This document shows positions 1 through 64,000 of a stretch of 64,000 nucleotides of DNA, piece after piece. Both the position numbers and the translations under genes were made by a program. This DNA is from Candidatus Electrothrix aarhusensis. GTDB taxonomy: Bacteria; Desulfobacterota; Desulfobulbia; Desulfobulbales; Desulfobulbaceae. The stretch is from positions 1 to 64,000 of the forward strand of contig MTKO01000120.1 in assembly GCA_004028505.1 (NCBI GenBank), read 5' to 3'. Numbering within the stretch: position 1 is the first letter of the stretch; each line of letters begins with the position of its first letter. The notes under the pieces were generated by a model that saw only the letters and a list, made by a program, of their open reading frames with translations, ran no database searches and was not told where the DNA came from.

Positions 1-7
1 TATTACA

Positions 8-1513
8 TCATGCTGCCTTGTCAAACAGTTCAAGTTGTTGGCTCCCACCCTTCGGTTCCTTCTTACGAAATCCAGCCATTTCAATAAGCAAGGTTGTGAT
101 CATGGTAAATGTCATCCTGCCGCACAGAGCATGTTGACTACGAACAACCGCATCTTCCAGGCATTCTCGTTTTTTCATGAGATTAAAAGGTCTTTCGCAG
201 TTTTTTCGCATCTCAATGGCCTGTCGTGCTGCTTCGCCGTCAACCGGCATTCTTTGGAAATGGCCGTTATCAAAAGCAATGAGACGAAACTGGGGACAAA
301 TTGCCGCGCGTACACATTCACCGGCACCGGCTGCACATTTATATTCATGTCCTTCATCCATCAGGCCCATGCGAATCATTGGAATTTCACAGAATTGATC
401 ACAGTTCACATGAAGGCTCCCAGGCTCAACATATTCAGGCAAGGGTGTCTCGCTGGAAACCGGCGTGATGAGATGGACTCCAGTGTCGTCCAACAGCGAA
501 CCCTCTTTGTCATTATACGCCTTGTCCGCGCTGATGAGTTTCATTTCAATACCCATTGCTTGCGCAAGCTCAACCAACGGCTTTAAGTACAGGCTGTCAT
601 GATGATTGGCCGGACCGAGCAGAGAAACAAGGGGATAACTCAGTCCTGTTGACGGATTGATAGCTGTCAACGTATGCATACGATAACCTATGACATACGG
701 GGACTTATCGCGCTTGTTACGTCGAGCGCCGCAGTCGCAATCTATATCGCTGTAGACCCGTACCTTTTTATCGCCAACTTTGATGCTATACAGTGGATAC
801 TGGTTATCATTGGCTATTTCTGTAGAATCAACTCCATGCAGCACACTGTTCTCCAACAAACCGCTACCATAGAAATGATGCAATATGTACACCAGAATAT
901 TCACGAGTTGAGAGAACTTCAAATCTTTGCGAAAATGACTAAGCTCAGTATGATCAATAAGTTCCTTGGTATTGAGCGGCAAACCTAAAAATCTGCGATT
1001 CTCTTTACGTTCCTGCCCCATGTATTCCGAGCTGCAAAATTTACGATAGCTTATCTCCGGGTATTTGATGGCTTTTAATAATTCGGCACGAAAAAGTTGA
1101 CATGGAAAGATGTCCCGCATTTGCGGTGAATAACCTTCGTTGGCTAATAACGCATTGATAATGCGATTATCAAGCAACTCGTCAATAAATCGAAGCTCCT
1201 CATTGTGAATCTCAGGCCATGATTTATGAGAGCGAAAAAATTTCAACAATCCAGCTTTTTCATAAAAATTATCTACAAAATTAGCCATATCCTGTAACGG
1301 TATGATCCGGCTGTCAGGCTGTTGTTGCTCAATGCCGATCAGCTCCTCAATCGGTATGCCCAGTTCCTCATCAAACACCTGGTAATCTGCTGCCACTGCA
1401 TCCGTTATCTCTTTGATGATTTCTTTTTTCCGTTTCCTGGGAATTCGTTGCCAATTTGGATGCTTCGATTTCAGTTGCTTCCTGATGATTCGTTTGATAT
1501 CTTTTTCTTTCAT
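8..1513 (-). CDS. DDE transposase (IS1182/DDE_Tnp_1-like)
   Basis: A complete 501-residue DDE transposase that would mobilise its own insertion sequence. The acidic triad is visible: D229 in GVDSTE, D330 in ISADKAY and E440 ahead of RPFNLMKKRE. A cysteine-rich stretch (about C371-C406) lies between the second and third catalytic residues, as in IS1182-type transposases, and the N-terminal 50 residues are strongly basic. The gene ends seven bases from the window edge, so one end of the element is outside the window and no terminal repeats can be paired. The frame is intact, so the copy may be active. The family is inferred from motif layout and length; IS4-like is the alternative. Confidence 0.85.
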   Translation of the reverse strand: MKEKDIKRIIRKQLKSKHPNWQRIPRKRKKEIIKEITDAVAADYQVFDEELGIPIEELIGIEQQQPDSRIIPLQDMANFVDNFYEKAGLLKFFRSHKSWPEIHNEELRFIDELLDNRIINALLANEGYSPQMRDIFPCQLFRAELLKAIKYPEISYRKFCSSEYMGQERKENRRFLGLPLNTKELIDHTELSHFRKDLKFSQLVNILVYILHHFYGSGLLENSVLHGVDSTEIANDNQYPLYSIKVGDKKVRVYSDIDCDCGARRNKRDKSPYVIGYRMHTLTAINPSTGLSYPLVSLLGPANHHDSLYLKPLVELAQAMGIEMKLISADKAYNDKEGSLLDDTGVHLITPVSSETPLPEYVEPGSLHVNCDQFCEIPMIRMGLMDEGHEYKCAAGAGECVRAAICPQFRLIAFDNGHFQRMPVDGEAARQAIEMRKNCERPFNLMKKRECLEDAVVRSQHALCGRMTFTMITTLLIEMAGFRKKEPKGGSQQLELFDKAA

Positions 1514-1655
1514 AAAGCCTCTTTTTGGGTATCAAATTGTTTTCGTTGACTTTTGTACCATTATAGAGGTTTTTTGCATTTTAAGCAACTGTATTTATTG
1601 GTTTATTTGGCATTTTCTTCAACACCCTTATTATAAATATCCTAATATACAAGGG

Positions 1656-1871
1656 TTAACCTTTTGGAGGGTAATCATCATTTCCCGGAGAAATAGTATT
1701 CTTCTCCCTTATTTGGCAATTATCTGCTCTGTGAATCGAAATCTCGCCACCCCCTTGATTTATCAAATTTTGACGACCTGCTTCATAAGCTTCTTTCTGA
1801 GCATCATGCCTCTTATTAGCCCACTTCCCATCAGATCTACGATAGACATCTCTATCTTGCTGTTTACTCAT
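1656..1871 (-). CDS. DUF2188 family small protein
   Basis: A 71-residue protein with the DUF2188 pattern: an early DVYRRSDGKWANKR block, an alanine/glutamate helix (AQKEAYEAGRQNL), then GGGEISIH and a C-terminal REKNTISPGNDDYPPKG tail. Members are short, soluble proteins of unknown function, often found near mobile or accessory genes. It is read away from a candidate small-RNA promoter (1936-1964) on the other strand. The lack of disruption and the close family match make it a real gene. Confidence 0.75.
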   Translation of the reverse strand: MSKQQDRDVYRRSDGKWANKRHDAQKEAYEAGRQNLINQGGGEISIHRADNCQIREKNTISPGNDDYPPKG

Positions 1872-1935
1872 GACAAATATTCCTTAAACTTAAAAATTAG
1901 AGCGGAGAAAGAATGCGATACATTCGTAATTCTTA

Positions 1936-1964
1936 TTGACATAAGCAGCAAAGTAAACTATTTA
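1936..1964 (+). promoter_or_regulatory. sigma70-like promoter (candidate)
   Basis: A consensus TTGACA (1936-1941) is followed after exactly 17 bases by TATTTA (1959-1964), a 4/6 match to the -10 box. No open frame starts downstream; instead a strong terminator follows within 80 bases. The promoter is divergent from the DUF2188 gene. Confidence 0.45.
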
Positions 1965-1970
1965 ACATGA

Positions 1971-2040
1971 CCAGTTTTCAAGCATAATGCTACTCATATC
2001 AACGCCACTTGGTTCTTGCCTGAACCAGTGGCGTTTTTTT
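1971..2040 (+). ncRNA. candidate small RNA ending in an intrinsic terminator
   Basis: About 70 bases between the promoter-like sequence at 1936-1964 and an intrinsic terminator. The terminator pairs ACGCCACT...GGTTC with GAACC...AGTGGCGT (2002-2032) and runs straight into a T7 tract (2033-2040). The leader of about 30 bases is unstructured and holds no start codon with a ribosome site. A self-contained promoter-terminator unit with no ORF is the usual form of a trans-acting small RNA. I recognise no known family. The alternative is a stray terminator of an older, lost gene. Confidence 0.35.
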
Positions 2041-2093
2041 ATTCTCCACTTTTGCCAAACAACAATAATACCTATCCGAATATTTGCAAGTCT

Positions 2094-2113
2094 GTATACA
2101 ATATATTGTATAC
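2094..2113. promoter_or_regulatory. perfect 20-bp palindrome (operator-like)
   Basis: GTATACAATATATTGTATAC is a perfect dyad with 10-bp half-sites and no spacer. Perfect AT-rich dyads of this length are typical of dimeric repressor operators. It lies in a gene-free stretch 54 bases after the candidate small-RNA terminator. No second copy was noticed in the window. Confidence 0.4.
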
Positions 2114-2244
2114 CCCGTTCCAGGCGGGACACAATTTTTCATAGTTGATCATGAACTCGTCATAATTGATTAAGAATCAAAAAGTACCCCTGCCGGTATC
2201 ACAGACCCTTTTAAAACCGCGCAGTGATGCGGGTTACAGGCCGG

Positions 2245-2316
2245 GGTCGCGGGTTCGAATCCCAGCAGCTAAAAACGAAAAGAGGGTCACCGGCATAAGC
2301 TAGCGACCCTTTTTTA
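2245..2316 (+). other. tRNA T-arm-like fragment followed by a terminator
   Basis: The region 2041-2450 holds no gene. Inside it, 2246-2272 contains a T-loop-like GGGTTCGAATCCC, but no anticodon arm or matching acceptor stem can be built around it, so it is at most a degenerate tRNA or an old attachment-site scar. It is followed by a hairpin (2283-2294 with 2299-2310) and a T6 run, an intrinsic terminator on the plus strand. The right arm GCTAGCGACCCTTTT recurs in the terminator near 17780. Confidence 0.35.
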
Positions 2317-2450
2317 TTCACTACCGGACGACGGCCCTTTGGGCGGTCAAAATGGACAAAATGTGAGATGAGGAGACACGGTCGCCGCAGAGGAAGCTTG
2401 GAAGGCGGGTGCTGGTTCCGCCGGATTCAAAACAACCCTAAATTAAACAG

Positions 2451-3224
2451 TTACTCCGCAGCCTGATTATGAAAAGCCACCACCTCTTCGTAGGTACACC
2501 CTGTGCCACCAAAGATATCCAGCGCACTTCCCACAGTTGCATCCAACTTGGATTTCCCGGCCCTACAAATAAGTTGCAAATCGTTCATGTCAGTAACCCC
2601 ACCTGCATAGGTGATAGGCTTGTTCACCCCGGCTGCTGCCAAGATTCCAATCAAGCGTTCATCAACACCCATACACTTCCCCTCCACGTCAACAGCATGG
2701 ATCAAAAACTCATCGCAACTTCCCTCCAGCTCCTTCAGCATTTTTCCGCTGATCCTCAAATCAGTAAACTTCTGCCAGCGGTCGGTAACCACATAATAAC
2801 CATCATCTTTCCAACGACAGCTCAGATCAAGCACCAAACGCTCTTTGCCGATGAGCCGACACAATCTATCCAACCGCTCCGTATCCAGTTGCCCATCATG
2901 AAAGACATGGGAGGTGACGATAACGTGGGAAGCCCCTCGTTCCAGCCAGAGCGCAGCATTTTCCGCAGTTATTCCCCCGCCGATTTGCAGTCCTCCGGGC
3001 CAGCCCTTCAAGGCCTCTGCTGCCGCCTCTTCATTGCCAGGACCCAGCATGATAACATGCCCGCCGGGAAGATTATCCTGACGGTACATCCGGGCGTAAT
3101 GAGAAGAAGAAAATTGAGAAGAAAAATTAGTTCGCAGGGTTGCGGATTCGCTGTCGCTCAGCGTGGAGCCGACAATCTGTTTCACCTTGCCGTTATGCAG
3201 GTCAATACAAGGACGGAAGCGCAT
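2451..3224 (-). CDS. hisA: phosphoribosylformimino-AICAR ribotide isomerase, eukaryotic-type HisA
   Basis: HisA catalyses the Amadori rearrangement of ProFAR to PRFAR in histidine synthesis, in the cytoplasm. The 257-residue TIM barrel starts with CIDLHNGKVKQ, where D8 is the expected catalytic aspartate. LQIGGGI and the late YAGGVTD are the phosphate-binding glycine loops. The insert after strand 1 (about residues 25-50) and the motifs LDLSCRW and AVDVEGKCMG follow the plant/fungal HIS6 type rather than the usual bacterial HisA. It is not in a his operon; hisB is about 50 kb away at 53122. A minus-strand terminator lies just upstream at 3255-3293, so it is probably transcribed on its own. 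Confidence 0.9.
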   Translation of the reverse strand: MRFRPCIDLHNGKVKQIVGSTLSDSESATLRTNFSSQFSSSHYARMYRQDNLPGGHVIMLGPGNEEAAAEALKGWPGGLQIGGGITAENAALWLERGASHVIVTSHVFHDGQLDTERLDRLCRLIGKERLVLDLSCRWKDDGYYVVTDRWQKFTDLRISGKMLKELEGSCDEFLIHAVDVEGKCMGVDERLIGILAAAGVNKPITYAGGVTDMNDLQLICRAGKSKLDATVGSALDIFGGTGCTYEEVVAFHNQAAE

Positions 3225-3254
3225 TTTTTCTTAAATAACGTATGAATTAATTGG

Positions 3255-3293
3255 GCAAAAAAAAGCAAGATGCGAAAAAATCACATCTTGCTT
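3255..3293 (-). terminator. intrinsic terminator
   Basis: The arms AAGCAAGATG (3263-3272) and CATCTTGCTT (3284-3293) pair perfectly around a 12-base loop and end in eight T on the minus strand. It terminates the ATPase gene at 3335-4012. Confidence 0.75.
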
Positions 3294-3334
3294 CTGTACC
3301 GACGAACAGGCTAATCAGTCATCCTGCTGAACCA

Positions 3335-4012
3335 TCATAGTTGCCGGATCAAGCTCAGGTGATATGAGTCGCCGCTGCAGGCATCACTGTTATGACGAAT
3401 GATCTCAAGCTGGACATTCTTCTGCTCAGATTTAAGCAAAACAACCGTCTCAAAAAGGTCGTCAAGCTCATGGCAAGGTGCAGGTACCCCTGATGGAGAT
3501 ACTCGATCATCCTCACGATGACTGGTCGCGGAAAACCACGTCTGGAGGCGCAGGCTCTCCATCAGATTATTAATATCTTCCAATTCCCCGTGATCCATAT
3601 TTGTGAAATCAAAACCGTCAATCACCACACAATCCGGTTTAAAAATATCCTGCAGGATCAGATCGTTCAGACGCTCTTCGAGACGAGCCCGGTTAAAGGC
3701 AGACTCCTTGAAACTCATGATCATCCGGTGCTGCTGCACCATATCAATCAGCTCATGGGGCTTAGCCACAGAGCATTTCTGAAGAATAATCTCCAGCATA
3801 TCATCATACCAGAGCTTGGTTTTCTCCAAATTTTCTCCAATACTGATATGGACAACCCGTTTTCCACGCAGAATAGAATCCAAGGCAATCTGGACCAGAA
3901 GAGCGGTCTTTCCCAGTCCTGCCCGGGCCATAATCAGACCCATTTTTTTGTCGTTTCCGGCTAAATTCAAAACCCGTAACGGATTTTTTTTCACCAACGG
4001 TTCATATCCCAT
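3335..4012 (-). CDS. RecA-fold P-loop ATPase, unknown role
   Basis: A 225-residue soluble protein with a Walker A box ARAGLGKTAL (residues 29-38) and a Walker B strand CVVIDGFDF (128-136), the layout of small RecA/KaiC/DnaB-like ATPases. No partner domain or DNA-binding region is visible. An earlier in-frame start exists at 4054, but the ATG at 4012 has a GAGGTGG ribosome site six bases upstream and is preferred. It lies 96 bases downstream of fusA on the same strand and ends in its own terminator. The C-terminal half has an unusual TSHREDD stretch where sensor residues would sit. Function not assigned. Confidence 0.75.
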   Translation of the reverse strand: MGYEPLVKKNPLRVLNLAGNDKKMGLIMARAGLGKTALLVQIALDSILRGKRVVHISIGENLEKTKLWYDDMLEIILQKCSVAKPHELIDMVQQHRMIMSFKESAFNRARLEERLNDLILQDIFKPDCVVIDGFDFTNMDHGELEDINNLMESLRLQTWFSATSHREDDRVSPSGVPAPCHELDDLFETVVLLKSEQKNVQLEIIRHNSDACSGDSYHLSLIRQL

Positions 4013-4108
4013 GCTACCACCTCTTATTTTTTCGTCTCTCTTTCGTATTTCCAAGCGCAGTCTGCAATCAGAAGTAGACTACTCTATTCTCCCAAAATAC
4101 CGCCGGAA

Positions 4109-6193
4109 TCACCCGTTTTTTCTGGATTCTGCGTATTCCTTGATCAGCTCTTCAGAAACACTCTTGGGAACCTGCTTATACGTTGAGAACTCCATAGTGA
4201 ATTCAGCCTTTCCCTGGGTCAAAGAACGCAGGGTGGTTGAGTAGCCAAACATCTCGGATAAAGGCATATCCGCCTCTACAACGGTATAGCTCCCCTCTTC
4301 AGAGGTACCGACAATCATGCCGCGTCGCTGGTTCAGGCTGCCCATGATCGATCCCTGAAACTCGGAAGGCCCTTCTACAGACACCTTCATGATCGGTTCC
4401 ATAATAACCGGGCCAGCGTTTTTATAGCCCTCTTTAAAGGCACCTTTGGCAGCCTGTTGAAAAGCCATATCCGAGGAGTCTACCGCATGATAACTCCCGT
4501 CGTTGATCAGACAACGAATCCCGGTAATAGGCGCACCGATCAGCATACCCTTTTCCATGGAAGCCTGGAAGCCCTTATCACAGGACGGGATATATTCACG
4601 AGGAATAACACCACCCACAATCTGGTCGACAAATTCGTACTCTTCCTCTTCCAAAGGCTCCATATGGCCGCCCACTCGACCAAACTGGCCTGAACCACCG
4701 GTCTGTTTCTTATGAGTGTAGTTGAAGTCAGCATGCTGAGTAATAGCCTCGCGATACGCAACCCGAGGGGCACCGACCTCAACCTCAGCATTATACTCTC
4801 GTTTCATGCGTTCAATGTACACTTCAAGATGCAACTCGCCCATACCAGAAATAATAGTCTCACTGGTCTCATGATCGACAAAGGTCTTAAAGGTCGGATC
4901 TTCCTTGCTAAAACGATTCAAGGCCTTGGACATATTGTCCTGGGCCTTATTGTCTATCGGGGTAATCGCCAAAGAAATAACCGGTGCAGGGACATGCATG
5001 GAACTCATGGACCAGTTGACTTTGCTGTCGCAGAAGGTATCGCCGGAGGCACAGTCCACACCGAAGAGACCGACGATATCACCGGAACCGGCTTCTTCGA
5101 TTTCCTCCATCTCATTAGAGTGCATCCGAACAAGACGCCCGACTTTGACCTTCTTACCGGTTCTGGTATTGAAGATGGTCTCGCCTTTTCTTAGGGTACC
5201 CTGATAGGTACGAACATAGGTCAACTGACCGTAACGACCGTCCTCCAGTTTAAAAGCCAGAGCAACCAACGGGTCATCTGGATTATTGGAAACCGTCATT
5301 TCCTCTTCATCATTATCCAGATCAAGAGCAGTATTTACGACATCAGTCGGACAGGGCAGATACGCCTCAACAGCATCCAACAAAGGCTGAACACCCTTGT
5401 TTTTATAAGCAGAACCGATCATTACCGGTGCCAGCTCTAAATCCAAGGTACCTTTACGGATAGCAGCATGAATCAGCTCAACAGGAATTTCTTCCTCTTC
5501 CATCATAGCTTCCATCAACTCTTCCGAGAACATGGAAACCGCATCCAACAGCTCCTCTCGCTTCTCTTCGGCGTCATCTTTCAGGTGATCAGGAATCTCG
5601 TCATAACGGATATCATCACCCTGATCTCCGTCAAAATAGATAGCCTTCATGGTGACCAAGTCAACCATACCTTCCAGTTCTGATTCCAAACCGATGGGCA
5701 GCTGAATCATAACGGCATTGAGGTTCAGCTTGTCCCGCAGCTGGCCGACAACTCGTTCTGGATTAGCACCTGTTCGATCGCATTTATTAATAAAGGCGAT
5801 ACGTGGAACATTATATCGGGTCATCTGACGGTCAACCGTAATGGACTGCGACTGCACACCGCCCACAGAGCAGAGGATCAGAACAGCACCATCAAGTACT
5901 CGCAGAGCACGTTCAACTTCAACGGTAAAATCCACATGGCCCGGTGTGTCAATAATATTGACATCAATATCTTTCCATGAACAGTAGGTGGCTGCCGACT
6001 GAATGGTGATACCGCGCTCTTTTTCCAGCTCCATGGAATCCATTGTTGCGCCGACGCCATCCTTACCACGTACCTCATGAATAGCGTGGATGCGCTGCGT
6101 GTAGTAAAGGATTCGCTCGGTAAGTGTTGTCTTGCCCGAATCAATATGGGCACTAATGCCGATATTCCGTACCTTATCCAGATCTTTGTTCAT
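4109..6193 (-). CDS. fusA: translation elongation factor G, mitochondrial EFG1-like
   Basis: EF-G moves tRNAs and mRNA through the ribosome after peptide bond formation, powered by GTP. All G motifs are present: AHIDSGKT (15-22), RGIT (60-63), DTPGH (82-86) and NKCD (136-139, where most EF-Gs have NKMD or NKLD). At 694 residues it has the full five-domain length. [17 protein letters not shown] instead of [44 protein letters not shown], and an [13 protein letters not shown] strand match mitochondrial EFG1 and the spirochaete/planctomycete/delta 'spdEFG1' group. Members of that group usually coexist with a second EF-G elsewhere in the genome. It has a 600-base leader with a terminator-like hairpin (6306-6340). 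Confidence 0.93.
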
Positions 6194-6824
6194 CTCTTAT
6201 TCCTCTGTTACAGCTGCCTGGCCGCTGATTCTATCCGCTCCTTCTGGTCCCCTTGGAATTCGGATAAAAAAAACTCGCTGTTTGCCGAGCAAACAACCAT
6301 TTAAAAATAAAAAAGGAGTCACAGCGAATTCTGTAACCCCTCAACACGTATCCTATTTTCAGGATGACACTGAGACAGTATCAAATAAGCACCTTAAAAA
6401 ACTGCACTTTAAAAACAGGGAGTCATTCTCTATACTCTAAAAAGGACTTTATATACCCTATATAACTCCGATGCGCAAGGTAAAAAGAAACAGAACGCCG
6501 TATGTTCAAACACGTAATACAGACATCGTATAGACCATCCTACATACCATCGTACATACATCATATTCTATGAAGAGGTGTCTTCAGGTATCTTTGCAGG
6601 ATAAAATTATTATTTGCACAATAGTTTCTATATGTTAACCTGGCGAGCAGGTGTCCTCTCTAAAATTCAGGTTAGCAAAATAATATTTTTCAGAGCTTGC
6701 AATGTTGGTCAATCCATAAGATTATATGCTCCACGAGTGCATAAGGAGATCCACCACATTTCTTCAGAGGTGAACCTCTTGCTCCATTCTTTTGACAAAT
6801 AAGGCCATCGGATAGAAAAAGTAG
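6194..6824. other. gene-free leader region between fusA and the glycosyltransferase
   Basis: No convincing gene on either strand. It holds a minus-strand terminator-like hairpin (6306-6340) and an imperfect tandem of CATAC/CATCGTA words around 6520-6570. The two flanking genes are divergent, so both promoters must lie here. Confidence 0.4.
6306..6340 (-). terminator. terminator-like hairpin in the fusA leader
   Basis: On the minus strand GGGGTTACAG (6340-6331) pairs imperfectly with CTGTGACTCC (6324-6315) and is followed by a T7-rich tract. It lies 113 bases upstream of fusA, where there is no minus-strand gene to terminate. It is therefore either an attenuator or the end of an unrecognised leader transcript. 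Confidence 0.45.
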
Positions 6825-7745
6825 ATGATGAAAAAAACAGGGATAATACTGCTCAACTGGAACGCTGCTGAGGACACGATCGGCTGTGTCAAAAAATTTC
6901 AGAATTTCCAAGCCTTTCTTGGAGATAATCTTGAGGATAAAACAACCATCTATGTGGTGGATAACAACTCAGACTCGGCGGACAGAAAAAAAATTCGGCA
7001 GGACTGTCAACATATCGTTTTTATCCAAAATGACAGCAACCTTGGGTATGCAGGCGGCAATAATGTCGGTATCCGAAGAGCCCGCAAGGACGGGTGTGCA
7101 TACATCCTGCTGATGAACAACGATGCCCGAATTGCGGAAAAGGATTTTCATCTCCTGGTGCAGGCAATGGATGCAGAGCCGGATCTCGGCATTGTCGGCC
7201 CTCTTATACGAGATGACCACGGCGGGATACTCAATGCAGGTGGCAGGGATATAGGCTGTCACTACATCTCCCATTTCAAAGAGCCTGTTCAGCCTGATAT
7301 GCTCTATGATGTGGATTATGTCTCCGGGACGATCTGCCTCATCCGCTCCTCTCTTTTGGAACACATAGGCCTGCTGGACGAAGAATATTTTTTTAGCGGC
7401 GAAGTTGCTGATCTCTGCCAAAGAGCAAAAAAGCAGCGCACGTCTTCCGATTCCTCCGGTGCATACCACCGAATCGCCATCAACCCACAAGCCTCGGGCA
7501 CCCATGACCTTTCTGCCTCCCACGGCAACCGGGGCGGAATTTACACATATTACACCGTTCGTAACCGCTTTCTCTATATCCGTAAACATCTCCGCTCTTC
7601 GATCCCTCGACTTTTTTTGTATTGGACCTCTCAGCATCTCCGACACGCCTACCGCTGTTTACGGGAAAGAAAAAAAATCGAATTACAGATGATTCTGAAA
7701 GGGCTTCTGCACGGGCTTATTGGGAAATACGGTCCCCTTCACTGA
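6825..7745 (+). CDS. family 2 glycosyltransferase (rhamnosyltransferase-like)
   Basis: A GT-A fold glycosyltransferase that would transfer a sugar from a nucleotide donor onto a cell-surface glycan. The N-terminal strand IILLNWN, VVDNNSDSAD (44-53), the GYAGGNN loop (74-80) and the metal-binding NNDA (98-101) are all classic for the RfbF/WcaA-like GT2 group. VDYVSGTICLIRSSL and the later FFSGEVADLCQRAKKQ supply the acceptor-side motif. The C-terminal YTYYTVRNRFLYIRKH is typical of rhamnosyltransferase-like members. 306 residues, near full length. The methyltransferase gene begins 86 bases downstream on the same strand, suggesting a surface-polysaccharide pair. Confidence 0.85.
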   Translation: MMKKTGIILLNWNAAEDTIGCVKKFQNFQAFLGDNLEDKTTIYVVDNNSDSADRKKIRQDCQHIVFIQNDSNLGYAGGNNVGIRRARKDGCAYILLMNNDARIAEKDFHLLVQAMDAEPDLGIVGPLIRDDHGGILNAGGRDIGCHYISHFKEPVQPDMLYDVDYVSGTICLIRSSLLEHIGLLDEEYFFSGEVADLCQRAKKQRTSSDSSGAYHRIAINPQASGTHDLSASHGNRGGIYTYYTVRNRFLYIRKHLRSSIPRLFLYWTSQHLRHAYRCLRERKKIELQMILKGLLHGLIGKYGPLH

Positions 7746-7831
7746 AGGATGAAGGAAACCCGACGTGCATCCGACTAATATCATTTAAACGAATTTTCCG
7801 GACCTGTTCCGGTTCTTCCCTGAACGAAACA

Positions 7832-10095
7832 ATGGATCTCAAATTTGTCCGAAACATCCTGCGAATGCCGAAGACGTCTCTGTCAATTCACCGGAACTCT
7901 TACAAAGCTGGGTCAACGGTGTAACAGAATATCACCTGAACCCTGACCGAACCAATATTCTCCGTCCTTTGCAGCTGGGATCGAACCTCAAGATCCTGGA
8001 GGTCGGCTGTTCAAGCGGCATTTTATCGCGGTATCTTGGTGAACAGGGGCACCATGTCTTGGGTATCAAAACAGGAGTCGATTGCCTTGAAGCGGCAAAA
8101 CTGCGTTGTTCAGACCTGCCCAATGTCTGTTTTGTATCTACTCCTGATGAAATCGAGAAGGCTCTGGAGGCAACCCATGATGTTATTGTGCTCCTTCCAC
8201 CTCTTCCTGAGCTGGTCCATGAGGTTCTGCACGACAAGATTGACAAAGAAAATATTGTTACCGGGCTGAAAGAAAGGGCTGAATATCTGCGTATTCTCAT
8301 GAGCACGCTTTCTGAAGATGGCATCTTGGTCATCGCCACGGGCAACAGGCTGGGATTGAAATACTGGCTTGGGGCCTCGGAGGACAATTACGGCAAGCCC
8401 TACACCGGGCTATGGGGCTACGGGTCTCGTGATCAGCATCCCCGTATGTTTTCCCGTAACGAGTGGGTTGAAATTTTTCAGCAGGCGGACCTCCCACATC
8501 ATCATTTTCTGTATCCATTCCCGGACCATAAATTTGCCGAACTGATTCTGTCCGATGACTTTATCCAATCTGATCCCTATGCCCATTCATTACTCTACAG
8601 AACACGGTCATGCGATCTGGTTGAACCGACTTGGCTACCGGATCAGGATGAATTTCTTCACTGGAAATCTCTCCATCAATCCGGGTACCTTCAGGACTTT
8701 GCCAACTCCTTTCTTATTACTGTTGCGAAATCGCAGGAAAGACTGACTGCCGTTTTTCCTTATGATTTCATCAAACTGTCTAAGAGCAGACAACGAAGCA
8801 AATATCACGCTGTCACCTATAAAGAAAAGCAGCAACCTATTGTCATCAAAGAACTCCTTGATAAACAAGATACTGAGAAAAAAGACAAGAAGGGTGTTGT
8901 CGCCCATGTTCCGTGCAGTCATAAATATATACAGGGGCCTTTACTTGCCGAACTCTGGATTAATGCTTTGGTGATGGATGGTAGGAGCGAGAAATTCAAG
9001 CCACTCCTTAATGATTATTATCAATTTCTGAAAATCCATCTTGAGCAGGCGGAACAACCAGGTCGCTTTCTTGATCTGCTGCCCTTTAATATTATCCTTG
9101 ACTCAGACGGCCAATATCAATGGTTTGATCAGGAATGGGCTGTTGCTTGTGAGGACATCAGCGCAGAGTTCATCCTGTTTCGCGCCCTTCTCTGGTTTAG
9201 TTTTGCCCACGATACCCATATCAGCTGCGCCATGAAGGCAGAAAATTTGACCAGCATTGCCGAATTTATCAGCTTTGGCTTTCAGCTACTTTCTATGAAT
9301 GAAAAAGGCCTGCTTCCCGGTTTTATTGAACAGGAAGGAAGGGTACAGCATAGCATCGACCCGACTCAAGGGATTGATCAAGTGCATGCTGTGCTTCGGC
9401 AACCATTCCAGCAGAGCATCAGAGTTTGCCAAACCTCCCAGTTTGATGCCCAGCTGTTCTGGGTGACAGAGACAACGCCTCTGTCCGGGGAAAACTGCCT
9501 CAACGTGCGAGCCTACATGGCCCGTGAACGACAAACCTTATTCTTTCCCTTACCGGATCAGGTAGAGAATCTAAAAATTCTGCGCTTTGATCCTTCAGAC
9601 CGCCCAGGTTTCTTTCATATTCACCGCCTGACCCTCAGGTTGACACCAAAAGATGCAGCGGAAAGTCATGTCCTTTGGGAGGTAGTTGGGGGCGATATTG
9701 CTGAAGCGACCATTATGGAGCATATGCATTACTGCTCCTCAAGTATGCGGGATGTTTTTTTCTCTGTCGGAGATGACCCTCATGTCATTATTGAGCTTCC
9801 TGAGTCAGTTACCGAACAAAGCGGCCAAGGACGTTTACAGTTTGAGGCGGTGATAGATTGGCCCCAATCCTCAGATTATTTGGCCGTTCTTAACGAGATG
9901 CAAACTCTTCGACGCCTGATGTCTGAAATCAAAGTACAGTCAAAGGAAAGCCAACAACGACTGGAGGACATGCATGAAAGTGCAGCCGTGATGCGGCAGC
10001 GCATAACGGTCTTAGAGCATAAGATTGACGGCATACGAAGGACATTTATAGGAAGAGTATTGCGTAAGCTAAAGTTTTCTCCGTTCCAGTTTTAA
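7832..10095 (+). CDS. large class I SAM methyltransferase (one frame break near the start)
   Basis: SAM motif I reads ILEVGCSSG, followed by GHHVLGI (motif II), so the N-terminal domain is a Rossmann methyltransferase. About 400 further residues have no recognised domain, and the last 70 form a coiled coil. From the ATG at 7832 the frame opens as MDLKFVRNILRMPK and must shift once between about 7880 and 7900 to join SPELLQSWVNGVTEYHLNPDR, a stretch that precedes motif I in related proteins. Downstream of the break the only start codon is a TTG at 7969, well inside the conserved region. Adding one base gives 754 residues. Probably a surface-glycan-modifying enzyme, judged by the adjacent glycosyltransferase. 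Confidence 0.7.
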
Positions 10096-10179
10096 TGCTC
10101 CGGCAAGAGGACATTATCGTCCCTCGTGTTGGCATTCCGATTTTTTTACTTATTACATTCACCAAGAGAGGAAAAGCAC

Positions 10180-10677
10180 ATGAAGATTGTTCAACTCGTT
10201 ATCCTGGCTGCAATTGTCTCACTTTTTGGCTGCGCCCATTTGCCCTCTACAGGCAATCCAGATGGGGATGCCCTGAACAAGAATCGTATCCTGTGGAAAA
10301 ACGCGAATCTCTCAAACTACACCTACACCTATAAAAGGATGTGCTTTTGCCCGCAGGAGGAAGATATCGTGGTGACGGTACAATACGGTAACGTCACAGC
10401 AGCATCTTATTATCCTAGTCATAATCCTGTTTTGCCCGAACGACTTGACGGTCTGTTCACCGTTGAAGAGCTGTTTCAGGTTATTCAGAAGGCCATAACA
10501 AATGAGGTGGCCCAGCTGGACGTAACCTATAATGCGGAGTTAGGGTACCCGGAGAGTATATTTATTGATGTTGATAAACAGATGATAGATGAAGAAATGA
10601 CGCATTTAGTCAGCAATCTGCATTCAAATAACCTGCATTCAAGTGACTATGGAATGAAAGCCCATAGAATGAAATAG
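10180..10677 (+). CDS. DUF6174-like lipoprotein
   Basis: A 165-residue predicted lipoprotein. The start at 10180 is preceded by AGAGAGG and begins a signal peptide with lipobox LFGC (C18). An upstream in-frame start at 10126 would spoil the signal. The mature part has the pattern W-x-N-x(3)-NYTYTY-x-CFCP and then VVTVQYGNVTAASY, which resembles DUF6174 proteins. The two cysteines of CFC could form a disulfide or bind metal. Function unknown. It sits 84 bases after the methyltransferase and 34 bases before another lipoprotein. Confidence 0.7.
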   Translation: MKIVQLVILAAIVSLFGCAHLPSTGNPDGDALNKNRILWKNANLSNYTYTYKRMCFCPQEEDIVVTVQYGNVTAASYYPSHNPVLPERLDGLFTVEELFQVIQKAITNEVAQLDVTYNAELGYPESIFIDVDKQMIDEEMTHLVSNLHSNNLHSSDYGMKAHRMK

Positions 10678-10711
10678 AGGCTGCGAGTTTCTCACCCCCC
10701 CCTGAATTTTT

Positions 10712-10924
10712 ATGAAAAAACATAGCCTGTTGCTCCTGGCGGCCATCCCTGCCCTGCTTATGATCGGGTGCTCCAAGGAGGAATTTTATGAGGGGATGTA
10801 TCGAGGTTTGCAGCAGCGGGAGGAGAGAGTTCATCCTGCCGCTGCTCCCTTTCCCCCGGAGCAACCGAGCTATGATGATTATCGGAGAGAGCGGGAGGAG
10901 GCCTTACGGAATGATGACGAGTGA
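10712..10924 (+). CDS. small lipoprotein
   Basis: A 70-residue protein with a clear lipoprotein signal: MKKHS, a leucine-rich core and the lipobox LMIGC (C20). The 50-residue mature part is charged and proline-rich (PAAAPFPPEQPSYDDYRRERE) with no recognised domain. The ribosome site is weak, so translation may be coupled to the lipoprotein gene before it. Function unknown. Confidence 0.55.
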   Translation: MKKHSLLLLAAIPALLMIGCSKEEFYEGMYRGLQQREERVHPAAAPFPPEQPSYDDYRREREEALRNDDE

Positions 10925-10966
10925 TGAGGAGCGATAATCTCTCTGAGCTGCTCCCCTCTCTCTTCC

Positions 10967-13068
10967 TTAGAGGCGGGCTTCTTCTGCCAACCACACCGAA
11001 ACTGTGTCCCGTTTCCCCCGACTGTCCACCAAGGTAATCTGGGTCAATCCCGGACCTTGAGGTGTATACGAGGTGATTGCCTCCTTATGTTCCCGGCCCA
11101 GCGGTCGCCCGTTGACCAGCCAGTGAAAGGGCGGGATGCCGCCCTGGGATTTGAGGGCAAGCAGGGGATCTTTATCCAGCTGCATGGTGCTGCCGTCCAC
11201 CGGGAAGTAGATCCGTGGTTTGCTTGCTTCCTGCCCCGTCCCTGCTGTTCGGGAAAACCATTGCAGATGCCGAGGCAGCTGATTATGGCGGACCGTGAGA
11301 ACCTCGGCAGGAATGCGGTTAGTTACTCGCTTATTCTCCCCTTGATTTCTTTGCAGCTCCTGGATTGTATTTAAAGCGGCAAAGACCCGAAACAACACCG
11401 GCACAGCTGAGTTCGCGCCCGTGGTCTCCTTGCCATAGCCCCAATCAGGGCGACCGATCCAGATACCCACCGTATGGTCAGGGGTATAGCCTAATGCCCA
11501 GGCATCTCGGTAACCGTATGAGGTCCCGGTTTTATAGCGAATCTTTCTGCCCCGAATGCCCTTGGACACCACCCCTGAGCGGGGCGGTCGGGTGCGGAGA
11601 ATATCATCCACATACCAGGCAGCTGCTCTGGAGAGCATTTTCTGGCTGGAAGGGATGGGAGCGTCTGGACTGAAAGAAAGGGGTTTGTATTGCCCCTTGT
11701 CAGCAAGGGCCGCATAGAGGGCGGTCAGTTCGACCAAGCTTGCTGCAGTACCTCCCAGGGCCAGAGAAAGACCGGGTGGCCTGTCTGGGTCAACAGCAAG
11801 ACCGAGTCCGGCAAAGCGGGACAAAAGGCGTTGTGGGCCGATTCGCTCTAGCACCTGCACAGCGGGCAGGTTTAGCGAACGTTGCAGGGCCTCGCGGACA
11901 GAAACCCATCCCTGATAGCGACCGTCAAAATTACCCGGTCCGTAGTTGCCAAAGCGGGTCGGGCGATCCAGGATTCCGGTTTCTGGATGAAGAAAGCCCT
12001 GTTCAAAGGCCATCCCGTAGATAAAGGGTTTAAGGGCAGAGCTGGAGAACGTCGGGCCCTGGTCAGGTCAATTCGATTGGACCAAAAATTTCCTGAACCG
12101 ACATGGGCCAGCACTCTGCGACCCTGATTATCCACCACTAAAATGGCCAAGGTTTTCTTACCGTCGGCACCCAGTCTGTCCTGGGCCTGCTGAGCAATGG
12201 TTTCCAGTTGCCCTTGGAGCGGCCTGACCAACGAGGTCCTGATTTCCTCTTGATCCGGGTAACGAGAAGCAAGGCGTTGGCTCAGATGCGGGGCCAAGAT
12301 TGGGGTTGGGCTTCGTTTTTGCGGGACCGATTGTTCGCTCCCCAATTTCACCTGCTCCGCTGTCAATAGCCCTTCCTTATGCAGGCGGTGGAGAAAGTTA
12401 TTTCTCGCTGCCACGGCCTGCTTATGCTGACGGTCCGGTCGCCGCCGTTCCGGGGACTGGGGCAGGCTAATCAGCAGGGCAGCCTGGGACGGGGTGATTC
12501 GGGCGGCGGTTTTTTGAAAATAAAAGCGACAGGCCGCCTCAATCCCTTCGATATTGCCGCCGTAGGGCGTCAGGGTAAGATAGGTTGCCAGAATTCCCTC
12601 TTTGCTGAGCCGCTGTTCTAGGCGCAGAGCCTGAATCATTTCAAAGAGTTTTCCCCAGAGAGTGCGAGGATGAGGGCGAAGCAGGCGCACGGTCTGCATG
12701 GTGATGGTGGAGGCACCCGACACCACTCGACCCTGGCTGATGAACTGAAAAAAGGCCCGGCTCATGGCAAGGGGATCTACTCCGTGATGGGACCAGAATC
12801 GTTTATCCTCACAGGCCAGCAGGAGGCGAATAAACTCTGGATCGACTGCCATGTTGCCACCTTTGCTTTCCAGATGGGCAGGCAGACGCCAATAACCGTC
12901 CTTAGTGGTAAAGAGGCGGAGCAGCTTGCCGTTGCGGTCCACGACCTTGGTGGAGCAGGGGGGTGGAAAAGCTTCCGGCAGGGGCGAGGGCAGGAACAAG
13001 AAGAGGTGCAGGATGACACAACCTGTTATTAGAACCAGAGCGGAAAGAACGAGGAGGGTCTTTTTCAT
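10967..13068 (-). CDS. pbpC: penicillin-binding protein 1C (frame break at the transpeptidase serine)
   Basis: A bifunctional class A PBP that polymerises lipid II and cross-links peptidoglycan in the periplasm. It has an N-terminal signal anchor (LLVLSALVLITGCVILHLFLF), the glycosyltransferase motif CEDKRFWSHHGVDPLA (E87 catalytic) and GASTITMQ. The transpeptidase domain has KTGTSYGYRDAW, and a C-terminal PBP1C domain follows. The frame is broken at about 12042: the upstream frame ends RARRSP, and the downstream frame resumes SALKPFIYGMAFEQG, which carries the catalytic SxxK. One extra base (GG instead of G) restores RSPGSALKP and a 700-residue protein. If real, the break would remove only the transpeptidase. 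Confidence 0.85.
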
Positions 13069-13099
13069 CCGATGTTGCGCGGCCTCATGCTGTCGGTCG

Positions 13100-14178
13100 T
13101 TATTTACGATTTTTCTGTTTCATGACCGATTTGCAATGCTTGGCAAACTGCTTATCTTTTTTCCTTTTCTCAAAATACGACATCTCATTAAACGCTGATT
13201 CCCTAGTCATTTTGAGATAATTTTCATACCGATCTGCGGGCAAGGTTCCCTGTTCAACAGCGGCCAGAACCGCGCAGCCTTTTTCCCCGACATGGGAACA
13301 ATCGCTGAAACGGCATTGTTTGGACAGGGCGGTTATTTCCGAAAAGGTCTCCTCAACCCCTTTTGCTGCGGAGAAATTGCCCAGCTCCCGCATTCCCGGC
13401 GTATCGACGATCATTGCCCCGGAATCCAGCCGAATTAACTGCCTATGCGTTGTGGCATGTCGCCCTTTGCTCTCCTTGCTGCTGACGGTCTTGGTTGTAT
13501 ATTTTTCTTTACCAATCAGCGTGTTGAGCAGGGTTGTTTTGCCAACGCCGGATGATCCCAGCAGGCAATAGGTCTGGCCCGGCTGCATCATCACGTTGAT
13601 ACTGTCCAAACCGGAGCCGTTTTCGCTGCTCAAGGGAAGGACCTCTACTTGCGGAGCGATGCTTTGAATTTCCGCAATTCTGATGGCTATTTCAGCATCA
13701 TCAAGCAGATCGCTTTTACTGAGCAGAACAACGGGTTGGATACTGGCCTCATTCACCATGACCAGATAGCGTTCAAGGCGGCGGAGATTGAAATTTTCAT
13801 TCAAGGATTGAACGATGAAGGCAACATCAATATTAGCAGCAATGAGCTGAAAATCGACTTTCTTGCCCGGAGTTTTTCGCTTCAGCAAGGACTTGCGCGG
13901 TAATATTTCGTGGATTATTGCCAGGGTATTGTCATCATAAAAGCTGGCAAGAACCCAATCGCCGACTGCCGGGTAATCCACAGGGGAGGAAGCATTGAAG
14001 CTATCTTGCCGACCAGCTCCGCTGTAACATTATTTTCGCCATCGGTGACGATATAGCTGTCTTTATGCACAGCCGCGACCCTTGCGATCTCAAAATGCTC
14101 CAAGCTTTCCGGCTGAACCGTCTCTAGTAGAGATACGTCAAAGCCGATTTCTGATAATTTTTTGGGAATAGTCTTCAT
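13100..14178 (-). CDS. rsgA: small ribosomal subunit biogenesis GTPase RsgA (one frame break)
   Basis: RsgA is a circularly permuted GTPase that checks late maturation of the 30S decoding centre. The N-terminal OB-fold contains DYPAVGDWV and ILPRKSLLKRKTPGKK. The permuted G motifs run SKSD (G4), GSSGVGKTTLLN (G1) and DTPGMREL (G3). The C-terminal zinc finger has CRFSDCSH...GC. The first 60 codons lie in another frame: ELVGKIAS must be joined to ASSPVDYPAVGDW by adding one base in an A run at about 13996, giving 359 residues, the normal length. It lies 31 bases upstream of pbpC on the same strand. Confidence 0.88.
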
Positions 14179-14266
14179 TTGGAAATTACGTATTGTCCTG
14201 CTTGTTCAATGTTATAGATGAGATGCAGGATGCAGGTTTTCGTAGGCAACTCAATCTCACTGTTTT

Positions 14267-14560
14267 TTAACCGAATATTATCATTAAGATTCCAATTGAT
14301 ATTAATGAGAAAAAAGTTATCCCAATCCAATAGATGGCGATCAGCATCTTGCTCTTTTTTCTTTGAACCAAATCCTTGTGTATCAGCAGGGCGAGGCAAA
14401 TTGCGAAGAGAAACCAAGGGAGGGTGAAGAAAAAGATTTGCCATCTGCCAGTCAAGGTATCTTGAAACGTCTTTAACCACAAAAGATCAAGCAGAGACAG
14501 CAGCCATAGTGTCAATGTGGTTATTGCAAGGCGTTTGTTCGATTTAATTGTTTGAATCAT
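14267..14560 (-). CDS. small three-helix membrane protein
   Basis: A 97-residue protein with three hydrophobic segments (LAITTLTLWLLSLLDLLWL, FFFTLPWFLFAICLALLI and MLIAIYWIGITFFSLISIG) separated by short basic loops. The ATG at 14560 has a GAGA ribosome site; a GTG nine bases earlier is possible. It resembles many unclassified inner-membrane proteins and I do not recognise a family. It ends 88 bases before rsgA on the same strand. Confidence 0.55.
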   Translation of the reverse strand: MIQTIKSNKRLAITTLTLWLLSLLDLLWLKTFQDTLTGRWQIFFFTLPWFLFAICLALLIHKDLVQRKKSKMLIAIYWIGITFFSLISIGILMIIFG

Positions 14561-14630
14561 TGCTCTCACTTTCTCACCATCTGGTGAACATCACCGAGAC
14601 ATCATTTCCCCTTGAGTGTGATCACACCTG

Positions 14631-14714
14631 TTATTCGACGTATTCTCTTGAGTAATTTCGTCCCCCTATTAACAGGTACCTGATACAGACATTGGTATCA
14701 AGCAGATAATTCAT
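14631..14714 (-). pseudogene. truncated VapC-type PIN toxin remnant
   Basis: On the minus strand 27 codons read MNYLLDTNVCIRYLL and then drift to a stop. The start is the invariant opening of VapC toxins, including the first metal-binding aspartate in LLDTN. A full toxin is about 130 residues, so only the first fifth survives. Its ATG lies inside the end of the antitoxin-like frame, the overlap expected of a vapBC operon. Confidence 0.6.
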
Positions 14715-14790
14715 CGCCTTGACTGCCGCGTTCAATCGGATCATCTTTTAAAATCAACCGCGATTGATTCTCCGACGATATTTCCCTATC
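14698..14790 (-). pseudogene. antitoxin C-terminal remnant upstream of the PIN fragment
   Basis: A 30-codon open stretch on the minus strand reads SRLILKDDPIERGSQGDELSA and then TGA. This charged, PIER-GSQGDEL-like tail is what VapB/AbrB-type antitoxins look like near their C-terminus. Its stop overlaps the start of the VapC remnant. A TAA immediately upstream cuts it off, so the N-terminal DNA-binding part is lost. Confidence 0.4.
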
Positions 14791-15093
14791 TTAATTGATT
14801 ATCCTGCTAAAATCAATCGAGCTTGTCAGAGATGGACAAGCCAGGATTCTGTACAGCTACTTGTGGAACAGCCGGGAATCGGCAGGCCCCGCAACGTTTT
14901 GCATGCCCTAAAGGGCTACCAGCTCCCGCATCAGCCGCCAGCTAGAAGCCGGACGATAACGCTTGGCTCTTCCAAAATCAATTGGTATAAACGCATCAAT
15001 TGTGTCAACATGTCTGGAAGGCCTTCAAATTTTGGGTCGTTGACCCAATCTAAAATATGTTGTGAAAAGATTATTAATTTAGTGTCTTTTTTT
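14791..15093. other. degenerate sequence between the TA remnant and the IS
   Basis: No supported gene. AAAATCAAYCG is repeated at about 14749 and 14811, and a short inverted repeat (TTTTGGGTCGTTGACCCAA) sits near 15030. An open frame here shows no family pattern. The stretch looks like eroded mobile DNA. Confidence 0.35.
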
Positions 15094-15175
15094 CTATACT
15101 TTCTCACCTGATTTGACTTAACAGGGAAAATATTTTATCTCTTTTTTATGATCAACCTCTAAAAAGGAGCTATAG

Positions 15176-16480
15176 ATGGAAATATTCCCCGAGTTATTAT
15201 TAATATATTTTGACAGCATGAGGCCATGCTTTTCTCGTTACAGCGCTCCTCTCTTTGAGGGTTATGCCTTTGGGATTCTTTTGTGTAATGGCCGTAAATG
15301 TATGAAACGTATCGCCGGTTTGTGCTGGTTTGTTGATCGACATCTTAATTCCTTTGAGCGTTTTTTGGCCGATCATCAGTGGTCTTCTTCTGAACTTACC
15401 AAGTGTTGGTACCGACTTTTAATTAAACGATTAAGCAAGTTAGGAATTTCAACGAGTCAAAAAGTGTTTGCAATTGATACGACTCTTGTTCAAAAGGTAA
15501 AAGGTCGCATGCTTGGCGTTCAAAAGTGGTCAGCTCATCCGGGAGACAATAAAGCGGAAAAACGAATCATCGGCCATCATTGGGCGATTCTAGGTCTATT
15601 GGTCCGTTTTGGTGATCGCTACCTTTGTTTTGGCCTATTCACTCGGTTAATATCAGGCAAACTGAACCCTGCTGAGATGATTGTTGATGCCAACGGAGCC
15701 TGTCAAATTGCTACTTTTTGGGACAGTATTCACGCTATGATTTGGCAGACTCTTACTTTGACCGAAACCAGTATCACCGTTGTTTGTGACGCCTATTTTT
15801 CTAAAAAAGGGTTTCTTAATCCTATCGGTTACCACAACGAATCCTCTGCCAACAAAGTAACTGTCATCACTCGCATGAGATGGGATGCCGTTTGTCGAGA
15901 GCTTGAACCTCCTGAATATAAAGGAAAAGGACGACCTTCTACCCAAGGAAGAGAATCTACAGTACGATCCTTACTAAAAACAGAACCTCTCCAAAAATGG
16001 AAGGTATGGCTTTATGGTAAGGAGCACGAACTCAACGGGGTTTCTGTCGTTCGAAAAATTCGAAATGTTCACAATCCTGTCAAATTAGTGATCGTCGATA
16101 ACCATACTTCTAAACCTATCATTTTTTTATGCTCTGATGTCCACCAAGAAGAAGAACATATCATCGAACTGTATGGGGCCCGCTTTTCAATAGAATTCCT
16201 TATTCGTGAAATGAAATCAGAAATGGGCTTTTCTCAATATCAATGCTATTCAACTATAGCCTTTATGAGATTTGCTCAACTTTGTACGATTATCACTTCT
16301 ATGTGGAAACTGTTTCATATTGAAACTTATCCACAGCAACAGGAGATCCGATTTTCGTCTCTTCGGACTTCTATGAAACGAAGATCCATTCGGACGGCAT
16401 TTTCCCGAAGTCTCCCTGATGATGCGGAATTCAAAAAACTCGAACCGCTTATGGAGACTGTTTTAAGAAACGCCGCATAG
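15176..16480 (+). CDS. DDE transposase (IS701/DDE_5-like)
   Basis: A 434-residue transposase with D101 in VFAIDTTLVQK, D205 in VVCDAYFSK and a likely E340 in ARFSIEFLIREMK, the spacing of DDE_5/IS701 proteins. The start has AAAAAGGAG eight bases upstream. The frame is intact. The coding sequence is more AT-rich than neighbouring chromosomal genes, consistent with transfer. The family name is inferred from motif spacing. Confidence 0.82.
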   Translation: MEIFPELLLIYFDSMRPCFSRYSAPLFEGYAFGILLCNGRKCMKRIAGLCWFVDRHLNSFERFLADHQWSSSELTKCWYRLLIKRLSKLGISTSQKVFAIDTTLVQKVKGRMLGVQKWSAHPGDNKAEKRIIGHHWAILGLLVRFGDRYLCFGLFTRLISGKLNPAEMIVDANGACQIATFWDSIHAMIWQTLTLTETSITVVCDAYFSKKGFLNPIGYHNESSANKVTVITRMRWDAVCRELEPPEYKGKGRPSTQGRESTVRSLLKTEPLQKWKVWLYGKEHELNGVSVVRKIRNVHNPVKLVIVDNHTSKPIIFLCSDVHQEEEHIIELYGARFSIEFLIREMKSEMGFSQYQCYSTIAFMRFAQLCTIITSMWKLFHIETYPQQQEIRFSSLRTSMKRRSIRTAFSRSLPDDAEFKKLEPLMETVLRNAA

Positions 16481-16499
16481 AACATCAGGTCTTGGAGTT

Positions 16500-16681
16500 G
16501 GCATGCTTCATATGCCCTTAAAAGTAGTTGACACTTTTCGAAAGAACAGTGCCAGCTCATTGCCACAAGGCAAGGATGCTAACAAGGCAACCTTCTTATT
16601 TTACATGCATTGTCACAGGTTTTAGATTTAAAATCAGACTCAACTCACTCAGAAAGTGTCAACTGGGATTTGAAGCATGCC
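16500..16681. mobile_element. 182-bp MITE with 8-bp target duplication
   Basis: The inverted ends GGCATGCTTCA (16500-16510) and TGAAGCATGCC (16671-16681) continue inward as a second inverted pair, AGTTGACACTTT and AAAGTGTCAACT. Direct repeats TTGGAGTT lie exactly outside both ends (16492-16499 and 16682-16689), the signature of a transposition event. It has no coding capacity, so a transposase elsewhere must mobilise it. It lies in the tail of the IS701-like element. Confidence 0.8.
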
Positions 16682-16835
16682 TTGGAGTTCTATTATTTTT
16701 TTATTTATCAAATCTTACTATTTAGGTGAGAAAGTATAGGAAATAAAAGACTGATTCAGCAGAGTGCCGGTTTCCCAACATGTTAACCGAACTCTATAAG
16801 GAAAAAAATAAAATGCAGTGAAAAAATAAAAAAAC

Positions 16836-17633
16836 ATGGAACATCATAAAAAGTATCTAAAGTTGGCAGACACCATAATCAATTTACAAGGTCGGAATGT
16901 ACTTGAAGTCGGAGGTTGCAGTCCAATCGACTTAATTTTGAATTATAAGCCGAATTGTTGGACTTGTGTTGATCTTAATGCAAAGGCAGTGTCCCTGTTT
17001 AATGAAAATGTGCGCAAAAGAAAAATAGCAAAATATTCAGCTAACCTGATAGATATTTCAAAATTTGATACGCAAGAAAAATACGACCTTATATATTCTA
17101 TAAACTCATTTGAACATATCCACGATTTGGAAAAAACATTGAAAAAGATGTATCTCGCCCTGCGTCCAGAGGGTTACCTGTTCACAGTGTTTGGCCCGAT
17201 TTGGAGCTCAGACGTTGGACACCATCTAAGTATTTCTACTGAGAACGAACAAACGTTAAATTTTCAGCAAGGAATTCTTTCCCCCTGGGAACATCTCATT
17301 TCAACACCCAAAGACCTGAAAACGAGGCTTGAACAAGAATACGGTTCAGAGACAGCGCAAAAAGCTGTTACATACATTTATGAATACAAAGACTTGAATC
17401 GCCTTTATGAGCATGAATACTTCTCAATAATCAAAAATAGTCAATTTTCAAAAATTCTTTCAATAAAGAAACGAAAAGGAATTGCACCTAAAATGGATGG
17501 TGTTACTAACACACGAGAGTTAATGTTTATTTTAAAAAAAGGAGATTCACACTTGTTGGAGAAGTCAATGATGCTCCTTAAGCTAGTAGGGGCTTGTTTA
17601 ACCCAGCGTATCTATAAGCTGAAAGGCATTTAA
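16836..17633 (+). CDS. class I SAM-dependent methyltransferase
   Basis: A 265-residue methyltransferase-fold protein: NVLEVGGCSP (motif I), WTCVDLN (motif II) and YDLIYSINSFEHIHD with LRPEGYLFTVFGP, the Methyltransf_11/25 layout. SINSFEHI and the following HH pair are typical of glycan- or lipid-modifying members. It is markedly AT- and lysine-rich compared with neighbours, has no clear ribosome site, and lies between an IS element and a tRNA gene. Horizontal acquisition is likely. Substrate not assignable. Confidence 0.75.
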   Translation: MEHHKKYLKLADTIINLQGRNVLEVGGCSPIDLILNYKPNCWTCVDLNAKAVSLFNENVRKRKIAKYSANLIDISKFDTQEKYDLIYSINSFEHIHDLEKTLKKMYLALRPEGYLFTVFGPIWSSDVGHHLSISTENEQTLNFQQGILSPWEHLISTPKDLKTRLEQEYGSETAQKAVTYIYEYKDLNRLYEHEYFSIIKNSQFSKILSIKKRKGIAPKMDGVTNTRELMFILKKGDSHLLEKSMMLLKLVGACLTQRIYKLKGI

Positions 17634-18063
17634 CGAGGAAAACGAACCTATAGAATCAATGCAACATAAAGGCCAAGTTGATGTATTCCTTATCGAAATG
17701 AGAAAAAATCCAAACAGTGGCATCGCATAACAGATCTTATGTGAAATAATCGAAATAAAAAAAGGGTTGCCAGCTTATTTGCTAGCGACCCTTTTCTTAT
17801 TTCCAGCCTTTGACTTCAGCAATCTCGAATCAACCGACTGCTGGAGTGAGTCTTGCCGTTTTTATTCTTATACTTGTAATCTTTTTTGAGCTGGCAAGCC
17901 TTTAATTTTCAGACAACTATCTTATGCAATAATCAGTAATTTTATCAAATTTCAAGGAGATGAGTTACAGTAGCTTAATAAATGAACTTCGAGAGGTACA
18001 GCGGAGACACCTGAACAAAAACAAAAAAACAAACTCAGGTTATTGAAATAATTAAAAAAGAAG
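17634..18063. other. gene-free stretch with one terminator
   Basis: No supported gene. An intrinsic terminator for the methyltransferase lies at 17759-17795: AAGGGTTGCCAGC pairs with GCTAGCGACCCTT and runs into TTTTCTT. The right arm is shared with the terminator at 2299-2315. The rest is AT-rich with no clear structure. Confidence 0.5.
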
Positions 18064-18140
18064 TGGTCGGGGCGGTAGGATTCGAACCTACGACCTCCTG
18101 CTCCCAAGGCAGCACGCTAACCAGGCTGCGCTACGCCCCG
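18064..18140 (-). tRNA. tRNA-Pro (UGG)
   Basis: A 77-base cloverleaf on the minus strand with acceptor CGGGGCG pairing CGCCCCG, discriminator A and an encoded CCA end (18066-18064). The anticodon loop CTTGGGA gives TGG. The T-arm is GTAGGTTCGAATCCTAC. Confidence 0.95.
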
Positions 18141-18283
18141 ACGACGTAATGAATTACGCTTTTCTATATACAAGATTTTCATCTCCTACGCAAGCTTTTT
18201 TAATGCACCGTTCTTTTTTACTTGACCCCACCTATAATTTTATGCTATAAAAGTGCTCATTGACATGAGCAAAGAAAATCTGT

Positions 18284-18359
18284 TCCTCGGTAGCTCAGTT
18301 GGTAGAGCGGGTGGCTGTTAACCACCTTGTCGGCGGTTCGAGTCCGTCCCGAGGAGCCA
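18284..18359 (+). tRNA. tRNA-Asn (GUU)
   Basis: A 76-base cloverleaf with acceptor TCCTCGG pairing CCGAGGA, discriminator G and an encoded CCA. The anticodon loop CTGTTAA gives GTT. It is followed by its own terminator and then, 172 bases on, by asnS, the gene for its cognate synthetase. Confidence 0.96.
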
Positions 18360-18369
18360 TATATATGAA

Positions 18370-18402
18370 AAGCCTGAAGGAGAAATCCTTCGGGCTTTTT
18401 TT
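18370..18402 (+). terminator. intrinsic terminator after tRNA-Asn
   Basis: AAGCCTGAAGG pairs with CCTTCGGGCTT around a six-base loop and ends in T7. It separates tRNA-Asn from asnS, so readthrough would be needed for co-transcription. Confidence 0.8.
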
Positions 18403-18531
18403 GTTTTACGCCCTACATTCTCCCCTCTCTCGTATCCAATCAAATCGAATTGACTGGATATCTCAAAAGTTTTGCGCTAAACATACAAAGATCTCCGTGA
18501 ACCCGTAAACCCTCTCTTGTGATTGAACGTT

Positions 18532-19914
18532 ATGAAACCACGCATTAAAGAACTTCTGGGCACCAAACCGAGTGAACAGCACATCGTCATTGAGGGCTGG
18601 GTACGAACCTGTCGCGACTCCGGCAGCCTCTGTTTTATCGAACTCACAGACGGTTCGTGTTTGTCCGGGATACAGATAATTGCCGAATCATCGTTGAAAA
18701 ATTACGCCGATGAGGTGCGAAACCTCAGCACAGGGACGGCCATCAAGGCCACCGGCACCCTGGTGGAATCACCAGCCAAAGGCCAAACCGTAGAGGTTCG
18801 GGCAGAAAGCATTGAGATACTCGGTCCTGCGGACCCGAGCACCTACCCTTTGCAAAAGAAGCGACACAGCTTTGAGTTTCTCCGCTCCATCAGCCATCTG
18901 CGCCCACGCACTAATGCATTAGGTGCCGTTGCCCGTATTCGCTCCGAGCTGAATTTTGCTATTCATCGTTTTTTCCGGGATCAAGGATTCTTTCAGGTAC
19001 ACACACCGCTTATCACCACTTCAGACTGTGAAGGTGCTGGCGAAATGTTCACCGTCACAGCGCTGTCTGATAAGGAACTTGGAAAAGAAAACCCCTTTGC
19101 CCAGGATTTTTTTGGTCGCAAAGCGAGTTTGACGGTTAGCGGACAGTTGCAGGCAGAAATTTACGCACTCTCTCATGGCCGGGTCTACACCTTCGGTCCC
19201 ACCTTTCGCGCAGAAAATTCAAACACCAGCCGCCATCTGGCCGAATTCTGGATGTTGGAGCCAGAGATGGCCTTTTGTGATCTGAACTGCGACATGGAAA
19301 TCGCCGAGGCCCTGATTCAGGATTTGATCAGCACCGTGTTGGCAAATTGCGCGGATGACCTTGACCTTTTTAACCGATTTGTCAGCAAGGGACTCATTGG
19401 AAAACTGGAAACCGCCTGCCAACAACCCTTTACCCGCATGACCTATAGCCAAGCGATCCAAGAGCTGGAGGGCGTGAAACAGCAATTTGAATATCCTGTT
19501 GCCTGGGGAAGTGATCTTCAGGCAGAACATGAACGCTTTCTCTGCGAAGAGATTGCAGGCAGGCCTGTGATTGTCATTGATTACCCCAAGACCATCAAAC
19601 CGTTTTACATGCGCCAGAACGAGGACGGCAAGACCGTTGCGGCAATGGATATCCTGGTGCCGGGTATAGGAGAACTGGTAGGCGGCAGCCAACGAGAGGA
19701 ACGCCTAGACCTCTTAACAGCCCGCATGCAAGAGGATGGGCTTGGCCTGGAAGAATACAGCTGGTACTTGGATCTGCGCAGGTACGGCTCTGTGCCCCAC
19801 TCCGGCTTTGGTCTCGGTTTTGAACGACTGGTTCAATTCGTCACCGGCATGAGCAATATCCGAGACGTGATCCCCTTCCCAAGGCACCCGGCAATGCTCC
19901 CTGCTGACAAATAA
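18532..19914 (+). CDS. asnS: asparaginyl-tRNA synthetase
   Basis: A class IIb synthetase that charges tRNA-Asn with asparagine. The N-terminal OB-fold (residues about 15-105) carries [12 protein letters not shown] for the anticodon. The catalytic core has motif 2 [11 protein letters not shown] and motif 3 [13 protein letters not shown], with DCEGAGEMF between them marking AsnRS rather than AspRS. It is about 460 residues, normal for the family. ATG 18532 is preferred over a TTG nine bases earlier. A complete AsnRS suggests direct Asn charging rather than only the GatCAB route. Confidence 0.95.
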
Positions 19915-19966
19915 ACAGCGGAGTGCAATTCAAAAAATATTTCAATCTCAACGCAACGAACATAAC

Positions 19967-20626
19967 ATGGCATTAAATCAGAAGAAACTCCAAAAGAAAA
20001 AGGCCAAACAGGCCGCAAAAAGCAAGGCCCGAAAAGCAGCACAAAAACAAAAGGGTTTTATGGCTAGGGTAAACCATAGCATGGCAATACAGAAGGCATT
20101 CAGCGCCCCGGTATATGAATGCTGGGAGCCGGAACCGCTCTTTGATCAAAGCAGCAACGTGGGTATCGGTTCGGTCATCATCACCCGAAAAACAAGCAAT
20201 GGCGATATCCTTGCGAGCGTTTTTCTCGTGGATGCCTATTGCCTTGGCGTTAAAGACTGTTTTGTCAGAATGTTTAACGAAGAGACCTACCCTTCTTTTC
20301 TGAAAGAGGTCAACAGACAGGGGAAGCTCAAAAAAATTCATCCCACCTGCGCCAGAAAAATCATCGAAAAAGCAGGAGAATATGCCGCTGACCTAGGCTT
20401 CTCACCGCATACAGACTACCGGGAAGCCAAAAAAATCTTTGGGGATATCGACAGTGCTGCCTGCCCTCGTTCCTTTGAATTCGGCAAAAACGGCAAGCCC
20501 TTGTATATTGCCGGTCCCTATGATAAACCGAAATTTGTAAAGAACGTGCTGGCTAAACTGGCAAAGAAATCTGGGCCAGATGGATATCATTACGTCGCTC
20601 ACATAGACGACGATTTTCTTTTATAA
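19967..20626 (+). CDS. conserved protein of unknown function with a basic N-terminal tail
   Basis: A 219-residue soluble protein. The first 30 residues are almost all K, A, Q and R, suggesting binding to nucleic acid or ribosomes. The rest is compact, with repeated blocks GSVIITRKTSNGDILASVFLVDAYCLGVKDCF, HPTCARKIIEKAGEYAADLGF and a C-terminal DGYHYVAHIDDDF. It is 52 bases downstream of asnS on the same strand and ends before a strong terminator, so the two probably form one transcription unit. No family name is recognised. Confidence 0.7.
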   Translation: MALNQKKLQKKKAKQAAKSKARKAAQKQKGFMARVNHSMAIQKAFSAPVYECWEPEPLFDQSSNVGIGSVIITRKTSNGDILASVFLVDAYCLGVKDCFVRMFNEETYPSFLKEVNRQGKLKKIHPTCARKIIEKAGEYAADLGFSPHTDYREAKKIFGDIDSAACPRSFEFGKNGKPLYIAGPYDKPKFVKNVLAKLAKKSGPDGYHYVAHIDDDFLL

Positions 20627-20700
20627 CCGGGAAGCAAGGCTTCTTTGCCCCTAACAGGGCTGTATCCAGCAGCAGGGTACCTCCCTGGACCAAAAAGCAA

Positions 20701-20736
20701 AACGGGATGTGCCTTGCGGCACATCCCGTTTTTTTA
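20701..20736. terminator. bidirectional intrinsic terminator
   Basis: AACGGGATGTGCC pairs perfectly with GGCACATCCCGTT around TTGC and is followed by T8 on the plus strand, with an A-rich tract on the other side. It sits between convergent transcription units (asnS-unknown and secDF). Confidence 0.85.
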
Positions 20737-20739
20737 TGC

Positions 20740-23303
20740 TTATCGCTTCTTCAGCGAAAGCAACGGGCTGGCAATAAATACCGAAGAATAAGTACCCACA
20801 ATCACACCGGCCAGCAGGGCAAACGAGAAATCATGGATTGCTGAACCGCCAAAGAAGAACAGGGCAAACAGGACCAGAGAGGTGGTCAGCGAGGTCACCA
20901 TAGAACGGCCCAGTGTATCGTTGATACTGATGTTGATGATCTCATTAAAGTCTTTCTCATGGAAGCGTCCCATGTTTTCTCTGATGCGGTCAAAGACAAC
21001 CACCGAGTCGTTCAGAGAATAGCCTGCCAGGGTGAGCAGAGCCGTAACCAGGAGCAGGTTTACCTCTACATCAAGTATCCAACAGATGCCCAATACCACC
21101 AGTACATCGTGGAAGGTGGCTGCCGCAGCTGCCAAACCGAAGCTAAAGTCAAAGCGGATAGCCAGATAGAGCAATACGCCGATCAGAGAAATAACAATGG
21201 CCTCAATAGCCTTATTCCGCAGAACATTGGATACCGAGGAGCCGATCTCGGACTGGCTCTCCAGCACAAAGGTATTGCCTTGCTGCTTGGCCAGCACCGC
21301 CGTAATCTCATCACCCAAGTGACCCACTGTTTCTTCTGTCTTTTTCACCTTCACGATCAGACGATTTTCTCCAGTCACCTGTTGGAGATCCACGGAACCG
21401 AAATCCCCGTTTTTCAGGGCATCCCGAATAGGTTTCAGCTGAAATGGCTGGTCCGCCTTGTACTGCAACAGCGAACCGCCGGAGAAGTCAACCCCGAGAT
21501 TGGCCTGACCGAGCAGAATCTCGACAAAGGACACGGTACCGAAAATAACAAGCAGTGCTGAGGCGGTAAAGGCAATCTTTTTTACCCCCATGAAATCAAA
21601 ATTGGGTTTCCTGACAAATTGCATAAATTTCAACTCATGCAATTTCCGACTGCTGAACATCCAGTCGTAGGCTAGGCGGGTGCAGAACAGGACAGCAAAA
21701 AGGTTAAAGATGATCCCCAGAGACAGGGTGATAGCAAAACCCTTAATCGGGCCAGTACCAAAGAGAAACAGAGCCAAAGCCGTAATCAGGGTAGTAACCT
21801 GTGAGTCGACAATAGACGAGAAGGCCTTTCCGAAACCGATATCCACCCCGGATCGGGCTGATTTGCCTAAGACGAATTCTTCTCGCATGCGTTCAAAGAT
21901 CAGAACATTGGCGTCCACCGCCATACCGATAGAGAGAATAATACCGGCAATACCAGGCAGGGTCAGGGTGGCTCCGAGCATGGCCAGTCCGGCAAAGAGG
22001 AAGAGGATATTCAGGGCCAGGGCCAGATCGGCAATAACTCCAGAGAGTCGATAGTATATGACCATGAAAACCAGGACCATCAGGGCTCCAAACAAACCGG
22101 ACATAAGTCCTTTGTTGATAGAGTCCTGTCCTAAGCTGGCTCCGACCGTCATATTCTGGATGATCTCAACCGGGGCAGGCAAGGCACCGACCCGGAGAAC
22201 AATGGCTAGATCGCTGGCCTCTGTATGGGTGAAGCTCCCTGAGATCTGGCTGAACCGCCGAGGATACGTTCGTTAATGTTCGGGGCGGAGCGCACCACCC
22301 CGTCCAGGACAATAGCCAGCTGTCTGTTGACGTTGGCCTCAGTGATGTCGGCAAATATATCACCGCCGTCACTGGTAAGGCTCAGGCTGACCAAGGGTTC
22401 GTTAAAATTGCCGCCGTAGCCAACCCGGGCATCCTTGACCATGTCACCGGTCATGAGCACCGGGCTTTCCAGCAGGACAGGTTTCTTGTTTTCTTTTTTG
22501 GGATTTTGCTCATCCACAATAACCTGGAAGGCAATTTCTGTTCCCTTGGGTAGGCTGGCCTGGAGGCCCAGGTTAAGCTGTTTGAGCTGTTCAGCATCAC
22601 CGCCTTCATGCCATTGGCCAGCAGCTTTTGCCTGATCAACCAGCTCCTGCAGGTTCACACTCTGCTGAGAAACCAACTTAAATTCCAGCTGGGCCGTGCT
22701 CTTAATGAGGTCTTTTGCCCGTTCATGGTCTTTAATACCAGGCAGCTGGACCACAATTTCATCATCGCCCTGGCGGACGATGACCGGGTCGCCGACACCG
22801 AATTGGTCAACACGATTTCTGATAATTTCCAGGGATTGGTCAACAGCATTTTGACGAACAAAGTCGACCTTATCCTGGGTCAGCTTCAGCGTGATGCGGG
22901 GAAAGCTGCCCTCTTCCGACTGTACATCAATGTCCAGGTCTTGAAAATCTTCTTTGATGATTTCATTAATTTCTCCCAGAACGCCGGTATTGGGTAGGGT
23001 GAAAATAACCTGGGCAGGATCGGGTGAGTCCAACTGCACGACAGAAATATTTTTCTTTGCTAAGCCCTTTTTCAGGTCCTGAGCAGAAAGACCAAGGGCG
23101 TTGGAAACCGCCTTGTCCAGGTCGACCCGCAGAACCATATGGACACCGCCCTGAAGGTCCAGACCGAGTTTCAGCCCTTGCGGGGCTAGATATTTCCTCC
23201 ACCAGTCCGGCGAATCCTTGTAAAAGGATGGCACAATGGTCATGACGGAAAAGAGGATGAGGGTAAAAAGCAGCCCGATCTTAAGTTTCAGGTTGGTATT
23301 CAT
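20740..23303 (-). CDS. secDF: SecD-SecF fused translocase subunit (one frame break)
   Basis: SecDF uses the proton gradient to pull secreted proteins through SecYEG in the inner membrane. The start [15 protein letters not shown] at 23303 opens the first membrane helix and is followed by [15 protein letters not shown] (SecD). After the six-helix SecD block the frame continues directly into SecF ([29 protein letters not shown]), so the two proteins are one gene of about 854 residues. The frame breaks at about 22249; adding one C restores [24 protein letters not shown] ribosome site lies just upstream. Without correction it would be read as two proteins split inside SecD. Confidence 0.9.
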
Positions 23304-23472
23304 GGATGTCTTCCCAGGTAAACGAATAGTATTTAACGTGGATGAACGAATCAGCTCAATTATCTTTTGATACAAGGTGACGAGAAAATATTCAGGAATA
23401 TACGTCAGGAAGGGATATCTTGCAACGTTGGGAATACATTTTTTCTTTGTTTCTCCGTATTCGGTGAAAAAA

Positions 23473-24269
23473 TTACTCTGTAGGAGGCGAAAAATGCTCT
23501 CCAGACTCGGGCGGAAATCGTTTTCTGTTGATCGCTGCCGCCATACAGGCAGCCCCGAATCCGTTGTCGATATTAACCACAGCCATTCCGGAAGCACAGC
23601 TGTTGAGCATGCCGAGCAGGGCTGAAAAGCCGCCTGCCCCGGTTCCATAGCCAATGGAACTGGGCACGGCAATCACCGGTGCTGGGGTTATACCTGCCAC
23701 CACTGAGGGCAAAGCCCCTTCCATACCAGCCACCACGATCAGAACAGAGGCCTGCTGAAGCCGTTCTCCGTGAGCAAGAATACGGTGGATGCCAGCGACT
23801 CCAGCATCATACAAGGTTTCGACCGAATGACCGAAATATTTAAGGCAGAGCCGTGCTTCCTCGGCAACCGGCATATCAGAGGTGCCTGCTGTCACTATCA
23901 TTACAGTTCCTCTGCTGATGTTTTCGGGGATATACTCTTCGTTGCCGGTGAGCAAACCAGAGGTCTTCTGGTACCTTATTCCCTTAACCCGCTCACAGAC
24001 TTGGTCTGCCTTACGTTGGTCAACACGGGTGGCTAACACCACGGTCGGACGCTTGAGCATGGCCTGAAGAATGTCTACCAGCTGATCCACGGTTTTGCTT
24101 TCACCGAAAACAGCTTCAGGGAGTCCAGTGCGGAGAATGCGGTGATGATCCAGACGAGCTGCATCCAATACTTCCACCGGCGGTAGGCGTATTTTTTTCA
24201 AGGCCTGTTCAGGTTTATTCTTCCGTTTTTCACTCGTTGCAGTAAAGTGAAAAGTTCTTGTTCATTCAT
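23473..24269 (-). CDS. larB: LarB, nickel-pincer cofactor biosynthesis (one frame break)
   Basis: LarB carboxylates and hydrolyses nicotinic acid adenine dinucleotide, the first step to the nickel-pincer nucleotide of lactate racemase-type enzymes. Recognised by DHHRILRTGLPEAVFGE, TAGTSDMPVAEEA, DAGVAGIHRIL, VVAGMEGALPSVVAG and a terminal NIDNGFGAA, the PurE-like domain with the LarB N-terminal extension. The first 19 codons (MNEQELFTLLQRVKNGRINL) lie in another frame. One base added at about 24210 (GG for G) joins them to QALKKIRLPPVE and gives 265 residues. It lies upstream of secDF on the same strand; larC and larE are not in the window. Confidence 0.88.
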
Positions 24270-24524
24270 AGATTCATGTTCTGTGGTAGGATGGGATAAT
24301 CAAAAAGACAGCTGCAAGAGACAACGAGGGGAGACACCGGAGAGAGACAAACATGTCGTAGGTCCAGATTTTCTCTGTCCCAACAAAAATATGTTGTTTC
24401 TTCAGCTTCTTCGCAGCAAAGAAGACGGATTCCAGTAGCCATGTAGCGATTATCCTTGTATACTTTAAAAGTATGCGTGTAAATATATAAGTATAATCAA
24501 TAATCATTCTTTGACCGCTTTACC

Positions 24525-27500
24525 ATGAAAATATTCAGCGAAAAAAATATCGGTAAACTGATTATCCTTAACTCAAGCTTGGTTGCCCTGCTGATGTGGT
24601 TGGGAATTATAGCGCATACCTTCTGGGATTCTAAAATTAATCTCAAAATGGAACTTCTCCAGATGGAGGAGGAGTATATAAAAAATAAAAAAATCAGCGT
24701 GCGCGAGTCAGTGCTTGATTTTATCCGCAGTATAGATATGCGGGAGCAGACGACTAATAACGTGCTACGGAACACCCTGAAAGATCAGGTGGAGCAGATC
24801 CATTCCATTGCCCTGCATTTGTACCGACAAAATGCAGCCACAATGAACAAAGATGCACTAGAGAATCTCATTATTGAGGCGATTCGGCCTATTACCTTCA
24901 ATAATGGACGGAATTATTTCTTTATCCGCTCCATGTCCGGTATCACCAAACTCTGGCCCCCTGATCCTGAGCAGGAGGGCAAGAGTATCTATAATAACAG
25001 CAATGAAAACAGATTGCAGGTCTTCAATAATATGTTTGCCACGGCCCGTCATAACGGCAGCGGATTTAATGAATATCTCTGGCCCAAGCCGGGCGAGGAT
25101 AAAAAAAAACTTTTTCAAAAAATAGCCTACATTAAGCAGTTTGAGCCCTTTGATTGGTATATAGGATCAGGCGATTATCTGGTTGAGGTTGAACGTGATG
25201 CCCAGCAGCATGTCACAAAGATTATCAATCAGCACGCCAGTCAAACAGATGACGAGTACATGTTTATCCTGGATCTTCGCAGCATGAAGGGAGGTAAAAA
25301 ATTTGCCACCATGCTCGTGAACCCTAATCGGCCGGATCCGTTGGACGATCTTCTCAGTGATGAGTACCAGGATATGCAAGGGGAAAAATTTCGAGAAAAA
25401 TTTCTCAACGGTCTGAAAGAACATGGTGAGGTCTTTGTTAAGTATCGGGATCAAAAACCGGGGACTGATGAAGTTCGCCCCAAGATGTCCTATTTTAAAC
25501 TCTACTCGAAATGGAGCTGGATCATTGCCAGAGGCTTTTATTTTGATGACCTGCTTGCTCAAATAGACCGACTCAAGGCGCAGCATGAAAAGACTTTTTA
25601 CGAAAAAATAAAAATTTCTTTTGCTATTTTATGTTTTATCCTCCTCAGCGCCCTTTGTATCTCCCTGCTTTTCTCACATAAAGTGCGAACGCTCTTTCTC
25701 TCCTATCGACAGCGCTTGGAAAAATCGAACCGGGAACTGACCAAGGCTATGGACAAGGCCCATGCTGCCACCATTGCCAAGTCTGAGTTCTTGGCCAATA
25801 TGAGCCATGAAATCAGAACACCCATGAACGGCATTATTAATCTTTCTGAATTGGCCCTAGAAACGGAACTGACCGACAAACAGTCTGATTATATGAAAAA
25901 GATCCTTTTTTCTTCGAAAAATCTTTTAGAGATCATCAATGATATTCTGGATTTTTCGAAGATTGAAGCCGGAATGCTCACTATCGAAAAGGTTTATTTT
26001 GACCTCCCTGGCCTGTTCGATAAACTCATGCTGATGTTTACTGAGCAGAGCCAACGCAAGAAATTACAACTCACTCTTGATTTGCCCTCGGATCTGCCGG
26101 AAAATGTTATCGGTGACCCCATGCGCCTGTATCAAGTGTTGTCCAACCTTATTGGCAATGCTATTAAATTCACCGAGCAGGGCAAGATTAGTGTTACAGC
26201 CGGGGTAGTGCAGCGTAAATTGGAACGTGCAGTTGTCCAGTTCACAGTGAGCGATACCGGTATCGGGATTGCCCAGGAAAAAATAGCCCTTCTTTTTGAA
26301 TCCTTTACCCAGGCGGATAATTCGACGGCAAGGAAGTACGGTGGAACCGGCCTGGGGCTTACAATTTGTAAACGGCTTGTCTCTCTGATGGGCGGCAAGC
26401 TGTCCGTGGAGAGTGAGGTAGGGCGCGGGAGTCATTTTTCTTTTTCTCTGAGTTTTGCTCTCAATGGTATGGAAAAAGAAAACGATAATGCCAGCGGCAC
26501 AAGCGAAACCGCTGCGGCAATGGCTACCATCCGCTATGCTCGTATTTTGCTGGTCGAAGATAATATTATCAATCAGCAGGTGGCCCAGGAGATCCTTGCC
26601 AAGGCAAACCTGCATGTGGAAACGGTTAATAACGGAAAAGAGGCTGTTGAGGCAGTAGCTGCCAAAGATTTTGATGCCGTGCTCATGGATATCCAGATGC
26701 CGGTTATGGATGGCTATGAGGCAACAAAGATGATTCGTCAGGATTTGGGAAAAACAGATCTCCCCATCCTTGCCATGACCGCCCATGCCGTGAGTGAAGA
26801 GCGGGATAAATGCTTCCGAATCGGCATGAATGACCATATTGCCAAGCCGATTAATCGGAACACGCTCTTCTTAGCATTAAGCAACTGGATCGGAGAAACA
26901 GCTCAACGACAGAGTGAAAAACAGGCAGCAGATATCGACCTGTTCGCTGTTGCTCCACAAGAGAGTCATAGGAGCCACAGGAGCCATCCACATGATCCGT
27001 TGAGACAACTCCTTGCCGAGGCAGAAAGAGGAGAGGCCCCGACCGGTATTGATTTTGCAGGAGGCTTGCAGCGTGTTGAAGGGAATGAAAAGCTTTACCT
27101 GAAGTTACTGAAAAGTTTTTGCCGAGACCAGAAAGAATCTTTAGGCAACATACCGGAACTCATCAAAAAGGATAACAAAAAAGACGCCAAGTATTTTGCT
27201 CATAGTCTCAAAGGGGTTGCTGGCAATATCGGCATGTCGGAGTTACAGAAATTATCCAGCCGGGCAGAACAAAAAGCCAGCCACGGAACAAATGAAGAAT
27301 TCAGGAAAACATTTCAAGATCTTATTCAAGAGCTCAATCAAACTATTGAGTACCTTGCTCCCCGTGTCGAGGCACCTGCAAAGCAGGAGAAGCAGAAAGA
27401 ACAGATGAGTGCAGCAGCAGAGCCCGCAAATGAACATGATCGCCGTAAAGCCCTGTTGCTCCTCCGGCGACTAGCTGTTCTCCTGAAACAGTCGGATTTT

Positions 27501-27653
27501 TCGTCCTTACAGTTTCTGGAAGGGAATCAGCAAATAGTGAGAGCCTTGCTGGATGAACCGTCCTTATCAAAACTGACAAGCTCTATTGAGGGTTTCCATT
27601 TTAAGAATGCCCTCAGCCTGATTAATGCAATTATTGAGAAGGAAAAATCCTGA
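24525..27653 (+). CDS. Cache-domain hybrid sensor kinase (HisKA-HATPase-REC-Hpt)
   Basis: A 1042-residue membrane sensor. Helix 1 (about 8-32) and helix 2 (about 362-386) enclose a periplasmic double-Cache region whose two repeats end in WYIGSGDYLVEV and WIIARGFYFDDL. Cytoplasmic parts follow in order: HisKA with NMSHEIRTPMNG (H428), HATPase with GTGLGLTICKRL, a receiver with VLMDIQMPVMDGYE (D722), an Hpt domain with FAHSLKGVAGNIG (H893) and an unassigned helical tail. All phosphorelay residues are present, so H428-D722-H893 transfer inside one chain is expected. No output domain is included. A separate Hpt protein is encoded convergently next door. Confidence 0.9.
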   Translation: MKIFSEKNIGKLIILNSSLVALLMWLGIIAHTFWDSKINLKMELLQMEEEYIKNKKISVRESVLDFIRSIDMREQTTNNVLRNTLKDQVEQIHSIALHLYRQNAATMNKDALENLIIEAIRPITFNNGRNYFFIRSMSGITKLWPPDPEQEGKSIYNNSNENRLQVFNNMFATARHNGSGFNEYLWPKPGEDKKKLFQKIAYIKQFEPFDWYIGSGDYLVEVERDAQQHVTKIINQHASQTDDEYMFILDLRSMKGGKKFATMLVNPNRPDPLDDLLSDEYQDMQGEKFREKFLNGLKEHGEVFVKYRDQKPGTDEVRPKMSYFKLYSKWSWIIARGFYFDDLLAQIDRLKAQHEKTFYEKIKISFAILCFILLSALCISLLFSHKVRTLFLSYRQRLEKSNRELTKAMDKAHAATIAKSEFLANMSHEIRTPMNGIINLSELALETELTDKQSDYMKKILFSSKNLLEIINDILDFSKIEAGMLTIEKVYFDLPGLFDKLMLMFTEQSQRKKLQLTLDLPSDLPENVIGDPMRLYQVLSNLIGNAIKFTEQGKISVTAGVVQRKLERAVVQFTVSDTGIGIAQEKIALLFESFTQADNSTARKYGGTGLGLTICKRLVSLMGGKLSVESEVGRGSHFSFSLSFALNGMEKENDNASGTSETAAAMATIRYARILLVEDNIINQQVAQEILAKANLHVETVNNGKEAVEAVAAKDFDAVLMDIQMPVMDGYEATKMIRQDLGKTDLPILAMTAHAVSEERDKCFRIGMNDHIAKPINRNTLFLALSNWIGETAQRQSEKQAADIDLFAVAPQESHRSHRSHPHDPLRQLLAEAERGEAPTGIDFAGGLQRVEGNEKLYLKLLKSFCRDQKESLGNIPELIKKDNKKDAKYFAHSLKGVAGNIGMSELQKLSSRAEQKASHGTNEEFRKTFQDLIQELNQTIEYLAPRVEAPAKQEKQKEQMSAAAEPANEHDRRKALLLLRRLAVLLKQSDFSSLQFLEGNQQIVRALLDEPSLSKLTSSIEGFHFKNALSLINAIIEKEKS

Positions 27654-27684
27654 GGAGATAGCAGATAGAAAAAAAAGGGGAGGG

Positions 27685-28302
27685 TTAAAATGTACGGTTG
27701 CGAAGCCTGATCTGGAGCATTGCCAACTTTTCAGCGACCTGTTTGTACTCAAAACGGTTAATATACGCTTCCCAGGTGTTCACTTCCTCTGTTACCACTG
27801 TATTTCTAACAATTTTCTGGAGATTGACGTAGCATCCCAAGGCGTTGAAGTCCCCGACCCGGAGATAGGCATCAAGTTTTTCCAACAAAGGGAGAAGAAT
27901 ATCTAGGTCTACATCTTTTTCCGTAGTAGGAGCGGGGTCATTATCTTCCAGATCATGCAAAAGAGCAGCTATAGATCGGAGAACAGTTTTCAGGATAGTG
28001 GCAAAGTCCTGTAAGGCATTCTCCGTTTTTCCCTGGGTAATGGCAATCTCTAAGGCAGCAGAGGCCAAGTATAACTCTGTTGCCCCGAGGCTTCCAGAAA
28101 CACCTTTTGTAGAATGAGCCTGGATACGGGCTTTTTTTTCTTCGTTATTCGCTAGGTTATCTGTTATCTTTTTTGCCAAATCATGATTGCACTCGGCGAA
28201 TTTTTTCAGCAGCTTGATGTACAAATCTTTATTTCCTTCAAGCTGTTTGATACCTGCTTGAATATCCAGACAGGGAAGGCTGCGGGGCAGTTTTTCCGAC
28301 AT
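27685..28302 (-). CDS. stand-alone Hpt-domain protein
   Basis: A 205-residue cytoplasmic protein. Residues about 10-115 form an Hpt domain with the phosphorylatable H63 in QAHSTKGVSGSLGA. The second half (130-205) is helical and unassigned. Its opening LDIQAGIKQLEGNKDLYIKLLKKF closely echoes the Hpt segment of the adjacent kinase (IDFAGGLQRVEGNEKLYLKLLKSF), and its tail also resembles the kinase tail (LLPLLEKLDAYLRVGDFNALG). It probably arose by duplication of that C-terminus. It faces the kinase gene tail to tail, 31 bases apart. Confidence 0.8.
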   Translation of the reverse strand: MSEKLPRSLPCLDIQAGIKQLEGNKDLYIKLLKKFAECNHDLAKKITDNLANNEEKKARIQAHSTKGVSGSLGATELYLASAALEIAITQGKTENALQDFATILKTVLRSIAALLHDLEDNDPAPTTEKDVDLDILLPLLEKLDAYLRVGDFNALGCYVNLQKIVRNTVVTEEVNTWEAYINRFEYKQVAEKLAMLQIRLRNRTF

Positions 28303-28413
28303 TCTTCACCTCTTTATTATTCAGGGGGATCCCGGTATTATTGGAATTATGCTTATTATGAAAAGCAACAGGCTTGGATCTGATCAACAGGAAGGTTAGA
28401 AAAAAATGTAACG

Positions 28414-28511
28414 TGGCGGAAGTGCATGGGAATCGAACCCACCTGCCGGGCTGTTCACCCGGCACACCGGATTTGAAGTCCGGGAGGGCCACCAGTGCCC
28501 TTTCCACTTCC
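28414..28511 (-). tRNA. selC: tRNA-Sec (UCA), selenocysteine
   Basis: A 98-base tRNA on the minus strand with anticodon TCA in the loop CTTCAAA. It has the long acceptor stem GGAAGTG...CACTTCC, the very long variable arm (TGCCGGGTGAACAGCCCGGCA) found only in tRNA-Sec and tRNA-Ser/Leu, the T-arm GTGGGTTCGATTCCCAT, discriminator G and an encoded CCA. It implies that UGA is decoded as selenocysteine in this organism. selA, selB and selD are not nearby. No gene in the window shows a convincing in-frame UGA. Confidence 0.95.
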
Positions 28512-28719
28512 AACAGCAGGTCTATAAATAGAACATAATATCGCATATAATAACTATTGACCTGAAAAACAACTTATTATTATAATAATCGTATTTTTTC
28601 GGATACTGGAAGCTCGACAATATTGACTTTAAGAGATATGTTAAGAGATATTTTTTGTACTGTTTTTTTCCGAGTTTTCTGATTACTTATCAACCACCGA
28701 ATATAAAAACTGTTTTCTC

Positions 28720-29043
28720 ATGCAATGTAATCAATTAGTTCGCCTTACCAAGGAATGGTATACACACGTCAAGCAGGAGACTATGGCTCCGGCTCGTATG
28801 ATGCAGTTCATTGATCACCATATTAAAGACTGCGCAATATGCCAGGAGGATCCTGATCTATCGCAAGAGGTCGAGAAAATAAGAGAACATGTCCTGCCTG
28901 AATCCAAACTTCCCAGAGCCTTCCGTGCGCCGAATAAAAGTCTCACTCCTGAAATTTCTCCGTCTCTTGATGAAGATGAAGAGGGAGGTGATAATGAAGG
29001 CAATAAGAATGAGGGCGATGCCACAGCAGATGGCCTGCTTTGA
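28720..29043 (+). CDS. small HX3CX2C protein
   Basis: A 107-residue soluble protein. The N-terminal half is helical and contains H34-x3-C38-x2-C41 (HIKDCAIC), the zinc-binding pattern of ZAS anti-sigma domains. The last 40 residues are acidic and low-complexity (DEDEEGGDNEGNKNEGD). No sigma-factor gene is nearby and there is no membrane helix. Function unknown; the zinc-finger reading is inferred from one motif. It precedes the helicase gene by 116 bases. Confidence 0.55.
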   Translation: MQCNQLVRLTKEWYTHVKQETMAPARMMQFIDHHIKDCAICQEDPDLSQEVEKIREHVLPESKLPRAFRAPNKSLTPEISPSLDEDEEGGDNEGNKNEGDATADGLL

Positions 29044-29159
29044 TTATTTTTTTCGCTGCCTTCTTCTCCCTGTTCTTTTCCATGTTCAGACGATCAGGCA
29101 TTTTTTCACTTGATGAAACTGTATTATTTTTTATCAGGTGCCGACCGTAATTCTTCTGC

Positions 29160-31304
29160 ATGCGCCTGACCGGAGAGCAGGAGGATATTATCCGGCATAG
29201 CGGTGGTCATGCCAAGGTCAGTGCAGTGGCTGGCTCGGGCAAGACAACCGCTATGATAGGCCGGGTCGGCCATCTTCTCCGGCAAGGCATTGCACCGGAT
29301 AAAATTCTGGTACTCATGTTTAACCGGTCAGCCAGGGCGGTTTTTACAGAGAGACTGCACGAATCCCTGTCGAGGACTGGCCTCCGGCCTCCGGCAGTTC
29401 GCACCTTTCACTCCCTCGGGCTTCGCCTGGTTGAGAGTTTTACGGCTAAACAACATCTTCCCCGATACCGACTGGTCACGGAAGAGTTTCAGCTGGAGAA
29501 ACTAGCTAGGGAGGCCATGAAAAAATATGCGGCAGAGGCCGATGGAGACGAGACCTGGTCTTCCAAAGAGGGCATTGAGGGCTTTTTGCTCTTTATCGGC
29601 TTGGTCAAGACTGATGTGGCTACTCCGCAGGAAATTTTTGCGATCTGTGGGTTTGAGGAAAAGCTGTTCTATTACACAGAAGCGTACAAGATCTTTGAAT
29701 CATTACGAAGAACCTCTAAGGTTCGCTTTTATCAAGACCTCATTCACGAACCGGTTATGGCAATGCAGCAGCAACAGGAGCTAGCCAACTGGGTTGCTGA
29801 TCATGTTGACCATATCATTGTTGATGAATATCAAGATATCAACGAGGTGCAACAACAGCTTCTGGTGCATATTGCCGGGCAACGAGCCCAGGTCATGGTG
29901 GTCGGCGATGTGGATCAATGCATCTACGAGTGGCGGGGTGCCAAACCAGAGTATATTGTTTCCCGTTTTGCTCGTGATTTTCCCCGGCCCACAACTTACA
30001 CCCTGAGCTATAGTTTTCGCTATGGCCATCGGCTTGCCTTGGCAGCCAATCATCTCATCTCCAATAACAGGCTTCGGGATCGCAAGCTTTGTCTCGCTTG
30101 GCCCGGAAATCCCGATACCCGTATCACCTGCCTTCCTGAAGTTGAGCCCCATCCTGTTGTCGGCATTATTACGGATTGGCAAAAGGCGAACAGAAGACTT
30201 GACGAGGCAGCAGTCCTGGTCAGAATCTATGCTCAATCGGTGCCGGTGGAGCTGGCCCTGCTGGAGCATAATATTCCCTATCGCCTTGTGGGCTCTGAGC
30301 CCGTGTTCAGCTGCACAGAGATCAGAGCCTTGCTCGGCTATTTGCGGCTCTGCCAAGGAAGTTTGCAGGACGCAGAAGGACCGGAAGCAGGAGAACAGGG
30401 CACCGGTTTGTCCACAGTTCTTGCCATGCTCACTAACCCACATATCTGGCTAAAAAAAGATCTTCTCCGGAACTTAGCACAGGAAATTCTCAAAAAGCCG
30501 GGTTCGGCAGGTGCTCTGATTGAACACTATGCCGATGAAGCTGGCTCGCCCTATCTTGCTTCCAGGATGTTAACTATAGCTGGCATATGGCGAAAGATCA
30601 GAAAAAAGTCCCCGAAAACAAGAGCGTTCACCGTACTTAATACACTTATTGAGGAGACAGATCTTTATGCCCATTTTCTCTATGCTGCCCGACCTCCTGT
30701 TGCGGAGAACAAGATCAAGACCTGTCAGTCCTTTATCCGTTTTGCCCAAAATACCGGTTTGAGTGTCAATGATTTCCTGGCTGAAATAGAACGGCTTGCG
30801 GATAAAGAGGCGGGCAAGGATCTTACCGGGGAACAAAACAGTCTCCTGATCACCTCTATTCATCGAGCCAAGGGCCTGGAATGGCCCTTGGTGATCCTAC
30901 CCGGTTTGGAAGAAGGCGCTGTGCCCTTTCGTCAGGAAAAGGGCGAACAAGAGGTAGAAGACATTGAAGACGAACGTCGTCTTTTTTATGTCGGCATGAC
31001 CCGAGCCAAGGAGGAGCTTTGCCTACTGTATCCCCAGGATCGTCGTTTAGAACGGCGAAAAAAAGCCGGGGATAGTCGTAGCCCGGTCACCACGGAAAAA
31101 GGAGTCTGTTCGGCAAGCTGTTTTCTCTATGAGGCCAATCTGAATTTTTCCGACGGGCTGGGAGGGCGTATCCTTGCCGCTGAGTCTGCAAAGGAGAAAA
31201 AGAAGGAAAAAGAGCCTCTACAGGCGGTTGACCTCACCATAGGGAAGCAGTATCTTAAGGCGGTCAAAACCTCGGTTCGGTTGAAGCGGAATAAGAAAAA
31301 GTGA
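29160..31304 (+). CDS. UvrD/Rep-family ATP-dependent DNA helicase
   Basis: A superfamily 1A 3'-5' helicase of 714 residues. The motifs appear in order: Q-motif TGEQEDII, Walker A AVAGSGKTTAM, motif II HIIVDEYQDIN, motif III VGDVDQCIYEWRGA, motif IV SYSFRYG, motif V TSIHRAKGLEWPLV and motif VI RLFYVGMTRAKEEL. VMFNRSARAVF replaces the usual FTNKAA motif Ia. The highly basic end (VRLKRNKKK) could bind DNA. It is shorter and more divergent than UvrD or PcrA, so its place in repair is unclear. Confidence 0.88.
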   Translation: MRLTGEQEDIIRHSGGHAKVSAVAGSGKTTAMIGRVGHLLRQGIAPDKILVLMFNRSARAVFTERLHESLSRTGLRPPAVRTFHSLGLRLVESFTAKQHLPRYRLVTEEFQLEKLAREAMKKYAAEADGDETWSSKEGIEGFLLFIGLVKTDVATPQEIFAICGFEEKLFYYTEAYKIFESLRRTSKVRFYQDLIHEPVMAMQQQQELANWVADHVDHIIVDEYQDINEVQQQLLVHIAGQRAQVMVVGDVDQCIYEWRGAKPEYIVSRFARDFPRPTTYTLSYSFRYGHRLALAANHLISNNRLRDRKLCLAWPGNPDTRITCLPEVEPHPVVGIITDWQKANRRLDEAAVLVRIYAQSVPVELALLEHNIPYRLVGSEPVFSCTEIRALLGYLRLCQGSLQDAEGPEAGEQGTGLSTVLAMLTNPHIWLKKDLLRNLAQEILKKPGSAGALIEHYADEAGSPYLASRMLTIAGIWRKIRKKSPKTRAFTVLNTLIEETDLYAHFLYAARPPVAENKIKTCQSFIRFAQNTGLSVNDFLAEIERLADKEAGKDLTGEQNSLLITSIHRAKGLEWPLVILPGLEEGAVPFRQEKGEQEVEDIEDERRLFYVGMTRAKEELCLLYPQDRRLERRKKAGDSRSPVTTEKGVCSASCFLYEANLNFSDGLGGRILAAESAKEKKKEKEPLQAVDLTIGKQYLKAVKTSVRLKRNKKK

Positions 31305-31339
31305 AGAGCGAGTCATAGAAAAAGCAGCAGGGGCAACAT

Positions 31340-31653
31340 ATGAAAATGTCAGATGACGATATAAAAAAAAAGATCCTCTTGGAGCCTGATTATCTTCTCG
31401 AACGGATAGATAACGAGGTGGCAGTATACCACCCCACCCTTACGACATCGCTTTATCTGAATGAGACCGGAGCCTTATCTGGGAACTCTGTGACGGACAG
31501 AGGAGCACGGCGGATATAATTGATATCTTGGGAGAGATCTACCAGGAAAGTCGCCAACAGGTAGCTAAAGACGTGATAAATATCATTGCCCGCTTAGTGG
31601 AGAACAACATCGCTCGCCTGCAGGATCAAGCAGAAGACTGCGTAGAAGGCTGA
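31340..31653 (+). CDS. HPr-rel-A system PqqD family protein (one frame break)
   Basis: A 104-residue PqqD-like winged-helix protein after correction. The upstream frame reads LLERIDNEVAVYHPTLTTSLYLNETGAL. One A added at about 31477 gives IWELCDGQRSTADIIDILGEIY and then QQVAKDVINIIARLVENNIA. This LN-TG-LIWELCDG core is the PqqD signature. Known PqqD-fold proteins bind peptides for modifying enzymes. It lies 10 bases before an HprK-related kinase, the partner expected for the HPr-rel-A gene set. Confidence 0.75.
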
Positions 31654-31663
31654 GCAGAACTTT

Positions 31664-32586
31664 ATGCTCCCTCTACATCCTGTCCATACTATCTATACTG
31701 TTGACTTTGCCGGACTGTCTGTACCCATCCGTTGCGACAATAGAGAGGCCCTTGCGTTTCTTGAATTTCTTTTTGGAGATCTGCACGGATCGCCAAGAGC
31801 CCCCTCTCTAGGCATCCCTCTTGGCACCTCTCTTCATACTGAGGATACAGCAGCGACTCTGATAATCTCATTAACTGAGGGAGAAGAATATACCTTGCCG
31901 ACAGCAGCGGCCCCCTGTTTACCGGCAGCCTAAACGTTCAATTTACTGCCGTCCTTTTTGATCAGGTTATTTTTCACCTACTCAACCATATGGAAGACGG
32001 CGTTGCCCTGCATAGCGGAGCGGTTGTTTATCAGGACAAAACAATTTTATTACCGGGCCAAAGCGGCTCCGGCAAGAGTACGGTTTCTGCCTGGCTGACC
32101 TCTAATCACAGCTCCTGTCGCTGTTCTTATCTGACCGATGAACTGGTCGTGCTGCCGGAAAATGACTTGGGCTCGGTTGTTCCCTTTCCCCGCCCCCTCT
32201 GTATCAAAGCGGGGGCTAGTGCTACCATCCGAGCAATCATACCGAAGAATGGCGAAGAACAAATTCTTGCCGATAAACAAGGAGATGTGGTGCCGCACAG
32301 GTTACTTAACCCTGATTTTCCCTTCCTTGTTCCGCCCGTCTCTCTCATTCTTTTTCCGACATATCAAGCTGGTTCGTCTCTCCAAATCGAAAAAATATCT
32401 CCGGCCCGTACATCGGCCCTGCTCATGACCTGCGATGTCAATGCCCGTAATCTGGCCGATCATGGTTTTCGGCAGCTTGTTCAGCTTGCCCGCTCAACCC
32501 CTGCCTATCGAATCACTTACAGCAGCTTTGCCGAGTTCAACAAGCTGCTGCCCGATCTTTTTGCCCAGCAGGACGGATCTGCATGA
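31664..32586 (+). CDS. HprK-related kinase A (one frame break)
   Basis: A 307-residue P-loop protein related to the C-terminal domain of HPr kinase. The core contains LHSGAVVYQDKTILLPGQSGSGKST (Walker A GQSGSGKST) and YLTDELVVL, the HprK-type acidic strand. The first 80 codons lie in another frame; one base added at about 31898 joins GEEYTL to DSSGPLFTGSLNVQFTAVLFDQ. It overlaps the following gene by four bases (ATGA). HPr itself is not encoded nearby, so the phosphorylated target is unknown. Confidence 0.78.
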
Positions 32587-33746
32587 TCTGCATGATTCGA
32601 AAAATTCTCTCGCTCTGCGCTCGCAATAGCGGCCACCAGATTATGTACAGCCGGCTGGAGCAGACCCTACTCTCCTTTCAGGCGACAGCAGGCGCTGATT
32701 CATGGAACCGGCTTCTATACGAGGCTGAACAACAGGGAGTAGCCCCTCTCCTTCATCATCATAGCCGACGAATCGATTTTCAATTTCCTCAAGATTTTCG
32801 CCGCCTATTGCATAGCCTGTACCTGCGTAGCAGGCAGGCAAATACGGTCCGCAACAAAGCTGTTATTGAGATTCTCGCCCGCTATGATGCCGCCAACATC
32901 CCTGTGCTGGCGATCAAGGGCATTGCCCTCTGCAATTTTCTCTATGAGGAACCCGGCTTACGTCCCATGCGAGATATCGACCTGCTGGTCAGCGAAAGTA
33001 ACCTTGCTGCTGCACAAGAAATACTTCTTGAGCTTGATTATCTGCCACCAGAACAGCACGATATCCCTGAAGACTATTACCACCTTCCCCCTCTGGTAAA
33101 AACAATTGCGGGGCTACCGCTAACCATTGAGCTGCACCGCAATTTGCTGCCCTTTCATCCCCGCTATCCGCTCTGGCCACTGGAAAAATCATATGCCGAG
33201 AGCCGGAGTTTTATGATCAACGGCATGACAGCTCGTACCCTTTCTCTTGAGGACACGATGTGGTATGTTTATCTGCACGGTTTTCAGGCTCCCTTGACGT
33301 ATGAACCCTTCAGGTTGGTTCATGCTGCCGATATGGTCAGTCTTGTTGAAAAGTATTCTGAGCAGATTAACTGGAAACTCTTGCTGAAACATTGGTCCGC
33401 CGCGACCGATGTTCTTTCATGTTTCCATAGCCTGACCCCGTTGCAGGAGGAGGTGATCAGCCGCTGTAACCTACCTGTCGAAAAGCAGCAGAATCAAGCT
33501 GACCGTGTTGTTGGCCAACCCTATCAAGGTTGGCCGCAACGCCTCCTTAAAGATACCAGTAAAGGTAAACGCCCTCAGCTTATTTGGGATACCCTCCTGC
33601 CGTCCCGCTGGTGGATGCAGGTTTACTATGGGCATCTCAGCGGATATGGGTATTGGAAAGCCCGCTTTTTTGAACATCCCCGTGAAGTTTGGCGCTGGAT
33701 AAAGGGGTATCTCCTGCTGTACATAAAGACGAGAAAAAAAGAGTAG
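32583..33746 (+). CDS. nucleotidyltransferase family protein (NTP_transf_5-like)
   Basis: A 387-residue protein of the pol-beta nucleotidyltransferase type seen beside HprK-related kinases. The diagnostic strand is AIKGIALCNFLYEEPGLRPMRDIDLLV, where RDIDLLV carries the metal-binding aspartates. It is followed by LTIELHRNLL and a helical C-terminal half (SLEDTMWYVYLHGF). It starts within the end of the kinase gene (ATGA overlap), so translation is coupled. The transferred nucleotide and acceptor are unknown. Confidence 0.8.
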   Translation: MICMIRKILSLCARNSGHQIMYSRLEQTLLSFQATAGADSWNRLLYEAEQQGVAPLLHHHSRRIDFQFPQDFRRLLHSLYLRSRQANTVRNKAVIEILARYDAANIPVLAIKGIALCNFLYEEPGLRPMRDIDLLVSESNLAAAQEILLELDYLPPEQHDIPEDYYHLPPLVKTIAGLPLTIELHRNLLPFHPRYPLWPLEKSYAESRSFMINGMTARTLSLEDTMWYVYLHGFQAPLTYEPFRLVHAADMVSLVEKYSEQINWKLLLKHWSAATDVLSCFHSLTPLQEEVISRCNLPVEKQQNQADRVVGQPYQGWPQRLLKDTSKGKRPQLIWDTLLPSRWWMQVYYGHLSGYGYWKARFFEHPREVWRWIKGYLLLYIKTRKKE

Positions 33747-33923
33747 TAGTCACCCGTATTTTCAAAAGGATATTTCACAAGGACATAGAGCTAGGTAACT
33801 TCCTGTTTTTAGTCTATCACCTTTCGTTTTTTGACGTTTATTGACACCCAGCACCCTTTGAGGGATAATGTGGAGATAAGCAAAAAAAGCTGTCTTCAAT
33901 AAAACATAATACATAACAAGAGC

Positions 33924-34579
33924 ATGCAAAAAAATAATCAGGCGAAAATTCCCCAAGAGCAGATAAATCAGGCAGAAGATCTACTCTCCGAAAAATTGCC
34001 GCAGGAACGGTCGCTTTGGCCGGTTATTCAGCATTGCCGGACAAATGGACAACGCCCCTTGTTGAGTTTGGCGCCCTCCCGGCTCATGCAACAACCAGCG
34101 GCCTGGAAGAGCTGATTGAGCTTGTTGAACAACGCTATCAGGAAGGAATTGCCGAAGAAGCCGCTGAGGAAGAAGTTGTCGATAAAGTCGTTCAGGAAGC
34201 AGCTTCTTCCACTCAGGAAACGGCTGCTCCCGAAGCTGCCGCCTCAGAAGCAACAACGAGCAACAACCTGCGGGGTTTTAGCAACGAATTAACGATTCAG
34301 GACAGTGGTGCAGTTATGTCCTGCGACAAGGTCCTCCAGCATAAAATCGTTTTCCCGAAACTTGGGCCGCAGTACGGGAGTTCCTTATTGCTGGTCTGGA
34401 GTGACGGCAATGAGCTTTATGTTCCTGATTCCAAAAATATGGCTATGGAAGGAAATGAGAATGACTATAGGAAATACCAGCCAGGGGGAGCATACAGCGG
34501 CAATAATTCGGATATCCCCACTATGGAAGTGTATGCAAAAAGAGGGACCCATCCGTCCAGCGTAACGCTTTACTATTAG
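33924..34579 (+). CDS. Tat-signal secreted protein, unknown function (one frame break)
   Basis: After adding one G at about 33971 the protein reads MQKNNQAKIPQEQINQ, then GRRSTLRKIAAGTVALAGYSALPDK. That is a twin-arginine signal with a hydrophobic core, followed by LPAHA-TTS, a plausible signal-peptidase site. Next comes a 75-residue low-complexity linker rich in E, A, S and T, and a 95-residue C-terminal domain containing VFPKLGPQYGSSLLLVWSDGNELYV. I recognise no family. It lies 177 bases after the PqqD/HprK/nucleotidyltransferase genes on the same strand and could be their client; this is a guess from position. Confidence 0.6.
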
Positions 34580-34674
34580 CAGTGTTAGCGGTGTTAACAG
34601 CGCGGTTTCAAATTCCTGAAAACTGAACAATCGACTTTTTTTGCGAATACATCACTTTTTAGACCATAGAAAAC

Positions 34675-34710
34675 AAAAAAAGGCCGTAGCAAAAGCTACG
34701 GCCTTTTTTT
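34675..34710. terminator. bidirectional intrinsic terminator
   Basis: AGGCCGTAGC pairs with GCTACGGCCT around AAAA, flanked by A7 and T7, so it works on both strands. It ends the ATP synthase F0 operon (minus) and the Tat-protein transcript (plus). Confidence 0.9.
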
Positions 34711-34736
34711 ATAGATTATGGAATAAAAACTACAAC

Positions 34737-34994
34737 CTACATCAGCATATCCTTGAAGGGATTAGCAAAAAGCAGGATAAAAGCAATAACCAGACCATAA
34801 ATGGCAATAGACTCAATCAGAGCCATGCCCAGAATCATGGTGGTGGTGATCGGTCCTTTTGCTTCCGGGTTGCGAGCAATACCCATACATGCGCTCTCAA
34901 CACCACGGCCCATACCAATACCTGCGCCCAAACCGGTCAGTCCGATAGATGTTGCAGCAGCAAAACAAATCAATGCGAGATGAATCTTGTCCAT
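34737..34994 (-). CDS. atpE: ATP synthase F0 subunit c
   Basis: An 85-residue, two-helix proteolipid that forms the rotor ring. The polar loop is ARNPEAKG and the ion-binding carboxylate is the glutamate of [10 protein letters not shown] in helix 2. Compared with sodium-type rings, the S and Y after this glutamate are kept but the helix-1 glutamine is replaced by methionine (GIGMGRG). The full sodium-ligand set is therefore absent and proton coupling is more likely. It is the last gene of the F0 operon. Confidence 0.95.
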
Positions 34995-35091
34995 TTTTTA
35001 TAACCTCCGAATAATTAAAAAGATAAGTTGGCCTTCTTCTTTTATATATCTGATGAATTTCCTGTCTTTTTGGAGTTTTTTTGCCTTCGGC

Positions 35092-35814
35092 TCAATGCGC
35101 ATGCTCCATTGCTCCGACACAGTACACAACGGCAAGCAGAACAAAAACAACAGCCTGAATCAGGGAAACAAGCACGCCAAGGGCGAGAATGGGCAGAGGC
35201 GCAAAAAAGGCCCCGGCCAGCATAAAAAGAACACCGAGCAATATTTCTTTTGCCAGAATATTACCAAAAAGACGCATGGAAAGTGAAACGAGACGGGCAA
35301 AATTGCCGATCAGTTCCAGGATAATCATAAACGGCGCCATGAGCGGAATCGGACCTGTGAAATGCTTATAGTATTTCAAACCGTGATAACGAAACCCCAG
35401 AACATGATGCATGATCCAGACGATGATGGTCATCGCAATGGTGATATTGAGGCTGGATGTCGGCGACATGAAACCGGGCAGAAGGCCGATCATATTGGCA
35501 AGTAATGTATAGAGAAAAAAGGTGGCCAATAGGGGAAAAAGCATTCTGGCTTGTTTCCTGCCCATATGTTCAGCAAAAAAATCCAAAATTCCGCCGATCA
35601 GGACTTCCCAAAAATTTTGTCCGGTTCCGGGGATAACCTCCATTTTGCCGAGCGTGAGCTTAGGCACGACAAAGAGAAATGCCATGACCAACCAGCTATA
35701 GGTCAGATACGGCTCGCATAATTTCTCCAGCAATGTTGCTCCGATCGGTCCGTGCGGAACCGGTAGACCTATCCAGTCAAGAATAACCGAGATAAATAGA
35801 ATTGGATGTTCCAT
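35092..35814 (-). CDS. atpB: ATP synthase F0 subunit a
   Basis: The stator subunit that provides the two half-channels for ions. 240 residues with five to six membrane helices. The essential arginine is in SLSMRLFGNILAKE, and PLMAPFMIILELIGNFARLVSL precedes it. The ATG at 35814 has a GGGGAGG ribosome site six bases upstream, better than the TTG six bases earlier. The gene lies between atpI and atpE. Confidence 0.95.
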   Translation of the reverse strand: MEHPILFISVILDWIGLPVPHGPIGATLLEKLCEPYLTYSWLVMAFLFVVPKLTLGKMEVIPGTGQNFWEVLIGGILDFFAEHMGRKQARMLFPLLATFFLYTLLANMIGLLPGFMSPTSSLNITIAMTIIVWIMHHVLGFRYHGLKYYKHFTGPIPLMAPFMIILELIGNFARLVSLSMRLFGNILAKEILLGVLFMLAGAFFAPLPILALGVLVSLIQAVVFVLLAVVYCVGAMEHAH

Positions 35815-35827
35815 GCCCAACCTCCCC

Positions 35828-36280
35828 TTACATATTTTCCTGAAATATCATTCGTCCTCGAAAGAGAACGACTATAATTACGCTTAATATAACTGTGGAC
35901 AGCCCGATAACAAGCCCTATCGCGTTCATGCTGAACTGTGTATTGAGCAGAAGCAGCAGAAAGGCGAGGACAAAGAGGCGAGCGTAGAATTTTACAGCAA
36001 AACCTGTTGAGAAGGACTTGCCGTTGATTTGCCCACCATCTCCCTGTGTTGCGGCATGGTGAGCGAATCGCATTGCTGTTCGTTTCATCCAGAAAAAACT
36101 GCCGCTGGATAATGCACCGCCAACCAAGACAGATTGAGAAAACAGCCAATCAACGAAATACCAACCACCTGCGGTAAGCAGGGCCAGCAAGATCAGGTTG
36201 AACCGTTCAACCATTTGCAGCAGGAGAAGCTCATCATTTTTGCTGCTTCTGCCACTCCTGCTTTTCATTGCATCAGTCAT
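35828..36280 (-). CDS. atpI: ATP synthase subunit I-like protein
   Basis: A 150-residue membrane protein with four hydrophobic segments, including LILLALLTAGGWYFVDWLF and GLVIGLSTVILSVIIVVLF. In most bacteria a protein of this size between atpZ and atpB is AtpI, which helps assemble the c-ring. A polar insert (HAATQGDGGQINGKS) sits in the middle. Sequence conservation in this family is low, so the call depends mainly on position and topology. It overlaps atpZ by eight bases. Confidence 0.75.
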   Translation of the reverse strand: MTDAMKSRSGRSSKNDELLLLQMVERFNLILLALLTAGGWYFVDWLFSQSVLVGGALSSGSFFWMKRTAMRFAHHAATQGDGGQINGKSFSTGFAVKFYARLFVLAFLLLLLNTQFSMNAIGLVIGLSTVILSVIIVVLFRGRMIFQENM

Positions 36281-36500
36281 CAGATAATTTTCTGCTCAGA
36301 TCCCAGAGATGCTTAAAACCGGCAGCAATTCCGAATCCGAGAAAAATAAAGCTGAACCAAGGCGTGGTCTGTCCGGCAAACAGCTTATTGTCAAGCCACC
36401 AGCCTATGCCGAAGCCGATAAAGATGGAGGCAGCAAAGGTCGTTCCGATCTGACCGTATCGAGCCAGATCCGTTAATATCCCTCGATCCTCCTTGGCCAT
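36273..36500 (-). CDS. atpZ: AtpZ/AtpI-type F0F1-associated protein
   Basis: A 75-residue protein with two membrane helices. LTDLARYGQIGTTFAASIFIGFGIGWWLDNK is the AtpZ (F0F1-ATPase_assoc) signature, and the second helix is WFSFIFLGFGIAAGFKHLW. AtpZ pairs with AtpI; it has been proposed to transport Mg2+/Ca2+ or to assist c-ring assembly. First gene of the F0 operon, 77 bases after hemL. Confidence 0.85.
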   Translation of the reverse strand: MAKEDRGILTDLARYGQIGTTFAASIFIGFGIGWWLDNKLFAGQTTPWFSFIFLGFGIAAGFKHLWDLSRKLSDD

Positions 36501-36577
36501 TTTCCCGCTCCTGCATAGGATGTCCCGTTAAATTGCACAGAGATAGCACGCGACAGCTACAAGTGCAATGTTTTTTT

Positions 36578-37867
36578 TTATACTTCGGACAATTTTGTCA
36601 GGGATGTTTCAATTGCCGCAAGAGCCTGTTCCAACTGCTCCGGGGTGTGGGCAGCAGAGATAAACAGGGCCTCGAACTGAGAAGGAGCCAGCCAGAAGCC
36701 ACTTGCCAGCATATGCCGAAAATGTCTCCCATAAGAATCTGTGTTGGCTTGCATGGCCGAGTCAAAATCCGTTACTGGCGTATCAGTGAAAAAGCAGGTC
36801 ATCATGGAGCCGATCCGATTCAGGACAGTGGGAACCGAAGCCTTTGCTCCGATTTCAACCAGGCGCTCTACAAAACGATCACTTTTTTCCTCAAGCTCCT
36901 GATAGAAGCCCGGCGTGCGCACGATTTTCAGCATGGCCAGACCCGCAGCCATTGCCAGAGGGTTACCAGACAGGGTGCCAGCCTGATAGACCGGTCCATC
37001 CGGAGCAATATTATCCATGATTTCCTTTTTGCCGCCATAGGCCCCGACCGGCAGGCCGCCGCCGATAATCTTGCCCAGGCAGGTCAGATCAGGCATGATA
37101 TTGAAGCGCTCCTGGGCTCCGCCCAAGGCCAGCCGGAAACCGGTGATGACCTCGTCAAAGATCAGGACAATGTCCAGCTCAGTGGTCAGGTCCCGCAGTT
37201 TCTGCAAAAAGGCCATGTCCGGGACAATAACGCCCATATTACCGGCAACCGGCTCAATGATCACACAGGCGATATCTAAGGTAGCATCTCGCAGAGTCTT
37301 TTCCAGAACCTCGATATTATTATATGGGATGGAGAGGGTGTTTTTGACGATATCATCAGGCACGCCGGGGCTGCCCGGAATGCCCAGAGTAGCGACACCG
37401 GAACCAGCTTTAACCAGAAAGGAATCTGCATGGCCGTGATAGCAACCGTCAAACTTAATTACCATATTGCGACCGGTATAGCCTCGCGCTAACCGGATTG
37501 CGCTCATGGTGGCCTCGGTGCCGGAGCTGACAAAGCGCACTTTTTCAATGGAGGGGACAGAGTCACAGACCAATTCCGCCATTTCCACTTCAGATGCCGT
37601 GGGAGCACCAAAGCTGGTTCCGTTGGGCAGGGCCTCCTGAATCGCCTTGATCACCTCGGGATGACCGTGACCCAGGATCATGGGCCAAGAGCCGACAAAA
37701 TCAATGAATTCGTTACCGTCCGCATCAGTGACTGTGCTGCCTTGGGCCTTGGCAACAAAGAGGGGATCGCAGCCCACGGATTTACAGGCACGGACAGGGG
37801 AGTTCACGCCACCGGGGATGACTTGGCAGGCTTTCTGGAATAATGCAGCGGAATTTGTAGTGTTCAT
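36578..37867 (-). CDS. hemL: glutamate-1-semialdehyde 2,1-aminomutase
   Basis: A PLP enzyme that converts glutamate-1-semialdehyde to 5-aminolevulinate, the committed step of C5-pathway tetrapyrrole synthesis. 429 residues, full length. Opens with FQKACQVIPGGVNSPVRACKSVG. LIFDEVITGFRL binds the cofactor ring, and the Schiff-base lysine is in TCLGKIIGGGLPVGAYGG. YQAGTLSGNPLAMAAG is also diagnostic. It lies directly upstream of the F0 genes on the same strand and may share their transcript. Confidence 0.95.
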   Translation of the reverse strand: MNTTNSAALFQKACQVIPGGVNSPVRACKSVGCDPLFVAKAQGSTVTDADGNEFIDFVGSWPMILGHGHPEVIKAIQEALPNGTSFGAPTASEVEMAELVCDSVPSIEKVRFVSSGTEATMSAIRLARGYTGRNMVIKFDGCYHGHADSFLVKAGSGVATLGIPGSPGVPDDIVKNTLSIPYNNIEVLEKTLRDATLDIACVIIEPVAGNMGVIVPDMAFLQKLRDLTTELDIVLIFDEVITGFRLALGGAQERFNIMPDLTCLGKIIGGGLPVGAYGGKKEIMDNIAPDGPVYQAGTLSGNPLAMAAGLAMLKIVRTPGFYQELEEKSDRFVERLVEIGAKASVPTVLNRIGSMMTCFFTDTPVTDFDSAMQANTDSYGRHFRHMLASGFWLAPSQFEALFISAAHTPEQLEQALAAIETSLTKLSEV

Positions 37868-38704
37868 GGATAATTACGGAATGGTTATGGGTTGAGATGA
37901 TGATCGGATTTTTTTTGGGCGTATGTATATATGCTGGTACAGAATAAACGTAACCTGCTGTCACGTCAAGGGAGTGTCGTGGGGTGGTGGGGATTATTGC
38001 GGACGGTTGCGGATTGCGGGGGGATTTTTGGGTCTTTGGTGCAGAGGCGATGAACAGCAAGGGCAGACACAGGGGTCTGCCCCTACGGGCTTAATACCCT
38101 CTTCATAGGGTGGGGTGCTGCAACTGTCACCCTTTTTTCTCTTTTAACATCAAAGAGCTGCAAGGCACTTTCCGCGAACCCCTGTCAAACCGGTTGCAAC
38201 ACCCATTACAACAGGCCTCATATTACCTCTTTTTATAATAATTTCAAGCACTGCGAACCTATTTTTTGTCTTTTCCATGCAAGTCACTGTATCAAGGTGC
38301 TTATTCGCCATAAAAATGTATTTTCCAAAATGTCTGCTTGAGGTTCGCGCAGAGAAAGATCGAATGACGAAAATTTCCCCTCTGCTTCCTTTGCCTCCTT
38401 TACATCACGCCGCATCAACGAAATGCGCAAGATGCCTCTACTTCCGCTCCCCCTGCCTTCAGCAAACACCTTGACGCATTCTCCGTCTAGCCCGCAAAAT
38501 AGGGAAGAGGTGCCTGAAAAAGCAAAAAGGAACTTGTTCTCTCACCTCACCCTCATTCCGCTATTGCATAATTTCCCTCACCTTTGTACACTCCTGAAGG
38601 CAAAATCCTGATCAGTCGCAGCATTTTCCGGCAAGATGCAGTTGCCGATTCCTCGACAAAGAAAAAAAGCGATGATCATTGAATATAATTCTCATAATAA
38701 CAGT
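37868..38704. other. intergenic region with a REP-like hairpin
   Basis: No supported gene between hemL and trpCF, which are divergent. A palindrome sits at 38061-38082. A stem with a T6 run (38112-38139, GGGTG...CACCCTTTTTT) could be a plus-strand terminator. Several short open frames around 38280-38620 show no ribosome site or family pattern. Confidence 0.4.
38061..38082. repeat. REP-like palindrome
   Basis: GGGCAGAC and GTCTGCCC form an eight-base stem around a six-base loop, followed by CCTACGGGC. GGGCAGACACAGGGGTCTGCCCC-type hairpins are known as dispersed REP elements in many bacteria, usually mobilised by RayT transposases. A RayT gene lies in this window at 49988. Confidence 0.5.
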
Positions 38705-40135
38705 ATGATTCTTGATACCATTGTAGCACGAAAAAAAGAAGAAGTTGCAGCCCTGAAGCAGCGGGGTATCCGTCCCCCGGAGAACGAAGCTCCTCTTGAT
38801 CCGCCGCGCGGCTTCATGCAGGCCCTGCTTGATGCACCAAGTGTGGCGATTATTGCCGAGGCCAAGAAGGCCTCTCCCTCCAAGGGTGTGATTGAGCCCA
38901 ATTTTGATCCCCAAAAAATAGCCCTTAACTATAAGCAAGGCGGGGCTCATGCCATGTCCGTGCTCACAGACCGGGATTTTTTCCAAGGCTCTATCGACTA
39001 TATCCCCTTGGTCAGAAATACGGTGGATCTGCCTGTATTGCGCAAGGAGTTCATTATTGATCCCCTCCAGATCGAAGAGGCTGCTGCCTTCGGGTCCGAT
39101 GCGATCCTGCTGATTGCCGCTATTTTGGAGACCGCGCAACTCAGGGAGTTTCGTTTACAGGCCGAGGAAGCAGGCATGGATGTCCTGGTCGAAGTGCATA
39201 ATGAGGCGGAGCTGGAAAAGACCTTGGCCGCTGAAAGCAGGCTCATCGGCATTAACAACCGCAACCTCAACGACTTCAGCGTAGATTTAGAAACAACCTT
39301 CCGGCTTCAGCGAGAGATTCCAAAAGACATTCCCATCGTCAGTGAATCAGGCATCTCCAGCCGTGACGAGATGCTCCGTTTGCAGGAAGCTGGTATCACA
39401 GCGGCCCTTATCGGGGAAAGCCTGATGCGCAGCACTGAACAAGGCGAAACGCTCCGTCATTTTCTACCTAATCAGAACACCATGAAAGCGGATCGAATTC
39501 GTATCAAGATGTGCGGCACCACTAACCTGGAAGATGCTCTTGCTGCGGTGGATGCCGGGGTGGATGCCTTGGGATTTATTTTTTATGACAAGAGCCCGCG
39601 TGCTGTTGATCCAAAGGTTGCCAGAATCATTATTGAGCAACTGCCCCCCTTTGTTGATACTGTCGGGGTATTTGTTGACCGTGATCGGGAGGAAGTTGAG
39701 GAGATTATCCGTTTCTGCAACCTCGGTTATGCCCAGCTGCACGGTAAAGAATCCCCGAAATACTGCGAACGTCTCGCCCGTTTTGTTGCTCCCTGTCAGG
39801 TGATCAAAGCCCTGCGAGTGGGCGGGGATGTACAGGCAAGCGATATCGCGTCCTATAACAAACATGTCAAAGGCTTTCTTTTAGACACCTACCAGAAAGG
39901 GGTGCAGGGCGGCACAGGACAATGTTTTGACTGGTCATTGATTGAGGGGTTAAAGTTACAAAGAGATTTTATCCTGGCTGGTGGCCTTGATGCGGAGAAT
40001 GTGCGGGAAGCACTTGATGCAGTCACTCCCTATGCTGTGGATGTCAATTCAGGAGTGGAGACGGCTCCGGGCCAAAAAGATCATAGATTGATCAAGGAAT
40101 TTATCAGGCAGGTACGATCCTGCGAAAAAGACTGA
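38705..40135 (+). CDS. trpCF: TrpC-TrpF fusion: indole-3-glycerol-phosphate synthase / phosphoribosylanthranilate isomerase
   Basis: Two consecutive tryptophan-pathway enzymes in one chain: TrpF isomerises phosphoribosylanthranilate and TrpC closes the indole ring. TrpC spans about residues 1-255 (AEAKKASPSKGVI, VLRKEFIIDPLQI, GINNRNL, VSESGI). TrpF follows (RIKMCGTTNLEDA, GFIFYDKSPR, QLHGKESP, LAGGLDAENV). Both active sites look complete. The start MILDTIVARKKEEV (38705) matches TrpC N-termini; in-frame starts at 38636 and 38672 are also open and none has a strong ribosome site. No other trp genes are adjacent. Confidence 0.92.
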   Translation: MILDTIVARKKEEVAALKQRGIRPPENEAPLDPPRGFMQALLDAPSVAIIAEAKKASPSKGVIEPNFDPQKIALNYKQGGAHAMSVLTDRDFFQGSIDYIPLVRNTVDLPVLRKEFIIDPLQIEEAAAFGSDAILLIAAILETAQLREFRLQAEEAGMDVLVEVHNEAELEKTLAAESRLIGINNRNLNDFSVDLETTFRLQREIPKDIPIVSESGISSRDEMLRLQEAGITAALIGESLMRSTEQGETLRHFLPNQNTMKADRIRIKMCGTTNLEDALAAVDAGVDALGFIFYDKSPRAVDPKVARIIIEQLPPFVDTVGVFVDRDREEVEEIIRFCNLGYAQLHGKESPKYCERLARFVAPCQVIKALRVGGDVQASDIASYNKHVKGFLLDTYQKGVQGGTGQCFDWSLIEGLKLQRDFILAGGLDAENVREALDAVTPYAVDVNSGVETAPGQKDHRLIKEFIRQVRSCEKD

Positions 40136-40226
40136 TTCTCCCCAGAAAGCTGCACTTTCTGGCCCAGGAGGCAGGGTTAATTCTAACATTTCGCTATAAA
40201 GAATCATCATTTAACACCATAATACC

Positions 40227-40889
40227 ATGAAAAATATAATGATAGCCCCCTCCATACTCTCTGCAGATTTCTCTCAACTCGGTGATGAAATCCGGGCAGT
40301 TGAGAAAGCCGGAGCCGAGGTTGTTCACATTGATGTGATGGACGGGCACTTTGTTCCCAATATAACTATTGGCCCCCTGGTGGTTAAAGCGGCACGACAG
40401 GTCACAGATTTGCCTCTGGATGTTCATCTGATGATCAGTAATCCAGACAGTTATATCAAAGATTTCGCTGATGCCGGGGCTGACTGGATTACCGTGCATG
40501 TGGAAACCTGCCCCCACCTTCACCGCACCCTCAATTTTATTCGCAGTCTGGGGAAAAAGGCAGGAGCTGTCCTCAATCCGGCAACCTCTCTCTCCACCCT
40601 GGATTATGTCCTTGAAGAGGTGGATCTCGTCATGCTCATGAGTGTCAACCCTGGCTTCGGCGGGCAGGGTTTTATTGAGTCCACCTTGGAAAAATGCCGC
40701 ACACTGCGCTCAATGCTGGACAAGGTCAACCCGGAAGCAGGCATAGAGATTGACGGGGGTATCAGCCCCAAGACCATTGGAAGAATGGCGGAAGCCGGGG
40801 CAAATATTTTTGTTGCCGGTTCTGCAATCTATGGTCAGGATGATTATGCGGCAGTGATTCAGGAAATGAAGAAATTGGCAACCTGTTGA
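40227..40889 (+). CDS. rpe: ribulose-phosphate 3-epimerase
   Basis: Interconverts ribulose-5-phosphate and xylulose-5-phosphate in the pentose phosphate pathway. 220-residue TIM barrel with APSILSADFSQLGDE, VVHIDVMDGHFVPNITIGP (metal-binding histidine and catalytic aspartate), DVHLMISNPD, VNPGFGGQGFIE, EIDGGI and AGSAIYG. It follows trpCF by 91 bases and precedes pgi on the same strand, forming a sugar-phosphate group. Confidence 0.96.
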   Translation: MKNIMIAPSILSADFSQLGDEIRAVEKAGAEVVHIDVMDGHFVPNITIGPLVVKAARQVTDLPLDVHLMISNPDSYIKDFADAGADWITVHVETCPHLHRTLNFIRSLGKKAGAVLNPATSLSTLDYVLEEVDLVMLMSVNPGFGGQGFIESTLEKCRTLRSMLDKVNPEAGIEIDGGISPKTIGRMAEAGANIFVAGSAIYGQDDYAAVIQEMKKLATC

Positions 40890-40971
40890 TTACCCCATTG
40901 ATTACCATTTATTAATACTGATTAATGCTGAGTGGTAGTGGGGAGCTCTCTAACTGAGACGAAAAAAAATA

Positions 40972-41247
40972 ATGAACCTCCTGCAACGGTACAAAAGCTC
41001 TGCTGTGGTGGTCATGCGGATTTTCAGATGGGATCTGCAACTCCACTTTTTCTGGGGTTTTATCCTGACTCTCCTAGGGGTGTACTGGCCCCCTCTCTAT
41101 GCCTCCGGCATTATTGTGACGATAGTCAAAGAGGCTCTGGATCTCTGGAGCAAAGAGCTCTGGAGTTGGGACGATGTTTGGCTGGGTATTATCGGTTCAC
41201 TGATTGCACTCGGCTATTTATATTCTCAGGACTTGTTGACCCTCTAA
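40972..41247 (+). CDS. small membrane protein
   Basis: A 91-residue protein with two hydrophobic segments: residues about 22-50 (LQLHFFWGFILTLLGVYWPPLYASGIIVTIV) and 70-90 (WLGIIGSLIALGYLYSQDLL). A charged amphipathic link KEALDLWSKELWSWDD joins them. Such links occur in small VanZ-like or phage-holin-like proteins. No family is assigned. It lies between rpe and pgi on the same strand. Confidence 0.6.
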   Translation: MNLLQRYKSSAVVVMRIFRWDLQLHFFWGFILTLLGVYWPPLYASGIIVTIVKEALDLWSKELWSWDDVWLGIIGSLIALGYLYSQDLLTL

Positions 41248-41298
41248 AACGACAAAAAAATTACCGAGCTGTTGATCAAAAAATTCAGGAGACCAAGA

Positions 41299-42930
41299 AT
41301 GGATTTCTTCAAAAACTTTGCCGACATCAAGGCGGTACAAAAGCTGGGTCAGCTGGCTCGTACCCCGTATAACCTTGCGGCCTCAACCGCTCTTTCTCCT
41401 AAACGTCTTGCCGCGTACCGAGCTTCCTCCTGCGGTTTTGATTTTTTGTACGGCACCCAACAGGTCGACACGCAAGTTATGCAGGCCTTGCAAGAGCTTG
41501 CCAATCAAGCCCGGCTGGTTGAACAGTTCAAGGCCATGAAATCCGGCGCTGTCATGAACAAAATTATCGGGCATGACAGCGAAGATCGTCAGGTTCTGCA
41601 CACGGCCTGTCGGGATATTTTTACCAATAAACCACTTGCCCCAAAGGAAACCGCTCAAGCCAAGGAGCAGCTTGATCGCTTGAAAAAATTCCTGACTGAC
41701 CTAGATAACGGCACCATAACCAATCAACAAGGGCAGCCCTTTAACACAATGGTACAGGTGGGTATTGGCGGCTCCGACCTGGGCCCCCGCGCCCTTTACC
41801 TTGCCCTGAAACGCTATTGCCAAAGCGGGCGTAAGGCCTGCTTTATTGCCAATGTTGACCCGGACGATGCAGCGGCTGTTCTCGCGGAGCTGGATCTTTC
41901 CCGAACCTTGATCAATGTGGTTTCCAAGAGCGGCACCACCCTGGAAACGCTGACCAACGAAGAATTGGTGCGCTCCGCCCTGACAGCAGCCGGACTTGAT
42001 CCTGCATGCCATATGATTGCGGTTACCGGCGCAGGCAGCCCAATGGATGATCCAGACAAGTACCTGGCAGCCTTCCATATGTACGATTACATCGGGGGAC
42101 GCTATTCCGCGACCTCTATGGTGGGCGGGGTAACCTTGGCCTTTGCTCTGGGTTATGACAATTTTCTTGAGCTACTGCGCGGGGCCAATGCTATGGACCA
42201 GGCAGGAGAACAAATTAATATCAAAGAGAATCTTCCGTTGCTCATGGCCTTGCTGGGTATCTGGAACCGGAATTTCCTGGGATACAACACCGTCGCGATC
42301 CTTCCTTACAGCCAGGCCCTGCTCCGCTTCCCTGCCCATCTTCAGCAATGCGACATGGAAAGCAACGGCAAACAGGTCAGCAGATCCGGAGAATCCGTGC
42401 AATGGAAGACCGGTCCCATCGTCTGGGGCGAGCCGGGTACCAATGGTCAGCATGCCTTTTATCAGCTGCTTCATCAAGGCAGCGAGATTGTGCCAGCTGA
42501 GTTTATTGGCTTCCGGCAGTCTCAATATCAGGAGGACATCACGATCAACGGCACCACCTCGCAGCAAAAACTCCTCGCCAATATGCTGGCCCAGTCTCTG
42601 GCCTTGGCCTTAGGCAGGGCGCATGAAAATCCCAATAAATCTTTTACAGGTAACAGGCCAAGCTCCCTGCTTCTTGCCGACCGCCTGACTCCGTACAGCA
42701 TGGGTGCTTTGCTGGCCCTGTATGAAAATAAAATTGCCATGCAAGGATTTTGTTGGAACATCAACTCCTTTGATCAGGAAGGTGTACAGCTGGGCAAAGT
42801 GCTGGCGAATCGCATCCTTTCTGAGCTGGCAAAAGAAAAAGAGGGAGAGCAGCTCAGCCCTGACTCACCAGAACTTGCCCTGCTCAGAGTTGCTGACCTT
42901 GAAAAAGATGCACCTTCTCCCAAACATTAA
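41299..42930 (+). CDS. pgi: glucose-6-phosphate isomerase
   Basis: Interconverts glucose-6-phosphate and fructose-6-phosphate. About 543 residues, full length. Motifs: VGIGGSDLGPRALYLAL, NVVSKSGTTLETLTNEEL (phosphate binding), GGRYSATSMVGG, QQCDMESNGKQ (catalytic glutamate) and GTNGQHAFYQLLHQG (catalytic histidine). The ATG at 41299 has AGGAGA seven bases upstream; an in-frame start at 41272 does not. Confidence 0.96.
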   Translation: MDFFKNFADIKAVQKLGQLARTPYNLAASTALSPKRLAAYRASSCGFDFLYGTQQVDTQVMQALQELANQARLVEQFKAMKSGAVMNKIIGHDSEDRQVLHTACRDIFTNKPLAPKETAQAKEQLDRLKKFLTDLDNGTITNQQGQPFNTMVQVGIGGSDLGPRALYLALKRYCQSGRKACFIANVDPDDAAAVLAELDLSRTLINVVSKSGTTLETLTNEELVRSALTAAGLDPACHMIAVTGAGSPMDDPDKYLAAFHMYDYIGGRYSATSMVGGVTLAFALGYDNFLELLRGANAMDQAGEQINIKENLPLLMALLGIWNRNFLGYNTVAILPYSQALLRFPAHLQQCDMESNGKQVSRSGESVQWKTGPIVWGEPGTNGQHAFYQLLHQGSEIVPAEFIGFRQSQYQEDITINGTTSQQKLLANMLAQSLALALGRAHENPNKSFTGNRPSSLLLADRLTPYSMGALLALYENKIAMQGFCWNINSFDQEGVQLGKVLANRILSELAKEKEGEQLSPDSPELALLRVADLEKDAPSPKH

Positions 42931-43245
42931 AATTCAGCTCTGATGAGAAGATGCCTACCCATGACCTCCCTCTTGCTGCCTTCTTGCAAGTGAGGAGCGA
43001 AAAACAGAGGGCTCTTCTTTCCATCCGTTGCACTGGTGCCAACATTATAGTAGAGTACCATAATATTCGACTTGCCTTTTATCGGGTTAAGTAGCGCTCT
43101 TTTTTAACATCAATACGCATTATTGGCGCGAAAAAGGCTCAGTAACAGCTGTGGACATTGAACCCGAAGCTGCGCAAGTCAACTCCGATTCTCTCTCTAT
43201 AATTTATATGAGATAAGCGACACGGACTGTGACCTGATTCTCCAC
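42931..43245. other. gene-free stretch upstream of the second hybrid kinase
   Basis: No gene and no strong terminator or palindrome seen. It must hold the promoter of the kinase at 43246. Confidence 0.3.
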
Positions 43246-44865
43246 ATGAGCAAAAAACACACCCTCCTTATTATTGACGATATAGTAGACAACCTGATGC
43301 TCCTCGGGGAAGCTATGTCTTCTGAATATAAAATAAAGGTCGCGACCAGCGGTGTGCAGGGACTGGAACTTGCTGTTCAGAATCCAAAACCTGATCTGAT
43401 CCTGCTGGATATTATGATGCCTGGGATTGACGGATACGAAGTATGCCGTCGCCTCAAGGCAGACAGCCGGACACGACATATCCCTGTCATTTTTCTCAGT
43501 GCTCTGGACAAGGAAAGTGATGAGTTGCAAGGGCTCGACGCAGGAGCTGTTGACTTTATAACAAAACCCTTCAAATTGGAAGTTGTTCGAGCCAGAATCA
43601 ATACCCAGCTGGAGCTGCTCCGTATGCGTCAACAATTGCAAACAGCTCGCCTGAAAGCAGAAGCAGCCTCCCAATCCAAATCAGTCTTTCTCGCCAATAT
43701 GAGCCATGAAATCAGGACTCCAATGAGTGCTATCATGGGAATGACTGATCTTGCCTTGGAAAAATCCTTTGATCCCCAGCAGCAAAGTTACCTGGAAACT
43801 GTCAAACTTTCTGCAGATTCTCTCCTCGCCCTGATCAATGACATTCTTGATTTTTCCAAGATTGAAGCAGGGCAAATGGAACTAGATGAGCATCCCTTTC
43901 TTCTTGCCGAGGCCATTGAGGCAGCAATGCGGACGGTTTCCATTCTCTCAAAAGAAAAAGGGCTTGAAATTACTCTTGAGATCGCCCCTGATGTCCCTGT
44001 AGCGGTGGCCGGTGACAGCCTACGTTTCCGTCAAATCATCCTCAACCTTCTCAGTAATGCCATCAAGTTCTCTGTAAAAGGCGTCATTCGTATTAATGTC
44101 ACAGTAGAGCATTCTGAACTTGCAACAACCACCTTGCGTGTATCGGTGATAGACCAAGGGATCGGTATCAAAGAGGATAAAATAAGTTCTGTCTTCAGTG
44201 CCTTTTCTCAGGCAGACAGTTCCGTCTCCAGAAAATTCGGCGGCACCGGCCTCGGCCTTGCTATCTGTCGTCAGCTCTGCGAACTCATGGGCGGCACCAT
44301 AAGGGTGGAAAGCGAATATGATAAGGGAAGCACTTTCTCCTTCGCGGTGATGTTCGGCGTAACCTCTCAAGAAAAAATCCTCCGGAAAAAAAGCACGAAC
44401 TCTGAAATCATGAAAATTTGTCCCATTCGGGTTCTACTGGTCGAAGACAACGCGGCAAACCGTTTTCTGATCCGAGTGGTGCTGGAAAAATTTAAGCATG
44501 AGGTTATTGAGGCGGTTGACGGTATTGAGGCCTTACATATTATGTTGGAAGATCATTTTGACCTGATCTTGTCTGATGTCCAGATGCCGAAACTGGACGG
44601 CTACAGACTCACCAAAATTATCCGAGCCTGTGAAGAAGGTAAAGAACTTGATCCCGATCTTTCTGATAAATTGGACAGCGACCTGATCAGCAAACTCAGA
44701 CAGAAACTGCATGGCAAGCATCGCTTGGTCATCTCCATGACAGCCAATGCCATGAGCGGTGATAAAGAGAAATGCTTTACCGCTGGTATGGATGATTACC
44801 TGACCAAGCCCCTGAACCAGGAGGAACTGGCGGTGACCCTTACCCGCTGGCTTCCGACGAAATAA
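43246..44865 (+). CDS. soluble hybrid histidine kinase (REC-HisKA-HATPase-REC)
   Basis: A 539-residue cytoplasmic protein without membrane helices. Domains in order: receiver 1 (LLIIDDI, D55 in LILLDIMMPG, KPF); HisKA with ANMSHEIRTPMSA (H154); HATPase with GTGLGLAICRQL; receiver 2 (VLLVEDN, D444 in LILSDVQMPKLDG, K at TKPL). Receiver 2 has an insert of about 30 residues before its MTANA strand. With a receiver at the N-terminus, the kinase is probably driven by an upstream phosphodonor rather than by a ligand, so it may be a relay middle step. The stand-alone Hpt at 27685 is a possible partner (inference only). Confidence 0.88.
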   Translation: MSKKHTLLIIDDIVDNLMLLGEAMSSEYKIKVATSGVQGLELAVQNPKPDLILLDIMMPGIDGYEVCRRLKADSRTRHIPVIFLSALDKESDELQGLDAGAVDFITKPFKLEVVRARINTQLELLRMRQQLQTARLKAEAASQSKSVFLANMSHEIRTPMSAIMGMTDLALEKSFDPQQQSYLETVKLSADSLLALINDILDFSKIEAGQMELDEHPFLLAEAIEAAMRTVSILSKEKGLEITLEIAPDVPVAVAGDSLRFRQIILNLLSNAIKFSVKGVIRINVTVEHSELATTTLRVSVIDQGIGIKEDKISSVFSAFSQADSSVSRKFGGTGLGLAICRQLCELMGGTIRVESEYDKGSTFSFAVMFGVTSQEKILRKKSTNSEIMKICPIRVLLVEDNAANRFLIRVVLEKFKHEVIEAVDGIEALHIMLEDHFDLILSDVQMPKLDGYRLTKIIRACEEGKELDPDLSDKLDSDLISKLRQKLHGKHRLVISMTANAMSGDKEKCFTAGMDDYLTKPLNQEELAVTLTRWLPTK

Positions 44866-45078
44866 CCCGCATCCCTCACCTCTGGGGAGGGACAGCAAAA
44901 ATTGAAAGCCGATCGGGTTTCTTAAATGCGTCCACCCTATACGTTCATATAAAATAGAAGCTGCAATAAAATCAAGAAGATCTTATGCGGCATCAGCTAC
45001 ACAAGGTCCTTACCAGCGGAGTTTTCACTCCGACACTCTGCAACGAGTAACTGAAAAAACTTTATATCCGGAGAGATA

Positions 45079-46089
45079 ATGGCAAACGATAATCTGCCCG
45101 ATTTTATATCCAGCCTGCTGAAAACAAAACAAGATACCTGCCCTGCTGACAACGATGTTCGGTTGGTGCAAACTCATATATCCTTTGTTCTTCTTGCAGG
45201 CGAATTTGTCTACAAATTTAAGAAACCGGTTAATTTCGGTTTTCTTGATTTTTCTACCTTGGAGAAACGACAGCAATACTGTGAGCAGGAACTCCTGCTC
45301 AACCGCCGCCTTTGCCCGGATATCTACCTTGATCTTGTCACGGTCACCCAAGAAGGCGACAGCTATATGAACGGGAGTGGCGAGGTCGTGGAACATGCGG
45401 TAAAAATGGCCAGAATGCCTGAAGAAAAAATGATGGTCAACCTGATTCAGGCTGGCAAGCTTGATCGTGTTCATATTGATACCATTGTTGACAAACTGAT
45501 ACCGTTTTATCAGCAGGCTGATCGAACCGACGAGATAGACGGATACGGTACAGCAGAATCTGTTGCTGTCAATGTTCTGGAAAATTTTGAGCAAACCCAA
45601 GGGGTCATCAATAATGGTGCCATCACCCAGGAGCAGTTCGACAAAATCTCCTCCTGGTCCAAGGCGTTTCTTACCCAGGAAGAACTTTTTAACCAGCGCA
45701 TCCAAGGTGGAAATATCCGTGACTGCCACGGTGATTTGTACTCGGCAAATATCTGTCTTGCTGATAAGGTCTATGTTTACGACTGCATCGAGTTTAACCG
45801 CCGCTTTCGCTACTGCGACAAAGCAAGTGATATTGGCTTCCTGGCTATGGATCTGGATTTTCATGGCCTTCAGGAGCTCTCCAGCTATTGCATAGATCAA
45901 TTCTGTGAGCGCTCAGGTGATACCACGCTCAAGGAAATGCTGAACTTTTACAAATGCTATCGCGCCTATGTACGGGGAAAGATTGGCCTGTTCACCGCTG
46001 CTGATCCGGCAGTGGATGAGGCCGTGAAAAAAAGTTGCATAGAAGCTGCTGCCAAATACTTTGCTCTTGCTGAAAGCTATACGAACTAG
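45079..46089 (+). CDS. aminoglycoside phosphotransferase-like kinase
   Basis: A 336-residue protein of the APH/choline-kinase fold. N-terminal VYKFKKPVNFGFLDFSTLEKRQQYC is the YBL-domain opening. The catalytic Brenner loop is RDCHGDLYSANICL, followed by VYDCIEFNRRFRYCDKASDIGFLAMDL (metal-binding aspartate). In many bacteria this domain is fused to a P-loop kinase in a single protein of about 510 residues. Here that kinase is a separate downstream gene (46170). The substrate is unknown; despite the name, antibiotic resistance is unlikely. Confidence 0.82.
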   Translation: MANDNLPDFISSLLKTKQDTCPADNDVRLVQTHISFVLLAGEFVYKFKKPVNFGFLDFSTLEKRQQYCEQELLLNRRLCPDIYLDLVTVTQEGDSYMNGSGEVVEHAVKMARMPEEKMMVNLIQAGKLDRVHIDTIVDKLIPFYQQADRTDEIDGYGTAESVAVNVLENFEQTQGVINNGAITQEQFDKISSWSKAFLTQEELFNQRIQGGNIRDCHGDLYSANICLADKVYVYDCIEFNRRFRYCDKASDIGFLAMDLDFHGLQELSSYCIDQFCERSGDTTLKEMLNFYKCYRAYVRGKIGLFTAADPAVDEAVKKSCIEAAAKYFALAESYTN

Positions 46090-46102
46090 TCATATCTTGA
46101 TC

Positions 46103-46127
46103 TATCCCGGCCCAGTGGGCCGGGATA
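46103..46127. repeat. perfect hairpin between the two kinase genes
   Basis: TATCCCGGCCCA and TGGGCCGGGATA are perfect complements separated by one base. No T run follows on either strand, so it is not a standard terminator. It could be an mRNA processing or stability element between the two kinase genes. Confidence 0.55.
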
Positions 46128-46169
46128 ACAAAAAATACAATTACGCAAAGTAATACGGATAGACAGAAA

Positions 46170-46720
46170 ATGGAGCAGCTACCCTCTATATCTTCTTCGG
46201 CTTGATTGCGTCGGGGAAATCAACCCTGGCTGAGCTCTTTGCAGCAACCCAAGATCTCCCGTATTACAATACGGACAGGGTGCGCAAGGAGCTGGCAGGT
46301 CTTGCGACAAATGAACGCCGACCTGATGGAATGGGCCAAGGAATATATACTCCTGAGTTCAGTGAAAAAACCTATCAGACCATGCTGAACAGCGCAGCTC
46401 AAGATTTCAACAAGGGTACAACAGGCGTGGTTCTGGATGGTTCCTACAGTAAAGCAGCGGATCGTCAGAAGGTCAGCGAGCTGGCAAGCACGCTTACTCT
46501 CCAGATACGTTTTATCCTCTGCTCCTGTTCTGAACAGGAGACACAACGTCGTCTGGCCCTGCGGGCTCAAGATCCAAACGCTGTTTCAGACGGGCGTTGG
46601 GAAATCTTTGTCCAACAAAGGGCAACCTTTGAACAACCTGATGAACTCCCTCCCCATCAGTTCGCTCATATTGACACTGAGGCGGAACCACAAGAACTCT
46701 TGCGGCATATCATTTTTTGA
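46170..46720 (+). CDS. P-loop kinase, AAA_33/zeta-toxin-like (one frame break)
   Basis: A 183-residue nucleotide-binding kinase. One base added at about 46181 joins the ATG MEQL to TLYIFFGLIASGKSTLAELFA, so the Walker A (GLIASGKST) and start come into one frame. YYNTDRVRKELAG and VVLDGSYSKAADRQ supply the acidic strand and lid, and RLALRAQDPNAVSDGRWE is the AAA_33 C-terminal helix. It is the usual C-terminal partner of the APH-like domain encoded just upstream. Reading without correction would begin at a TTG inside the P-loop. Confidence 0.75.
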
Positions 46721-46827
46721 AAAGCTGAGTTTAAAAAAACTAAAAAAACAATCCGGCCCTCCAAGGCCTGGATAGGAGCCTTGGAGTTTCGCAAGAACTC
46801 CTGAACCTTCACAATCCAACCGGTACA

Positions 46828-47217
46828 ATGACCAGAATATACCTTCTCCGTTATCCGAAAGAGACTTCGAATCAGCCCATTATCTCCCACCTGGTTCAAC
46901 GCTATGAAGTAGAATTTAATATCCTGAAAGCGGATATTCGCCCCCAACGGGACGGCATCATGGTGGTGGAACTCAAGGGGCAGAAAGAAAAAGTGGCTGA
47001 TGCCCTTGATTATCTGAAAAGTCTCGGCGTACAGGCGGAACGCCTTGCTGGCAAGGTTCATCGAGACGAAACAAAATGCTTCCAATGCGGAGCCTGTACA
47101 GGCATCTGTCCGGTTGGTGCCTTGTCTATCAACCGCCCGACAATGGAGGTGATTTTTGATCCGGAAAAATGTACGGCCTGCGGTCTCTGTGTGGCCGGCT
47201 GCCTGTCCGCGCCATGA
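46828..47217 (+). CDS. NIL domain plus 2x[4Fe-4S] ferredoxin
   Basis: A 129-residue electron carrier. Residues about 1-75 form a NIL (ACT-like) domain, and the last 50 carry two CxxCxxC motifs: CFQCGACTGICPVGAL and CTACGLCVAGCL. NIL-ferredoxins occur in anaerobes and methanogens and are linked to sulfur assimilation, including homocysteine formation and sulfur transfer. The NIL part normally binds an amino-acid-like ligand. It stands alone after the kinase gene, followed by a palindrome at 47281. Confidence 0.85.
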   Translation: MTRIYLLRYPKETSNQPIISHLVQRYEVEFNILKADIRPQRDGIMVVELKGQKEKVADALDYLKSLGVQAERLAGKVHRDETKCFQCGACTGICPVGALSINRPTMEVIFDPEKCTACGLCVAGCLSAP

Positions 47218-47280
47218 AGATATCTTTTGATCCGATGAAAGAGACAGGGGTCCCGGCGTAACCAAGAATTCGGACGTAAT

Positions 47281-47301
47281 GCTCAGGGTATTACCCTGAG
47301 C
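47281..47301. repeat. palindrome after the ferredoxin gene
   Basis: GCTCAGGGTA and TACCCTGAGC pair perfectly around one T. It lies 64 bases after the ferredoxin stop and is probably the original 3' hairpin of that transcript. The adjoining T-rich hairpin was moved away by the insertions that follow. Confidence 0.5.
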
Positions 47302-47455
47302 TGACATTACTAGACATTATACCGATTTTGCGTATTGCAATGCTCTAATTTTACTGTTAAATTCATTTCTCCTCGGCGGGTTATCATATGATGTAGGATC
47401 TGCGCTTTTTCAAAAACAACTCGAAACAAATTTATAAAAGGCTGATTGTTATCTC

Positions 47456-48474
47456 ATGATAAGTTTTAAAGAAGTTGCCAGCAAACCGGATGAAATGATA
47501 GCAATGACAGGATATACACTTGAAGAATTCAACGCCCTTTTTTCAGTGTTTGAGGAGGTGGTAATTGAGAATGACCGTACCCTGGAAGGAAAAAAGAGAA
47601 AAAACAGGCCTACTTTTTATAAAAATTCGACATTTTCAAGTTGTTACGAGCTCCTTTTTTTATCCTGATATACATGAAGCAGTATACGACTCAGATAATG
47701 CTCGCTAAACTCTTCGGTATTTCTCAGCCGAAAGCGAATTTATGGATTCATTATCTGATGCCAATCCTGGCTGCCGCTCTGAAAAAAACGGATGCGATGC
47801 CGTGCCGAAATATGAAGGATATTCATTTGGAAGAAGCGGCGGTTTTTTCTCATGACGGTACGGAACGACCGATTCAACGCCCAAAAGACAAGAAAAAGCA
47901 GAAAGATAATTACAGCGGGAAAAAGAAAGCGCATACTTGCAAGAACAACATACTTGCAAATTCAGTCTGTGAAGTTATTTTTTTGACACCGACGGCTGAA
48001 GGAAAAAAACATGACAAGAAAATAGCGGATGAATCCGAATACAGCCTTCCAGACGGGAGCACGCTACTGCAAGATACAGGTTTTCTCTGTTTCGAATGTC
48101 ACTATTCTACAGCCGACTAAAAAACCTCGTGGAAAAAATTTGACCCAAGAACAGAAAGACAGAAACCGCAGTATTTCAAGAATAAGAATAGAGCATGTCG
48201 TAAGCGGCGTAAAACGATATAGAAAGGGTGTTGAAACGAAAGTGATATTTGCACGCTAAATCAACGAGTTCCAAGATTTCGCGTTTTATCGTTAACATAT
48301 TGAAATTATGCAGAAAACAATGGATCGTTTCAACACCCTTATAGAATCGTTAAAGATAAATACAGAAACGGGGTGCGAGGCTTCTCAGATTTGATTATGG
48401 AAATCGCCTGCGGACTGCACAACTTGAGATTGAGATTCCGTCCGTGGCAGGAAGTCACGCTCCAAGGTTTATAA
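47456..48474 (+). pseudogene. IS5-family (DDE_Tnp_4) transposase, disrupted
   Basis: Recognised by a helix-turn-helix (TQIMLAKLFGISQPKANLW), the first acidic residue in FSHDGTERPIQRPKDKKK, SGKKKAHTCKN, a second in LLQDTGF and a third in IRIEHVVSGVKRYR. The frame breaks at about 47660 (T run) and about 48083 (T run), and then a 115-bp MITE interrupts codons after KRYR. Removing the MITE and one target copy restores IVKDKYRNGVRGFSDLIMEIACGLHNLRLRFR to the stop at 48474. A dead copy unless the two T-run shifts are sequencing errors; the MITE alone is enough to kill it. Confidence 0.85.
48225..48339. mobile_element. 115-bp MITE with 7-bp target duplication
   Basis: Perfect 15-bp inverted ends AGGGTGTTGAAACGA (48225-48239) and TCGTTTCAACACCCT (48325-48339). 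A direct repeat TATAGAA lies on both sides (48218-48224 and 48340-48346). The interior is AT-rich and non-coding. Precise removal repairs the interrupted transposase frame, which proves the insertion boundaries. The mobilising transposase is not in the window: neither IS in which ends can be read shares these ends. Confidence 0.88.
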
Positions 48475-48488
48475 GATCGGTATAATGT

Positions 48489-48598
48489 CTAGTGCTTAGT
48501 CATAGCTAAGTTTTAGGGTTGTTGTCTTAAGGTAAGCCCCGAAGACTAATCGGGGGCGACACGTTTAACCCTAAATTTTAGACTTTACTAAGCACTAG
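48489..48598. mobile_element. 110-bp MITE with TA target duplication
   Basis: The ends CTAGTGCTTAGT (48489-48500) and ACTAAGCACTAG (48587-48598) are perfect inverted repeats; a second pair (TTTTAGGGTT / AACCCTAAA) lies further in. TA occurs before the left CTAG at 47308-47309 and after the right end at 48599-48600, as in Tc1/mariner/IS630-type MITEs. The IS5-type element inserted into the CTAG at its left tip, so the left TA is now 1.2 kb away. The centre holds a CCCCG...CGGGG hairpin. Confidence 0.7.
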
Positions 48599-48729
48599 TA
48601 CACTCAGTGTACTTTTTTGTTTACAAGGGTGTACTAGTTTACTATAGTTAACTATCTGAATAATACTTGGCTCCCCCCATAACTATGGGTAATATCGCAA
48701 GAGGGGAGTCAGGTTATTTGTTTTTTACT

Positions 48730-49668
48730 ATGAAATATACTAAACCCGTCTATAGTACCGAAAAGCATATTGAGCTGCTTAAAAATCGAGGATTGACTTT
48801 TCTTGATGAAGATAGAGCCAAACGATATTTATCGACTATTGGGTACTATCGCTTATCCGCTTATTTTCTACCATTCCAAGCCGTGAAAGATCGGTTTCGG
48901 CCTAAAACCACATTTAACAACATACTTGAGCTATATATTTTTGATAGAAAGTTGCGTGTTCAAGTTATGGATGCCCTTGAGCGAATAGAGGTTGCCATAC
49001 GTACTGTTTTGTCAGATACTGTGTCTAGTAAATATAATGATCCGCATTGGTATTTAAAGAAAGAGTTATTTTGTGATTCATTTGTTAATGCCAGTTCTCC
49101 TGATCAGAAATCAGAGTACGAAAAATTCGTCAATAAAATTATTTTTCATACCGGTAAGAAAAACTGGAATCACGGTAATAATTCATCATGTAGGCATTAT
49201 TATACAAAGTACAAAAAACCTGAGTTGCCGCCCTCGTGGATGGTTGTGGAGGTTTTGCCTATGGGTACATGGTCTGTCTTGTATAGTAACATTAAGGTAA
49301 ACAAGGTTAAACAACAGGTAAGTAAATTCTTTAAATTCAGTGTCAATGACTTTGCTGGTTGGGTTCACGCTTTGACTTTAATACGCAACTGCTGTGCACA
49401 TCATAATCGACTCTGGAATCATAATTTTCCGCCTAAAGCCAAGAATATAGAAAAATATACTCACGAGGGGATACCGCTAAATACCCCTTATGTAAATCTT
49501 GCGCTGATTCAGGCATTCTTATCATCCTTTACTCGAACTCCAACTTGGTCGGAAAGATTGTACGAGCTGCTTCAAAGTAGCCCTCTTGATATTCACTCCA
49601 CCATGCATTTCCCCCCTAACTGGCACAATCTTCCATTCTGGGGGATAAATTCATGCAAAACAACTTGA
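48730..49668 (+). CDS. Abi_2-family (AbiD/AbiF-like) abortive infection protein
   Basis: A 312-residue protein of the Abi_2 family, which blocks phage growth by killing or arresting the infected cell, probably by RNA cleavage. MKYTKPVYSTEKHIELLKNRGL, RAKRYLSTIGYYRLSAYFLPF, LELYIFDRKLRVQVMDALERIEVAIRT and LTLIRNCCAHHNRLWN are characteristic. The last one contains the RNxxxxH motif of HEPN RNases. The start at 48730 matches other Abi_2 N-termini; in-frame TTG 48667 and ATG 48688 are alternatives. It directly follows the nested mobile elements and is AT-rich, consistent with a transferred defence gene. Confidence 0.85.
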   Translation: MKYTKPVYSTEKHIELLKNRGLTFLDEDRAKRYLSTIGYYRLSAYFLPFQAVKDRFRPKTTFNNILELYIFDRKLRVQVMDALERIEVAIRTVLSDTVSSKYNDPHWYLKKELFCDSFVNASSPDQKSEYEKFVNKIIFHTGKKNWNHGNNSSCRHYYTKYKKPELPPSWMVVEVLPMGTWSVLYSNIKVNKVKQQVSKFFKFSVNDFAGWVHALTLIRNCCAHHNRLWNHNFPPKAKNIEKYTHEGIPLNTPYVNLALIQAFLSSFTRTPTWSERLYELLQSSPLDIHSTMHFPPNWHNLPFWGINSCKTT

Positions 49669-49987
49669 TTTTTTTAGTGACGTAATATTTTGTTTTTTTT
49701 GAAGTGCTGTTAACTTCATATCCCCTCTCTCTTACGTAAGGGAGTCACAAGAAAATAAACTACCAGCCTGCGGCATCAATAAATATATAGGGGACAGACC
49801 ACTTTTACGCTATTTACCTTCTTGCCATGATAGGGTAGAGTAAACTCATGCAAAGCTTAGTGTTTAAAAAACCGCTCCACCACCACTCAGAGACAGACCG
49901 TATCCTTTGATTGGGCGACCAAACGACTCATACAGAAATGCACCAATCTTTCCCTTGATCAAATCAACAATTTATAAATCCCGAATA
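49669..49987. other. intergenic region with a RayT-associated REP-like motif
   Basis: No gene. GGGGACAGACCACTTTT at 49790-49806 resembles the motif found beside many RayT/Transposase_17 genes. A close variant, GGGGACTGACCTTTT, occurs at 59570-59584 upstream of the Hsp20 genes. A CTCTCTCTTACGTAAGGGAG hairpin lies near 49725-49745. Confidence 0.4.
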
Positions 49988-50682
49988 ATGCCAAGACGCC
50001 CAAGAATCATCATCCCAGGAAACCCGCTCCATATCATCCAACGTGGCAATAACCGCCAAGCCTGTTTTTTTGCCGAGGATGACTACCTCTTCTATCTTGA
50101 TTGGCTCAAGGAATACAGCAAAAAATCAAAATGTGCTGTCCATGCATATGTCTTGATGAAAAATCATGTCCACCTCCTGATCACCCCAAAAAGAGCGTGG
50201 AGCGCAGGCAACTTGATGAAACGGCTCGGCCAGCGTTATGTCCAGTACGTCAACCGAACCTATCAACGAAGCGGCACCCTTTGGAAGGCAGGTTTCGTTC
50301 CTGCATCCTCCAGCAGGAAATCTACCTTTTTGCCTGCCAAAAATATATTGAGATGAACCCGGTCCGTGCCGGAATAGTGGAGCATCCTGGTGAATACCAA
50401 TGGTCAAGCTACGGCATCAATGCCCAAGGCGAGAAGTCTAGCCTGATCAAGCCACATCCCTTATATAAGGGATTAGGGGATACAAAAAAAGAAAGGCGAG
50501 AAGGCTATCAGGAATTATTTTGTCACGAACTGGACACAGTGGAAATTGACAAGATACGAAAAGCCACCAATGGTGGGTTTTCCCTTGGCAATGATCGATT
50601 TAATAATGAGATCAGCATAATGCTTGGCCGCCGGGTGACTCCTGGTAAGGCGGGGCGGCCAAAGAAAAATCAAGAGGAATGA
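49988..50682 (+). CDS. rayT: REP-associated tyrosine transposase RayT (one frame break)
   Basis: A 231-residue Y1 (IS200-like) transposase that handles REP hairpins as single strands. The start MPRRPRIIIPGNPLHIIQRGNN is followed by AYVLMKNHVHLLITP, the HUH metal-binding pair, and the late YIEMNPVRAGIVEHPGEYQWSSY is the RayT signature with the catalytic tyrosine. Between them the frame breaks at about 50284: one G added (GGG for GG) joins RSGTLW to EGRFRSCILQQEIYLFACQ. Its likely substrates are REP-like hairpins such as the one at 38061. Confidence 0.82.
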
Positions 50683-50702
50683 AGGGGCTTCCCCCTCGTC
50701 GT

Positions 50703-51593
50703 TCAGGCGTCCTCTTTCTGCCGCAAAAGAACCATCTCACCAGTCCCTTTTAAGAAATCAGGGGCAAACCCTTGGCGCTCCGTGAGATGTCGGGATACTT
50801 GACGGCATTTCACAGTAAAGAGGAAAAAGATCGGGGCTGACACCTCAGACAGGGTCTCAAAATTGCCCATCCCTTTGCTGATAATCAGGTCCGCATCCTG
50901 GAAATGCTCTCTAAAGTCCTCACTACAGGACTCCAGCGGTGTCCCCGGACAACGAGTTCCATTGCTGATCACCGAACAAATCTTATCCAAACCACAGACT
51001 CGGGCATCTGCCATTGTGGCGTCGTTGATGACTGGGGCATCCCGCACCGCAGCCGTTACTTGGCAACCCAGTTTATTCAGCTCTCTGATCAGTAGGCCAT
51101 CAAAAACAATCTCACCGCAGTTATCACAAAGATAGAGCACCTTGGGCTTATCTTGCAGGGCCTCAAGCAAGACAGGATAATCGTCCACAACAAATTCTCG
51201 ATCAAAGCACTCCTGCATGGTCGCTGCGGCGTCAAAACTATGCAAGGCCCCATAGTCAATGATGTTACCCGCGATTGCCACTCGCACTGCGGCCCGGAGC
51301 GGATCATCAGCGGCCTGAATTTGCTGCTCGACCTTTTCCTGCAAGAAAAGGGCGAAATCATTCCCCTCCTGCTTGACTTGGGCAAAGGGATCATCATGCC
51401 CCAAAATCTCGGCAAAGAGTGCGTAGAGGCCCACAGCATTTTCAGGCGGAGAAAGCTCTGTATCCACCTGGTTTATATACCGGCCCGCGCCATCAAGGAG
51501 CTGTCGTTGAAGATCCAGATTATCAGTAGCCAATAAGCCGGTGGATCTGGCTTGGCGCATAAAACAGACAAGGCAGTCAAGATTGGTTCGCAT
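50703..51593 (-). CDS. DUF89/ARMT1-like protein
   Basis: A 296-residue protein of the DUF89 (damage-control phosphatase/ARMT1) family, whose members dephosphorylate damaged sugar phosphates or nucleotides with a metal. LYLCDNCGEIVFDGLLIREL and KGMGNFETLSE are the metal- and substrate-binding motifs. The N-terminus has CLVC (C7, C10), so a second metal site is possible. The ATG at 51593 is inside the end of the upstream TtcA-like gene (17-base overlap), which fits translational coupling. An upstream in-frame start exists but would add a non-conserved 35-residue extension. Exact substrate unknown. Confidence 0.82.
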   Translation of the reverse strand: MRTNLDCLVCFMRQARSTGLLATDNLDLQRQLLDGAGRYINQVDTELSPPENAVGLYALFAEILGHDDPFAQVKQEGNDFALFLQEKVEQQIQAADDPLRAAVRVAIAGNIIDYGALHSFDAAATMQECFDREFVVDDYPVLLEALQDKPKVLYLCDNCGEIVFDGLLIRELNKLGCQVTAAVRDAPVINDATMADARVCGLDKICSVISNGTRCPGTPLESCSEDFREHFQDADLIISKGMGNFETLSEVSAPIFFLFTVKCRQVSRHLTERQGFAPDFLKGTGEMVLLRQKEDA

Positions 51594-52392
51594 GGGTTTC
51601 CTGTTGATGCTTTGATGAATCTTGAAGAAGAAGATACTCCTGGCGGACATTGCCAAGCGCAGCAAAGACATGCTCTCGGCTCCCAGGGATCTGGTCATAC
51701 ACTTGTTTCAGCAGGCCTCGGATATCTTGCCGGCGAGTCTTTTCCGATACGGGACAGTCAGAGGCCACCGGGTCCAGTCCCAGACGCTTTCCGATCCCCC
51801 TGATCTCCTCTTTGACCAGATAAGCCAGTGGTCGAATTAGCGCAAGTCGCCCCGAAAAAAGAACCTGTTTGGGACGCATCGTACTGATATTGCCGCTACA
51901 GGTGAGATTGATAAAAAAGGTTTCCACGATATCATCCCGGTGATGTCCCAAGGCAATCGTATGAGCACCTTGTTCACGGGCATGATCAAAAAGGAGACGC
52001 CGTCGGTTGCGGGCACATTGGAAGCAAATGCCGGTGGTCTCAGTTCCTGTCTCACTCTGGTGCGCTTCTGATAGCGCAGGCAGTTCTGCTGGCAAAACCT
52101 GACAGGATAATCCCAGAGCAGCAAGTCGCTCGCAAATGAGCCCTGCCCTGCCCTCTGTCTCAGCTTCCGGTACTCTCGGTGCTCCCGCTGGGCGCATGTC
52201 CACATACACAGGATGCACCTCGTAATCAATCGGTGCCTTCCTCCGCCAAGTATGAAGCACCCAAGCCAAAACCAGAGAATCAATACCGCCGGAAACTGCC
52301 ACCAAAATCCTGTCGCCGTCAGCCAGCATGGAATAATCCAGCATGGCCTTGGCAATGCGCCGATTTTCTCCGGCAGTCAGGACGCTCTTCAT
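51577..52392 (-). CDS. TtcA-like tRNA 2-thiolation PP-loop ATPase
   Basis: A 271-residue adenylating enzyme of the TtcA/TtuA group. The PP-loop is AVSGGIDSLVLAW (SGGIDS 34-39). CFQCARNRRRLLF gives the CxxC pair and INLTCSGN the third cysteine, which together would hold a [4Fe-4S] cluster. ALGHHRDDIVETFF is the conserved HxxDD(x)ET motif. TtcA makes 2-thiocytidine at tRNA position 32. It is coupled to the DUF89 gene, which suggests a shared damage-repair or tRNA-related task (inference). Confidence 0.82.
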   Translation of the reverse strand: MKSVLTAGENRRIAKAMLDYSMLADGDRILVAVSGGIDSLVLAWVLHTWRRKAPIDYEVHPVYVDMRPAGAPRVPEAETEGRAGLICERLAALGLSCQVLPAELPALSEAHQSETGTETTGICFQCARNRRRLLFDHAREQGAHTIALGHHRDDIVETFFINLTCSGNISTMRPKQVLFSGRLALIRPLAYLVKEEIRGIGKRLGLDPVASDCPVSEKTRRQDIRGLLKQVYDQIPGSREHVFAALGNVRQEYLLLQDSSKHQQETHANQS

Positions 52393-52402
52393 GGGTGGAA
52401 CA

Positions 52403-53077
52403 TTATTTATGTTCCGTAAGATAGGAGCATTTTCCCAACCTGTTGCGCAACCCCTTTGTCATAAATTCTTTTGCGGTAAGCCAAATCAGAGACCCGCCTG
52501 TTCCCTCCCGAAAGCTCAAAAGATTTCCCATCAATGATTGCTGCGCCGCATCAAAGCTGTCCTGACAAAGCACCTGACCATCGGGCATGGCCAGTAGACG
52601 ATATTCAAAGGCGACAGAGGCAGGTTCTTTTGCGGTCATATTGCCGCCAACCCGTTCTTTATAGCGATGCAAGGTGGTTTCCAGCACGGCATTGCAACTG
52701 AGCTTGTTCGCAAACTTCTTGGCTCGTTCCAGGGAAGGCTGAGCCGAGGAATCCTCTCCATCACTCAATTGCCCATCGCTGAACAGTCGCACATCATGCC
52801 TGCTGAGAAAATGTTTTTTCAAAAAATTATTAAGATAGTACAGCCCGTCATCCAGTTCTTTTTTCTCTATTTGGGAAAGCAGCTCGCTGTCCAAGGGTAC
52901 ATCGCTGGTTGCCGGTGCAACAGCAACGCAGCTTACGGCAAAATCAGGCAACTGTTCCGTGCTTTCCAGGCTTTTATTGCTGCACCCGCTGCTCAAAAGC
53001 GACAGGAAAAGTATCCCTAGTATCCCTAGTATTCCTGCCAAGGCAATCCCTTTGATACTGCTTTTTTTCGCAATCAT
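52403..53077 (-). CDS. lipoprotein of unknown function
   Basis: A 224-residue predicted lipoprotein: after MIAKKSSIKG a long hydrophobic segment ends in the lipobox LLSSGC (C32). The mature part has FAVSCVAVAPATSD and an alternating charged/hydrophobic layout with VAFEYRLLAMPDGQVLCQDSFD, reminiscent of GNA1162/LpoB-like envelope proteins, but no family is certain. The ATG at 53077 is five bases after GGGGGA and is preferred over starts 12 and 24 bases upstream. Between hisB and ttcA on the same strand. Confidence 0.7.
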   Translation of the reverse strand: MIAKKSSIKGIALAGILGILGILFLSLLSSGCSNKSLESTEQLPDFAVSCVAVAPATSDVPLDSELLSQIEKKELDDGLYYLNNFLKKHFLSRHDVRLFSDGQLSDGEDSSAQPSLERAKKFANKLSCNAVLETTLHRYKERVGGNMTAKEPASVAFEYRLLAMPDGQVLCQDSFDAAQQSLMGNLLSFREGTGGSLIWLTAKEFMTKGLRNRLGKCSYLTEHK

Positions 53078-53121
53078 CTGTTCCCCCATGATAATAATCA
53101 AGGATTTCCCCGATAAAAAAT

Positions 53122-53733
53122 CTACAAAGACCCCTTGGACGAAAGCGTGCCGACAAGCCCCTGACGCAGGGAAGCGCCCTCACCCATAGCCCGTCCCAGG
53201 GCTTTAAATACGGCCTCAATAATATGATGAGCATTCTCTCCGTGGAGAAGATCAACATGCAGGGTGAGGCCAGCATGCTGGGCCAAGGCCCGCAGAAACT
53301 CACCGGCAAGGGCGGTGTCAAAGGTGCCCACCTTTTGATCTCTGATGGTCACGTCGTAATGGAGAAAGGGGCGGTTGGAAAAATCAAGACTAACCCTGGC
53401 CAAGGTTTCATCCATAGGTACATAGGCATGGGCATAGCGATGAATACCGGCTTTATCGCCTAAGGCCTGGGCAAAGGCCTGACCAAGGCAGATGCCGATA
53501 TCTTCCACAGTATGGTGATCATCGACATGGGTATCGCCTTGTGCCTGCACAGTGAGATCAAAAAAACCATGCACAGCAAAGAGGGTCAGCATGTGGTCTA
53601 GGAATCCGACGCCAGTGCTGATATCGGCCTTTCCTGAGCCGTCAACGTCCAGCTGAAGAGAAATCTTTGTTTCGAGGGTTTCCCGCTTGATGGTGCTTTT
53701 TCGTGGGGAAACAGTGGTCGTGGGTTCTGTCAT
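53122..53733 (-). CDS. hisB: imidazoleglycerol-phosphate dehydratase
   Basis: Dehydrates IGP to imidazole acetol phosphate in histidine synthesis. 203 residues; a stand-alone dehydratase without the phosphatase domain of enterobacterial HisB. Motifs: TGVGFLDHMLTLFAVHGFFD, DDHHTVEDIGICLGQA and HVDLLHGENAHHIIEAVFKALGRA, whose histidines bind the two Mn ions. The ATG at 53733 is preferred over a TTG 21 bases upstream. Other his genes are not adjacent. Confidence 0.95.
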   Translation of the reverse strand: MTEPTTTVSPRKSTIKRETLETKISLQLDVDGSGKADISTGVGFLDHMLTLFAVHGFFDLTVQAQGDTHVDDHHTVEDIGICLGQAFAQALGDKAGIHRYAHAYVPMDETLARVSLDFSNRPFLHYDVTIRDQKVGTFDTALAGEFLRALAQHAGLTLHVDLLHGENAHHIIEAVFKALGRAMGEGASLRQGLVGTLSSKGSL

Positions 53734-54060
53734 AATATTGTGTACTCCAGACAAGTCACAAGGCAGATCACCCCTGTACCTGCCCGTTTATATCCCTTTT
53801 TCGGTACGGAACAGGAACCGAACAGGAGGAGCGGTTTGCGAATCCTCCCTACAGCACCCGGCGTACAGAAGGGGGATGGTCTTTCTTGTTGAATCCCTTA
53901 CAGGTTGATAAACACAGTTATACTATTCTGCCTGCCAAAGATTGGCAACCTGATATTAGGGTTCTTTCCCATTTTCTCCTCTCTTGCGGAACAAGACGTT
54001 ATCTGCTATCATTCTCTCAGGTTGTTCAGGTTCTTCCCCTTAAACCCCTCTGGAATAAGC

Positions 54061-54614
54061 ATGAAACTCGGTGCCGCTACAGTTCCTGTTTATCTTGTCT
54101 GCACGATCTGGGCTGTCTATCTTGTGGATCTCATCCTCCCTTTCCGGCTCAATGCTACGGGATTGTCCCGCGCACGACTGGCGGCCTGCTGGGAATTCCG
54201 CTCACCAACTTTCTCCACGTCAGCTTCAGGCATATTGTCAGCAACACGGTTCCCCTCTTTGTCCTGAGCCTGCTCCTGATCTTATTTTACCGAAAAATCT
54301 TTTTCGACGTCCTTATCGTTATCATCAGTTCCGGCGGCCTCTTGGTTTGGCTCTTGGCCCGCTCGGCCAATCATATCGGGGCTAGCATGCTGATTTATGG
54401 GCTAGCTGCCTTTCTGATCAGCTATGGCTTACTGAAAAAAAAACTGATCCCGGTTATCATATCTATCGTTGTCGCGCTGGTCTATGGACTTGGAATGCTC
54501 GGCGGCATGCTTCCTTTTCATGGGTTTATTTCGTGGGAGGGGCATCTGTTCGGGGCTGTGGGTGGGGTCTTTGCGGCGTATTTGTTCAGGAAGAGGCAAC
54601 TTGATCCTCATTGA
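54061..54614 (+). CDS. rhomboid-family intramembrane serine protease (one frame break)
   Basis: A 184-residue membrane protein with about six helices. The catalytic serine is in ANHIGASMLIYG and the catalytic histidine in WEGHLFGAVGGVFAAY; LTNFLHVSFRHIVSNTVPLFVL is the HxxxN motif region. The start MKLGAATVPVYLVCTIWAV lies in another frame; one base added at about 54152 joins LILPFRLN to YGIVPRTTGGLLGIP. Rhomboids cut membrane proteins within the bilayer. The substrate is unknown. Confidence 0.8.
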
Positions 54615-54637
54615 AAAGTGGGCCCAAGATAAAAAAA

Positions 54638-54667
54638 ACCGGGCAACGTGCTCTGCACGCGCCCGGT
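54638..54667 (-). terminator. intrinsic terminator
   Basis: ACCGGGC...CGTG pairs with CACG...GCCCGGT; on the minus strand the stem is followed by T8. It ends the small gene at 54713-54907, and on the other strand lies just after the rhomboid gene. Confidence 0.75.
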
Positions 54668-54712
54668 GAGGTGACGAGAAGGTTACTTCACAGAAATTTC
54701 ATGTATGCATCA

Positions 54713-54907
54713 TCATACTTGTAACACTAAAAAATCATCCGTTCTTGCTTCATCAGCGACAGGGAACATCTCTACCAACTTTTCATATGTATTATAAAGC
54801 GCTTGAAATGATTCGTCGGAAACCAAAAAAGAATTATTCTGGGCAGCTTTTTCAATAAGTTGAATGGATCTTTCAAAGGCATATATTTTTTTTCGAGATG
54901 CAGTCAT
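54713..54907 (-). CDS. small helical protein
   Basis: A 64-residue soluble protein with no recognised family. MTASRKKIYAFERSIQLIEKAAQNN suggests one long amphipathic helix, followed by a second (SFQALYNTYEKLVEMF). The ribosome site GGAGGGA seven bases before the ATG is strong and a terminator follows directly, so expression as an independent gene is likely. Confidence 0.55.
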   Translation of the reverse strand: MTASRKKIYAFERSIQLIEKAAQNNSFLVSDESFQALYNTYEKLVEMFPVADEARTDDFLVLQV

Positions 54908-55172
54908 TGTGAAGTCCCTCCTCTGAGATGGGGTAGCTCCAATAAAATAAATTCATTCTTTTATTTGCTTCCCCTTCTTTTATTACTCTTTATATGTAAA
55001 GTATAAAAAATAACACAACCGATAGCAAGGTAAAAAAAATTTTACTTCACTGCTTTATAAAAAACAACCTGGGTCCGACACACGAGGGAGATAACTGGCC
55101 GCCTTGACTGTTTTTAGCAGCGCGATTGAAAGGTACTGGTGCCAGTACTATATGGTGGAATAAGCAACAAAA
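54908..55172. other. gene-free stretch upstream of the small protein
   Basis: No gene. Contains an AT-rich segment near 54950-55060 and a GTACTGG/CCAGTAC inverted repeat at 55135-55150. Confidence 0.3.
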
Positions 55173-55203
55173 AACCCCGAATTCCTCGTCAGGAATCGGG
55201 GTT
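55173..55203 (-). terminator. intrinsic terminator after tRNA-Met
   Basis: AACCCCGAATTCCT pairs with AGGAATCGGGGTT (one bulged base) around CGTC; on the minus strand the stem is followed by T6. It ends the tRNA-Met transcript. Confidence 0.8.
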
Positions 55204-55236
55204 ATATTATAAACCGGACTTCACCGGATTGTTTTG

Positions 55237-55313
55237 TGGTGGCGATGCAGGGACTTGAACCCCGGACACCACGGATATGAGCCGTGCGCTCTAACCAGCT
55301 GAGCTACATCGCC
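55237..55313 (-). tRNA. tRNA-Met (CAU), elongator type
   Basis: A 77-base cloverleaf on the minus strand. Acceptor GGCGATG pairs CATCGCC, so it is not an initiator, which would have an unpaired first base. Discriminator A, encoded CCA and anticodon CAT in the loop CTCATAT. A lysidine-modified tRNA-Ile2 also has CAT; the identity elements here look more like Met. Confidence 0.9.
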
Positions 55314-55504
55314 GAACATGCAAAACGCTATGTCGCGTTCAGGGAGGATATAATTCCCTATTTTAAACTTTTTGTCAAGCGAAAAATTACATGCTCGATA
55401 AAAAAATGGTACATAATGCAATGCGGCATTACCCCAAGGGATAATGCCGCTGAGTCCATAAACCTTCTACAGACTGATTGAACAGGTCAGCCAGGGGGAC
55501 GACG

Positions 55505-57166
55505 TTACATCATTCCGCCCATTCCGCCCATTCCACCCATTCCACCCATTCCACCAGGCATACCGCCACCCATACCAGCACCAGCATCATCTTTTTCTGG
55601 CTCATCAGCAATCATGCACTCGGTGGTCAACAGCATACCGGAAACTGAAGCGGCATTCTGCAGAGCTGTGCGAGTAACCTTGGTCGGATCAATAACACCG
55701 GCAGCGATCAGATCGCCGTACTCTTCAAGGGCAGCGTTAAAACCAAAGGCGCCTTCCAGACCTTTGACCTTCTCGACAATAACAGAGCCTTCACAACCGC
55801 AGTTAGAAGCGATCTGACGAACCGGCTCTTCCAGAGCGCGTCTGATGATCTGACGACCGAGATCCTGCTCACCTTCAAGCTTCATTGCGTCAAGAGCCTT
55901 GATGCAGCGCAGGAAGGCTACACCGCCACCAGGAACAACGCCTTCTTCAACAGCAGCACGGGTAGCGTTGAGTGCATCCTCAACACGGGCTTTTTTCTCT
56001 TTCATTTCAATCTCGGTGGCAGCACCGACATTGATGACAGCAACACCGCCGATCAGCTTAGCCAGACGTTCCTGGAGCTTCTCACGATCATAGTCTGAGG
56101 AAGAATCCTCGGCCTGGGTACGGATCTGTTTAACCCGTGCAGCCAATTTTTCTTTATCACCAGCACCGTCAATAACGGTGGTGTTGTCTTTATCAACAAC
56201 AATACGCTTGGCGGTTCCGAGATCGTTAACCGTGATGTTCTCCAGCTTGATACCCAGATCTTCGGTGATAACCTGTCCACCGGTGAGGATAGCTATATCT
56301 TCCAGCATAGCCTTACGACGATCACCAAAGCCCGGAGCCTTAACAGCAGCGATGTTCAGGGTACCGCGCAGCTTGTTAACAACCAGGGTAGCCAATGCTT
56401 CACCATCAACATCTTCTGCAATAATGAACAGCGGCTTACCCATTTTGGCAACAGCCTCAAGGATAGGCAGCAGGTCCTTCATGTTGGAGATCTTTTTCTC
56501 GTTGATCAGGATCAACGGATCTTCCATATTTACTTCCATGCGATCCGGATCAGTCACAAAGTACGGAGAAAGGTAACCGCGATCAAACTGCATACCCTCA
56601 ACAACGTCCAAAGAGGTCTCCATGGATTTTGCCTCTTCCACGGTGATAACGCCTTCCTTGCCCACTTTGTCCATAGCCTCGGCAATGATGCTGCCGATGG
56701 TGGTATCGTTGTTGGCAGAGATGGTACCGACCTGAGCGATCTCGCTCTGCTCTTTGGTGGGCTGAGAAATCTTGGCCAGCTCGGCAACAACTGTTGCAAC
56801 AGATGCGTCGATACCGCGCTTGATCTCCATAGGATTGGAGCCAGCAGCAACCATCTTCGCGCCTTCACGGTAGATAGCCTGGGCCAAAACAGTTGCAGTA
56901 GTGGTTCCGTCACCGGCAACATCAGAGGTCTTAGAAGCAACCTCTTTTACCATCTGAGCGCCCATGTTCTGGAACTTATCTTTGATATCAATCTCTTTGG
57001 CAACAGTTACACCGTCTTTGGTGATAACCGGCGCGCCGAAAGATTTTTCAATCAGAACATTACGTCCCTTAGGTCCGAGGGTAACCTTTACTGCATCGGC
57101 CAGGCAATTTACACCAGCAAGCATAGCCTCGCGGGCTTTGCCGCTGTAATATAATTCTTTGGACAT
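55505..57166 (-). CDS. groL: chaperonin GroEL
   Basis: The 60-kDa chaperonin that folds proteins inside a double heptameric ring with GroES. 553 residues, full length. [11 protein letters not shown] and [12 protein letters not shown] form the ATP site, PGGGVAFLR closes it, and the C-terminal tail is a GGM repeat ([15 protein letters not shown]) that lines the cavity. It follows groES by 64 bases on the same strand. Confidence 0.98.
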
Positions 57167-57230
57167 TGTATCTAACTCCTTAAATATCTTTTAACGTCTG
57201 AATAAAAATAGGTTGGCATCGAGAAAAAAC

Positions 57231-57524
57231 TTATGCTGCTGCGATAACACCGAGGATATCGTCTTCGCGCATAATGAGGTAACTTTGACCGTCGAATTTT
57301 ACATCCGTGCCGCCATATTTGGAGAACAGCACCCGGTCGCCTTCCTTGACGTCCATAGCTGTACGCTGACCAGCATCAGTCATTTTACCCGGACCAACTG
57401 CGACAATCTCGCCTTCAGCCGGTTTTTCTTGAGCAGAATCAGGAATGATGATACCGCCTGCTGTTTGTGTTTCTTCCTCCAGTCTCTTAACCAAAATACG
57501 GTCATTCAGTGGACGAATGTTCAT
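57231..57524 (-). CDS. groES: co-chaperonin GroES
   Basis: The lid of the GroEL cavity. 97 residues with [15 protein letters not shown], the mobile loop [15 protein letters not shown] and [30 protein letters not shown] lies eight bases upstream of the ATG. The leader has two CCGG-type hairpins (57570-57645); I see no CIRCE element (TTAGCACTC-N9-GAGTGCTAA), so regulation is probably not by HrcA. Confidence 0.98.
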
Positions 57525-57619
57525 GGATAAATCCTCCTCTAACTTGATTGATTGTTTTATTTCATATCAAAGCCGGACGACGCTGACGCATCCTGCCCGG
57601 CTTCATGTGGTTTCAGAAA

Positions 57620-57645
57620 CAGAAGCCGGGTATATTCGGCTTCTG
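57620..57645. promoter_or_regulatory. hairpin upstream of groES
   Basis: CAGAAGCCG pairs with CGGCTTCTG around an eight-base loop. A second stem (AAGCCGG with CCGGCTT, 57570-57602) lies between it and groES. The two could form alternative structures in a 5' leader. They have no T run, so they are not ordinary terminators. Confidence 0.4.
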
Positions 57646-57755
57646 TCATTTTGATCCGAGAAACAATAGGGACGGATTTTGAAAAATCAAGGGACAAAGA
57701 GAAAAAAAAATATCTCTCAATTGTTTGAAATAAAAAAAGAAGGAAAAAAAGAGGC

Positions 57756-58834
57756 TTATTTCACTTGAACAATCCAGTCATGCGGGTCCGAGGTTGCCCC
57801 ACGCTGCACTTGCTGAATCCCATCAAAGAAGCGTTGGGCAAGCGGGCCGGTTTCACCGTTATTGATCATAATGGTATCCCCCTTGTATCCGAACTCGCCA
57901 ATGGGCGAAATCACCGCTGCTGTACCCGAACCAAAGGCCTCGGTCAAGGAGCCATCCTCAGCAGCCGCTATGACCTCATCAATGGTAATCCGGCGTTCAC
58001 TGGTGGAAATATCCCAATCCGCAGCCAGCTGCAAGACCGTATCGCGGGTAATACCGGGCAGAATAGTACCACCCAGAGGAGGCGTGACCAGTTCGTCGTT
58101 AATAATAAAAAAGATATTCGAGGTGCCCACTTCTTCTATATATTTACGCTCAACCGCATCCAGCCAGAGAACCTGGGTATAGCCCTTCTGCTGGGAGGTG
58201 GTATGGGCCTTGATAGAGGCTGCATAATTTCCCCCGGTCTTGACATTGCCCACCCCTCCTGGGACAGCCCGAACGTATTCGTCTTCAACATAAATCTTGG
58301 TCGGGCTGAATCCTTCCGCGTAATAGGCCCCAACCGGGCTGCAAATGACAAAAAACAGGTACTCATTGGCCGGACGAACGCCCAAAGCTGCTTCACTGGC
58401 AATCATGGCGGGCCGGATATACAGAGCACCTCCTTCGGTCTGGGGAATCCACTCACGATCCAGGTAAATCAGACCCTTCATGGCTTGCAGCACCTTTTCC
58501 GCCGGAATACGGGGCATGCACATACGAACCGAAGAATCATTGAAACGATTAAGGTTATCCATAGGCCGGAACAGGAGCACAGAACCGTCTGCTCCTCGAT
58601 AGGCCTTGAGCCCCTCGAAAATCTCCTGACTGTAATGCAGGACCATTGCAGCCGGATCAAGCTAAAATTGCCGTAAGGCCTGATTTCCGCATCATGCCAG
58701 CCATGCTCCTTGTTCCAGCGCATGGTGAGCATGTGGTCGGTAAAATGTTTGCCGAATCCTAATTGATTCTGATCCGGCTTTTCTTTCAGATTCTCTGCTT
58801 TGTGCAGAGTGACATCAAGTTCGTTTTTCAGCAT
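57756..58834 (-). CDS. ilvE: branched-chain amino-acid aminotransferase (one frame break)
   Basis: A fold-type IV PLP enzyme that makes valine, leucine and isoleucine from their keto acids. The main frame carries LHYSQEIFEGLKAYRG, YIRPAMIASEAALGVRPA, GGVGNVKTGGNYAASI (Schiff-base lysine), EEVGTSNIFFIIND and TEAFGSGTAAVISPIG. The first 60 residues (MLKNELDVTLHKAENLKEK ... RPYGNFSL) are in another frame. One G added at about 58658 joins them to DPAAMVLHYSQE and gives 359 residues, the normal length. The start has a GGAAAG ribosome site. Confidence 0.92.
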
Positions 58835-58870
58835 TTTTCTTTCCTTGTATGGGCAGCGGAAACTCCCCTG

Positions 58871-59263
58871 TCAAAACCAATCTTCAAGCCGCAAATTTTC
58901 AACTCTCGAAAATTCTTTCGTATTATTTGTTACTAGAACACAATTGGCACATAAGGCAGTGCCCGCAATTAATGTATCATACGGCCCTATGGGAGTGCCC
59001 GCCTTTTCTAGTTTTGCCCGAATAATTGCTGCGGTTTTGGCCTCTTTATATGTAAAAGGAATTGTGCTGACAACCGAAGTCAACGAACTCAACTGTTGTT
59101 GTCTTTTTTCAGGACGGTCTGATTTGGCAATACCCACTTCCAATTCAAACAAGACAACGGAAGCGACAGCGATTTCTTTTGGCGACCTAGATAAGAGATT
59201 TTCAGCAACCCGGCCCATGCCCTTAAAGAAATAAATCAGCGTATTGGTATCGAGCAAGTACAT
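58871..59263 (-). CDS. VapC-type PIN-domain RNase toxin
   Basis: A 130-residue PIN toxin, an Mg-dependent RNase (tRNA or mRNA). MYLLDTNTLIYFFKGMG gives the first acidic residue, VLFELEVGIAKS the second, PYDTLIAGTALCANCVLVTNNTKEFSRV the third and fourth. Complete. It starts three bases after the stop of the antitoxin gene, a typical toxin-antitoxin layout with the antitoxin first. A distinct, degenerate vapBC lies at 14631-14790. Confidence 0.9.
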   Translation of the reverse strand: MYLLDTNTLIYFFKGMGRVAENLLSRSPKEIAVASVVLFELEVGIAKSDRPEKRQQQLSSLTSVVSTIPFTYKEAKTAAIIRAKLEKAGTPIGPYDTLIAGTALCANCVLVTNNTKEFSRVENLRLEDWF

Positions 59264-59265
59264 GG

Positions 59266-59499
59266 CTACAGCTTTTCCCTGGGAGAATCCTTACCATTAC
59301 TGGAGCGTAGCTCTTCAACAGAAGGAAAACTTTCTTTCCAGCTACCTACCAGTTCAACAACATGTTGGGGCCACTCGGTCCTAACATGCTTTTTGATCAT
59401 GTCAGCAACTAATCTGCTTACAGATAGCTGGCTCGATTTGGCAGCTTTTTTCAGCTTATCTTCAGTTTCGTTATCCAGATATATTGTTACCTGTCCCAT
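59266..59499 (-). CDS. ribbon-helix-helix antitoxin
   Basis: A 77-residue CopG-like antitoxin. VTIYLDNETEDKLKKAAKSSQLSVSRLVADMI is the ribbon-helix-helix DNA-binding part; the charged rest (SFPSVEELRSSNGKDSPREKL) would mask the toxin. It is the upstream partner of the PIN toxin and probably represses the pair. Confidence 0.88.
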   Translation of the reverse strand: MGQVTIYLDNETEDKLKKAAKSSQLSVSRLVADMIKKHVRTEWPQHVVELVGSWKESFPSVEELRSSNGKDSPREKL

Positions 59500-59955
59500 A
59501 ATGATCCTCCGTAGCTTCAGAATAAAATATAATTGGAAGTATAATTGTAAACCTCGGTAGTGTCAATAGGGGGACTGACCTTTTGCCCTATCCCTCAATC
59601 CAGCTCCCAACCTTCCGCTTATACGACCTCCCACCCCTATTCATGATACCTGCAATATCCATATTGCGTTTTTTTCTTTTTTTGTCTTGACGACACCACT
59701 CTTCGTAATTACTTATTCATCCATAAAGGAAAGCGAGACTTTCCATGCTATATGGAAATAAATATCGTATATAAGCATGGTATAATAAAAACAAGAGGTC
59801 AATTCTTATTAAGAAAAAAATAAACAAGATCTCTTGACATAAAAAAGACTCGAACTTACCATTTCACCAGGAAAATGAGTATATCATCCATACAAGATGA
59901 TCAATAAATAAAAAGGCAATATTTTATTCTTCAAAAGACAAACAAGGAGGGTATT
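59500..59955. promoter_or_regulatory. Hsp20 upstream region with a promoter candidate
   Basis: 456 bases without a gene between divergent units. GGGGACTGACC (59570-59580) resembles the RayT-associated motif at 49790. TTGACA at 59835-59840 followed after 17 bases by TACCAT is a possible sigma70 site; CTTGACA with a downstream ACCATTT also loosely fits a sigma32 heat-shock promoter. AAGGAGGG just before 59956 is the Hsp20 ribosome site. Confidence 0.4.
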
Positions 59956-60393
59956 ATGAACGTCAGCATTTGGGATCCTTTTCGTGAGATGGAAGCATTG
60001 TTGAATACCTACACAATGCCTGCAAGAAGGAAAGCGACAGCGGAAGACAACGGTCCTCTTGAAACAGGAGACTGGGCACCTGTAGTTGACATCCTTGAAA
60101 CAGACAACGAGTTTGTTTTAAAAGTCGAACTTCCGGGTGTGGAAAAAGATGATGTACAGGTGGCTATCGACAATCGCATCCTAACTGTTAAAGGAGAAAA
60201 GAAGAATGATGACCAAGACAAGAAGGTACACAGAACCGAATGCAGATACGGTTCTTTTGTCAGACACTTCACCCTGCCACAGGATGTGGATGTAGATAAA
60301 GTGGAAGCGACCTGCAAAAACGGAGTGCTCAGCTTGACACTGACCAAAATAGAGCAGGCAAAACCGAAGCAGATTGAAGTAAAAGTTCACTAA
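59956..60393 (+). CDS. Hsp20/alpha-crystallin small heat-shock protein (cytosolic)
   Basis: A 145-residue holdase that keeps unfolding proteins soluble. The alpha-crystallin domain runs from WAPVVDILETDNEFVLKVELPGVEKDDVQV through ILTVKGEKK and YGSFVRHFTLPQDVD to CKNGVLSLTLTK, and the IxI-like tail is IEVKVH. No signal peptide, so cytosolic. First of two adjacent Hsp20 genes; the second is exported. Confidence 0.93.
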   Translation: MNVSIWDPFREMEALLNTYTMPARRKATAEDNGPLETGDWAPVVDILETDNEFVLKVELPGVEKDDVQVAIDNRILTVKGEKKNDDQDKKVHRTECRYGSFVRHFTLPQDVDVDKVEATCKNGVLSLTLTKIEQAKPKQIEVKVH

Positions 60394-60504
60394 AAACTCT
60401 TACATCGTGCAAGCGCACAGGAGGCATATGTAACGGATTTCACCTGATGGAATCCGTTACATCTCATATTAATTTTCATTCTTTTTTATTATGGAGGTTC
60501 TGCA

Positions 60505-61182
60505 ATGAATGGCCGAATGCAAACAAAGGTATTGATATTTACAGGAATAACGGCACTTCACCTCATCTTACCAATTACGCCGCTGAGTTACGCCGCAGGG
60601 TCGGCAAATTCTCCAGACGTGATCACCCAGGAATTGAAAAGCACCAAGCCGAGCCAGGAGACAGAGGAGAAAAGCGGCGACAAGGTTCCGATACAACGGA
60701 ATGCCACCAAAAAAGATCGGGAGAACTTTGCCGGTCCGCTGCGGGACTTTCATCGTGAGGTTAACCGGCTCTTTGATCGGACGTTTCACGATTTTGGATT
60801 TCCCTCTTTTGATTTTGACAGACCCTTTATGCACAGCGCTGGCCGCATGCTCAAACCTATGACGGATCTTGCTGCAAGCGATAAGGAATATACCGTCACC
60901 GTAGAAGTACCTGGTGCAGAAAAGGACGACATCAAGATCGAAGTCGCAAATAATATCATGACCATTCGCGGCGAGAAAAAACAAAAAAAGGAAGAAGAGA
61001 AGAAAGACTACTACCGGCAGGAACGTTTCTACGGCTCTTTTCAGCGCGTGCTCTCATTACCGGAAGACGCTGACCAGGAAACCATTAAAGCGACCTTTAA
61101 CCAAGGTGTGCTCACTGTTACCATGTCCAGAAAAGACATGCCGAAACCAGCTGTGCAAGAGATCGAAATCCACTCCAGTTAA
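60505..61182 (+). CDS. exported Hsp20-family protein
   Basis: A 225-residue small heat-shock protein with a signal peptide: MNGRMQTKVLIFTGITALHLILPITPLSYAAG, cleavage likely after YAA. A 45-residue charged linker follows (TKPSQETEEKSGDKV), then a region FHREVNRLFDRTFHDFGFPSFDF and the alpha-crystallin domain (YTVTVEVPGAEKDDIKIEV, IMTIRGEKK, YGSFQRVLSLPEDAD, FNQGVLTVTMSRK). The export signal is unusual, as Hsp20s normally act in the cytosol; this one would act in the periplasm. It starts 112 bases after the cytosolic copy with a GGAGG ribosome site and may be co-induced with it. Confidence 0.88.
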   Translation: MNGRMQTKVLIFTGITALHLILPITPLSYAAGSANSPDVITQELKSTKPSQETEEKSGDKVPIQRNATKKDRENFAGPLRDFHREVNRLFDRTFHDFGFPSFDFDRPFMHSAGRMLKPMTDLAASDKEYTVTVEVPGAEKDDIKIEVANNIMTIRGEKKQKKEEEKKDYYRQERFYGSFQRVLSLPEDADQETIKATFNQGVLTVTMSRKDMPKPAVQEIEIHSS

Positions 61183-61231
61183 TCACCTCCCCTTTTCCCC
61201 GTTTTCAATCCCTTTTTCCCTGCTGCCAAAT

Positions 61232-61263
61232 AAAAAAGGCCGTCCATAAGGACGGCCTTTAAA
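61232..61263. terminator. bidirectional intrinsic terminator
   Basis: AAAGGCCGTCC pairs with GGACGGCCTTT around ATAA, with A and T tracts on either side. It ends both the Hsp20 unit and the ATP synthase F1 operon. Confidence 0.85.
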
Positions 61264-61288
61264 AACAAAACTGGGTGGCAAACAAAAA

Positions 61289-61705
61289 CTACAACGAAGT
61301 CCGCTGCGCCACTGTAATCCTAGCAACAGCCCGCTGCAAAGCAACCTCGGCCCGAATTCGGTCAAGATCCTCAGCATGCGCCTGAGCCTGCGCCAAGCGT
61401 TCTTCTGCTCGCTCTTTGGCACGCAGGGCGCGGTTCACGTCAATATCGTGCCCAAACTCGGCTGTTTCCACCAAAACGGTGACTTTATTATTGGACACCT
61501 CGGCAAAACCACTGCTGACCATCAGGAATTTTTCCCGCTTATCCTGTTTAAAGACCAAGGTACCTGTTTTAATCGCGCTCAAAAACGGAGCATGATGCGC
61601 CAGCACACCAAACTCCCCCTCGACACCCGGTGCGGTGACGATGTCCACATCCTCATTGACGATCTGTCCGTGGGGAGTTACTACTTCAAGATGAATCTGT
61701 GCCAT
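61289..61705 (-). CDS. atpC: ATP synthase F1 subunit epsilon
   Basis: The rotor subunit that links gamma to the c-ring and can brake ATP hydrolysis. 138 residues: a beta-sandwich (HLEVVTPHGQIVNEDVDIVTAPGVEGEFGVLAHHAPFLSAI) and a helical hairpin (RALRAKERAEERLAQAQAH). Last gene of the F1 operon, 30 bases after atpD. Confidence 0.95.
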   Translation of the reverse strand: MAQIHLEVVTPHGQIVNEDVDIVTAPGVEGEFGVLAHHAPFLSAIKTGTLVFKQDKREKFLMVSSGFAEVSNNKVTVLVETAEFGHDIDVNRALRAKERAEERLAQAQAHAEDLDRIRAEVALQRAVARITVAQRTSL

Positions 61706-61735
61706 TGTTTCCTACCTCAGGTTCGCTTGAACGAA

Positions 61736-63223
<1,488 letters not shown>

Positions 63224-63231
63224 TCAGCCCT

Positions 63232-64000
63232 TCAGTGCTCAGCACCACCAACGATATCCATAAGATCGCCGGTAATGGCCGCCTGGCGAGCCTTATTGTA
63301 TAATTGCGTCAACTCTTTGATAATATCTCCGCATGCATTGGTTGCATTATCCATAGCCGCCATTCGGGCCGCATGCTCACCGGCCGCAACCTCAATCATA
63401 GCATGGTATACCTGCACATTCAGATGCAGCGGGAGAAGGGCCTCCATAATCTGTTCAGGATCGGGCTCATAGATATATTCTACAGCCGTACCGGTCTTTG
63501 CCCCCTTCTCCTGTTCAAGAGGTTTGATGGGCAACAGCGTTTCCTCGGTCGGCCGCTGTTTGGCCATAGAAAGAAAGCGTGCATACACGACCCGCACCTC
63601 ATCAGTTTCTCCTGAAAGGAAATTCAAGGTGGCACTCTGAGATATGGCCCGGGCATTGAACATCTTAAAGGTACTCATGATATCCTTATAGGATTCACGA
63701 ATCTTCCCGGATCGCCTAAAGGCCTGAGCAGCCTTATTGCCCACTGTAATCAGGCTAACCTCTTTTCCTTCTACCTCAAATTGATTTATGAGCTTCTGTG
63801 CCTTGGAGATAATATGGGCATTAAAACTTCCGCAAAGCCCTCGGTCGGAGGTGACGACAATAAGTTCCACAGTCTGCACATCACGAACTTCCAGAAGTGG
63901 CTGGTTGCTGTTCGTGCCGCCGGACAGATCCTTCATAGCCTCGGCAAATTTTTCCGCATAGGGCCGGAAAGTCTCCATTCTCTCCTGCGCACCGCGCAGT
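63232..64000 (-). CDS. atpG: ATP synthase F1 subunit gamma (5' end outside the window)
   Basis: The central shaft of F1. The visible 256 codons start in mid-gene: LRGAQERMETFRPYAEKFAEAM matches the end of the first long helix of gamma, which normally begins about 35 residues earlier, so the gene runs past base 64000. LIVVTSDRGLCGSFNAHI and the C-terminal EHAARMAAMDNATNACGDIIKEL are family motifs; the latter contacts the beta subunits. The order atpG-atpD-atpC is the standard F1 order. Confidence 0.93.
   Translation of the reverse strand, partial: LRGAQERMETFRPYAEKFAEAMKDLSGGTNSNQPLLEVRDVQTVELIVVTSDRGLCGSFNAHIISKAQKLINQFEVEGKEVSLITVGNKAAQAFRRSGKIRESYKDIMSTFKMFNARAISQSATLNFLSGETDEVRVVYARFLSMAKQRPTEETLLPIKPLEQEKGAKTGTAVEYIYEPDPEQIMEALLPLHLNVQVYHAMIEVAAGEHAARMAAMDNATNACGDIIKELTQLYNKARQAAITGDLMDIVGGAEH

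Follow-up and report, generated by a model that had tools for sequence, protein, structure and literature searches.

The closest described relatives of the locus studied here belong to peptide natural-product pathways, the setting from which RiPP recognition elements (RREs) are so far known. The first is the system of linear polyphosphorylated peptides (LPP; LppA, K, B, S, D and N) of Bacillota (Popov et al. 2026, PMC13381572), in which LppK polyphosphorylates Ser3 of the core and a signal-peptidase-like enzyme releases this core. LppK did not accept Thr at S3, and LppN was without activity in the heterologous LPP system (PMC13381572). The second is the tailoring of paeninodin and pseudomycoidin by a kinase (PadeK or PsmK), a nucleotidyltransferase (PsmN) and a B1 RRE: PadeK phosphorylates a C-terminal Ser and PsmN adds a hexose to the phospho-Ser (PMC9266682, PMC8498205). 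LppB and PbaB1 bind leaders with a [Y/W]xxPx[V/L] motif, numbered W-15, P-12 and L-10 in PbaA, the paeninodin leader. A third point of reference is the HPr-rel-A set (TIGR04352, HprK_rel_A; TIGR04353, PqqD_rel_X), which resembles our cassette in combining a related kinase with a PqqD-fold partner. In the open-access literature we found nothing on HPr-rel-A, HprK-related kinase or LPAHAQT, and a single, unrelated paper on RRE with twin-arginine; the LPP paper (PMC13381572) mentions neither Tat nor the phyla discussed below.

The cassette described here is best read, from its sequences and by analogy with these systems, as a variant of the RRE-HprK-nucleotidyltransferase module that would act on proteins with twin-arginine (Tat) signals, and that would be new in this respect. 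Together with an N-terminal tag common to these proteins, it points to an undescribed system chemically marking the front end of many proteins before export.

In the window (the whole stretch of 64,000 nucleotides that was analysed), four genes lie on the + strand where the original prediction had placed them: a PqqD-type RRE (31340..31653; Pfam PF05402, PqqD, 41.3 bits on the 3' piece, the gene being read in two frames), an HprK-like kinase (31664..32586; TIGR04352, 84 bits on the window piece), an NTP_transf_5 nucleotidyltransferase (NTase; 32583..33746; PF14907, 142.5 bits) and a Tat-signal protein, the putative client (33924..34579). The tight or overlapping spacing that had been described is also found, the kinase gene starting shortly after the end of the PqqD gene and its stop being overlapped by the NTase start. 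A UvrD-type helicase gene ends 35 bases before the PqqD gene. Between the NTase and Tat genes there is a gap of 177 bases with a promoter-like match (TTGACA, 17, GATAAT; 33841..33869, + strand, 11 of 12 consensus positions), which is a consensus match only, in a region with about as many such sites as shuffles. The description of a four-gene locus needs one correction for this assembly: the PqqD, kinase and Tat genes are each interrupted by one frame change, the NTase gene being open and intact.

Alignment to two genomes of the same genus (G003 and G006) places the PqqD break near 31472, as one missing base in a G run, and the kinase break near 31893, as one missing base in a short G/C run. 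That of the Tat gene, near 33965 and just upstream of the RR pair, was deduced from the frame change: the ATG frame, followed to about 33965, gives MQKNNQAKIPQEQINQ, and the next (+1) frame gives GRRSTLRKIAAG... One could object that the cassette of this genome is a decaying set of pseudogenes, with little to say on function here, and three frame breaks among four genes in 3.2 kb would agree with that. We nevertheless consider this very unlikely: each break that could be placed concerns one base within a short G/C run, the assembly has further broken genes (two of them on another contig), roughly 79-89% identity to the relatives is kept over most of the sequence, nothing interrupts the NTase, and contig C122 has a second tagged gene, whose frame is open. 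The objection, moreover, covers this genome only and not the system as a whole. Sequencing error is likelier than decay as the source of the breaks, in view of their nature, of the other broken genes and of the intact relatives; in the latter the cassette frames are open, as are those of the homologues of the window Tat protein in G003 and G006 (82% identical). Functional claims on the cassette rest on these intact relatives.

The best match of the PqqD profile among solved relatives is TbiB1, a lasso RRE (E 3.7e-8), followed by LppB (9x8z; E 7.3e-6); the profile also matches TfuB1 (E 2e-5) and PbaB1 (E 3.3e-4); we take the cassette protein to be an RRE homologue. When LppB is aligned without gaps to this profile, its leader-binding residues N33, I56, Y60 and M78 (whose letters agree, at a constant offset, with those named in the LPP paper) map onto N41, L64, Y68 and L86 of the PqqD protein. 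These are four of its six strictly invariant positions (hypergeometric P 0.005, a value that buried core residues could inflate).

The catalytic residues of the kinase, His, P-loop Lys and Asp-Glu, are invariant in 16 relatives and all present in the window piece (+ strand; His 32011-32013, Lys 32074-32076, Asp-Glu 32137-32142). The protein fits the HprK/lasso-kinase fold family; His-Lys-Asp-Asp is essential in lasso kinases, and the second acidic residue here is Glu. The label 'HPr-rel-A', given to the cassette by the original prediction, has to be abandoned if one follows the curated cut-offs: against a TIGR04352 cut-off of 200 bits, the kinase reaches 84 in the window piece and 81 in the full-length protein of G003, and TIGR04353 is matched by one of 16 PqqD relatives (E 1e-3). 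All 16 kinase relatives match TIGR04352 (best E-value 1.2e-32), and the PQQ_PqqD and lasso PqqD models match more of the 16 PqqD relatives than TIGR04353 does. The NTase, constant partner of the kinase in the cassettes, keeps the DxD...E metal-binding triad (Asp131 and Asp133, 32973-32981; Glu183, 33129-33131; + strand), with D131, D133 and E183 all invariant. Its model (pLDDT 89) has a predicted nucleotidyltransferase fold, with 5uvd and ANT(2'')-Ia, two small nucleotidyltransferases, as best matches. Finally, the kinase is fused in several lineages to a GT2 domain (once to GT25 as well), and these fusions support the idea of a sugar as part of the mark.

The signal of the fourth protein contains a twin-arginine pair (GRRSTLRK; 33974..33979, aligned to L063 and L064) and carries in its c-region an RRE-type motif, W-T-T-P-L-V (34046..34063; pattern WxxPx[V/I/L], 0 matches in 100 shuffles). 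The predicted cleavage-site region LPAHA comes next and runs into T-T-S (34076..34099 for the whole, 34091-34099 for T-T-S, with candidate acceptors at mature +2/+3). After a low-complexity linker (about 34103-34261) follows a mature C-terminal domain, predicted to be mostly beta (34262..34576; 10-row family alignment, model pLDDT 84), for which no PDB fold match was found below E 0.6; all these features are on the + strand. The long linker on which attention had been drawn does exist, but what is informative in the protein is KWTTPLVEFGALPAHATTSG, a conserved segment directly in front of the linker.

Indeed, the N-terminus is the sole part common to the paralogues found with the window Tat protein as query. 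It reads RRxxx(K/R)KxAxGxxALAGxSxLPxKWTxPVVExxxLPAHAxTSG in the 21 homology-derived members (W, P and PAHA invariant), or, in short form, RR...LPxKWTxPVVxxxxLPAHAxT[S/T], and the mature parts are otherwise unrelated. A genome-wide scan with a degenerate DNA pattern for WT/S-x-P-x6-LPAHA-x-T gave 85 stretches, mostly from Desulfobulbia and Gammaproteobacteria with some from Chloroflexota; a few matches (Streptomyces, Bifidobacterium, others) look like chance. W, P, LPAHA and T being required by the pattern, the remaining columns alone count as independent. One of these is mature +3, left free by the pattern and nevertheless Ser or Thr in all 77 Tat-type matches (L151, a 78th match, was put down to chance). 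Mature +2 is Thr in 94 of 95 family members, for most of which the scan pattern required it; in the homology-derived set, T-S is found in 19 of 21.

The 95 non-redundant tag proteins, in which W and P are invariant, form 58 clusters by mature sequence, with up to 20 tagged proteins per genome (20 in G240). The presumed clients have roughly 100-330 mature residues, and are often scattered in the genome. Their Pfam matches are few and dispersed (single ones to fasciclin, cadherin-like and Ig-like domains and two each to a glycine-rich domain and to DNRLRE), several of them to domains typical of surface proteins, and no common Pfam family accounts for the mature parts. Judged by their N-termini these are probably genuine Tat substrates, with a twin-arginine n-region (RR in most), a hydrophobic h-region (median hydropathy 1.66 over the 12 residues upstream of W), an AxA site (within PAHA) and TatC in the genome (G000 has three loci, of which one is read across two frames). 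The RR pair, the hydrophobic stretch and the AxA site are common to them and to ordinary Tat signals (TIGR01409, PF10518); what ordinary signals lack is the extra invariant WxxPx[V/I/L]...LPAHAxT[S/T] that recurs here across unrelated mature parts. TIGR01409 reaches 10 of 81 tag members.

The spacing of the tag motif before the predicted AHA cleavage site (W-15, P-12, V/I/L-10) is the same as in PbaA, and WxxPx[V/I/L] in the tag is of the motif type bound by lasso-peptide and LPP RREs. The tag also exists in two subtypes, EFGALPAHATTSG and GQIALPAHATTSG, and these follow the PqqD tree: the tags linked to one clade have F at +7 and G/A at +8, those of the other are without F and have I/V at +8. 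Both PqqD types are present in G003 and in G041, where either type lies near the tag subtype that goes with it; in G004 two cassettes (the second recognised from its kinase and NTase rather than from a PqqD) stand beside two tag subtypes.

The check that had been proposed, i.e. whether the Tat gene and the cassette co-occur across genomes, gave a positive answer whichever way round the search was made, and did so in three phyla. Among 96 relatives in the Desulfobulbia sample, the tag is found in 18 genomes and the cassette kinase in all 18 of these (in two, G025 and G047, as truncated or broken copies only), and genomes without a tag have no strong kinase copy; an incomplete genome, G005, has kinase and NTase fragments with no tag detected. 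Among 148 Desulfobacterota, a strong kinase with a full tag was seen in G000 and G008 only, besides two weak partial tag matches. Three of 185 Gammaproteobacteria (G240, G251 and G259) have strong kinases, of 188 bits or more, and all three have the tag. Behind these, kinases reach 114 bits at most and the next-best belong to tag-free genomes; the tag stands alone in one small genome, G352, giving a kinase in three of four tag genomes. In a Chloroflexota order (151 genomes) the six genomes with a tag all have a kinase (172 bits or more), adjacent to it on the same strand and within about 1.1 kb; in a seventh genome with a kinase, the contig ends just upstream of PqqD. Finally, of 25 additional genomes with the tag, of which 24 are labelled gamma- or proteobacterial and one Anaerolineae, 22 have the kinase, against none of the eight chance-hit genomes with one of comparable strength; the best of these (E 1.9e-28, in a betaproteobacterium) belongs to a locus with kinase and NTase and no tag. 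The tag genomes without a clear kinase, G352 and three others, are all metagenome assemblies. Fisher values for these co-occurrences ignore relatedness, relatives not being independent of one another.

Tag and cassette lie within a few kb of each other in about 24 genomes, and the linkage of the Tat gene with the cassette is beyond chance. Cultured bacteria with the system include Desulfogranum marinum (strain DSM 2058, with an intact cassette at L099), D. mediterraneum and Desulforhopalus singaporensis; another intact cassette lies at L154. We think that the Tat proteins are very likely the clients of the cassette. A sceptical reader may prefer to see them as mere allies of a cassette whose target is some other molecule (a sugar or a small peptide), considering that short peptides are the substrates of the module's known relatives and that, in most Gammaproteobacteria, the cassette stands alone with the tagged genes scattered elsewhere. 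This seems to us quite improbable, since it leaves aside the RRE-binding motif that the tag itself contains at a conserved spacing and the pairing of PqqD clades with tag subtypes. Moreover, apart from lineage synteny, the gammaproteobacterial cassettes showed no other recurrent neighbour gene. As for canonical HprK-related loci in Gammaproteobacteria (L231-L239), no convincing tag-like protein was found within their short flanks.

LPP and the cassette both encode together a discrete RRE, an HprK-like kinase and an NTP transferase; LPP precursors and tagged proteins both combine a conserved N-terminal [Y/W]xxPxV motif with a highly variable C-terminus and cleavage of signal-peptidase type. Where LPP has the phosphorylated Ser3 after the cleavage site, the tag family has a conserved Ser/Thr at the same place. 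On the other hand, the LPP precursor motif (YxxPxVLxHQxIxFETxxS) and the tag (WxxPx[V/I/L]xxxxLPAHAxT[S/T]) agree in their first part only, and, in contrast to LPP, the clients here are Tat-signal proteins, the hosts are Gram-negative bacteria and Chloroflexota, and there are kinase-glycosyltransferase fusions. Beside 20 cassettes of Gammaproteobacteria and Chloroflexota, neither a dedicated SpI-like peptidase nor an MsbA-like exporter recurs (by clustering and N-terminal sequences), the recurrent neighbours being lineage synteny. Paeninodin and pseudomycoidin share with the cassette the WxxPxL-type RRE motif at W-15, P-12 and L-10, the HprK-like kinase and the nucleotidyltransferase, but there the C-terminal Ser of a short peptide is modified and here the clients are exported proteins. 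A lasso cluster was rejected, no macrolactam cyclase (C) or B2 protease being present beside the cassettes inspected. The cassette would work like LPP and paeninodin-type modification, yet it is a member of neither: no SpI or exporter and no cyclase or protease was found next to the cassettes inspected, the motif after WxxP is another one, and the leader is a Tat signal.

The original prediction had seen in the exported protein a possible substrate of the cassette, and the co-occurrence, the WxxPx[V/I/L] motif and the Ser/Thr after the predicted cleavage site are all in favour of this idea. We think it fairly probable, by analogy with the systems above, that the cassette is an RRE-guided system marking Tat-exported proteins before export. 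Like lasso and LPP RREs on their leaders, the PqqD-type RRE would bind to WxxPx[V/I/L] near the end of the Tat signal peptide and offer the segment past the signal-peptidase site to the kinase of HprK type for phosphorylation of the conserved Thr-Ser/Thr at mature +2/+3. The NTP_transf_5 enzyme might then extend this phosphate with a nucleotidyl group or a sugar, an uncertain step because LppN was inactive in the heterologous LPP system; in some lineages the kinase-fused glycosyltransferase may share in elaborating the phosphate. Tat would export the marked protein, the signal would be removed at AHA, and the mark could perhaps serve for attachment to surface polysaccharide. The parts that we infer are the binding, the residue that is modified, which reactions occur and in which order, and what the mark is for. 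Phosphorylation of the clients at mature +2/+3 followed by further elaboration appears somewhat more probable than its contrary. We would put at even odds the broader statement that the Tat signal peptide doubles as an RRE leader in a general multi-substrate protein-marking pathway, with one N-terminal phospho- or phosphoglycosyl mark placed in the cytoplasm, before export, on many unrelated extracellular proteins, perhaps for surface polysaccharide attachment.

The same RRE and kinase could also be imagined as a timing or quality control, transient phosphorylation of the precursor governing Tat export or signal cleavage and leaving no lasting mark. The motif does sit inside the signal peptide, and the unphosphorylated LPP precursor is poorly cleaved (PMC13381572). 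We find this unlikely, for the constant NTase partner and the kinase-glycosyltransferase fusions point to a lasting mark that is built up, and the candidate acceptor would stay with the mature protein after cleavage at the predicted site.

One observation goes against the proposal of a lasting mark at mature +2/+3: Thr stands at mature +3 in 28 of 77 members, although LppK did not take Thr at S3. In these members, acceptor or enzyme preference must differ.

In three phyla or more, secreted proteins whose mature domains are unrelated seem to be recognised by the logic known from the RREs of peptide pathways. If our reading is correct, it describes a new way to mark exported proteins, extends RRE-guided modification to protein secretion and gives a role to the orphan PqqD-HprK-NTase cassette. 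Substrates would become predictable from sequence alone (any Tat protein with WxxP...LPAHAxTS), and the roles of kinase and NTase would be directly testable on a defined N-terminal peptide. In G004, three paralogues have in common a 138-base segment, the tag, with 78-80% identity to the reference copy.

The HprK-like kinase is also found fused to a C-terminal GT2 glycosyltransferase domain, at five loci (L078:8499-10313, L079:8162-10024, L089:1913-3742, L159:4367-6775 and L195:1444-3231), one of the five fusions carrying a GT25 domain in addition; we found no description of HprK-like kinase-GT2 fusions in the related literature consulted for comparison.

The window's own genome encodes a second Tat-signal protein with the common N-terminal tag, on contig C122 (L071:9250-9957), whose gene is intact and whose mature part belongs to a different family from that of the window Tat protein. 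The same genome contains a further PqqD-family gene on contig C1 (85220-85423, locus L001; 60.6 bits), about 2 kb from a weak HprK-like match at 87185. Within the window, the minus-strand gene at 23473-24370 changes frame near 24200 relative to G006, the genome of a relative, which may be either a further sign of single-base errors in the assembly or the sign of a shifted start.

Downstream of the cassette in G006, a hemL-like gene is adjoined by a CRISPR-like array (L063:14480-15806) with 19 repeats of about 37 bases at a spacing of 70-73; no CRISPR-like array was found in the counterpart of this stretch in the window (38000-38700). In another relative (G004), reverse transcriptase fragments at L067:9583-10092 and 12057-12353 lie between three tagged Tat paralogues; these pieces, which match RVT_1 with a score under the Pfam cut-off, are possibly remnants of a diversity-generating element or group II intron.
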